A DNA stretch of 37,719 nt. It comes from Brevibacillus sp. Lineage in GTDB: Bacteria > Bacillota > Bacilli > Brevibacillales > Brevibacillaceae. Where the stretch lies: assembly GCA_029240815.1 (NCBI GenBank), contig JARDZO010000011.1, positions 1 through 37,719 on the forward strand, read 5' to 3'. Shown piece by piece: positions 1 to 37,719 of the stretch (its first letter is position 1; every line of letters begins with the position of its first letter). The position numbers were made by a program, and so were the translations under genes. The notes below the pieces were generated by a model. That model did not search any database and was not told the DNA's origin. It saw nothing but the letters and a program-made list of their open reading frames with translations.

Positions 1-267
1 AATTGGCACCTTAATTTGCCGTAAAACATAGGGAATTGCCCCGATGTGATCTTCATGTCCGTGCGTCAATAAAAGTGCTTTAATTTTATGCTGGTTGTCC
101 ACCAGATAAGAAACATCGGGAATGACCAGATCGATCCCGAACATCTCGTTCTCGGGGAATTTCACCCCGCAGTCAATCATGATGATTTCATCCTCATACT
201 CGACGCAGTACATATTTTTTCCGATCTCGCCGAGGCCGCCCATCGCGAAAATCTTAACGTCGCTCAA
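1..267 (-). CDS. rnjA: Ribonuclease J (RNase J1-like), N-terminal part only
   Basis: The minus strand encodes the first 89 residues of a metallo-beta-lactamase/beta-CASP ribonuclease; the gene runs off the left edge. The N-terminal GGLGEIGKN block is followed by an acidic CGVKFPE segment and then THGHEDHIG, the HxHxDH metal-binding motif of the catalytic site. RNase J degrades and matures mRNA and rRNA from the 5' end as part of the RNA degradation machinery. The intact HEDH motif fits the J1 paralogue better than J2, in which this motif is often altered. The start is taken as TTG at 267 because GGAGG lies 7 nt upstream and no in-frame ATG lies close by. Everything after residue 89 is outside the window, so J1 versus J2 rests on this motif alone. 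Confidence 0.85.
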
Positions 268-546
268 TATCTTTCCTCCTAACATCATCGTGCATGATTT
301 TGGGAACCCGAACCAAGCATGCCATTCTTATTGTAACACAACGCGAGGCGTTCGTTTCATCCAGTCTTTCAATCCACCAACAGGATGGGACATCTGCCAT
401 ATTCACGCGCGAAAACTCCTTTGTCTATTGGAAAATTGTACAAAATCTGAGGGGTAGAAAGCAAGAAACCCGGCTTTCCTGCTACACAAATGGGCAGACT
501 ACCGCACATTAGAGCCTCACATCACATCAAAAGGGAGTCGTGATCG

Positions 547-867
547 ATGATATCAAAGGGAAAAGCCATCCTTGTTGCCCTGCTGTTGGGTCTGTCGCTA
601 GCTTGGACAAGTCCAGTAGCTGAAGCTCAGCCTCCCTATGCAAAATGGGGCAAAATCGCCATGCAGCAAACAATGAAAACGTACCCCAGAGCAAAAGTTG
701 TGGATTACCTCCACGTAGGTCGAAAAAACAAAACGCCCACAACGTCAGAAGAGACGTTCAAGCTCTTGCTCCAGGAGAACAATCGCATGTGGGCGTTGCT
801 GGTTCATATTGAATTTGAGACAAAAACCGAGAAGGTGCTAAAGATCAGCTTTGAGGAGACGAGGTAA
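547..867 (+). CDS. Secreted DUF3889 protein (YqzG-like)
   Basis: This 106-residue protein has an N-terminal signal peptide (residues 1-27, Lys-rich start, hydrophobic core, probable cleavage after AEA). The mature part begins with YAKWGKIAMQQT and continues with YPRAKVVDYLHVGR. These blocks are typical of the small DUF3889 family of Bacillales, represented by B. subtilis YqzG, which has no known biochemical role. The ATG at 547 follows an AAAGGGAG ribosome binding site. Its stop codon lies one base from the stop of the convergent SCO gene, leaving no room for a terminator between them. Family assignment is from remembered sequence similarity. Confidence 0.8.
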   Translation: MISKGKAILVALLLGLSLAWTSPVAEAQPPYAKWGKIAMQQTMKTYPRAKVVDYLHVGRKNKTPTTSEETFKLLLQENNRMWALLVHIEFETKTEKVLKISFEETR

Positions 868-868
868 G

Positions 869-1495
869 CTAGTCTGCCAGCTGTTCCATCTCCGTCATCA
901 TTTGCTCCATGTCCATTTCGGCAGCCATTCCGTACGCGCGGCGCATGTTGCCGTCTTCATCCACGAGGAACATGCGCGCCGTATGGGCAAAAGAACCATC
1001 AGGCTGCTTCATCACAGCGATTCCGAAGTCTTTCGTCACCTTTTCCACAGCTTGGGCATCCCCTCGCAAGAACTGCCAGCCACTCTGATCGGCCTTGAAT
1101 TTCTTGGCGTATTCTTGCAGGACTTCTGGCGTGTCAAAATCGGGATCGAAGGTAATGCTCACGAACTCTACCTTATCCCCGAACAATCCTTTTTCCTTCA
1201 ACTGATCCTGCAGCTTGGACATGTTGTACGTCGTAGCAGGGCAAATATCTGGACAATTGGTAAACATAAATTCGACCAGCCTTACCTTCCCCTTGCCTTC
1301 CGAGAAGGTGTACGTCGAACCATTGATGTTATCTAATGAAAAGTCGTTCAAAGCCTTCATGACAGGAATCTCTTCTTTGGCCATGTATTTGTAGCCGAAC
1401 ACGCCGACAATAGCCAAAATGAGCACACCTGCCAGAACCGTAAACCAATGACGCTGCAGAGCCGTCCCCTGCTGCTGCCCTGTACCTACACTCAC
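869..1495 (-). CDS. SCO1/SenC family copper chaperone, membrane-anchored
   Basis: This 208-residue thioredoxin-fold protein has an N-terminal membrane anchor (about residues 17-36). The copper site of SCO proteins is present: C81 and C85 in CPDIC, and H171 in the HTARMFLVDEDG segment. SCO proteins act outside the membrane and deliver copper to the CuA centre of cytochrome c oxidase or keep its cysteines reduced; B. subtilis YpmQ/BsSco is the model. The start is GTG at 1495, preceded by GGGGAGG with 9 nt spacing. It lies directly downstream of, and on the same strand as, the rhodanese gene (26 bp gap). The C-terminal tail contains six methionines in the last 20 residues (positions 190-203), which is unusual and may be a secondary copper-binding segment. 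Confidence 0.92.
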   Translation of the reverse strand: MSVGTGQQQGTALQRHWFTVLAGVLILAIVGVFGYKYMAKEEIPVMKALNDFSLDNINGSTYTFSEGKGKVRLVEFMFTNCPDICPATTYNMSKLQDQLKEKGLFGDKVEFVSITFDPDFDTPEVLQEYAKKFKADQSGWQFLRGDAQAVEKVTKDFGIAVMKQPDGSFAHTARMFLVDEDGNMRRAYGMAAEMDMEQMMTEMEQLAD

Positions 1496-1521
1496 GATTT
1501 ACTTCCTCCCCTAGCCTAACT

Positions 1522-1833
1522 CTACAGTTCTTTCTCTCCTGGCCATGCCAGCATTCCGCCCACCATGTTCGCCACATCATAGCCTTGTGCGGTCAAGTAC
1601 TCTGTTGCCATATTGCTGCGCGCGCCGCTGCGGCAAACCATGACGATCGGAACGTCTTTGTCCAGCTCGTCGATGCGATGCGGCAAGAATCCAAGTGGAA
1701 TCAGCTTGGCTTGTTTGATGTGACCCGCATTCCACTCGTCGACCTCGCGTACGTCGATCACTTGCAGCTCCTCATTGGCTTCCAGCTTTGCCAGCAATTC
1801 TTCCGGCGTTATTTCTTTTACGCTATTACTCAT
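1522..1833 (-). CDS. Single-domain rhodanese (sulfurtransferase)
   Basis: This 103-residue protein is one rhodanese domain. It has VIDVREVDEWNAGHI near the N-terminus and the active-site loop CRSGAR (cysteine at residue 67), which carries the persulfide in sulfur transfer. The six-residue loop is the length typical of sulfurtransferases as opposed to Cdc25-type phosphatases. There is no signal peptide, so it should be cytoplasmic. The ATG at 1833 has GGAGG 10 nt upstream. It probably shares a transcript with the SCO gene 26 bp downstream; a link between sulfur handling and copper/oxidase assembly is only an inference from this arrangement. Confidence 0.92.
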   Translation of the reverse strand: MSNSVKEITPEELLAKLEANEELQVIDVREVDEWNAGHIKQAKLIPLGFLPHRIDELDKDVPIVMVCRSGARSNMATEYLTAQGYDVANMVGGMLAWPGEKEL

Positions 1834-1948
1834 CGTCGGTTATCCTCCTACTATGTAATTGAAAATAGATCCGTTCATACCAATTCCCATCATATCATAG
1901 AGACCTTCTGTTTTCTAACGCGAAGACCTCGAATGGGCACATAGGAGG

Positions 1949-1977
1949 GGGGCACATGATGTGCTCCTTTTTCTTTT
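1949..1977 (+). terminator. Orphan intrinsic terminator facing the plus direction
   Basis: GGGGCACA and TGTGCTCC form an 8-bp stem with one G-T pair and a TGA loop, followed by a T-rich run on the plus strand. Both flanking genes are on the minus strand and the minus-strand reading lacks a T tail. It would therefore stop antisense or upstream plus-strand transcripts, not the neighbouring genes. Confidence 0.45.
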
Positions 1978-1982
1978 TGGGA

Positions 1983-2234
1983 CTACAGCTTGCCCTTCTT
2001 GATCCAATACATGATGCGATAGGAGCCGAACAACGACACCAAAATCATCGCAATCAGCATAAACAGCCAGATTCCTAACCTATTTGTCTCCTCTAGCCCC
2101 TCCGCATTCTTGCCTACAAAAAATCCAATATAAATAAGAAGGAAGTAGCACAAAACATTGGGAATGATCCACGCAGCCCGCAATGCCGTGCTTTTTTTCT
2201 CTTTCGGCTGTTCTTGATCGTTTGAAATATCCAT
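1983..2234 (-). CDS. Small two-helix membrane protein of unknown function
   Basis: This 83-residue protein has a charged N-terminus (residues 1-15), two transmembrane helices (about 20-41 and 53-73) and a Lys-rich end (KKGKL). I do not recognise the family. The ATG at 2234 is preceded by AGGGAGG. The gene is divergent from the riboswitch-controlled metY unit, with only about 30 bp between its start and the metY -35 box. The ribosome binding site and membrane topology support it as a real gene; no function can be assigned. Confidence 0.7.
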   Translation of the reverse strand: MDISNDQEQPKEKKSTALRAAWIIPNVLCYFLLIYIGFFVGKNAEGLEETNRLGIWLFMLIAMILVSLFGSYRIMYWIKKGKL

Positions 2235-2265
2235 TTAAACCTCCCTGATAACTGATTATTGAATA

Positions 2266-2294
2266 TTGACAGCAAAGTACACTTTTCATACAAT
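2266..2294 (+). promoter_or_regulatory. Sigma-A promoter of the metY unit
   Basis: TTGACA (2266-2271) and TACAAT (2289-2294) are separated by exactly 17 bp. Transcription would start near 2301, about 20 nt before the SAM riboswitch aptamer. This is close to consensus and well positioned. Confidence 0.85.
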
Positions 2295-2320
2295 TGTGAC
2301 AACAACCTACTTACGTATTT

Positions 2321-2475
2321 CATCAAGAGTGGTGGAGGGACAGGCCCGACGAAGCCCGGCAACCTGCATGGAAACATGTGAGGTGCCAATTCCTGCAGAA
2401 TCCATAGATTCTGAGAGATGAGCTAATCCGTGTATGACCGGAGCCTTCTTCTTCTCAGGAGAATGCTCCGTTTTT

Positions 2476-2477
<2 letters not shown>
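2321..2477 (+). promoter_or_regulatory. SAM-I riboswitch (S box) with intrinsic terminator
   Basis: The stretch from 2321 contains the S-box core: the segment around 2325-2340 (AAGAGTGGTGGAGGGA), the conserved GGCCCGACGAAGCCCGGCAACC at 2343-2364, a P3 hairpin, and AGGTGCCAATTCCTGCAG. It is followed by a terminator hairpin (CGGAGC 2439-2444 with GCTCCG 2465-2470) and seven T residues. With S-adenosylmethionine bound, the P1 helix forms and the terminator stops transcription, so metY is expressed only when SAM is low. The downstream gene is a methionine/cysteine biosynthesis enzyme, which fits this logic. Confidence 0.95.
2439..2477 (+). terminator. Terminator of the SAM riboswitch expression platform
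   Basis: CGGAGC/GCTCCG closes the hairpin, a TTCTC/GAGAA inner stem can form, and the run of T at 2471-2477 completes an intrinsic terminator. It is conditional on the riboswitch state. Confidence 0.9.
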
Positions 2478-3914
<1,437 letters not shown>

Positions 3915-3924
3915 ATATGAAAAA

Positions 3925-3963
3925 ACAAGTAACCCCGGCAATCCTGTCGGGGTTACTTGTTTA
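3925..3963. terminator. Bidirectional terminator between metY and the convergent secreted-protein gene
   Basis: AACAAGTAACCCCG (3925-3938) pairs perfectly with CGGGGTTACTTGTT (3949-3962) around a 10-nt loop. There is a short T run on the plus side and a longer one (six T) on the minus side, so it can end metY and the gene at 3991-4308. Confidence 0.9.
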
Positions 3964-3990
3964 CATGATCAAACCTGATGTAAAGCTGCA

Positions 3991-4308
3991 TTAATTCCGA
4001 TTTGGTCCATCAACGTGTGTTATAATCCACTGATACAATCGTTCTCTATAATCTTCCCAATCACCGTCATCTTCCAGAACCTTGCGCTGCTCTTCCAAAA
4101 AATCGTCCAATTCCTCACCAGATAGTTCTTTTTCGTAGTCTGTATCGTCCAAACTGTCGATAAGGTCTGCTAAGTACTCTTGGAATGGCGCGTCCTCATA
4201 ACCATGACCACTCTCCGACCCAGAAGATTCATCAGCATGGGCGGATATCGGAAATGCAAGGGATAGGACAAAGAGAGAGGCAAACAGCTTTCTTTTCCAC
4301 GCTTTCAA
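3991..4308 (-). CDS. Small secreted acidic protein, unknown function
   Basis: This 105-residue protein has a clear signal peptide (residues 1-25, KRK start, hydrophobic core, AHA cleavage site). The mature chain is very acidic (about a third Asp/Glu) and predicted to be helical, ending in a WIITHVDGPNRN segment. I do not recognise the family. The start is TTG at 4308 with AAGGAG upstream. It is the last gene of the minus-strand matrix cluster, but a strong terminator (4442-4468) separates it from the CalY-like gene, so it probably has its own promoter in 4310-4440. A role in the extracellular matrix is only guilt by association. Confidence 0.75.
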   Translation of the reverse strand: MKAWKRKLFASLFVLSLAFPISAHADESSGSESGHGYEDAPFQEYLADLIDSLDDTDYEKELSGEELDDFLEEQRKVLEDDGDWEDYRERLYQWIITHVDGPNRN

Positions 4309-4441
4309 TCATTCCACTCCTTTCATTAGTTACGGTCTAGTTTCCATTGGTGGGAACATATCCCACTGCATCATAAGTCCTTTGGTCGGAATCGTAAATC
4401 CTCCGTCAGGTTGAGATTTGTCTCATTCCATAAGGAAGAAG

Positions 4442-4468
4442 AAAAGGTGGGGAATATCCCCACCTTTT
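4442..4468. terminator. Terminator after the CalY-like gene
   Basis: AAAAGGTGGGGA and TCCCCACCTTTT form a perfect 12-bp stem with a 3-nt loop. The minus-strand reading ends in TTTTCTTCTT and follows the stop at 4477 directly. The stem is symmetrical enough to work in both directions. Confidence 0.88.
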
Positions 4469-4476
4469 CTTTATGA

Positions 4477-5085
4477 TTAGCGGCGTTCGCCAGCTTTTTG
4501 AGTTCCTTCGAGACCGAATGTGAGGTTTACCTTGTCGCCTTGGAAACGGTTTTGGTCTTCGTTTTTGTTTTCAAAAACGATACCAACGTGGATTTTGTCG
4601 GCAGTTCCAGGAGGCAGGTCACCAATTTGTGTATACCAGCTGCTTACATCTACTTTACCCATTGCTTTCAGTTCTTTCAACGTTTTACCGTTGCTTGGAT
4701 GGATTACAATTCTTTCTGGGAATGGAATGTTTTCATCGGTGCTCTTCAAGAGGAATACTTTCAGATTATCGTCAAAGTTTTCAGCGCCATTATCGCTTCC
4801 AACATCGTCAATGGAGTAATCGATGTCCATGAGGAGTTTGTCGACTGTAATGGTGCCTTCGTTTTCCACGACGAAGCTTCTTTCCATCCAGTCACCTGGT
4901 TTCAGGTTGGTCACGTTGAATACTGCGGAGGCAGGAGTAGCACCGATTTTCATCGTACCGGCAGCAAACGTGTTGCCTTCTATTTTTGCAGTGGTGTTGA
5001 ACCATGCAAATGTTCCCCCACCGATCAGTGCCGCGCCCAAACCTACAGATGCCAAAGTTACTGCAAATTGTTTTTTCAAGCTCAT
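4477..5085 (-). CDS. CalY/camelysin-like TasA-family fibre protein
   Basis: This 202-residue protein begins with KKQFAVTLASVGLGAALIGGG, the hydrophobic leader typical of SipW substrates, followed by TFAWFNTTAKIEGNTFAAGTMKI. The NLKPGDW motif and the C-terminal NRFQGDKVNLTFGLEGTQ block are shared with TasA and CalY (camelysin) of Bacillales. These proteins are released by SipW and assemble into biofilm fibres. It lies 119 bp after sipW on the same strand. I chose ATG 5085 (MSLKK): GGAGG is 9 nt upstream, whereas the TTG two codons earlier would leave only 3 nt. The region before the gene contains a 7-bp inverted repeat at 5137-5170. CalY versus a second TasA cannot be settled from sequence reading alone. 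Confidence 0.9.
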   Translation of the reverse strand: MSLKKQFAVTLASVGLGAALIGGGTFAWFNTTAKIEGNTFAAGTMKIGATPASAVFNVTNLKPGDWMERSFVVENEGTITVDKLLMDIDYSIDDVGSDNGAENFDDNLKVFLLKSTDENIPFPERIVIHPSNGKTLKELKAMGKVDVSSWYTQIGDLPPGTADKIHVGIVFENKNEDQNRFQGDKVNLTFGLEGTQKAGERR

Positions 5086-5136
5086 TTCCAAATTCCTCCC
5101 AATATTCTTATAAGTTTATTTATGATGACTCGAAGC

Positions 5137-5170
5137 TTGGTAACAGAAAGTTCTCTGACTCTATTACCAA
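5137..5170 (-). promoter_or_regulatory. Intercistronic hairpin between sipW and the CalY-like gene
   Basis: TTGGTAA (5137-5143) pairs with TTACCAA (5164-5170), and CAGA/TCTG can stack inside. No T run follows on the minus strand, so it is not a terminator. It may protect or separately tune the calY part of a sipW-calY transcript. Confidence 0.45.
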
Positions 5171-5204
5171 CCCCCAAGGAATCACCCTGATGGGTTTTCA
5201 CTGC

Positions 5205-5756
5205 CTATACTTGCGGCTTGGCTGCCTCGTCTTGTTGTTTGATCATTCGCAGGAGCTTCCATATCTGACTGATCATGAGATAGAGTCCTGGGACGGCCAA
5301 GAAGACCAGCATACCTGTCGGAGATTTCACAAATTCGATGAAGTAACCGATATAAGGTACCGAGTACTGAACCTTTCCTTTCACTCTGTCAGCTGTTACC
5401 GGATCCGTGTCTTTTCCATCGTTAGCGTCACCTTTAGTGACCAAATTGCCATCCACGATGTCGATTACACGGTGGGTAACGGTTCTTTTCTCCATATCCT
5501 CGAAGGTAACGATGTCTCCTTTTTGGATTTCGGAGTAGGGAATCTGTTTCACGGCAACGATGCTTCCGGTGTCAAAGGTCGGTGACATGGACCCGCTTAG
5601 TACAACCATGATTTCATTACCAAAGATCTGCGTTTTTCCCCCATTCATCTTTCCGATGAAGAGGAAGCTGCAGAGGGAGATCACGAGTACTAGGAGCAGC
5701 GTAGTCAATATTGATATCGTTTTTTTGAAGTAGACCACTTTTTTGCTATCCCTCAC
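5205..5756 (-). CDS. sipW: SipW-type (ER-type) signal peptidase I
   Basis: This 183-residue membrane protease has an N-terminal helix (about 14-35) and a C-terminal helix (about 148-168). The catalytic serine is S56 in SGSMSPT. A histidine, H95 in THRV, replaces the lysine of ordinary bacterial signal peptidases, which defines the SipW/ER class. The KGDAN motif with a conserved Asp (D110) is also present. SipW cleaves the leaders of TasA- and CalY-type matrix proteins, two of which flank this gene. The start is GTG at 5756 with AGAAGGA close upstream; the spacing is short, so the true start might be a few codons later. It is likely co-transcribed with the CalY-like gene. Confidence 0.95.
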   Translation of the reverse strand: MRDSKKVVYFKKTISILTTLLLVLVISLCSFLFIGKMNGGKTQIFGNEIMVVLSGSMSPTFDTGSIVAVKQIPYSEIQKGDIVTFEDMEKRTVTHRVIDIVDGNLVTKGDANDGKDTDPVTADRVKGKVQYSVPYIGYFIEFVKSPTGMLVFLAVPGLYLMISQIWKLLRMIKQQDEAAKPQV

Positions 5757-5937
5757 TTTCCTTCTGTTCAGCTCGTTTTCTTGCTGTTTACAGTTTTTAT
5801 TTTACGGATTTGCCGAGTCCTTAGCTTCCTGCATCAGGGTGAATATCTCAACTGGCTGGTAGGATTTGCGCGTACAACTGTCCGCTTTTCCAGTCTCATT
5901 CTGAAGTATGAGTACCCTTCATCCAATTCGTTGGGGC

Positions 5938-5970
5938 GAAAAAAATAAAGACGGGTGTTTATACCCGCCT
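5938..5970 (-). terminator. Terminator after tasA
   Basis: On the minus strand CGGGT and ACCCG form a short GC-rich stem followed by CTTTATTTTTTT. It lies immediately after the tasA stop at 5986 and separates tasA from sipW. Confidence 0.75.
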
Positions 5971-5985
5971 TCACACTGGATCCTA

Positions 5986-6744
5986 TTAATCCACGATAAT
6001 GGGTGGCTTGTCTCCGTTATCGCGTTTGATCCCTTCCCACTGTGTCGCTTCCAGATCAAACGCAATTTTGATTGAATCACCCTGGTATTTATTTTGAACA
6101 TACGTACCATCTGCATTTTTTTGTTCATTATTGATGAACCCTATTTTCAATTCTATCTGATCGTCATCAGCCGTATTGGTTCCAGGCTTTGGATTTAACA
6201 GATTTCGATAAGCAATGTCCATCCGTTCGGTTTGGGTTAGCACATACAGATCCCGCAGCGTGATGGTGCTTTTCCCCATTCTCCACTTGAGCTGCTTCAA
6301 TAGATCCATATCGCTTGTGTTGTATGGGGATTCTGCCTCTGTCTTGAAAAACTGAATTTCATACTGACTTAGATAATCCAAAGCGCTTTCCTTTTTACCA
6401 GCAGCATCGTTTGCATTCACATTTCCGTTTGGATCTCTTCCCTCATTGAAGTCAGTCTCTGGATTAAAGTTCAGCTGCAGCAATACTTCCTTTATATCCA
6501 GCGAACCGGTGTTTTTAATGTCAAATCTTCTGGTCATATAGTCGCCAGGCTTTAAATCTTGCAGGTCAAACTTAATTTGGTAACCATTAACAGCCGCGAC
6601 CTCCATATCCAGTGTACCAGCCTCAAATTCGTTATTACTGATTGCTGCCGTACTGTTAAACCATGCATACGTGCCTCCGCTTAAAAGTGCAGCTCCTACC
6701 CCTACGGACGCCAGTGACAATGCGAATTGTTTTTTTATGTTCAT
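5986..6744 (-). CDS. tasA: TasA-like major biofilm fibre protein
   Basis: This 252-residue protein starts with a SipW-type leader (IKKQFALSLASVGVGAALLSGG) and the TYAWFNSTAAI cleavage region. It then carries NEFEAGTLDM, DLKPGDYMTRRF, NTGSLDIKEVLLQLNF and, near the end, VQNKYQGDSIKIAF and LEATQWEGI. The last blocks and the length closely resemble B. subtilis TasA. TasA subunits are cleaved by SipW, secreted and polymerise into matrix fibres. The ATG at 6744 (MNIKK) is preferred because GGAGG is 6 nt upstream; an ATG two codons earlier touches the Shine-Dalgarno. It is its own transcription unit, with terminators on both sides (6931-6962 and 5938-5970). Confidence 0.9.
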   Translation of the reverse strand: MNIKKQFALSLASVGVGAALLSGGTYAWFNSTAAISNNEFEAGTLDMEVAAVNGYQIKFDLQDLKPGDYMTRRFDIKNTGSLDIKEVLLQLNFNPETDFNEGRDPNGNVNANDAAGKKESALDYLSQYEIQFFKTEAESPYNTSDMDLLKQLKWRMGKSTITLRDLYVLTQTERMDIAYRNLLNPKPGTNTADDDQIELKIGFINNEQKNADGTYVQNKYQGDSIKIAFDLEATQWEGIKRDNGDKPPIIVD

Positions 6745-6930
6745 TTCCATCCTCCTAATTCTGAAGTGATTATGTTGAAGTCATATGTTTTCTCGTCAAT
6801 ATTTTTAATTGTATGTGTTTAGGAAATGAATGACTTCCTACATGGGGGGCAAATGTACAGAGAGATAGTAGGATTGTCACCTCCTACTTCAGTATGATGA
6901 AGTTTACTCCTTTCCGTTTTTCAATCTTAT

Positions 6931-6962
6931 AAAAAGACCCAGCAAGAGAAATCCTCGCTGGG
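6931..6962 (-). terminator. Terminator of the sipW2/beta-helix operon
   Basis: CCCAGC (6938-6943) pairs with GCTGGG (6957-6962), with a possible GAG/CTC extension inside. The minus-strand reading ends in TCTTTTTAT. It follows the last gene of the four-gene operon, whose stop is at 7002. Confidence 0.82.
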
Positions 6963-7001
6963 CAAGTATGGGGTATTTTGTGCGGCTTCGTCATTCCATC
7001 G

Positions 7002-7844
7002 TCACAGAGGAGCAGCGTCGCTCGCAGGAGGTTCATCTGGTGCACTTGGGGAACCGGGTGGCGAAGTCTCCTGCGTATCCGTCACGGGGGAATCGGTCCC
7101 CGAATCTTCTGAAGATGGCGGTGCCGGGCCGCTCGGATCTGTGGATGGGGTCGTTGGTGTCTGTGTATCGGTAGACGGCGGCTGTGCAGGTTCCGCTGTG
7201 TTCCCTCCCGGTGCAGGTGTATTCGGTGTACCCGGTGTCTCTGGCGTAGTCGGGGTACCGGGCTGACTCGGTTGATTCGGTTGATTCGGTGCAGCTTCTT
7301 CTGTCACATCTGCAGATTCACGATAAGAAGTGCTGATCGTAAGCGGAATCGTAAGAGAGTAGAACCCCCCCAGTGCCGTTACTCGCAGCTCTCCTTTTTC
7401 CGTCTCGCTCTCGCGTTTGTTCCACGCACTCTGGCGACTATGGGTAATGCGGAAAGAGATACCTTCCTCCGTCTGAACTCTCTCCACTTTCACCTCACTC
7501 GCAGCATCACCCGTCAACGTGATATTTTCCACATCCAGATCTAGATGGGCGCGTTGGGGAGAGAAGGAAATCAGCTGAGAACCTTCCATAACGGCAAGTC
7601 TGCTATCGGTGGTTTCTGACGAAGAGCCATCCGCATTTACTGTACGCTTGATCTTAGTACGTTTCTCTACCCTTGTCTTCAATACGATCTGTTTCGTTTC
7701 CGTCACGAATACGTCTTCATTGGTGCCAGTTGAAACGGGGGATACCTGCTTCTTTTCACTGGTCAAAAATGAAAGTGTTCCTTCCAGGGGTAGGATGTTT
7801 AGCGCGAGTGCGGCTGCCATCAACCCCATCGCCAGTCTCTTCAA
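7002..7844 (-). CDS. Secreted or surface protein with Pro/Thr-rich tail, probable SipW cargo
   Basis: This 280-residue protein has a hydrophobic leader (residues 1-20) followed by EGTLSFLTSEKK, which resembles the GTxAYFT cleavage region of SipW substrates. Residues 40-180 form a mostly beta-type domain of unknown family with alternating charged and hydrophobic positions. From about residue 185 to the end the chain is a low-complexity Pro/Thr/Ser/Gly/Asp-rich region with short NQP, TPxTP and PSxD repeats, typical of a cell-wall-spanning stalk. No LPXTG or other cell-wall anchor is visible. The start is TTG at 7844 with GGGGGGAG upstream, 12 bp after the preceding gene, and a terminator follows. 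The function is unknown; a stalk or linker in the fibre system is an inference. Confidence 0.75.
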   Translation of the reverse strand: MKRLAMGLMAAALALNILPLEGTLSFLTSEKKQVSPVSTGTNEDVFVTETKQIVLKTRVEKRTKIKRTVNADGSSSETTDSRLAVMEGSQLISFSPQRAHLDLDVENITLTGDAASEVKVERVQTEEGISFRITHSRQSAWNKRESETEKGELRVTALGGFYSLTIPLTISTSYRESADVTEEAAPNQPNQPSQPGTPTTPETPGTPNTPAPGGNTAEPAQPPSTDTQTPTTPSTDPSGPAPPSSEDSGTDSPVTDTQETSPPGSPSAPDEPPASDAAPL

Positions 7845-7856
7845 GTGGCTCCCCCC

Positions 7857-8528
7857 TTACTCCGCATAAATCGCATTCGGTGTCGCCTGTTTCGCTAAAA
7901 AGCGTAGCTCCAGCTCCCCATTCAAGGACTGGTATGTATGATCGACGCCTTCAGCTGGCAAATACACCGTAATGAGAAATGGTTTATCTCCCTCATTCGC
8001 CAGGAACTCTCCCTCGGTCCCATTCGAGCGGACCATGCCCGGCTGATCCTGATGCAAATCCCTCACCAAGCCGTCATAGACTTCCTGGCTTCCTTCGTTA
8101 ATCCGGATTCGCAGCACTTCCTCCAGCTTTAGTGCCGCTCCTGGAGCACCGGTATCCTTTACCCGAGCTACAATTTTGTAATGGAAGTCCAGGTCGCTCG
8201 CACCCTTCGAGAGAGTCGCTTTCAATTGACGGGCATCTCCCGGTATCATTTTCGACAAATCGACGACTTGATTGCCTCCCTGCAAGACGTACCACTCACT
8301 GCCGAAGCTGCTGACAGTAATATCGAGGAGTCCGACTGCAAACTCATGCCCTGCGTCTCTGACTTCCTGCCACATCCAGCTGTACGTCGTGGCGGGCTGA
8401 CCCCACAAGGACAACGCGACACCCACTAAGAAGACACTGCCAACGATCTGATCCCGGAGAGGGGCAAAACGTGCTCTCGCCTGTGTCCTCGAGCGCGTTC
8501 TCGACCGCCTACTCTGCTCATCGCCCAT
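7857..8528 (-). CDS. Divergent TasA/camelysin-like SipW cargo with Arg-rich N-terminus
   Basis: I choose ATG 8528, giving 223 residues; it overlaps the preceding stop codon by 11 bp, which suggests translational coupling. The N-terminus is strikingly basic (seven Arg in residues 7-20). A hydrophobic helix follows (about 28-45), then ATTYSWMWQEVRDAGHEF and AVGLLDITV. This layout copies the SipW substrate pattern (TYAYF then FxAGxLDI), but tryptophans take the place of the usual aromatic residues. The rest is predicted beta-rich (LKATLSKGASDLDFHYKIVA, FLITVYLPAEGV) like the TasA fold. It is likely a minor subunit of the fibre encoded by this operon. The family is inferred from pattern only. Confidence 0.72.
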   Translation of the reverse strand: MGDEQSRRSRTRSRTQARARFAPLRDQIVGSVFLVGVALSLWGQPATTYSWMWQEVRDAGHEFAVGLLDITVSSFGSEWYVLQGGNQVVDLSKMIPGDARQLKATLSKGASDLDFHYKIVARVKDTGAPGAALKLEEVLRIRINEGSQEVYDGLVRDLHQDQPGMVRSNGTEGEFLANEGDKPFLITVYLPAEGVDHTYQSLNGELELRFLAKQATPNAIYAE

Positions 8529-9837
8529 ACTTGTTGTTTTCCAAGTACACATCTGCCTTGTACAAATGGAGAGCCAGCTTTGTCGTCCCCGCGACTTCTC
8601 CCTCGATCTCCTTAAATCCGTCAATGCCATCACCTACCCGCACTCCGCCGCTTTCCACCGCGTATTGGTTGACTTTGGTGAAATCGTTGTCGACAATCTG
8701 GACCTGCGTTTCTTTGTCATTGGCGATCACAACCGCGTGCTGACTCCCGCTGAAAGTGTTATTCGCGATCAGAACAGCCTTGATGGTCTGGTCAAGCACA
8801 ATTGCCTGGTCGGCTCCTTCGAAGACGCTGTCTTTGACAGTCAGGCCTTCAAGGAACTTGCCGCCTTCAGACTCTTCGGTCGATTGACTATCCTCAGTTC
8901 CCGCGGTACGTATTGCTGCATCAAATCCGCTGCTGAATGTACAATTGCGGAAGCTCACGTTGGAGCCGACCAACAAACCGGTGCCCCGACCTTCGAAGCG
9001 AATCCCTTCAAAGGATGCATCATGCACCTCGAGCTCGTCTGCTCGAATGATGACTTTGCCTTCCTGTCCCGGTGCTGCCTTCCACGTAATGTGTTTGGGA
9101 AGATCCATTCCACTCAAATCGTACGAACCGGCTGCCAGTACAAAGGTCATTCCTTTGGCTGTCGCACGGTCCTTTTGCTTGGAGTTTTCCTCTTCTCCTA
9201 CTCGATTTGCCAATTTCATTGTGTCTAGCAATTGTTTGCCACTCAAGTCCTGAGGAGTGAACGTCATGACCGGCCCGCTTTGTGCAAAGTAATCGCCGTT
9301 CTCCTGCTGGGTAGCGAGGAAGCCAAAACTGACCTCTGCGGATTTTTCCTGGACCTCGTTCCCGGTACTCTCCGGTAAGTAAACAGTAAAATGCAACTGA
9401 TCCCGCTCGCCTTTGGGCAACTCGGGAATAACGACGTTTGCCTGCGTCAGGGTGCTGATACGCCCATGGTATAGCAGCTCATCGTCGCTAGTGCGGCGAA
9501 TTTCCGCCACCAGCTGATCGTAGACGATATCATCTCCATCCGCTTTTTCCGCCAGCAAGGCGTACTTCACGGGCACGTCACTGCTGTTTTCCACACTCAA
9601 CGTTTTTTCCACTCGAACGCCGGGCAAAAACGGCTGGTCCGCCTCTGCCTGAAACTTCGCTTTGCTCTCACCCAGGCTGATTTCCAATTTCCCAGCGGCA
9701 AATGTAGTAGAGTCTTCTACCTGGCTCGTAAAATAAGCGTATGTCCCAAAGCTGGTGCTCGCCCCTATGGAAGAGATGACGGCTGTTCCGACGATGATCC
9801 GCTTCCACGGCCAATTTTTCACCTGTTCCCACTTCAT
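8518..9837 (-). CDS. TasA-like protein fused to a right-handed beta-helix domain
   Basis: This 439-residue protein has two parts. Residues 1-190 are TasA/CalY-like: a hydrophobic leader (about 14-30), GTYAYFTSQVEDSTTF, AAGKLEISL, and a beta-rich domain with FLPGVRVEKTLSVEN. Residues about 200-439 form a parallel beta-helix. The entry segment FVLAAGSYDLSGMDLP leads into repeated coils such as NVSFRNCTFSSG, LTVKDSVFEGADQAIVL, VLIANNTFSGSQHAVVI and VQIVDNDFTKVNQYAV, each about 20 residues. Beta-helices of this type occur in polysaccharide-binding or -cleaving proteins and adhesins. The start ATG overlaps the sipW2 stop as ATGA. No obvious catalytic residues stand out, so an adhesive or structural tip role is an inference. 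Confidence 0.88.
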   Translation of the reverse strand: MKWEQVKNWPWKRIIVGTAVISSIGASTSFGTYAYFTSQVEDSTTFAAGKLEISLGESKAKFQAEADQPFLPGVRVEKTLSVENSSDVPVKYALLAEKADGDDIVYDQLVAEIRRTSDDELLYHGRISTLTQANVVIPELPKGERDQLHFTVYLPESTGNEVQEKSAEVSFGFLATQQENGDYFAQSGPVMTFTPQDLSGKQLLDTMKLANRVGEEENSKQKDRATAKGMTFVLAAGSYDLSGMDLPKHITWKAAPGQEGKVIIRADELEVHDASFEGIRFEGRGTGLLVGSNVSFRNCTFSSGFDAAIRTAGTEDSQSTEESEGGKFLEGLTVKDSVFEGADQAIVLDQTIKAVLIANNTFSGSQHAVVIANDKETQVQIVDNDFTKVNQYAVESGGVRVGDGIDGFKEIEGEVAGTTKLALHLYKADVYLENNKYGR

Positions 9838-10391
9838 GTTAGTTCCCCCTCAATCGTCTCGGTCTCGGCTGAAGCTTTTTTCAAATCCTTTTTGGCTCCA
9901 GAACGGCGCTGCGTATCTATCACAAAAAGCAAAAATCCTATGAGTATGCCGAACATCACCAACGGTTCTTTGAGAAGCTGCTGAATGGTCGCTGCAAATG
10001 GAATCGTATAAACGACCTTTCCTACCAATCGATTTGGATCTGTCCACCCGCCGTCCGTCTCAAGATTGGCATCACCCTTCGTTTGCAAATAGCCATTCTC
10101 CAGTCGTTGAACGACACGGTGAGTAATCAGAGATCGAAACTGATCATCTTTCCAATACGTAACAATGTCGCCCACTTGAGGGACTTCACCCGAGTAACGG
10201 GTCACAATCACCATGTCTCCTGCATCAACAGTAGGCGACATGCTACCCGTCAATACGGACAAGACTCTCCAGTTGCCCATGCCGGGTATTTGATCCGAGT
10301 TCCATTGGCTACTGGCGTACAGAAAGATATTCAGGATGAAAAAAATGGCGACGAGTATGAGACCTATACGCTTTGTCCAAATAATTCCCAC
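9834..10391 (-). CDS. sipW: Second SipW-type signal peptidase I
   Basis: This protease of about 185 residues has an N-terminal helix (about 8-27) and a C-terminal helix (about 142-160). The catalytic motif is LTGSMSPT. The general base is the histidine in ITHRV, again in place of lysine, and KGDAN follows. It is the first gene of a tight operon with the beta-helix protein (ATGA overlap), so its dedicated substrates are probably the next three gene products. I prefer GTG 10391 as the start because AGAGGTGA sits about 5-8 nt upstream; the GTG at 10400 would have its Shine-Dalgarno directly against it. The leader upstream can form an H-type pseudoknot (10442-10503). Confidence 0.93.
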   Translation of the reverse strand: MGIIWTKRIGLILVAIFFILNIFLYASSQWNSDQIPGMGNWRVLSVLTGSMSPTVDAGDMVIVTRYSGEVPQVGDIVTYWKDDQFRSLITHRVVQRLENGYLQTKGDANLETDGGWTDPNRLVGKVVYTIPFAATIQQLLKEPLVMFGILIGFLLFVIDTQRRSGAKKDLKKASAETETIEGELT

Positions 10392-10441
10392 TCCGCTCAC
10401 CTCTTTTTCTCATTGTACGAGGTTCTACTCCCTGTATCTTC

Positions 10442-10503
10442 CACCCTTGGAGGGACTCCATCCGCTTGGAAGGGTGAACATTTTTACCAGCCAGGTGGAG
10501 TCC
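10442..10503 (-). promoter_or_regulatory. Interleaved inverted repeats (possible H-type pseudoknot) in the sipW2 operon leader
   Basis: On the minus strand GGACTCCA (10503-10496) pairs with TGGAGTCC (10460-10453). CACCCTT (10476-10470) pairs with AAGGGTG (10448-10442), extendable by two pairs. The two stems interleave, which defines an H-type pseudoknot with loops of about 19, 9 and 4 nt. It lies 51 nt upstream of the start and downstream of the terminator at 10527-10558. The repeats could equally be two protein-binding dyads in DNA. No clear promoter was found. Confidence 0.5.
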
Positions 10504-10526
10504 ATCTCATACTGAAGGAGGAGAGC

Positions 10527-10558
10527 ACAAAAAAATACTGCCTAGATCAGGCAGTATT
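10527..10558 (-). terminator. Terminator overlapping the end of the zinc-ribbon gene
   Basis: AATACTGCCT (10534-10543) and AGGCAGTATT (10549-10558) form a perfect 10-bp stem with a 5-nt loop, followed on the minus strand by seven T. The stop codon TGA at 10549-10547 and the last three codons lie inside the hairpin. Confidence 0.9.
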
Positions 10559-10756
10559 CTCGTCAGGTCGGTTCAATTGTCGGTCAGGCTGTTGAAATCG
10601 ATAGGAAGCAAAAGGGCGTACCAGGACAAACCGGATAACGGCGGGAGCAGCTTTTTGCATGGTGAGATCCTTGTTACAATAAGGACAAATCCATCTGTAC
10701 GATTCTCCGCTGCTGAATGAGTGATTCTTGCAGCGAGCACACCATTTTTGCATCAT
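10547..10756 (-). CDS. Small zinc-ribbon protein
   Basis: This 69-residue protein has two CxxC pairs (CARC at residues 6-9 and CPYC at 24-27) within the first 30 residues, the pattern of a zinc ribbon. The C-terminal half has no recognisable motif and ends in DENTA. The ATG at 10756 follows GGGAGG with 8 nt spacing. It lies 94 bp after the HD-GYP gene on the same strand and ends inside its own terminator, so it probably closes the two-component operon or is monocistronic. Function unknown; such ribbons often bind nucleic acid or a protein partner. Confidence 0.72.
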   Translation of the reverse strand: MMQKWCARCKNHSFSSGESYRWICPYCNKDLTMQKAAPAVIRFVLVRPFASYRFQQPDRQLNRPDENTA

Positions 10757-10850
10757 AGCCTTCCCCTCCCTCTTCCCCTCACTCTATCAAGGTAGGAGTA
10801 GAAAGCCTATCAGGAATCAGTCTGATTATCTCTATCCTTCAGGTTGAAGA

Positions 10851-12005
10851 CTATCCGACCATCGGAGGGACGTTGGATACTTTGGTAGGCGAATGGATCT
10901 GTACGGATTTGACGAACGCCTTGACCACTTTTTCATCATACGTCGTCCCTGCCATCGTGCAAATTTCCTCAAAAGCCTCTTCGATCGTAGACGTCTGCCG
11001 ATATGTACGCGTCGTCGTCATCGCCAGAAAACTCTCGACGATTCCCAAAATTTGCGCCAAGAGAATGATGTCATCGCCTTTCAGCTTTTTGGGGTACCCG
11101 GTTCCATCAAAGCGCTCGTGATGATCCTGCAAAGCACGTACGACTCGAGCAAAGGACGGCTCATCCCGAAACATTTCGTAGCCAAACTGGCAATGCTCTT
11201 GAACGATTTGGAATTCAAACGTCGTCAGCTTTTCATCCGTTTCAAATACGTAATCAGGGAATTTGATGCGGCTTACGTAGTGCAACAAGGAAAGGAGCTT
11301 GATTTCCCAATCATTTACCTGTTCATTGGGGAATTCTCTCAGCATCCGCTTGATCAGTCGGCTCATCTGCTCAATCTCCCTGCTGCTCGTCTGCGTCTTG
11401 CGCTCGACGATGGGCACCAGTGTATTCAAGAGTGTGACGGCATATTCCCGATTATGCTCCTCTGTCGCTGACTTCGCCTCGCCCATCCTTTTTTGGAGCG
11501 TAGTAAAACCGATCCAGGTACATATCGCGCTCGCCGCCGCTAGCGTCAGGTGAAAAAAGATATCCATGCTGAAAGCTTCACTCTGCCCCACTCCCAAACT
11601 CAACGCATAGAGCAAATAACTGACAGTACTCCACACGAGCACTAGCGACCGATCGTAAAAAAAACTGAGATAGATGGGGTAGAGGATAAAAACGGTCCAC
11701 AAGCCAGTAAACTGCTGCGGATTGTAAAGGCAAAAAAACAAGAGTAAAGATGTTCCCAGAAAAGCAGAAGCATGGAGCGAATAAGCGTCCGGCAGCACGT
11801 AACGCTTGTGCAGAACATAGACCGTCCAGCTCACAGCCGCGCAGACTGACAAACCAACGATCGCGGTCCATTCGGGCGAAATGATCCCCAATGCTTGCAA
11901 GAGAACAGCCATTGCAGCATCAACGCTGACCAATATCGATACCCAGTAAAACATGGCATCCGCTAGATAACTGGCGTGGTTTTTGTTTCTTTTCCTCTGT
12001 TTCAT
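10851..12005 (-). CDS. Membrane protein with degenerate HD-GYP domain
   Basis: This 384-residue protein has about six transmembrane helices in residues 15-170, a short linker, and a C-terminal HD-GYP-type domain (about 185-370). The GYP signature is intact: HHERFDGTGYPKKLKG at 295-310. However, the HD pair is H242-Y243, the first metal-binding histidine expected near ERKxxxxxxHS is absent, and the later aspartate appears as E324 in GIVESFLAMT. H271, H295 and H296 remain. HD-GYP proteins normally hydrolyse cyclic di-GMP; with these losses it is probably inactive or a sensor. It lies 41 bp after the response regulator gene, so it is likely part of the same operon. Confidence 0.85.
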   Translation of the reverse strand: MKQRKRNKNHASYLADAMFYWVSILVSVDAAMAVLLQALGIISPEWTAIVGLSVCAAVSWTVYVLHKRYVLPDAYSLHASAFLGTSLLLFFCLYNPQQFTGLWTVFILYPIYLSFFYDRSLVLVWSTVSYLLYALSLGVGQSEAFSMDIFFHLTLAAASAICTWIGFTTLQKRMGEAKSATEEHNREYAVTLLNTLVPIVERKTQTSSREIEQMSRLIKRMLREFPNEQVNDWEIKLLSLLHYVSRIKFPDYVFETDEKLTTFEFQIVQEHCQFGYEMFRDEPSFARVVRALQDHHERFDGTGYPKKLKGDDIILLAQILGIVESFLAMTTTRTYRQTSTIEEAFEEICTMAGTTYDEKVVKAFVKSVQIHSPTKVSNVPPMVG

Positions 12006-12046
12006 AGGGTACCCTCTTTACGATTATTCCTTAAGCCGGACGATCG

Positions 12047-12670
12047 CTATGGAGCAACCTTGACTAGTCCCTTTTTCAATGCGAACAAAACGGCCTGGGA
12101 ACGATTCGGTTGCCCTGTCTTGCGTAAAATGCTGCTGACGTGCGTCTTGACCGTGGCTTCTGAGATATAGAGTCGTTGAGCGATTTCTTGATTGCTCAAG
12201 TTTTCGACGATCAGCTGGAATACTTCTTGTTCCCGTTCGGTAAAGGAGACGTCTGGCTCCTCTTTTCGTTTGCGCTGTAGCTTTGATTGGAAGCAAGAAT
12301 ACCCCATCATCACCATGTCCATCGTATGCAAGATTTGCTCGGGGACCGTATCCTTCATGATATACCCGTCCACATTGGACTCCAGTGCCCGGAACACATC
12401 CTCACTCTCGTCAAACGCCGTCAGAATCAGCACTTTGATCTCTGGAAGCTGCTCCTTGAGCAGTTTGCATCCATCTATGATGGAGATACCCGGCATCTTC
12501 AAGTCGGAGACAATCAGGTCAGGTTTTACAGCCAACGCCTTTGACAAAAGCTCATCACCATCACTGGCTTCTTCCACGACCTTATAGCGCGGGGAGCTCT
12601 CCAATATCATTTTCAGCCCCTCACGAACGATGCGATGATCGTCCGCCAATAGCAGCCTTACGCTATCCAT
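12047..12670 (-). CDS. NarL/FixJ-family response regulator
   Basis: This 207-residue protein has a receiver domain (residues 3-120) with the acidic pair D10-D11, phosphoacceptor D56 in VSDLKMPG, T84 and K106. A LuxR-type helix-turn-helix follows (about 142-200) with FTEREQEVFQLI and SEATVKTHVSSI. It should be phosphorylated by the adjacent kinase and bind DNA as a dimer. The start is ATG 12670, which overlaps the kinase stop by 8 bp, so translation is coupled; an upstream in-frame extension to 12841 lies within the kinase gene and is not used. Its targets are unknown; the matrix operons downstream are candidates. Confidence 0.95.
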   Translation of the reverse strand: MDSVRLLLADDHRIVREGLKMILESSPRYKVVEEASDGDELLSKALAVKPDLIVSDLKMPGISIIDGCKLLKEQLPEIKVLILTAFDESEDVFRALESNVDGYIMKDTVPEQILHTMDMVMMGYSCFQSKLQRKRKEEPDVSFTEREQEVFQLIVENLSNQEIAQRLYISEATVKTHVSSILRKTGQPNRSQAVLFALKKGLVKVAP

Positions 12671-14216
12671 ACATCTCCACTCCCCTTCTCGGTATGATCG
12701 CCATGATTTCCGTACCCTCGCTGGGCTTGGAACGGATATGCAAGGTTCCGCCCACCTGAGCGATTCGCTCTCGCATTCCCACGACCCCATACGCGTTTTC
12801 ACCCGTTTTCTCTTCTGCGACAAAACCGATGCCGTCGTCATGCACCCGTACTTTTACTTGTACAGATGACGCTTCTAAACTGACCGAAAGAACGTGTGCC
12901 CGTGCATGCTTGACTGCATTGGCTGTCGCTTCCTCCACCATCCGATAGATCGCATTGAGTACAGGCAGCTCTTCCTCCAATACCCGCCCCTTCGAGGTAA
13001 AGCGCACCTGTAAATCCGTACCCACTGTCATTCGTTTCAAAAGCTGTTCGATCGCCTCCGTTAACTGCTCGGACTCTCTGAATTCCCGAAGATGCGTAAT
13101 CGTATGCCGTACTTCTCCGTGGCACCACTTGATTCGCTCCTCTATCTGCTCCAGACGCTCCGCCACGTTACTCTGGACCTCTAGGGGCAAAGAGCGCTTT
13201 AACTGGAACATTTGGGCAGACAAGAAAAACAATTGCTGGGCCAATCCGTCGTGCATGTCCTGCGCGAGATTTCTGCGCATCTCCTCATGCAAAGACTGGG
13301 CCAGTTCATAGCGTGCGCGATGCTGCCTTCCTTGCTGGCAAATGATGACGGAAATTAATCGAAGCAACAGTTGATCTCCACGATGCACCACCCGTTTTGG
13401 CGAGATAGAAAAGATGAGGCACCCCCACGCCTCGCCATCCAATCGAAGCGGCATGCATACGTATGTCTCCTTGCGACCGGAGTAATCGTCCAAAAGCTCG
13501 ATCGTTACTTTCTCCCATTCCTCTGCTCCCGCGTCCTGCAAAGTATTCAGGAAGTACTCTCGCTTCCAATCTCCCTCTGGCTCTCGATTTTGATAGAGAC
13601 ACAAATAAGCTTGTTCCGAGCGAAATGCCCGCCGTACCATCTGCTCAGTAGTCGCACAGAGATTGATCGTGGGGCTGGACGCCACCTTCTGCATAAACAG
13701 AAACACGTGGTAGCATCTCGCATACATGCTTTTTATTGACCGCAGCAAAGCGAAAAAGCTAAATGCCATACAGGCCCACATAGTGACATCGAGAAGCAGG
13801 CGGAGCTTGGTGAAGTCCATTTCGGGAGGGATCATGGTGAAAGGCAGCCATTCCTGGACCAGTGAAGCAGATAATATAAACAAGATGACAATCAGGAGCA
13901 CCTGTTCGAGACGCAATACTACCATCAGCCATAACAGTGTTGTGTACGCATAGAGCATGAATGGACTGCTCCATTTTCCCGTCTGGATGATAAAAAACAG
14001 GGCCAAGCCCATATCGACCAGTCCGAGCAAAAACCATCGCTTTCGCGGAAGTGCGTAGAAGAGAATGCCCACGTACGCCAAAACAATCAGCAAGAAAGCG
14101 ATAAACGATTGAGAATTTGAATCAGGGGCATCCATATAAAAAAAACAGAAAGCCAAGAGGAGCACCCATTGAAAAAAATACACGACCAGACGGAATTCCT
14201 TTAGCAACCAATCCAT
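12663..14216 (-). CDS. Membrane histidine kinase of the NarX/DesK (HisKA_3) class
   Basis: This 517-residue kinase has five or six transmembrane helices (about 10-160), a GAF-like region (about 175-300), a HisKA_3 dimerisation domain with H322 in QDMHDGLAQQL, and a HATPase domain. The N box is ATANAVKHA, the G1 box is DDGIGF and the G2 region is GENAYGVVGMRERI. It partners the overlapping NarL-type regulator. The start ATG 14216 follows GGAG with 9 nt spacing. There is no extracellular sensor domain of note, so the signal is probably sensed within the membrane or by the GAF-like part. The upstream region (14217-14475) is rich in palindromes. Confidence 0.93.
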   Translation of the reverse strand: MDWLLKEFRLVVYFFQWVLLLAFCFFYMDAPDSNSQSFIAFLLIVLAYVGILFYALPRKRWFLLGLVDMGLALFFIIQTGKWSSPFMLYAYTTLLWLMVVLRLEQVLLIVILFILSASLVQEWLPFTMIPPEMDFTKLRLLLDVTMWACMAFSFFALLRSIKSMYARCYHVFLFMQKVASSPTINLCATTEQMVRRAFRSEQAYLCLYQNREPEGDWKREYFLNTLQDAGAEEWEKVTIELLDDYSGRKETYVCMPLRLDGEAWGCLIFSISPKRVVHRGDQLLLRLISVIICQQGRQHRARYELAQSLHEEMRRNLAQDMHDGLAQQLFFLSAQMFQLKRSLPLEVQSNVAERLEQIEERIKWCHGEVRHTITHLREFRESEQLTEAIEQLLKRMTVGTDLQVRFTSKGRVLEEELPVLNAIYRMVEEATANAVKHARAHVLSVSLEASSVQVKVRVHDDGIGFVAEEKTGENAYGVVGMRERIAQVGGTLHIRSKPSEGTEIMAIIPRRGVEMYG

Positions 14217-14475
14217 GAGGCAGAGCTCCGTTTCTCCTATCCTAACAAACGACGGAAAATTAAGACATATCTATCGTACTTGATGATGTCAAACGTTGAC
14301 AATATATGAAAAATGTCGAACGCTGATAGGATGGGCTTTAATTGTTCATAGTTACATATGTTCGACAATAGCTGATTCGAAACCATCGAATTGCACATAC
14401 GAAAAATATTGAATTATCCATTTGAATATTTTAGAATTCATTTGTACCTATCATCCTCACGGGAGATGACTCGCT
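14217..14475. promoter_or_regulatory. Divergent regulatory region with several related dyads
   Basis: This 259-bp gap separates the kinase (minus) and the ArsR-type regulator (plus). It holds TGTCAA-ACG-TTGACA (14287-14301), TGTCGAAC (14314-14321) with its exact inverse GTTCGACA (14360-14367), ATTCGA-N5-TCGAAT (14375-14391), and an AAAATATT/AATATTTT pair near 14401-14432. The first three share a TGTCnAAC half-site. They look like operator sites for one regulator, plausibly the adjacent ArsR-type protein. No convincing -35/-10 pair was identified. Confidence 0.55.
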
Positions 14476-15534
14476 TTGAGCCTTTTAAATATCGGAAGCA
14501 AGCGCATGACCTATCGAGTAGAGTTGGCTTATTCGCCTCTGTTTGAAGCTGCTTTAGGCATTGCTGCTGCCACCTATGATCAGATACACCCCACTCTGGA
14601 GCATCCTCCTTCGCACTGGAAGCATCTCCAGTCCCAGTTACCTCTCGAAGTTGAGAAAGAGCTCATGTACGCCAAGCAGCACAACACGTGGAAAACTCTC
14701 CTTCACTTGTTACATCAACGTTCGTTTCCGGATCTGGAGTCTTTTTTGACTTACCTGCAAAAGCTCTCTCCCTTTGATCTGCGCTATTGCTCTCTACCCT
14801 ATCTGGGCGAAGACTGGCAAGATGCACGTCGTCAGGCTGCGGAAGGCAGCGAAGATGCTATGGTTCGTTTGCAGACTGCCTGTCGTGATCATCTCTTTTT
14901 CCCTGCCTATATCGCTCATATCTATACAGCCGACCCGGATGATCTGCGCAGCCATTTACTTTGTCTCATGGAGGGATGGTATCTCACGCATATCAAACCC
15001 CATGAGGAAACCGTCGTCAGCACCTTGGAGCGAGACTGCGCCCAGAAACAGGTCATGCAGGCCAAGCTTTCAGCGGAGGCTCTGGTAGAATGGGCAACTC
15101 ATGCCAGCTACCCGCCTGAACCGACTGTGACCCGAGTTTTGCTCATTCCTCAAGCCATCTATCGTCCATGGACCATTCAAGCGGATGCCGAGGGCACCAA
15201 GATTTTTTACTACCCAGTCGCCGATGAAAATTTGCACAGGGAATCGGACCCTTATCGTCCTCCGCTTCCTCTTGTTCAGGCGCTTAAGGCACTCGGAGAC
15301 GAGCAACGGCTTCGTATGGTAAAAATGCTATCTGAGCGAGATTTAAGTCTGCAAGAAATGACAGAAACGTTGGGAGGAGCAAAATCTACCGTTCATCACC
15401 ACCTATCCATGCTGCGCTCAGCTCATTTGGTGGAAACCGTACACGGGAAGTATCGGTTAAAGCGAACCGTTCTGGAGAAACTCCCTCTACACTGGGAGCA
15501 GTTCCTCGGAGGTTCGTTGGATGCACGTCCTTGA
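14476..15534 (+). CDS. ArsR-family regulator with long N-terminal domain (DUF5937-like)
   Basis: This 352-residue protein has a C-terminal winged helix (about 260-335): PLVQALKALGDEQRLRMVKML, then a recognition region with LQEMTETLGGAKSTVHHHLSMLRSAHLVE. No metal-binding ELCVCDL motif of classical ArsR sensors is present. The long N-terminal domain (1-250) is mostly helical and lacks motifs I can assign; it resembles the DUF5937 domain found in such regulators, by memory only. The start is TTG 14476 with GGGAG 9 nt upstream. It overlaps the MFS gene by 14 bp, so it most likely controls that exporter and itself, with the dyads upstream as operators. Confidence 0.85.
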   Translation: MSLLNIGSKRMTYRVELAYSPLFEAALGIAAATYDQIHPTLEHPPSHWKHLQSQLPLEVEKELMYAKQHNTWKTLLHLLHQRSFPDLESFLTYLQKLSPFDLRYCSLPYLGEDWQDARRQAAEGSEDAMVRLQTACRDHLFFPAYIAHIYTADPDDLRSHLLCLMEGWYLTHIKPHEETVVSTLERDCAQKQVMQAKLSAEALVEWATHASYPPEPTVTRVLLIPQAIYRPWTIQADAEGTKIFYYPVADENLHRESDPYRPPLPLVQALKALGDEQRLRMVKMLSERDLSLQEMTETLGGAKSTVHHHLSMLRSAHLVETVHGKYRLKRTVLEKLPLHWEQFLGGSLDARP

Positions 15535-16729
15535 GCGTAGAGCCCCTTTATTGAGCCATCGCCCCTATCTTTTCATTCTGCTAGGGCAGCTCATCTCTGA
15601 ACTGGGAGCAGCACTAGGAACAATGGCAAACAGTTGGCTTCTCTACCAAGCGACAGGCTCTCAGGTGGCAGTAGGAGAAATGTGGTTACTTTATTTTTTG
15701 CCCTCTCTCGCTGTCCAACTCCTAGCAGGTCCCTTTCTCGATCGCTTGGACAATAAGCGGGTCATCGTATTCTCGCAATGGATGCGAAGTGCCGCCTTCT
15801 GTTTTTCCTTCCTTATTCTTACGGTGCATCCTGAGCAGCTCTGGCCGTTGTATGTAGCTGCGCTATTGAACGGACTGATCCAGCCCCTTTATATTCCGGC
15901 AAGTCAGTCGTTATTGCCGCGGATCGTGCACAAAGAGCAGCTGCTGCAAGCCAACTCTTATTTGGACAGCATTCTTCGCGTCGTGATGATTTTGGGTCCT
16001 CCCGTTGGTGGGTCGATCGTTGCCGCTGTCGGTGGCGCCCCTGTTTTGGCGATCATCGCTGTCAGCTATGCTTTGAGTGGAACGCTCTTGATGATGTGCC
16101 CTTGCAATCCACCCATCCACCCTGAGGAATCGCAGCGGTGGATCGTCATGTTCCGCGCCGGATTACGAGTGTTTGCAGAAAAGCCTGCCCTGATTTGGTT
16201 GAGTATGTATGCTGCTGTCGTTCAATTTGCAGTAGGCGTTACCCTCGTTCTCAATCTGCCCTTCGTCGTGGATGAGTTCTCAGGTACTTCCCTGCACGTA
16301 GGGATCTTCCTGGCTGGTTATCCGCTAGGCTACCTGTTTGGCTCGCTGTTTGTCCCTCACATCCTGATCAATCACAAGCAGATGGTCATGTTTGGTTCCC
16401 TTGTCATTGGTGGTACATCGTTTCTTGCTTTAGGATTCATTCACAGCTTTTCTCTCGCTGTAGCTATCGAAGTGATCGCAGGTCTTGCTGCTCCCTTTTT
16501 TCAGATCCATTGCCTGAGTCTGTACCAGCTCTCGGTTCCTCAGGCACTCATGGGGCGCGTCCTGTCTGTCAGGCTGCTTATTATCCGTGTGACCATGCCT
16601 GTTGGCGTCTGGCTAGGGAGTACGATTGGAGAAACAGTGGGGGGGCGCCTTCTTTTTATTGCGATCGGGACGTTAATTGTCGTCTGTGCACTGCCAGGTC
16701 TGCTCTTTTCGAAAATTTGGCAAAAATAG
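15521..16729 (+). CDS. MFS transporter
   Basis: This 402-residue protein has about 12 transmembrane helices. The first cytoplasmic loop carries GPFLDRLDNKRV, the variant of the MFS motif A between helices 2 and 3. The second half begins near residue 210. The substrate cannot be read from sequence; relatives include drug and metabolite exporters. ATG 15521 has GGAGG 8 nt upstream, inside the end of the regulator gene. Co-expression with the ArsR-type regulator suggests inducible export. No terminator is visible before the moxR promoter. Confidence 0.9.
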   Translation: MHVLERRAPLLSHRPYLFILLGQLISELGAALGTMANSWLLYQATGSQVAVGEMWLLYFLPSLAVQLLAGPFLDRLDNKRVIVFSQWMRSAAFCFSFLILTVHPEQLWPLYVAALLNGLIQPLYIPASQSLLPRIVHKEQLLQANSYLDSILRVVMILGPPVGGSIVAAVGGAPVLAIIAVSYALSGTLLMMCPCNPPIHPEESQRWIVMFRAGLRVFAEKPALIWLSMYAAVVQFAVGVTLVLNLPFVVDEFSGTSLHVGIFLAGYPLGYLFGSLFVPHILINHKQMVMFGSLVIGGTSFLALGFIHSFSLAVAIEVIAGLAAPFFQIHCLSLYQLSVPQALMGRVLSVRLLIIRVTMPVGVWLGSTIGETVGGRLLFIAIGTLIVVCALPGLLFSKIWQK

Positions 16730-16746
16730 GATAACGCTTGTATAAT
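16717..16746 (+). promoter_or_regulatory. Sigma-A-type promoter of the moxR operon
   Basis: TTGGCA (16717-16722) and TATAAT (16741-16746) are 18 bp apart, and the -35 overlaps the last codons of the MFS gene. Transcription starting near 16753 rules out the upstream in-frame start at 16745 for the next gene. Confidence 0.75.
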
Positions 16747-16795
16747 GAATACTCGGGCTTTGCCCCTCAATCCACGTACAAAAAGGAGAATTTCC

Positions 16796-17734
16796 ATGGC
16801 CCATCCTACCTTGGATAACCTGTTAGCCAGCATGAACCGCGTGATTGTCGGAAAAGACGAACAAATTCGCCTGCTCGTGACAGCTCTGCTCGCGCGTGGT
16901 CATGTGCTGGTCGAGGATTTGCCCGGCATGGGAAAGACCGTCCTCGCGAAGACTTTGGCCCATGCGATCGGAGGAACCTATAATCGCTTGCAATTTACCG
17001 CAGATCTTTTGCCATCAGATGTCATCGGACTGCATGTATACAATCAACGCACACAGGATTTTGAATTGCGCAAAGGGCCTGTGTTTGCAGACGTTTTGCT
17101 CGCCGATGAGATCAACCGCGCTACGCCCCGAACACAATCCGGCTTGTTAGAGGGCATGGAGGAACGGCAGGTGACAATCGAAGGGATTACCTTACTCTTG
17201 CCTCCTGCGATGCTCGTCATTGCCACGCAAAATCCGATTGAATCGGAAGGCACTTATCCCCTTCCCGAAGCGCAATTGGACCGCTTTTTGTTCAAGCTGT
17301 CACTGGGCTACGGGACGAGGGAAGATTCCAGGGAGATCCTCAGACGTTTTCGCAGTGAGTCTCCTCTTAACGAGATCAGAGAGGTCATCCGTGTCGAGGA
17401 AATCGCCGCCCTGCAACGGGAAGTCACCTTGGTTCACGTGAGCCAAGCTGTGGAGGAATATGTCATCGACCTGACGGAGGCGACCCGCACACATCGCTCA
17501 GTGGAAGTAGGAATCAGTCCCCGAGCCATGCTCGCTCTGCTGCGCTCTGCACAGGCCGCAGCTTTCCTCGCTGGTCGTTCCTTCGTGTTGCCAGACGATG
17601 TAAAACGAGTGTTTCCTTGCCTCGCCACACATCGAATTCGCCTGTCAATGGAAGCCGAGCTGCATGTGACAGAGTCGGAAGTCGTGGAGCAAATTTTGAA
17701 AAGCGTGCCGACTCCAGTCGAGGAAAGCGTGTAG
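16796..17734 (+). CDS. MoxR-family AAA+ ATPase
   Basis: This 312-residue AAA+ protein has a Walker A motif in EDLPGMGKTVLAKTLA, a Walker B in VLLADEINRATPRTQ, a sensor region in IATQNPIESEGTYPLPEAQLDRF, and a C-terminal lid. MoxR ATPases act as chaperones for the assembly or activation of partner complexes and usually sit next to DUF58 proteins, as here. AAGGAG lies 7 nt before ATG 16796. It corresponds to B. subtilis YeaC by context (moxR, DUF58, DUF4129 membrane protein). The next gene starts 3 bp after the stop. Confidence 0.95.
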   Translation: MAHPTLDNLLASMNRVIVGKDEQIRLLVTALLARGHVLVEDLPGMGKTVLAKTLAHAIGGTYNRLQFTADLLPSDVIGLHVYNQRTQDFELRKGPVFADVLLADEINRATPRTQSGLLEGMEERQVTIEGITLLLPPAMLVIATQNPIESEGTYPLPEAQLDRFLFKLSLGYGTREDSREILRRFRSESPLNEIREVIRVEEIAALQREVTLVHVSQAVEEYVIDLTEATRTHRSVEVGISPRAMLALLRSAQAAAFLAGRSFVLPDDVKRVFPCLATHRIRLSMEAELHVTESEVVEQILKSVPTPVEESV

Positions 17735-17737
17735 GCA

Positions 17738-18928
17738 ATGAACACGAAGCAAACCTTTCACGTAATTGGTTTTTTCCTCCTGCTTTTCGCTCTGTTTTCC
17801 GGTAGCTGGTTTCTCTGGCTGTTTGGCGGTCTGTTCTTTTTTATGCCAGCCGCGCACAGCTGGTGGATCGCTAATATGAGCCGGTGGGTAAAGCTCGAAT
17901 GGATCGCGGACCAGACTCGCGTCATGCCAGGCACGCCCGTACAGGTCACCATCCGCCTGCACAATCGATCCTGGCTGCCGCTGCCTGCCACCTGGCTGCG
18001 ATTGACCCTGCCCGATCATGTCTCCGTCGATGGAGCTGATGAGGTGCGCGTGAGCAATCAGCGGACAGTCGTGCGACTCCGTTTGGATCTTCCTGTGCGG
18101 CAAAGCGCCCGGCGCACCCTGATTCTCACGCCACATAAGCGTGGTGTTGTCTGGCTCAGTGAAGTGCAGTCTGAAACGCTCCCCTTGTTCGCTGATGAAA
18201 TGAGCGCGATCCCGCTGAGGGTTTCCTTTTCCATGCTGGTCTATCCGTTACCATTGCCTTTGCCGTCCATCTCTATCGAGGATACCGAGCCGGACGGCAG
18301 CAGGCTCTCCCGTCAACGTCAGCAGGAGGATGTCACTTTCCAACGCGGCGTGCGTCCGTACATTCCCGGTGACCGTTTCAAGCATATCAACTGGAAGGCG
18401 ACCGCCAAAACAGGCACGCTGGCGACTCGCGTGTTTGAGCATACAGCACGTCCAGACTGGCGGATCGTCGGTCATATCCTGCCGTCGTACGAGCCTTTGC
18501 AGCAACGACATAACGATACGGTCAACGAGCGAACGATCTCCTGTCTGGCTGCATTGTCCATCTTTTGCCGGAAGCGTTCGTTGGGGTACGAATTGTACTT
18601 GAGCGTGAAGCAACGTGGTCGTGATCATTACCATCTACCTGCTGGAAGTGGCAAAAGCCATCATCTGCACGTGATGACCCAGCTTGCTCAGATGCATCAT
18701 TATGTCACGACGCCACTTCCCTCGATCCTCCGCCGTCTGGAAGAGAGTCCTTCCAACGAAACGATCTTGCTGATTACGCCACGACTGGATGAGGCCATGG
18801 AGCAGGCAATCGATCGGCTGCTCCGTCGCGGCCACCAAGTAGCTGTGCTGGATGTATCCGAAGAACATGCCGTGCTCCGACGCTATGAATCGTCACGGAC
18901 TCCGATCGGGAGGTGGAGCGTACGATGA
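17738..18928 (+). CDS. DUF58 membrane protein (YeaD-like)
   Basis: This 396-residue protein has two N-terminal transmembrane helices (about 5-45), a beta-rich segment (about 55-170), and the DUF58 signature VRPYIPGDRFKHINWKATA with TGTLATRVFE near residue 205-235. The later part is a von Willebrand A-like fold with LITPRLDEAMEQAID. DUF58 proteins are the usual partners of MoxR ATPases; their biochemical role is unclear. It starts 3 bp after moxR and ends in an ATGA overlap with the next gene. Confidence 0.92.
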   Translation: MNTKQTFHVIGFFLLLFALFSGSWFLWLFGGLFFFMPAAHSWWIANMSRWVKLEWIADQTRVMPGTPVQVTIRLHNRSWLPLPATWLRLTLPDHVSVDGADEVRVSNQRTVVRLRLDLPVRQSARRTLILTPHKRGVVWLSEVQSETLPLFADEMSAIPLRVSFSMLVYPLPLPLPSISIEDTEPDGSRLSRQRQQEDVTFQRGVRPYIPGDRFKHINWKATAKTGTLATRVFEHTARPDWRIVGHILPSYEPLQQRHNDTVNERTISCLAALSIFCRKRSLGYELYLSVKQRGRDHYHLPAGSGKSHHLHVMTQLAQMHHYVTTPLPSILRRLEESPSNETILLITPRLDEAMEQAIDRLLRRGHQVAVLDVSEEHAVLRRYESSRTPIGRWSVR

Positions 18929-20247
18929 TCGTGACCACAATTGGGCGCTGGACACTGGCTTTTTGGCTCGAAGCCTTGCTACTGGCAGGTGGCTTTATGC
19001 TGTTCGGCTATCTGTCAGCCAGCTTCGGTCCATTCCTGCTATTCGGAATCATCGCCTCGCTGCTATTCGCTATGGGTGGCCTGATTTTCCACGAAGGCAG
19101 TCGAAATCCCCTCTTCCCTATGCTTCTTTATGTCATCGTTGCCGGCGTGGGAGTGCTCGGCTACCTAGTATTTGATTCTTGGATGATCGCTTTGATCGCC
19201 GCAGCCCTGTTTTTCTGGAGAATTCAAGCCGTTGCCTCCGATGGCATCAGCCATGCCAATCTGCAGCGGCGATTCGTGCTTGTCCTGTTGGTCTGCCTCG
19301 TCCAGCTGGTGATAGGAGGATTATACGGGTCTGCCGTCCACTCCGAAGCCTTTCAGGCAACTACGTACTACTGGATGCTGGGGCTGACACTCGGAAGCTA
19401 TCTGTTGCTCAGCTTGCTCGAATACGTCACACGTGAGCAAATCATCACGCCACGCCTCCCTGCCTCTAGTCGCGTCAAGCTTGGTGGACAGGTATTGGCT
19501 GCGCATTCGCTTGTAACCATCGGCTATCTGCTAGTCGCCTCTGCCGTCCTAGGAGCGCTCGCTCTGCTGTGGTCATGGGTGAAAGGCCCTCTCGGGAGCG
19601 GGCTGTACTGGTTGATGAAGCCGATCCTGGAGCAGCTGGCGGCGTGGACAGAAGGCTTATCCGGTGTATTGGGGAAAGATCGCCGAGTCAATGACCTATT
19701 GGATAATCAGGGGCAGGGAGGAGATCAGCCGTATCTCCCCACCGATCAAGGTGAGCCTCTTTTCAACGTGCTGGAGCCATATTTAATCGTGGGGGTCTCC
19801 TTACTCATTCTGATAGGACTTGCCAGATTTATTTGGAAGCGGCGCCACCATAAGGAAGGGGCTCCTGAACAAACTCCTCCTACCAGTGACGCCACAGCCT
19901 GGACTCCGCTCTCTGGGTCTGACGGCGAAGAAGGCAGTCCCCTGCGAGACATTCGCCATTGGTTTAAAAAGACTCCCGGTCCTGCCGACGATCCGGCGCG
20001 TTACGCCTACTACCAATTTTTGAAGCACACGGCTTCACGAGGGATGCCCATCTATCGCTTCGAAACCAGTCAGGAGTATTTGAAACGCCTGCAGCAGCAA
20101 TGGCAAGATGCGGCTTCCCTCCAGCTGGCTGCAACCATTACCGATTCGTACGAAAAGTATCGCTATCACGAGCAATCCCTCTCCCCCGAAGAGCTGGCAG
20201 CGATGCAGCAAGCGGTGAAATCCTTGCGAGAGACGCCAGCGACATGA
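18925..20247 (+). CDS. DUF4129 membrane protein lacking a transglutaminase core
   Basis: This 440-residue protein has at least seven transmembrane helices in residues 1-230, an extracytoplasmic stretch (about 230-285), another helix (about 290-307), and a C-terminal DUF4129-like domain with PARYAYYQFLKHTASRGMP and ETSQEYLKRL. In B. subtilis the third gene of this operon (YebA) has a transglutaminase-like domain between the helices and DUF4129. Here the protein is about 300 residues shorter, and no Cys-His-Asp transglutaminase motif is seen. I use ATG 18925 (ATGA overlap with the DUF58 stop, GGAGG upstream), not the GTG at 18913, whose Shine-Dalgarno would overlap it. Confidence 0.87.
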   Translation: MIVTTIGRWTLAFWLEALLLAGGFMLFGYLSASFGPFLLFGIIASLLFAMGGLIFHEGSRNPLFPMLLYVIVAGVGVLGYLVFDSWMIALIAAALFFWRIQAVASDGISHANLQRRFVLVLLVCLVQLVIGGLYGSAVHSEAFQATTYYWMLGLTLGSYLLLSLLEYVTREQIITPRLPASSRVKLGGQVLAAHSLVTIGYLLVASAVLGALALLWSWVKGPLGSGLYWLMKPILEQLAAWTEGLSGVLGKDRRVNDLLDNQGQGGDQPYLPTDQGEPLFNVLEPYLIVGVSLLILIGLARFIWKRRHHKEGAPEQTPPTSDATAWTPLSGSDGEEGSPLRDIRHWFKKTPGPADDPARYAYYQFLKHTASRGMPIYRFETSQEYLKRLQQQWQDAASLQLAATITDSYEKYRYHEQSLSPEELAAMQQAVKSLRETPAT

Positions 20248-20266
20248 TCTCGATTTTCTTCGCCGG

Positions 20267-20292
20267 CCACGCATTCTTGTGCGTGGTTTTTT
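20267..20292 (+). terminator. Terminator of the moxR operon
   Basis: CCACGCA (20267-20273) pairs with TGCGTGG (20280-20286) with a 6-nt loop and six T after it. It follows the DUF4129 stop by 20 bp. Confidence 0.9.
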
Positions 20293-20297
20293 GTTTT

Positions 20298-20438
20298 TCT
20301 TGACACTGTTCCTTGCTTCTTACCGGGTAAATGAGACGAATACGACTGAATTAATCAATCGTTTAACAGAGATATCTGAGATTCCTTGCAGACAGCGCTT
20401 TGCGCAAATAATGGAGTACGATGCTCCTATCCAAACAA
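20298..20438 (+). other. Gene-free segment between two terminators, possible small transcript
   Basis: This stretch lies between the moxR terminator and a second strong terminator. It begins with TTGACA (about 20298-20303), but no good -10 box lies 16-18 bp further on. The only open frame crossing it (20279-20485) has no ribosome binding site and ends inside the second terminator. It may give a small untranslated RNA or be a leftover of a deleted gene. Confidence 0.3.
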
Positions 20439-20480
20439 AAAAGACAGACGCTTGCCTACATGCCTGCGTCTGTCTTTTGT
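20439..20480 (+). terminator. Strong terminator without an upstream gene
   Basis: AAAAGACAGACGC (20439-20451) pairs perfectly with GCGTCTGTCTTTT (20466-20478). The plus-strand reading ends in TCTTTTGTT. It can also terminate in the minus direction (AAAAAA becomes T run), but no minus-strand gene ends here. Confidence 0.8.
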
Positions 20481-20657
20481 TATGAGTAAAGATAAAACTT
20501 TATTCATAAATAACGAGGAATAAAAGGTTGAAGATCAGGAACTTTGTTTTATAGATATATCGCGAAAATCATTTTACAATTAAAAAGGAATGGAAAATCG
20601 ATCCAAAAATGTTTAGACGTCGAACGATATCCCCCATATTCAAAAGAGGTGTTCTTG

Positions 20658-22178
20658 TTGAAAACTAGTACCGAAGTACGCCAGATTTTATCCACGTATC
20701 CCTTTGGCTTTTTGTTTAATCATCACACAGATGCGATTTGTGTCATGGATGCTTCAGGAAACCCTTTTTATGCGAATCCCTCCGCTGCACACCTTTTCAG
20801 CATACCCGAAAATGAATGGTCATCCATTCATTTTCAAAGCAGAATCGTCCCGGATGAAATCGAAACCTTTCACTATTATTTCAAGCGTGCTGTAGATGGT
20901 GAAAGCAACATGTTTGAAATATCCGTACATAACGAAGCCAATCAAAAAGTAAAGCTTCATGTAAAAACCGTTACCCTTGAGCTTGACGGACAGACAGTGG
21001 GCGTCACCGTTTATATGACGGACATCACGGCGCAAAAGCAAAAAGAAGCCGAATTTCTTCAATCATCCAAGGATCTATGCAAATCGTTCATTGAACACAA
21101 TCGAGATCCCATTCTGTTATTAGACCTGGAATCTACGATTGTTTTTGCCAACTCCGCTTTTTCTCGGCTGTTAGGATGGTCCAAGAGCAGTCTCGAAGGA
21201 TTCCATATTCTGCAGTGCCCCTCTATCCCACCCCATCTCATTAAGCAAATGAGCGACTATTTCCAACGCGCTATTGCTTTCGAAAGCACTGCACAAGCCG
21301 ATGAAACCCGACATCTAGAACTATTGGAAACCGTCCGAATCACTGACGCAGGGCAGGAGTATCAGATGATCCTATCCATTACTCCGATTTATGACGCCCC
21401 TGGTTCCGTATGTAATTGGGCCGTTCACCTCCGCAATAATACGGACAAAAAAACGCTCGAAAGACAGTTGGAACAGTTGGTATTCGAACAGCAGGTGTCC
21501 ACTGAACTAGAGAAAATCGAGCACCTTCAAACCGTCAGCCATCTCGCAGCCAGCATTTCTCATGAAGTACGGAATCCACTGACCGTGACCCGCGGCTTTA
21601 TCCAATTGCTGCGTGATTCTACCCTTTCCCAAGAGAAAAAACTGATGTATATCGGTTTTAGCCTGAAAGAATTGGATCGCGCCGAGCATATCATCAGTGA
21701 TTATCTCTCTTTTGCCAAGCCTTCATTGGAAAATGTTGAATCTCTTGATGTAAATAAAGAATTGGACTACATCATCCAAGTGATCCGTCCATTCGCCAGC
21801 ATGAGAAACATCGCTCTCCACGTCCAAAAAGCAGATCATGAGCTGCAAATCTGGGGGGACCGACAAAAACTGCATCAGGCTCTTGTGAATCTCATGAAAA
21901 ATGGCATTGAAGCCATGGACGGGAACGGAGATTTGACGATTACATTACATGTAAACGACGACAAAATAGTTATTGTCATTGAAGATACAGGGAAAGGAAT
22001 GGACCCTGATCAACTACTCAAACTGGGGACTCCTTTTTTTACCACCAAGGAAAATGGGACGGGTCTCGGTACCATGGTTGCTTTCAGCATTATCCGAGCC
22101 ATGCAAGGCGAGATTGACGTCAAGAGCGAAAGAGGATACGGCACACGTTTCACCATTTCCTTTCCACCGCTCTCGTAA
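20658..22178 (+). CDS. PAS-domain sensor histidine kinase (sporulation-kinase type)
   Basis: This protein of about 506 residues has two PAS domains (about 20-135 and 145-270), a HisKA domain with the phosphoacceptor in ISHEVRNPLTVTRGFIQLL, and a HATPase domain with NLMKNGIEAM, DTGKGM, GTPFFTTKENGTGLG. There are no transmembrane helices, so it is cytoplasmic. The architecture matches KinA/KinC/KinE-type orphan kinases that feed the Spo0A phosphorelay; no response regulator is nearby. I place the start at TTG 20658, because AGAGGTG lies just upstream. The open frame reaches back to 20544, but no ribosome binding site is found there and the extra residues are not PAS-like. The precise phosphorelay role is inference. 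Confidence 0.88.
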   Translation: MKTSTEVRQILSTYPFGFLFNHHTDAICVMDASGNPFYANPSAAHLFSIPENEWSSIHFQSRIVPDEIETFHYYFKRAVDGESNMFEISVHNEANQKVKLHVKTVTLELDGQTVGVTVYMTDITAQKQKEAEFLQSSKDLCKSFIEHNRDPILLLDLESTIVFANSAFSRLLGWSKSSLEGFHILQCPSIPPHLIKQMSDYFQRAIAFESTAQADETRHLELLETVRITDAGQEYQMILSITPIYDAPGSVCNWAVHLRNNTDKKTLERQLEQLVFEQQVSTELEKIEHLQTVSHLAASISHEVRNPLTVTRGFIQLLRDSTLSQEKKLMYIGFSLKELDRAEHIISDYLSFAKPSLENVESLDVNKELDYIIQVIRPFASMRNIALHVQKADHELQIWGDRQKLHQALVNLMKNGIEAMDGNGDLTITLHVNDDKIVIVIEDTGKGMDPDQLLKLGTPFFTTKENGTGLGTMVAFSIIRAMQGEIDVKSERGYGTRFTISFPPLS

Positions 22179-22230
22179 CGAGCTGATCGCCAACATGCTA
22201 CGCTCAGCTTTCGAAGGATCTCCTCGCAAA

Positions 22231-22275
22231 AAAGCAGCCTCCTGCCAGCATAATTGCTCGAGAAGAGACTGCTTT
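22231..22275. terminator. Possible terminator between convergent kinase and dehydrogenase genes
   Basis: AAAGCAG (22231-22237) pairs with CTGCTTT (22269-22275), with an inner AGCA/TGCT stem. Both sides carry short T-rich tails. It fits as a shared terminator for the convergent genes ending at 22178 and 22300. Confidence 0.5.
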
Positions 22276-22299
22276 CTACTTTTACATCAACTCGTTCTT

Positions 22300-23328
22300 T
22301 TAAAAGGCACGTCCATACTGTTTTGGCGGTTGGAGCTCTTCAGGAGAGATCGCGCGAATGGCATGCAATGCCCAATAAGGGTCACGCAGCATTCCACGAC
22401 CGACCGCTACGAGATCCGTGTCGCCATTTCCGATCGAAGCTTCTGCCAGCTTGGCATCGTCCAAATTCCCTACAGCGATCACCGGGACGTCCAATGCTTG
22501 TTTGATCGCGCGCGCCAATGGAACTTGGTAGCCAGGATGAATGCCTGGGCGTCCAGCAGAGCCGATCGGACCTTCCCCGCCACTGGACAAATGAAAAATA
22601 TCCACGCCCGCTTCTTTGTATCGGCTGCACAGCTCCTTGCTGTACTCCAATCCGTATCCGCCATCTACATATTCTACAGCGGAGACTCGCATGATTAGTG
22701 GCATATCTGCCGGAATTACCTTCTTAACAGCCTGAATGACTTCTACTCCGAACAGGGCAGGATCCTTGCCGTATTGGTCGTCCCGCTTGTTTGTGAGTGG
22801 GGAATGGAATTGGTGAATCAAATATCCGTGCGCGCCATGAATCTCGATGGTATCCATGCCAGCCTCGACAGCACGTCTCGCGGACTCAGCAAACTTCACC
22901 ACCATCTCTTGTACCTCTTCTGTAGTCAACGCACGAGGTGTTTTGTATCGGGACCCGGGGAAAGCAATAGCGGATGAGGACACAGGCACTTCTGCATCTT
23001 CAGCTTTACGTCCGGCATGCCCGATCTGGATCCCGATTTTCGCACCGTATTTATGTACTTCCGAGACAATGCGGGAATAGGCAGGAATTTGTTCATCTGA
23101 CCACAAACCGAGATCGCCATTGGAAATACGTCCGTCTGGCTCCACATCCGTCATTTCCACGATAATCAGTCCGGTGCCCCCGATCGCACGTGATACGTAG
23201 TGAACAAAATGCCAATCTGTAGGCGTACCGTCATGAGCATCGACCGAGTATTGGCACATCGGTGGCATGACGATCCTGTTTTTCAATGTAAGTCCTTTTA
23301 CTTGAAACGGGGAAGACAACAGCGCCAT
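22300..23328 (-). CDS. namA: NADPH dehydrogenase, old yellow enzyme family (NamA/YqjM-like)
   Basis: This 342-residue TIM-barrel flavoprotein carries LKNRIVMPPMCQYS, GLIIVEMTDVEPDGRIS, IGIQIGHAGRKAE, IEIHGAHGYLIHQFHSPLTNKR and VAVGRGMLRDPYWA, all typical of YqjM-type old yellow enzymes. The active-site cysteine (PPMCQYS) and the FMN/substrate His residues (HAGRK, HGAHG) are present. These enzymes reduce activated C=C bonds with NADPH and are linked to oxidative or electrophile stress. I use ATG 23328 because AGGAG is 8-9 nt upstream; the GTG three codons earlier is too close to the Shine-Dalgarno. The physiological substrate is unknown. Confidence 0.92.
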   Translation of the reverse strand: MALLSSPFQVKGLTLKNRIVMPPMCQYSVDAHDGTPTDWHFVHYVSRAIGGTGLIIVEMTDVEPDGRISNGDLGLWSDEQIPAYSRIVSEVHKYGAKIGIQIGHAGRKAEDAEVPVSSSAIAFPGSRYKTPRALTTEEVQEMVVKFAESARRAVEAGMDTIEIHGAHGYLIHQFHSPLTNKRDDQYGKDPALFGVEVIQAVKKVIPADMPLIMRVSAVEYVDGGYGLEYSKELCSRYKEAGVDIFHLSSGGEGPIGSAGRPGIHPGYQVPLARAIKQALDVPVIAVGNLDDAKLAEASIGNGDTDLVAVGRGMLRDPYWALHAIRAISPEELQPPKQYGRAF

Positions 23329-23533
23329 TTGTTCCACTCCTCTTGCTTTTTTTCACCATCATGCCAAAAGTAGGTTTGTTGTGCAATGCCTCGCTGCACT
23401 TTGCCAGGAAACAAAGTGCTCAAAAAAGAATGGACGGAAAATCCGTAACATAATAATATACGATTACGCAAAAAGATATTTTCCTGTATAGATCCGAAAA
23501 CTGTAAATCCTTTTCCGAAGGGAGCGACACCAA

Positions 23534-24187
23534 ATGGAAATCTTCAAAGGCGTACACATGCTTCACCTCCCCTTTCACGGGATGGTGATTCACCCCATTC
23601 TCGTGTTCGATCATAAAGACGCGATATTGATCGATACTGGATTCCCCGGTCAGTTTGGGGAGCTGCGAGCAGCCATCGAGCAAGCAGGCCTATTGTTCCA
23701 CCAACTAAAAGCAGTCATCCTCACACACCAAGACCTGGATCACATCGGGAATTTGCCAGAGATTTTGCAGGAAACCAGGGGCCGAATCAACGTTTACGCG
23801 CATGAACTGGATCGCCCCTATATTCAGGGTGAGCTACCCCTGATCAAAGACGGACACCTCGAAAATCCGCCAAAGGGTACCGTGACCGATTTGCTCGTAG
23901 ATGGTCAAGAGCTCCCCTTTTGCGGCGGGATTCGTGTGATCCATACACCCGGGCATACCGATGGGCATATCAGCCTTTATTTACGGGAGAGTAAAACACT
24001 TATCGCAGGGGATTCCATGTACAGTGTGGACGGAAAGCTGATGGGTGTTCATGGTCCTACCACGCTAGACCTCAAGTCCGCCCAGCTCTCTTTGAAGAAA
24101 TATGCCGAGTTCGACATCACCTCTGTCATTTGTTATCACGGAGGCGTCAGCACCCAAAACATCCAGCAACAGCTTCGTGAGCTTTAA
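23534..24187 (+). CDS. MBL-fold metallo-hydrolase
   Basis: This 217-residue protein has the metallo-beta-lactamase metal motif THQDLDHIG (residues 64-72; Q replaces the usual first histidine of HxHxDH), then HTPGHTDGHISLY, AGDSMYSVDG and a final CYHGG histidine. The HxDxDH variant still leaves enough ligands for a binuclear site; related proteins with THxDxDH are common glyoxalase II-like hydrolases. It is cytoplasmic, with no signal peptide. ATG 23534 follows GAAGGGAG. It stands alone between two minus-strand genes. The substrate cannot be told. Confidence 0.9.
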   Translation: MEIFKGVHMLHLPFHGMVIHPILVFDHKDAILIDTGFPGQFGELRAAIEQAGLLFHQLKAVILTHQDLDHIGNLPEILQETRGRINVYAHELDRPYIQGELPLIKDGHLENPPKGTVTDLLVDGQELPFCGGIRVIHTPGHTDGHISLYLRESKTLIAGDSMYSVDGKLMGVHGPTTLDLKSAQLSLKKYAEFDITSVICYHGGVSTQNIQQQLREL

Positions 24188-24222
24188 GTCGAGGTACGTT
24201 CTTCCCCCCTGCAAACACAAAT

Positions 24223-24261
24223 ACCCCCTTTGGCGAAAGGAAGCTTTCTACCGAAGGGGGT
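24223..24261. terminator. Terminator between the MBL hydrolase and citrate synthase genes
   Basis: ACCCCCTT (24223-24230) pairs with AAGGGGGT (24254-24261), and GAAAG/CTTTC pairs inside. The minus reading ends in ATTTGTGTTTG. It serves citrate synthase and possibly the convergent MBL gene. Confidence 0.75.
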
Positions 24262-24282
24262 GTTGTCTGTTCAAGAATAGGA

Positions 24283-25386
24283 TTACTCCGGCATCGTGCC
24301 GATGTAATTGGATTGCGGGCGGATGATGCGGTTCTTGCCAGCCTGCTCCAGCACATGTGCACTCCAGCCAACGACGCGGCTGACTGCAAAGGTCGGCGTG
24401 AACAGGTCGTCGTCCAGACCTACAGCGCGCATAACAGCTGCTGCAAAGAACTCGACGTTGGTATTCAGCTTGCGCCCTGGCTTGTATTCATCCAGAAGCT
24501 TCAAGCCTACTTTTTCTACATGTGTCGCCAGATCAAACCACGGATCGTTGGCAGACAGCTCGGAAGCTACTACACGCAGGGCAGTCGCACGAGGGTCGAT
24601 GGTTTTATAGACGCGATGCCCAAAGCCCATCAGTCGTCCACCGTTCTCCAGCTTGCCCCTGAGCCACGGTTCTGCATTTTCCTTGGTGCCGATCGCTTCG
24701 ATCATTTCGGTTACTTCAGATGGAGCACCGCCGTGCAACGGACCTTTCAGCGTACCGATAGCCGCCGTGATGGAAGACACCAGATCCGATTCCGTCGAGC
24801 TGACAACCCGTCCAGCAAAGGTCGAGGCATTCATGCCGTGCTCCTGCGTCAAAATCAAGTACGCATCCAGGGCACGTACATGGGCAGAATTTGGCTTCTC
24901 GCCTTTGAGCATGTACAGGTAATTGGCGGTGTGATCCAACTCTGCGTTTGGAGCGAGTGGTTCACGACCTTCCAGACAGGCAAAGCGATATGCGACGATC
25001 GTCGGCATTTTGGCAGCCAACGAAATCACTTCGTCAATAGTTGGAGGCCAACCGTGAGCTGAGCTGCCAAGCGCAGAAACACCCGTACGCAGCACGCTCA
25101 TCATATCGACGTCAGCCGGTATGAGTTTCAGAATACCTTTTACATGTTCAGGCAATTCACGATTTGCTTTCAATTTACTGCTCAGGTCAGCGAGTTCTTC
25201 TGCACTGGGCAAATGACCGTACCAGAGCAAATGAGCTACTTCTTCAAATGTGTGGTGAATGGCCAAATCACGAGCCCAATGCCCGCGATACACGAGCAAG
25301 CCATTAATGCCATCGACCAGGCTCAGATCCGTTTCTGCTACTGCGATGCCATCCAGACCAATTGCCAACGTATGTTGTTTACTCAT
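24283..25386 (-). CDS. citA: Citrate synthase (CitA-like)
   Basis: This 367-residue protein is a citrate synthase of the short Gram-positive type: LSLVDGINGLLVYRGH, GPLHGGAPSEV with H218, GFGHRVYK with H257, and the C-terminal SRVVGWSAHVLEQ. The third catalytic residue is normally Asp in an NVDF motif; here it is NVEF, with E312. It condenses oxaloacetate and acetyl-CoA. The upstream LysR gene and an ideal LysR box at 25470-25490 recall the citR-citA pair of B. subtilis, though there the genes are divergent. The start is ATG 25386 with AAGGAG 10 nt upstream; the GTG three codons earlier is too close to the Shine-Dalgarno. A methylcitrate synthase role cannot be excluded. Confidence 0.9.
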   Translation of the reverse strand: MSKQHTLAIGLDGIAVAETDLSLVDGINGLLVYRGHWARDLAIHHTFEEVAHLLWYGHLPSAEELADLSSKLKANRELPEHVKGILKLIPADVDMMSVLRTGVSALGSSAHGWPPTIDEVISLAAKMPTIVAYRFACLEGREPLAPNAELDHTANYLYMLKGEKPNSAHVRALDAYLILTQEHGMNASTFAGRVVSSTESDLVSSITAAIGTLKGPLHGGAPSEVTEMIEAIGTKENAEPWLRGKLENGGRLMGFGHRVYKTIDPRATALRVVASELSANDPWFDLATHVEKVGLKLLDEYKPGRKLNTNVEFFAAAVMRAVGLDDDLFTPTFAVSRVVGWSAHVLEQAGKNRIIRPQSNYIGTMPE

Positions 25387-25421
25387 TGATCCCACTCCTT
25401 GTTACCGTCTCTATTTCTTTT

Positions 25422-25490
25422 AGTATATCCGATTGTGATTCGTAAATGAAATAGAACTAAAATGCGATTTTGATCACGTTTTATAATCAA
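25422..25490 (-). promoter_or_regulatory. citA promoter region with LysR-type box
   Basis: On the minus strand a -10 box TATACT lies at 25427-25422 with only a weak -35. TTGAT-N11-ATCAA, a dyad with the T-N11-A signature of LysR regulators, lies at 25470-25490. This is about 55-75 bp upstream of the expected transcription start, where LysR proteins bind to activate. Confidence 0.6.
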
Positions 25491-25507
25491 TCTCCACCCT
25501 GAAATGG

Positions 25508-26422
25508 TTATGATCGGCCCGAGATCACAACAGGTGGCATGGGCGCGTATAACGAGTGCAAAATGTCGACGAAATTTTGAGCCGTATCGCTGACCCCTCC
25601 CTTTGGCATCACGAGGTAGGAAGCCACTTTGGGTAAAACGAGACCGGGCGTCGGCAGCTCGATGAAACGGTTTTCAAATAAATCCCGACTGACAGCTGTA
25701 CGCGGCAAAAAGGAAACCCCTAGCCCTTCCTCAATGAATCGCTTGGTGATGTCCACCTGCGAGACCGCCATCGTGCGCAGGGATAGTCCTCGCTGGCGCA
25801 ACAGAAGCAACAAGTCATCCCAGTATCCGGGGTGATTGTGGGTCAATAGCCGTTTGGACTGTAGCTCTGCCTCCCAATCAGGCAACGGTGCTTCCATATC
25901 TCCTCCATTAGACGGGACGGCAAACACGACTGGATCTTCATAAAGCAGATACGTAGCCAATTGAAATTCTCCCGGTAACATTCTGGTCAAGCCTATATCT
26001 GCTTGTCCACTCTGCACCAACGGACCGATCTCCACCGAATCCGCTATCTTAATAGATAGATCAACTTCCGGATACAGCTTGGTGTAACGGTGTAACAAAT
26101 GAGATAACCTAGCACGAGCGATAATCGGCGAGACGGCAAGGTGCAGTTTTTCCCGGTAGCCCTGCCTCCATGCCTGTAAATCCTCTATCCCGTGATGCCA
26201 TTGCTCCAAGAGTGCTTTCGCATGCGGCAAATAGCGTTTCCCCGCTGCTGTCAGGCGCACTCGTTTCCCCACTCGCTCGAACAACTCGATCCCCAATTCC
26301 TTTTCCAATTGCCGGATATGCTGACTGACGGTTGGCTGAGCGATGAATAGTGCTTCGGCCGTCTGATGAAAATTTTCCGTCGTAGCCGCTACCATAAACG
26401 TTTGCAGCACGCGAAAATCCAC
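25508..26422 (-). CDS. LysR-family transcriptional regulator (CitR-like by context)
   Basis: This 304-residue protein begins with the LysR winged helix-turn-helix (FRVLQTFMVAATTENFHQTAEALFIAQPTVSQHIRQLEKELG is spread over residues 3-44) and ends with a periplasmic-binding-like effector domain (about 90-295). I choose GTG 26422 because AGGAGG sits 8 nt upstream; the open frame extends to 26533 without a ribosome binding site and across the divergent promoter. It is divergent from the EamA transporter and lies just upstream of citA on the same strand, so it may control either. A LysR-type dyad is present on both sides (25470-25490 and 26443-26457). Confidence 0.92.
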   Translation of the reverse strand: MDFRVLQTFMVAATTENFHQTAEALFIAQPTVSQHIRQLEKELGIELFERVGKRVRLTAAGKRYLPHAKALLEQWHHGIEDLQAWRQGYREKLHLAVSPIIARARLSHLLHRYTKLYPEVDLSIKIADSVEIGPLVQSGQADIGLTRMLPGEFQLATYLLYEDPVVFAVPSNGGDMEAPLPDWEAELQSKRLLTHNHPGYWDDLLLLLRQRGLSLRTMAVSQVDITKRFIEEGLGVSFLPRTAVSRDLFENRFIELPTPGLVLPKVASYLVMPKGGVSDTAQNFVDILHSLYAPMPPVVISGRS

Positions 26423-26442
26423 TTGCGATCCCTCCTTACTAG

Positions 26443-26457
26443 ATAACTCCTGGTTAT
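26443..26457. promoter_or_regulatory. LysR-type dyad between the LysR and EamA genes
   Basis: ATAAC-N5-GTTAT contains the T-N11-A signature and lies in the 101-bp divergent gap. It is a candidate autoregulatory and activation site for the LysR gene at 25508-26422. Confidence 0.45.
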
Positions 26458-26523
26458 AACGATCTATCGAATCGGAAGTACCTCCCTCTTCTCTTTCTCT
26501 TCTATCATGAGGAGAAAGAAAGG

Positions 26524-27462
26524 GTGAATGCAACCATGCTTCTTGCTTACGTCACGATGTGCCTGATCTTTGGCACTTCTTATTTTGCAATTAAACTGGG
26601 CTTGGAGGAAGGAATCGCGCCATTCCTCTATGCTGGGCTTCGCTTTTTGTTTGCGAGCCTGCTCGTGTTACTCATCATGTTTGTGCGCAGACGCCTCGGC
26701 CTACTCCATTGGAAGGTCTATCTTGAACTGGGATTCCTCGGTATTTTGATGACCACGATCCCGTTTGCAGCGTTATTCTGGGCAGAGCAGTATATCTCCT
26801 CCGGTACAGCGGCGCTGCTGGTCGCCACTGCCCCGATCTTTACGACACTATTCAGCCTGTACCGCAAACAGATGACCTTTCGCTGGTTTGTTCCGGCCGG
26901 TTTGCTTATCAGTATGCTCGGTACCATCCTATTGATAGGCTGGTCTCACGATGGTGGCACAAACCAAACAGAAGCTTTGTTGGGCAAGCTCGCGATTATC
27001 CTGTCCGAATTATTCTTTTCCTACGGCGCTGTACGCTCCCGAGAGTGGGTAACCCGCTTGACACCCTTTGTCTTCAACGGCTACCAAATGCTGTTCGCGA
27101 GCTTCGGTCTGCTGCTTCTCTCTTTCCTGACAGAGCCGTACGCCGAGACTACCTTTACCGTTACTTTGGCATCGGCCCTGTTTTATCTGGTCATCCTCGT
27201 CTCGATCGCGGCCTCTACTCTCTATTATTGGCTGGTACAGGAGACGAATGCCGCCTTCCCCACCACCTGGACGTATGTCGCACCCGTTATCGCGACGGCG
27301 ATCGGCTATCTCTTTCTCGGAGAGGCACTAACCGCCTCTCATATGATTGGCAGCCTCGCAGTTTTACTCGGTGTCATTCTACTGAATGGAGAAGGCTGGG
27401 CAAAGCTGCGGCAGCTTCGTACCAACGCAACGCAATCTCCTGGGCTTCAGGACGAGAGATGA
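26524..27462 (+). CDS. EamA-family (DMT) transporter
   Basis: This 312-residue protein has ten transmembrane helices in two EamA repeats. The first repeat starts with YVTMCLIFGTSYFAIKLGLE and ends with GTILLIGW. The second has LVSIAASTLYYWLVQ, TWTYVAPVIATAIGYLFLGEALT and the last helix near residue 282. Such proteins export metabolites or amino acids. The start is GTG 26524 (GAGGAG 9 nt upstream), although ATG 26536 is also possible. It is divergent from a LysR gene, the usual control arrangement for this family. Its last 89 bp overlap the convergent second LysR gene. Confidence 0.9.
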   Translation: MNATMLLAYVTMCLIFGTSYFAIKLGLEEGIAPFLYAGLRFLFASLLVLLIMFVRRRLGLLHWKVYLELGFLGILMTTIPFAALFWAEQYISSGTAALLVATAPIFTTLFSLYRKQMTFRWFVPAGLLISMLGTILLIGWSHDGGTNQTEALLGKLAIILSELFFSYGAVRSREWVTRLTPFVFNGYQMLFASFGLLLLSFLTEPYAETTFTVTLASALFYLVILVSIAASTLYYWLVQETNAAFPTTWTYVAPVIATAIGYLFLGEALTASHMIGSLAVLLGVILLNGEGWAKLRQLRTNATQSPGLQDER

Positions 27463-28270
27463 GATAGATCGTACGGGAAAACGATGACTTCTCAGAAAAT
27501 GGCTTTACGGAGAGCGATGGATGAAGAAACGCGTCCGCGACCAATTGAGGTACAATGCTCACCCCGTGACCTTTGGCTGTGAATGCCACCAGCGAATCGT
27601 TAAAATCGAACTCCATCATATGCTGCGGTTGTACGGCCCGAAGTTGGCAATGTCTGCGAAAATCTTTACGAATATCGCATGGATCCCGATGAATGAGCAA
27701 GTCCTCCTGGCAAAAGGAATCAAAATCGATGACTGATTCCTTTGCCAAGGGGTGGTGAGATGGCAATACAGCCAGATAAGGCTCCTGAAAGACAGACCAT
27801 GTGAAGAATTCCCTCGTGACGCTCTCTTCTTGCACGAATGCCATATCCAGCCTGTTAAGCCTCAGCATTTCTGCCAGCTGCGCACTTGTATCTTGCACAA
27901 CGACAGACACTTCATTGTTTTTGCCAAAGCCGGCTGCAGCCATCAGACTCGGGAGAAACGTATGAGCCAAGCTCGGTAGCGAGCCCACACGTACAGGCAG
28001 GTTTTGCCTGAATCGCTCCATCCCTATGAGCGTCTCGTCCATCTGCGCTAGAATCAGACAAGCACGTTCGTACAAAAAACGTCCAGGCTCTGTCAGCTCA
28101 ATCCCCGTCCGCTTTCGATAGAGCAGTTGACTCCCCAGCTCGTTCTCCAACAGAGCCAGCTGCTTGCTCAATGCCGGTTGGGAAATGAATAATTCTTTCG
28201 CCGCCTTATTCAAGCTCCCTTTTTCAATCGTTTTCACAAAATAAGCGAGCTGCTCCAACCTGACTTTCAC
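27374..28270 (-). CDS. LysR-family transcriptional regulator
   Basis: This 298-residue protein has an N-terminal winged helix-turn-helix with LEQLAYFVKTIEKGSLNKAA and FISQPALSKQLALLENELG, then a substrate-binding domain (about 95-290). The start is GTG 28270, with GAGGGG about 11 nt upstream; the frame reaches to 28342 without support and crosses a strong palindrome. The 3' end overlaps the EamA gene by 89 bp in antisense orientation. There is no other stop in this frame, so the overlap is probably real. The effector and targets are unknown. Confidence 0.87.
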   Translation of the reverse strand: MKVRLEQLAYFVKTIEKGSLNKAAKELFISQPALSKQLALLENELGSQLLYRKRTGIELTEPGRFLYERACLILAQMDETLIGMERFRQNLPVRVGSLPSLAHTFLPSLMAAAGFGKNNEVSVVVQDTSAQLAEMLRLNRLDMAFVQEESVTREFFTWSVFQEPYLAVLPSHHPLAKESVIDFDSFCQEDLLIHRDPCDIRKDFRRHCQLRAVQPQHMMEFDFNDSLVAFTAKGHGVSIVPQLVADAFLHPSLSVKPFSEKSSFSRTIYLISRPEAQEIALRWYEAAAALPSLLHSVE

Positions 28271-28324
28271 GACGAGTTCCGCCCCTCTCAATTGGGACTT
28301 ATTTCCTGTTTTTAGAAATATCTT

Positions 28325-28346
28325 ACTGATGAACGCGTTCATCAGT
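28325..28346. promoter_or_regulatory. Perfect 22-bp palindrome at a divergent promoter
   Basis: Each 11-base arm is ACTGATGAACG and its exact complement, with no spacer. A TACAAT -10 box for the plus-strand gene lies at 28358-28363, and no good -35 box is present because the palindrome occupies that place. A repressor or activator dimer bound here would control 28436-30088 and possibly the LysR gene at 27374-28270. Confidence 0.7.
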
Positions 28347-28435
28347 CTCCCTTATGGTACAATACAAAATCGAGTGCGAAAAACCTTTTCACAAATCGCA
28401 CTACGAATAGAGAGAGAAAACAAGGGAGGAACCTC

Positions 28436-30088
28436 ATGGAAACCGCAACAAACGTGACCACACCGCGAAAAAGCTACAAAAAGCCTTTGCTGATTGTTGG
28501 TGTGGCGGCAGTCGTTGTCCTGGGTGGACTGGGAACTGCATACGCAAAGCTGGATCTGTTCAAAAGCGCCAAAACCATTTACCTGCAATCAGAAGCAGAA
28601 AGCATGCTGAAATTCTCTGATAACGTCTCGCAGGCATACGGAAAATACGAAGATTATATGAAGCCATATCTGGAGAAGCCTGTTCACTCCACTACTGAGC
28701 TTAGCGATATCAACCTCGACGCGACCATTCCTGACCCTCAGGCGCAAAAAGTACTCGATCTGCTGAAAGACGCCAAATTGGTCATGCAGAGCAACATGGA
28801 TGAGCAAAAGCATCAACAGTCCGGAAACGTGGAAGTGCATCTCAAAGACAAAAAGCTGGCTACACTTGAGTACTTTATGAAGGACTCACTCGTCGGCTTT
28901 CGACTTCCTGAATTCTATTCCAAATACGGGTATGTCGACCTGAAAGACCGTGAAGCTCTGCAGGAAAAGCTGGGTCAAGAGCTGCCAAAACGTTTCCTGA
29001 CTTACAACGACTTGTACAGCGCCGTGTCCATCAAGCAAGATGAAGTGAAGAGCATACTCACGCCTTATGCACTGCTCTACGCCAACAGCTTGAAAGATAG
29101 CCAAGTGACGATCAACAAAGATGCTTCGTTCTCCGAGGAAGGCTTTCAGGCCAGCGCACGTGAAGTGACCGTGAGCTTCACTGAAGAAGAAGCACGTACC
29201 TTGGCTACGCAGCTCGTGGAGAAAGCCAAAGCCGATCAAAAGCTGTTTGATTTGATCTACACTCGTTACCACAACGTTTCTACCTTGATGAAAGACAGCG
29301 GCTATGAAGTCGAAGAGGAACTTTCCAAGGAAGAGTTCAAGAAAAACTACGATCAAGGCTTTGACGATATGCTCGCAGACCTGAAGGACAATACTTCTAC
29401 CAGCAAAGAACAGCTGAAAATGGTCATGCTCATCGACAACGATCATCAGATCTTGTCTCGCAAGCTTTTGTTTACAGGTGAGAAAGGGAACGAGGAACAA
29501 ATCTTCTGGAACAACGTAGCCTATACAAACGGCGGAGATTCCTACTATCGCTACTCCATGCTGAATCCGGAAGATGCGAAAAACAGTGAACTGTCCGTGA
29601 CCTACAAAGCTTCTGAGAAGAGTGGCAAAACGACAGGCACAGTCGGAGTCATGATCAAAGAAGAAGCAAAGAACACCATGGACTTCAAAACGAACTTCGA
29701 AACAACCAAAGAAGACAAGAAAGAAAGCGGCACGTACAACTTCACGCTTTCGTTCCAGGACGAATATCAGCCACAACCGGTCTCTCTATCCGGTAATGTA
29801 GCTGTGACCGAGACCAAAACCGATAGCAGTATCGATTCGGAAGGAACCGTGAAGCTCACCTTTGATAACCCAACCCCGGATATGCCAAAAGGATTGAGCT
29901 TCAAGCTGAAATCGAAAGCTGAATTTGGAAAACCGCTGGAAATCCCTGCGATGAGCGCAGATAACTCCATCAATTTCGCTACCGTCACTGACGAGCAAAT
30001 GATGGGCATCCAACAGGAAGTAGGCGTCGCTGCACAAAAATTCATGGCGGACAACGCTGAACTCGTGCAACAGTTCATGATGCCGTAA
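28436..30088 (+). CDS. Large membrane-anchored extracytoplasmic protein, unknown function (DUF6583-like)
   Basis: This 550-residue protein has a short cytoplasmic N-terminus, one transmembrane helix (about 17-36), and an extracytoplasmic part of about 510 residues rich in Lys, Asp and Glu with no cysteine. A helical region (40-130) is followed by mixed alpha/beta segments. The second half has repeated beta-like stretches (SLSGNVAVTETKTDSS, GTVKLTFDNPTPDMP). I believe it resembles the DUF6583 family of Firmicutes, but only from memory. GGGAGG lies 6 nt before ATG 28436. It is monocistronic, with a perfect palindrome in its promoter and a strong terminator. A cell-envelope sensing or binding role is only a guess. 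Confidence 0.78.
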   Translation: METATNVTTPRKSYKKPLLIVGVAAVVVLGGLGTAYAKLDLFKSAKTIYLQSEAESMLKFSDNVSQAYGKYEDYMKPYLEKPVHSTTELSDINLDATIPDPQAQKVLDLLKDAKLVMQSNMDEQKHQQSGNVEVHLKDKKLATLEYFMKDSLVGFRLPEFYSKYGYVDLKDREALQEKLGQELPKRFLTYNDLYSAVSIKQDEVKSILTPYALLYANSLKDSQVTINKDASFSEEGFQASAREVTVSFTEEEARTLATQLVEKAKADQKLFDLIYTRYHNVSTLMKDSGYEVEEELSKEEFKKNYDQGFDDMLADLKDNTSTSKEQLKMVMLIDNDHQILSRKLLFTGEKGNEEQIFWNNVAYTNGGDSYYRYSMLNPEDAKNSELSVTYKASEKSGKTTGTVGVMIKEEAKNTMDFKTNFETTKEDKKESGTYNFTLSFQDEYQPQPVSLSGNVAVTETKTDSSIDSEGTVKLTFDNPTPDMPKGLSFKLKSKAEFGKPLEIPAMSADNSINFATVTDEQMMGIQQEVGVAAQKFMADNAELVQQFMMP

Positions 30089-30105
30089 CACGTGAAAAAC
30101 GAAAG

Positions 30106-30132
30106 AAAACGCGGGAGCTCCCGCGTTTTTTT
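30106..30132. terminator. Bidirectional terminator
   Basis: AAAACGCGGG and CCCGCGTTTT form a perfect 10-bp stem around AGCT, with long T runs on the plus side and a T-rich tail on the minus side. It ends 28436-30088 and the convergent hydrolase gene, whose stop touches it at 30131-30133. Confidence 0.92.
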
Positions 30133-31015
30133 ATTTGGTGTCCGCCTTGCGTAAAAAGGCTCTGACAGTCCCCACATACGCTTCTGGCTCTTCCAGATAA
30201 CTGACATGGGAGCTGTTCTCAAACACATGAAATTCGGAATCGGGTACGAGAGATTGATAATACTGGGTAGATTTCGGTGCCGCTTCATCATAACGTCCAC
30301 AGACGAAAAGGGACGGTATGTTGATCTCATGCAGCTGCGGCGTGTAATCAAAGGTCTTTAGATTTCCTGTCGGGCAAAATTCGGAAGGTCCCCACATCTT
30401 CATGTAAATATCCTTGTTTCCTTTGGGGCGACTTTCTGCCATGACAGCTGGCAACGGATCGATTCGGCACACATGTCTGCTGTAGTATTCCTTCATCGCA
30501 TCTTGATACTCTTTTGAATCGGTTGTTCCCTGTTCCTCGTGTCTCGCGATCGTCTGCTGTACGTCCTCAGGCAGTTGAGCCAGGAAGTGATCGGCATCCT
30601 GTTTCCAGCGCTCGGCGCTCAAGCATGGACTGGAGAAAATCACGCTCTTCACCCCAGCAGGCTTGCGATCAATGAGATACGCTGCCGCCAGCATCGTCCC
30701 CCAGGAATGACCCAAAATATGTACTTCATCTAATCCGAGCGCTTTTCTAATATCCATCAGCTCTTCTACAAACCGTTCCGTTTTCCAGAGTGAGTCATCC
30801 GTCGGCCGATCTGAATTCCCCGAACCCAGCTGATCATAAAAAACGACCGGTCTTTCGTCTGCCAAAACGTGCAGCGTCGCCTGCAGCGGATCATGTGTAT
30901 TGCCTGGCCCCCCATGCAGAACGATCAAAGGGGTCTTCTCCTTGTTTCCTTCCCCCACCAGGTTGTACCAGACCTTGCCACCCGTTACTTCAATATAGCC
31001 TGCTTTTCGTTCCAT
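30131..31015 (-). CDS. Proline iminopeptidase-type alpha/beta hydrolase
   Basis: This 294-residue protein has the HGGPG oxyanion motif (residues 35-39), [12 protein letters not shown], the nucleophile serine in GHSWG (about residue 104), the acid in CGRYDEAAP and the histidine in SSHVSYLEE. The block [13 protein letters not shown] is characteristic of proline iminopeptidases (peptidase S33), which remove N-terminal proline from small peptides in the cytoplasm. I place the start at ATG 31015 because GGAGG is 7 nt upstream; the open frame extends five codons further without a signal. The YdjM-like gene ends 25 bp upstream and may be in the same operon. Confidence 0.9.
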
Positions 31016-31039
31016 GCTCTTCCCTCCCATACTTCTATC

Positions 31040-31504
31040 TTACAGGGTACGAACCAGCTCTTCGACCCCTCCATTGTATCCCCAATACAGAAGATAGACG
31101 ACCGCCACGTAGAACACAAGGCGATCCACCGCTCGATACATGGACTTGGTCAGTCTGACGCCCACCCAGCCTTGCTTGATCGGCCATAAAAACTGAATGC
31201 GTCCGACCAGCGCATCGCTGATGAGATGTGACACCATTCCATACAGAGCCGCTTGCGCCAGCATCGTATCGCCGAATAAAAGCGCGGGGAGCAACAGTAT
31301 CACCCATGAATGCGTCAGGGTACGGTGCCCCATTCCTTTTTGCATGGCTGACGACAAAGGTCTCGTCATATGCCCAATCTTGCTTCTTGCTTGATCGATA
31401 TCAGGCAAGAGAGCCATCGATCCTCCGATTGCAATTCCTTTCCACGAAGGAAACGCGTAATAGCCAGCCATGGCCCCAAGCACCAAATGCGTCTTCCACG
31501 TCAT
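31040..31504 (-). CDS. YdjM-type membrane-bound metal-dependent hydrolase (LexA-regulated family)
   Basis: This 154-residue protein has four transmembrane segments with polar motifs between them: HLVLGA near the start, LPDIDQ (residues 33-38), GHRTLTHS (59-66) and SHLISD (about 91-96). This set of His/Asp motifs defines PF04307, the YdjM-like membrane hydrolases. It presumably binds metal at the membrane surface; the substrate is unknown. The ATG at 31504 has GAAAGG close upstream with short spacing, so translation may be weak. Its leader contains the alternately pairing repeats at 31589-31651. Confidence 0.85.
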   Translation of the reverse strand: MTWKTHLVLGAMAGYYAFPSWKGIAIGGSMALLPDIDQARSKIGHMTRPLSSAMQKGMGHRTLTHSWVILLLPALLFGDTMLAQAALYGMVSHLISDALVGRIQFLWPIKQGWVGVRLTKSMYRAVDRLVFYVAVVYLLYWGYNGGVEELVRTL

Positions 31505-31588
31505 TGCCTTTCACACCGACTTTCATTGTTAGTAAGGAATCTTGTGTATCGCGAGTGTTCAGACAAGTCGTTTTCTTATCAAACAAAC

Positions 31589-31651
31589 ATGCCTACAGCA
31601 GAGGCATAAAGCGCTCAGGGTCCAGCCCCTCGCCTTCTTTTTTTATGCCTC
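31589..31651. repeat. Three alternately pairing ATGCCT/AGGCAT segments
   Basis: ATGCCT (31589-31594), AGGCAT (31602-31607) and ATGCCT (31645-31650) lie in order. The middle copy can pair with either neighbour, and the outer pair extends to a perfect 10-bp match (GAGGCATAAA 31601-31610 with TTTATGCCTC 31642-31651). A T-rich run at 31637-31644 makes the plus-strand reading terminator-like. It sits at the 3' end of the SgrR-like gene and in the leader of the YdjM-like gene. Confidence 0.45.
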
Positions 31652-33464
31652 ATGGCTTAAACCAAATGTCTTTGTAATCGACAAATCCCAATGCGTTTAG
31701 AGAGACTCCTGCAAGTGCCGAATGATAGGCAGACTGCTGAAGGGAATGGAACAGAAATAACACAGCAGAGCTCTCTTTCAGCAATTCCTCTACCCGTATC
31801 AGGCCACTCTTCTGTTTTGCCGGCTTGCTTTCCAGCATCAGCTTGTCCAACTCCTGATCGATATCCTCCCGCAGCTTTTCATCCCACAGCAAGCGCATAA
31901 ACCCTCGGTCTGATTTGTACATCTCCAGCATTCCTAGCAGCAATTGATCATCAAATACTTCTCCGGCTACGATCATATCGGCCTTGAGCAGTGTTTCCGG
32001 CTTACCCAGCTCTTCGATGGGAACGATGACGAGCTCCACTGAAATCCCCATCTCGTGAAAATATTGCTGGAGCCAATTAGCATCCTGCTCGTTGCCCGCT
32101 CCTTTATACGTATAAAGCTTCAGCGTCTCTCCCTGGTAGCCACTCGCCGCCAGTCTTTCACTCGCTTCATGCACAGGGACGGGGGGCTGAAAATACTCAT
32201 CCTTTTGCCAATCCAGAATAAACCCGTTTGCTGGCACGTACCTTCTCCCTGCCACTTCCCGAATCATTTTCTCTCGATCCAGCAAGCGATCGATTGCTTC
32301 GCGAAACGCTTGGTTCTGTTGGGGACCATTCCGATTCAGATTAAATGCCAAGTATTTGCAGCCCTTCTCCATCTGTTGAAGCTCTTGCCATTCTTCTCTG
32401 TATCCTCTTTTGTCCAACATCGGCTGCAGAACATGCACCTCGCCTGCAATGGAAGGGATCGCTTCCTGCGTCCGCCTGCTTTCCGGCACAATCCATATTT
32501 CCACCCGATCCAGATGGGCCCTCCCTAAAAAATAAGAGGGGAACGCGTCCAGAATAAACATCTGTTCGCTGTTTTCTACCAGACAAAACGGGCCACTGCC
32601 TACTGGCTCACGGGCAAACTCGTTTCCCTTTTCCTGCACAACATCTCCTGGAACGATCGACAAGCGATCCGAGGCAAGAATAGACAGCAGCATGCGATTG
32701 GGGCGTGTCAGCCTGATCTTCACGATCGTGTCCCGAACCGCGATCAGCTCATCTACGTCCTGCAGCATCCAGTAGTATGGAGAGCCTGTCCGCGGGTCAG
32801 CGATTCGCTGGATCGTCCAGACTACATCCTCTGCAGTCAGTTCGCGTCCATGGTGGAACAACACGCCTTTTCGCAAATAAAACGTCCACTCGGTCCCTTC
32901 ATCATTTGTCTCCCAATGATGCGCGAGGTGAGGTAAAAAGATGCCCTTCTTTTCGTCATAGCGAAGGATGGTATCAAAAATCTGATTGACCATGTGGGAC
33001 TCTGTCACTCGTCCGACGAAAGCCGGGTCGAGTGCAGGAATGGTGCGGTAAAAGGACATACGCAGCGTATCTCGCGTCCTCGTTTCCCCTTCTTCGGTCC
33101 GGAAGCCGAATTGTCCGGAAAGCCAGTCAAAAAATCGCTCTCTGGCTTTACCTGATACCCGCCATTCGTTCAAAAGCATCATCGCTTTCTCCAAGTCACC
33201 CTGTTGTACATACGCCTGCGCGATCGGAAGAACAATTTGCTCCTTTGTGCGCAAGAAAACCATCCGGGAGGTGTACCCCCTGCCTCTGCCTGGAATCCAC
33301 TCCAGCCATTGCTGCTCGACAAGCTGCTTGACGACCATTTTCGCATTGCGAACGGTACAGCAAAAAACAGCGGAAAGCTCAGGAAGCGTAACCTCCTGGC
33401 CCACCCCCTCTGCCACGTGGACAAAATGTTGTCGGAGTCGCAAGTAATGATAGGCAATCTGCAT
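31650..33464 (-). CDS. SgrR-like regulator: HTH plus extracellular solute-binding (SBP_bac_5) domain
   Basis: This 604-residue protein has an N-terminal winged helix-turn-helix (about 1-95) with VTLPELSAVFCCTVRNAKMVVKQL, then a domain of about 490 residues related to the oligopeptide-binding proteins of ABC transporters. Its signatures are YDTIL-like IFDTILRYDEKKGI, LAHHWETNDEGTEWTFYLRKGVLFHHG, LTAEDVVWTIQRI and GSGPF. It has no signal peptide, so the binding domain acts as a cytoplasmic effector sensor. SgrR of E. coli responds to sugar-phosphate stress. The gene is divergent from an MFS transporter, its likely target. ATG 33464 has AAAGGGG upstream. Confidence 0.9.
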   Translation of the reverse strand: MQIAYHYLRLRQHFVHVAEGVGQEVTLPELSAVFCCTVRNAKMVVKQLVEQQWLEWIPGRGRGYTSRMVFLRTKEQIVLPIAQAYVQQGDLEKAMMLLNEWRVSGKARERFFDWLSGQFGFRTEEGETRTRDTLRMSFYRTIPALDPAFVGRVTESHMVNQIFDTILRYDEKKGIFLPHLAHHWETNDEGTEWTFYLRKGVLFHHGRELTAEDVVWTIQRIADPRTGSPYYWMLQDVDELIAVRDTIVKIRLTRPNRMLLSILASDRLSIVPGDVVQEKGNEFAREPVGSGPFCLVENSEQMFILDAFPSYFLGRAHLDRVEIWIVPESRRTQEAIPSIAGEVHVLQPMLDKRGYREEWQELQQMEKGCKYLAFNLNRNGPQQNQAFREAIDRLLDREKMIREVAGRRYVPANGFILDWQKDEYFQPPVPVHEASERLAASGYQGETLKLYTYKGAGNEQDANWLQQYFHEMGISVELVIVPIEELGKPETLLKADMIVAGEVFDDQLLLGMLEMYKSDRGFMRLLWDEKLREDIDQELDKLMLESKPAKQKSGLIRVEELLKESSAVLFLFHSLQQSAYHSALAGVSLNALGFVDYKDIWFKP

Positions 33465-33591
33465 CGCTACGCACCCCTTTAGCGTATCGCTTCATCCCTC
33501 ACTCAAAAGGGGAAGCTCATCGCATCTCACTTTACCCTTTTTCTTCCCCTTTTCCAAGCTACAATAAATAAAGAAGAAGGAGGTTTTTCCT

Positions 33592-34845
33592 ATGTCGTCA
33601 CCTGAAAGGCAGCAGGCTGCTGCGGCTCCAGAAGCTTCCGCATCCGCATCCACATCCATCTGGCGCAACCGGCCGTTTCTCATTCTGTTTTTGACCTCCG
33701 CATTCGTCACATGCGGCGCAAAGGTCTACGAGCTGGCCTTGCCTCTCATTTTGTACGATATGACGCATTCTGTGCTCACCATGACGACGATGAGAAGCAT
33801 CGAGTTCTTACCGAATCTACTGCTGGCCATGTTCATTGGCGTGTTCGTGGACCGTTTCTCCAAAAAACGCTGGTCCCAATGGATGGTCTTTGGACAAATG
33901 GTTCTCCTGTTTCTCCTGTATGCACTGATCGAGTCAGGGCGAGCCCAGATTCTTCACTTTTATGCGGCAGGCTTCCTGTTGATGGCCTTTAACTACGGAT
34001 ACGGCAATGCCAGGGTCAGCATCATCAAGCAGGTCGTACCCAAACCACTGCTTACTTCAGCAAATGCCCGATTTTCCTTTCTGTACACCTTGATCGACAT
34101 CATGGGACCAGCCATCTCCGGGTTTATTTTGCTGCTATCCAGTCTCCAAAATGGTTTGCTTATTACAGGTATTTCTTATCTCGTTGCGCTGATCGCCGTT
34201 TCGTTTTTAGAAAAAGAAAAAACACCAGAAACATCCGCACAACAAGACTCGTTCTGGCAGGACTTCCGTGCAGGATGGCGTGAACTGCTCTCCAATCGCC
34301 CGCTTTGGCTGATTACAATCCTGGTCATCTTCCTCAATGCCACATCTGGAGTCTATGACGCCATGATTATCTTTTTTGCCAAGGATCATCTCAAGCTGGA
34401 CCATTCACAATTGGGGCTGGTGCTCTCTGTGGCCGGGGCAGGAGGGTTGATCGGAAGTACTTTGGTATCGTGGCTTCGCAAACGATTTCCGACGGGAAAG
34501 ATCATGGGTACGACCATTCTGCTGCTGGGAGTTTCTTACTTGCTCATGGCTATGGCACAAAGCACCTGGATGCTCTGCCTATCGCTGTTTCTGTCGGGGA
34601 TGATCGGGACGATTGAAAATATCTGTATCTGGACGTTTCGGCAGGAATCCACTCCCGCTCACATGATTGGGCGAATCAGCGGAATCACCGGCTCCATTTT
34701 TAAGCTGGGGATGGTGTTCTCGATTTACGGCTCAGGCTGGGTGACCGTTTGGCAAGGACCTTGGGCTGCATCTCTGGCAGCTGCAATCGGCAATCTGCTG
34801 ATTTTTCTCGTGTATCGTCGTCTCTCGCTCTGGCGTCTCGCATAG
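33592..34845 (+). CDS. MFS transporter
   Basis: This 417-residue protein has about 12 transmembrane helices, starting after an Ala/Ser-rich N-terminus of 20 residues. A motif A-like segment, GVFVDRFSKKRW, lies between helices 2 and 3. It resembles MFS exporters of macrolide/DHA3 type. AAGGAGG lies 8 nt before ATG 33592, and a TACAAT -10 candidate lies at 33560-33565. It is divergent from the SgrR-like regulator, which probably controls it in response to its transported compound. The structured non-coding region begins about 55 bp after the stop codon. Confidence 0.9.
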   Translation: MSSPERQQAAAAPEASASASTSIWRNRPFLILFLTSAFVTCGAKVYELALPLILYDMTHSVLTMTTMRSIEFLPNLLLAMFIGVFVDRFSKKRWSQWMVFGQMVLLFLLYALIESGRAQILHFYAAGFLLMAFNYGYGNARVSIIKQVVPKPLLTSANARFSFLYTLIDIMGPAISGFILLLSSLQNGLLITGISYLVALIAVSFLEKEKTPETSAQQDSFWQDFRAGWRELLSNRPLWLITILVIFLNATSGVYDAMIIFFAKDHLKLDHSQLGLVLSVAGAGGLIGSTLVSWLRKRFPTGKIMGTTILLLGVSYLLMAMAQSTWMLCLSLFLSGMIGTIENICIWTFRQESTPAHMIGRISGITGSIFKLGMVFSIYGSGWVTVWQGPWAASLAAAIGNLLIFLVYRRLSLWRLA

Positions 34846-34900
34846 GTCGAGAAAGGTAAGAAAAATGCGAGAAATACACCCGCTTCCTTTTTTCCACTTG

Positions 34901-35560
34901 GTCAGACTGTAGTGGAGGAGAGGAAAAAGGGGAAAACGCTCCAGCTTCATAGGAACACCTACTGGGGGTCATCCCTGTCCGGCTCCATATAAAAAACGAA
35001 ACCGCGTCCAAAGTAGCCGTCTCAGGGAGCTTTTCAGAGGTGGACGCTTAAAAACGTGTTTCGTTTTTTCCATTACGCCTCGGCTGGTGTTCCTAAGATC
35101 TTCCGCTTATTTCCCCTTCCTCCTCAGCCAGCTTTGGTTATACTACGTGTCTTATTCTGGGGGCTTTCCTACGTCGAACGGACACATTTGACGACTTGAT
35201 TGATTCACATACGCCCTTCGAAGCTCAAGCGATGGACAGAATAAGTTTTTTCTACCTTGAAACCTTGTAATATCCGTTAACTAGAAACCTCAACAGCTCG
35301 AAGGAGAAGCAGGTTTCCAGGCGGAGCGACTCCGGAACCCATCTTAGCGGAACAACGAATTCACGGGATCCAGAAGCGGTACCTCTGTATTCCCTGCGGA
35401 GCAGATTCTACTTTACCGCTTCCCCGTGAATCGTTGTGGAGCGGACAGTTTATTCTTCGATGCAGGGTGTAAACGGGGCCCCGCCGAACGCGAGCGATAG
35501 CTTGTGTTCGGTGGGTAAAGACCGGAGCGTAGATCGGAAACCTGCTTCTCCCCACTACCA
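34901..35560 (+). ncRNA. Candidate large structured non-coding RNA (about 650 nt)
   Basis: This segment has no credible gene on either strand but is dense in nested perfect inverted repeats. Left domain: GTAGT 34909/35142; GAGGAG 34915/35120; GGGGAAA 34929/35110; TAGGAACACC 34950/35086 (10 bp); AAAAAACGAAA 34991/35059 (11 bp); GCGTCCA 35004/35041 (7 bp), all properly nested; then a hairpin AGCCA-GCTT-TGGTT (35126-35139). Middle: CTTATTCTG 35151/35237 (9 bp). Right domain: 16 bp at 35303/35536 enclosing arms at 35352-35437 and 35480-35515. Mismatches are G-T on the plus strand in at least five places, so the RNA is read from plus. No clear promoter was found; it could be the long 3' UTR of the MFS gene. 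Known large RNAs (OLE, ROOL, GOLLD) must be tested. Confidence 0.68.
35303..35551 (+). repeat. 16-bp perfect inverted repeat enclosing a 217-nt structured core
   Basis: GGAGAAGCAGGTTTCC (35303-35318) is the exact complement of 35536-35551. Inside, CTCCGG (35330-35335) can pair with CCGGAG (35522-35527). A long arm follows (35352-35367 with 35423-35437, one bulged base, stacked on 35373-35381 with 35414-35422), and then a 16-bp hairpin (35480-35495 with 35500-35515, GATA loop). CCCTGC in the first arm's loop (35392-35397) matches GCAGGG (35462-35467). Confidence 0.8.
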
Positions 35561-35575
35561 CAGCAAAAAAACTCC

Positions 35576-35615
35576 GTAAAAAGCCACAAGCAGCGTGCCG
35601 TTCTGCCTGTGGCTT
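35576..35615 (-). terminator. Terminator of the chemoreceptor gene
   Basis: AAGCCACA (35581-35588) pairs with TGTGGCTT (35608-35615), with CAG/CTG inside. The minus-strand reading ends in TTTTTACGGAGTTTTTTT. It follows the stop of the chemoreceptor at 35641. It could also end plus-strand transcription from the structured RNA. Confidence 0.85.
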
Positions 35616-35640
35616 CTCTTCCTTCTATTCTGCTCAGAGC

Positions 35641-37329
35641 TTACGCCTTGAATCTTCCCATCAGCTTCTCCAGCTCTTCAGCCAGATGCGCCAACGAAGC
35701 AGCAGACGTGTGGATTTCTTCCATTGATGCCAGCTGTTCTTCGGTTGCAGCAGAGACATCCAACGTACGCGATACACCCTGCTGGGTCACACTGGCAATT
35801 ACGCGCATCGATTCTGCTACCTTCTCTGTACTGTCGGTGAGCGTGCGGGAAGCAGCCGAGACGTCTTGTACCTCTGCGGCGACACGAACAACCGCATCAC
35901 GGATATGAGCAAAGGCATCTCCTGCCTGCGCGACACCATCCATGCACAATGCTGTTTGTTGTGAGCTCTTTTCTACTGAAATGATAGCTTCCTGTGTCTC
36001 GTGCTGGATGACCTCGATGAGTTGCGTGATTTTCCCTGCCGAGGTCGAAGCCTGTTCTGCCAGCTTTCTCACCTCATCAGCCACGACAGCAAATCCTCTG
36101 CCATGCTCGCCAGCACGGGCTGCTTCAATCGCGGCATTCAAAGCAAGCAGGTTGGTTTGCGCCGCAATGCCGGTTATCACGTCCACGATCTGACCGATTT
36201 GCTCGGAGCGTTCGCCCAGACCACTTACCATGCGGGACAGGCTTTCCATGGCTTCACCCATGCCATCCATCTGAGTGACGACTTGCTGGATCGCCTGATT
36301 CCCATCCGTTGCCAGGTCCGACGTACGAATAGCCGTCGTGGATACATTTTCCGCACGTGCCGCGATCTGCCCGATACCCGTCGCCATTCCCTCTACCTCG
36401 ATGTGACTTGCTTCCACGTTCTGCGCCTGGTGATCGCTTCCCGCCGCCATCTCCTGCACGGTCTCGGCAATCTGTTCGGTTGCCTTGCTCGTTTGCTCTG
36501 AGCTGGCTGTCAGCTGTTCTGCCGACGCCGCCACCTGTTCGGCGTGGCTGCGCACTTGCAGAATCAGCTCCCGCAAATTGCGCAGCATTTGGTTGAACGA
36601 CGACGCCAGCATTCCGATCTCATCCTTGGATTTGACCGTCAGCTCTTGCGTCAGATCACCTTCGCCCTCCGCTATGGCTTGCAACTGCGAATTGACGCGA
36701 TGAAGCGGAACGACGATGGCACGAACGAGAAACGCGCCAATCAGCAAAGCAAACAAGATGCCCGCTACGCTAAAGGAGGTTTGGATAATTTCCGACGCCA
36801 CTCGATTTTGCTCCATCCTCGCCTGATCCACTTCTTTTTTCTGCTGCACCTTTACGGCCATTTCATCGATCAGAACGTCCAGATGTTTTCGCGCCTCTCG
36901 CTCCTCGCCAAAGTGGAGCCGGACCGCCTCGTCGCGATTGCCATTCCCTAAGGCTTCTACCACTTTTTGACTGGCGCTCAGGTAGGTATCAAATAACTCT
37001 TTTAACTGTCCCAAAGCTTGACCGTGTTGCGCAACGGCCTGCTTGTTACTATTTATTTTCTCTGCCAGCATGCCAATTCGTTCGATCTTTTCCTGCATTT
37101 GCTTCGGATACGTGTCTTCCCCGGTCAAGAGATAGCCGCGCTCGTCGTTATTCCGGCCGGTCATGATAAACTGCATTTCACGCAGGGTAGTGAGGAGCTC
37201 TCCCTCTTCGATCATCTCGGTGTAGGAGGCTGTCAGCATTTTAGTTTGAACGTACATATAAGTCCCGGAACTCAGCATGATCGCTAGGATCACGCCAAAC
37301 GCAATGATGAATTTCGTTCTGATTTTCAT
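35641..37329 (-). CDS. Methyl-accepting chemotaxis protein with CHASE3-type sensor
   Basis: This 562-residue receptor has an N-terminal transmembrane helix (about 7-28), an extracytoplasmic helical sensor (about 30-180) with [16 protein letters not shown] typical of CHASE3, a second helix (about 183-203), a HAMP domain (205-257) and a long cytoplasmic signalling domain. The tip hairpin contains [29 protein letters not shown] (split over residues 390-418) and [12 protein letters not shown], which bind CheA and CheW. It forms part of the chemosensory array. ATG 37329 follows AAGGAGG. It is monocistronic. The ligand is unknown. Confidence 0.95.
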
Positions 37330-37438
37330 GGGGAGCCTCCTTTTTTATTTGACGCAGGGATGAATGTCGAAAACAGTCGAACCCCCACACTACCTGTTCC
37401 CCGTCCTTATTGCCTTCAAACGTAGCTCCAAAACAATA

Positions 37439-37461
37439 ACCCCCGTACAACCGCACGAGGG
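37439..37461 (-). terminator. Terminator after the epimerase-like gene
   Basis: On the minus strand CCCTCGT pairs with ACGGGGG (one G-T pair) around an 8-nt loop, followed by TTATTGTTTT. It lies 20 bp after the stop at 37481. Confidence 0.7.
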
Positions 37462-37480
37462 AAAATTCCTTTGGTCTATT

Positions 37481-37719
37481 CTATTTCACACCTAACCGAT
37501 CCAGCCATTCATCCTCGATTGCATAATTGATCATTTCCGCAGCATTCTCTGGCGGATTCGCACTCTCCCACTCAATCGTCCTGCTCATGGCTTCTTCCGG
37601 TGAAAAGCGTTCTGCATACCCCAGCTCGCTTCTAATTTTGCTCGTATCCAGCTGAATGTGCTGTCGCGTCTCAATATCCATCACCAGATGGGGTGGCAGG
37701 TCAGCCGTTGGCAGGGTCA
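37481..37719 (-). CDS. C-terminal end of an NAD-dependent epimerase/dehydratase-like protein
   Basis: The frame is open to the right edge of the window, so only the last 78 residues are seen. They contain LDTSKIRSELGYAERFSPEEAMSRTIEWE, the C-terminal helix pattern of extended short-chain dehydrogenases (sugar-nucleotide epimerase/dehydratase type), where the strand before it places substrate residues. The catalytic YxxxK and the NAD-binding GxxGxxG lie outside. The internal ATG at 37684 is not the real start because coding sequence continues upstream. The substrate cannot be told. Confidence 0.75.
   Translation of the reverse strand, partial: TLPTADLPPHLVMDIETRQHIQLDTSKIRSELGYAERFSPEEAMSRTIEWESANPPENAAEMINYAIEDEWLDRLGVK

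Follow-up and report, generated by a model that had tools for sequence, protein, structure and literature searches.

The intergenic stretch at 34901-35560 of the window (the whole 37,719-nt piece of Brevibacillus DNA that was analyzed) is composed of two adjacent copies of one repeat superfamily and a linker, and is not one new RNA. Each unit is an imperfect palindrome of about 230 nt that is kept paired by compensating changes. Copies number from a few to more than 100 per genome in Brevibacillus and related bacteria, and the two families represented in the stretch, A and B, are without preference for one RNA strand. Our favored reading, which we hold to be probable, is that A and B, in this order and converging, are giant extragenic hairpins that act as DNA and resemble BIMEs and REPINs. 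Palindromes between bacterial genes typically have units of some tens of bases. The present superfamily is about ten times larger, is order-wide and occurs in six sampled genomes outside the order; some genomes contain more than 100 matches, and covariation among hundreds of natural variants defines its structure.

Composition of the locus

Element A (34903..35137, plus strand) is an imperfect palindrome of about 235 nt, matched by model R1 with 243.1 bits (E = 4e-60) and, at 34908-35137, by the superfamily model R2 with 216.2 bits. A conserved asymmetric internal loop and a terminal loop were apparent in an oriented alignment of 55 copies. Element B (35291..35562, minus strand) is a second, related hairpin repeat of about 272 nt, identified by R2 (100.6 bits, E = 6e-28) and by the alignment of the B family. 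Because B is on the minus strand by superfamily orientation, the window holds A(+) and B(-) with their 3′ ends facing each other. Inside B, about 47 nt (roughly 35473..35519, alignment columns 52-98) form an additional hairpin that, among 57 aligned copies, only the window copy has. In the linker (35138..35290), six T come after a 9-bp helix (35151-35159/35237-35245), an arrangement that resembles a terminator on the plus strand, and the left flank (34857..34902) forms a terminator-like hairpin when read on the minus strand (34883-34867). The left flank, and in part the linker, are common to a copy at an unrelated locus, L107 (see below). Upstream of the pair lies a gene for an MFS transporter (33592..34845, plus strand, 417 aa, Pfam MFS_1) and downstream a convergent gene for a methyl-accepting chemotaxis protein (MCP; 35641..37329, minus strand, 562 aa, Pfam MCPsignal and HAMP). 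The MFS gene is adjoined by a gene for an SgrR-like regulator fused to a family 5 solute-binding domain (31650-33464, minus strand, PF12793 and PF00496).

A first-pass annotation had described the stretch as gene-free and rich in nested helices, and had proposed a plus-strand RNA of 600-700 nt under structural selection. The helices proved real: besides the 9-bp linker helix, those with arms at 34991-35001/35059-35069 (11 bp), 34950-34959/35086-35095 (10 bp), 35004-35010/35041-35047 and 34929-34935/35110-35116 (7 bp each) are all perfect Watson-Crick complements, and all five sets of coordinates were exact. Four G-T pairs adduced for the plus strand are likewise present, but none is a conserved family pair, since three (35483/35512, 35490/35505, and 35492/35503) fall within the copy-specific 47-nt insertion in B and the fourth (35127/35138) lies at the outer edge of A. 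We also agree that the stretch is gene-free; ORFs of at least 40 aa inside it reached at most 66 aa and none was convincing, while its left edge is overlapped by minus-strand ORFs of 103 and 72 aa. The minimum free energy of 34846-35600 was −265.8 kcal/mol on the plus strand (z = −5.42) and −264.8 kcal/mol on the minus strand (z = −4.33), values reached by none of 20 dinucleotide shuffles in either case.

The proposal of a single RNA did not hold, as a linker separates two distinct repeats of about 235 and 272 nt in the stretch, and repeats of the A kind and of the B kind are each also found alone or in arrays at other places. Nor is a plus-strand RNA supported by the orientation of B or by a promoter search, which detected no sigma-70-like promoter in 34700-35700. 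Rfam scans at gathering score of the window and of the loci of 20 relatives matched no family here (HEARO, RNase P, and tmRNA included), and ARAGORN found no tmRNA. OLE, ROOL, and GOLLD, considered in the first-pass annotation, and all other named families of this kind were absent even from a permissive scan of 34700-35660 (E up to 10), which returned three weak microRNA or leader matches and nothing else. The sole gathering-score match in the whole window was a SAM riboswitch (RF00162) at 2317-2424 on the plus strand (87.2 bits), further copies of which provided the RNA control described below.

Spread, structure, and covariation of the superfamily

Homologs of the stretch are present in many genomes and not in one strain only. 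Oriented profiles were used for the searches, since A is so close to a palindrome that an HMM built without orientation combined the two strands. An oriented profile derived from a divergent copy united A, B, and two further families, labeled A2 and A3 here, under a common orientation. At E ≤ 1e-6 and with 57 candidates scored in each genome, the superfamily model R2 found matches in 36 of the 39 genomes from the order, with counts from 2 upwards. A class sample, for which seven candidates were scored per genome with stricter filters than in the order search, gave matches in 29 of 299 genomes, six of them outside the 39-genome search. When 150 candidates were scored for each genome, R2 matches numbered 117 in G011, 104 in G088, 103 in G024, 56 in G022, 52 in G128, 37 in G016, and 22 each in G015 and G007. 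G029, G030, and G031, from the order of G013, yielded no R2 match among 57 candidates scored each, which makes them useful for seeking a protein partner by presence or absence.

Matches to the stretch at other places in six Brevibacillus genomes numbered 34, 54, 20, 3, 11, and 45. These six Brevibacillus records were reached through the neighboring MFS gene; at the four loci where both neighbors match (L001, L003, L005, and L006), the aligned MFS and MCP parts lie about 70-165 bp apart, with no R2 element between them. Phage and plasmid collections queried with the window stretch and the A consensus gave no match, and no paper on the hairpin family was found in the open-licence literature, the only literature searchable.

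Units measure about 218-272 nt. Most of 17 divergent copies retain the long outer stem, a ACTGTCCGCT-like motif opposite a CCGCTGAGTAGG-like strand, and an AAAG loop, the least alike being those of G036 and G076. Conservation across families extends to positions of the asymmetric core that lie outside the stems. Covariation of the helices was strong. Among the 55 oriented A copies, two-sided changes occurred in 30 of 47 consensus pairs, and double-changed cells amounted to 207 against a shuffled mean of 54.7 (0/500 shuffles equal); the signal collapsed when pairing partners were slid by 1-3 columns. In larger sets, for which the structure was called without G-U, at least three double-changed copies supported 31 of 56 usable pairs in A (205 copies), 38 of 55 in B (128 copies), and 19 of 71 in A2 (29 copies). 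Ten locus pairs matched by their flanks allowed 19 element comparisons at near-orthologous sites, with one of the loci entering twice. Constraint was visible here: 9 compensated and 106 pair-weakening changes were seen in 1606 pairs, with 29 changes to A-C and 18 to G-U, and unpaired positions had changed in 141 of 1293 cases.

Covariation alone is no proof of RNA; a comparison of G-U with A-C mismatches separates RNA from DNA. Within an RNA helix, G-U is tolerated on the strand of the RNA, whereas A-C is not. With the structure called without G-U, G-U and A-C mismatches numbered 220 and 259 in A, and 93 and 125 in B. Riboswitch copies from the same genus group, subjected to the same procedure (42 copies including the window's own), gave 22 and 2, a difference from A (Fisher p = 7e-6) and from B (p = 4e-6) for which the p-values are optimistic, because the counts pool related copies. 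In A and B, G-U mismatches are thus about as common as A-C mismatches, unlike in the riboswitch control, which speaks against structural selection on a plus-strand RNA. A2 leaned to G-U (42 versus 23), opposite to A and B. The contrast persisted without the pair filter, with G-U:A-C ratios of 38:10 for SAM, 238:305 for A, 106:158 for B, and 43:28 for A2. Two further counts were discarded. A half-against-half palindrome count (G-U and A-C of 71 and 67 in A, 55 and 63 in B, and 6 and 21 in A2) was too crude a measure for unequal arms and gave way to the counts above. An RNA-like excess on alignment A1 (G-U 120, A-C 50) drew 77 of its 120 cells from two columns (39 and 38 cells) in which the commonest pair is U-G itself.

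Direction, convergent pairs, and turnover

In one set of Brevibacillus genomes, the direction of the repeats followed the replication fork. In G013, all 29 A copies in the first half of the chromosome were on the minus strand and all 11 in the second half on the plus strand; the same held for A2 (9/9 and 12/12, respectively). Weak A3-class matches were distributed as 6 plus and 4 minus in the first half, and 9 minus and 2 plus in the second. Across seven Brevibacillus genomes, each with a chromosome-length contig (G008, G011, G012, G013, G015, G023, and G024), A was anti-fork in 83 of 86 cases and A2 in 21 of 21 (together 104/107), and B with A3 was co-fork in 83 of 86. This set comprises 193 deduplicated elements, mostly from G013, which are not independent because they represent the best-scoring loci, orthologs included, and not a complete census. 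The leading strand was assigned from the contig half, with which local GC skew agreed for 73 of 86 A, 21 of 21 A2, and 77 of 86 B with A3 elements. Exceptions were one G013 site near the contig end (two partial matches), one site in G015, and three A3-class elements in G013. GC skew in the window is below zero in all 5-kb bins (−0.085 for the whole), which makes A anti-fork and B co-fork at the present locus too.

Where both flanking genes (ORFs of at least 110 aa) were lagging, A or A2 was anti-fork in 9 of 10 cases and B co-fork in 8 of 8, several of these loci containing A and B together or being orthologous. Since direction is kept when both neighbors are lagging, transcription does not set it. 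A direction tied to replication, not transcription, in the Brevibacillus counted renders a DNA-level role directly testable. In G088, which lies outside the order, no bias by chromosome half was seen among the 32 copies listed of 104. The G013 chromosome is without any A or A2 copy from 2.68 to 3.96 Mb, i.e. across 1.28 Mb around mid-chromosome, and of 51 A/A2 clusters a single one lies within the central 20% of the map (p = 3e-4, uncorrected for gene density).

Close neighbors (<1 kb) in the match lists of G022 (56 of 56 rows used), G016 (35 of 37), G007 (18 of 22), and G088 (32 of 104) were arranged plus then minus in 33 cases, minus then plus in 2, and on the same strand in none. The first three genomes belong to the same genus group; the copies listed for G088 included no close pair. 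In the seven-genome set, 70 of 96 close neighbors were convergent, 19 were in the order expected at the joins of array units, and 7 were on the same strand. Arrays in G013 are built of alternating B and A with a unit of about 519 bp, and flank-matched arrays (flanks about 95% identical) differed by whole units: two in G013 versus one in a relative (L118/L186 and L124/L201), and three versus one (L145/L218).

Ten spacers of paired hairpins from G022, G016, and G007, read by eye, showed no ORF in common, and a conserved cargo was rejected. Similarity among the G007 spacers was partial (71-77%), and among those of G022 it was confined to short ends. Different transposase genes were found in the long spacers of convergent pairs at L353 (1260-2767), L354 (1949-3175), and L356 (2369-3616), while the L355 spacer revealed no clear gene on reading. 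In G022, a Y1 gene (PF01797) followed by another ORF lies within one of the convergent pairs. We take the other spacer ORFs to be TnpB-like (the one after the Y1 gene), ISL3-like, and IS1182-like. Long spacers look like landing places for insertion sequences.

Losses of single hairpins were also detected. The copy closest to the window's A (L107 in G015, 90% over about 300 bp) shares the left flank and a portion of the linker with the window, and only the final bases of its B remain (about 1900-2080). In a B. reuszeri comparison, the A element of G002 is gone in G006 except for about 25 bp of one arm (G006:C15:64721-64747, L363). Both scars retain part of one arm and thus record hairpin deletion. 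No fresh insertion with clean boundaries and no clean empty site was seen; the two informative comparisons were losses.

Interpretation and relation to known repeats

If A and B indeed work as DNA, exposure of one strand, most probably at the fork, would let the hairpin form, and its conserved asymmetric internal loop may be recognized by a protein or by the replication machinery. Amplification and placement could be coupled to fork passage, which would fix the orientation; the fork-fixed direction suggests that hairpin formation, or the making of copies, takes place on the strand that the fork exposes. Turnover was seen in both forms, arrays changing by whole units between species and single hairpins being lost by deletions that leave an arm remnant.

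BIMEs are described as inverted pairs of REP sequences that occur in alternating arrays, e.g. E. coli BIME-2 (PMC2817692). The hairpin repeats are similarly extragenic, palindromic, of high copy number, and arranged in inverted pairs and alternating arrays, and insertion sequences lie between paired copies, as reported for REPs (PMC1525189). They differ in their unit of about 230 nt, compared with 20-40 bp given for REPs (PMC3733652), in lacking an accompanying Y1/RAYT gene, and in being nearly fixed in direction along the replichores of seven genomes. REP palindromes are reported in the same source to carry GTAG or CGTC as a tag at one of their ends (PMC3733652); the majority of A copies read GTAG at their 5′ base, which is not so in the superfamily consensus. 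Most likely, the repeats are a giant counterpart of BIMEs and REPINs in design, not by proven descent, with the architecture enlarged about tenfold. Because unit size and the missing Y1/RAYT gene disagree with REP features, we did not file them as members of that group.

A further reading, which we regard as possible though doubtful, is that the repeats constitute a replication-directed DNA signal: large hairpins formed at the fork, set in convergent pairs, fixed in direction along the replichores, thinned around the terminus, and carrying an internal loop read by a protein. Such a signal might be read, for example, for restarting synthesis, loading a factor, or organizing the chromosome.

Strict Watson-Crick pairing would also be demanded of hairpins used in transcripts of either strand, as RNase III sites in 3′UTRs, mRNA stabilizers, or intergenic roadblocks, and divergent gene pairs are indeed avoided (convergent:divergent 21:4 for A and 17:4 for B). 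A fork polarity independent of genes would not be expected from such a role, and we consider it unlikely.

Transposition of single strands into the lagging-strand template is described for IS608 and ISDra2 (PMC6006769), and the repeats share hairpin ends and a link with the replication fork with IS200/IS605 elements and their non-autonomous derivatives. Movement of the repeats, as non-autonomous elements in single-stranded form, by a Y1 (HUH) transposase of this type would accommodate the hairpins, the fork-linked direction, and the Y1 gene enclosed by the G022 pair. Scored as a whole class, with the RAYT subgroup not separated, Y1 does not track the repeat across the 39 genomes, being absent in 17 of 36 repeat-bearing genomes and present in 2 of 3 repeat-free ones, and an IS200/IS605 partner as mobilizer was rejected. 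Other convergent pairs hold different transposases, A and B have opposite fork directions, and the whole unit is one long palindrome far larger than the known ends, which together make mobilization of this kind quite unlikely.

Little probability attaches also to the repeats being functionless old palindromes, kept matched by arm-to-arm template switching at the fork as a mutational process. Arm-to-arm correction would give covariation of the Watson-Crick type only, and 13 formerly mismatched pairs had become matched between near-orthologs while 17 stayed mismatched. This process predicts neither the convergent-pair rule nor the fork polarity, and the conservation of the asymmetric core outside the stems argues against it. 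Finally, a functional non-coding RNA made from one strand in many copies, the view of the first-pass annotation, is very improbable despite the strong covariation, the conserved loops, and the G-U excess of A2, given that G-U is not favored in A and B as it is in the riboswitch control, that the window copy has no sigma-70-like promoter nearby, and that direction tracks the fork and not genes. The repeats share with OLE, ROOL, and GOLLD a large, structured intergenic sequence and are distinguished from them by high copy number, the lack of an Rfam match, and the lack of a one-strand RNA signature in A and B.

The BoxC/TM repeats of E. coli, set apart here by description and not by sequence, have a fold of another kind, an intrastrand triplex. 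They too are multi-copy intergenic structures at the DNA level, and in strain K-12 they are reported to be clustered in the origin-near halves of the replichores and linked to instability (PMC4666352).
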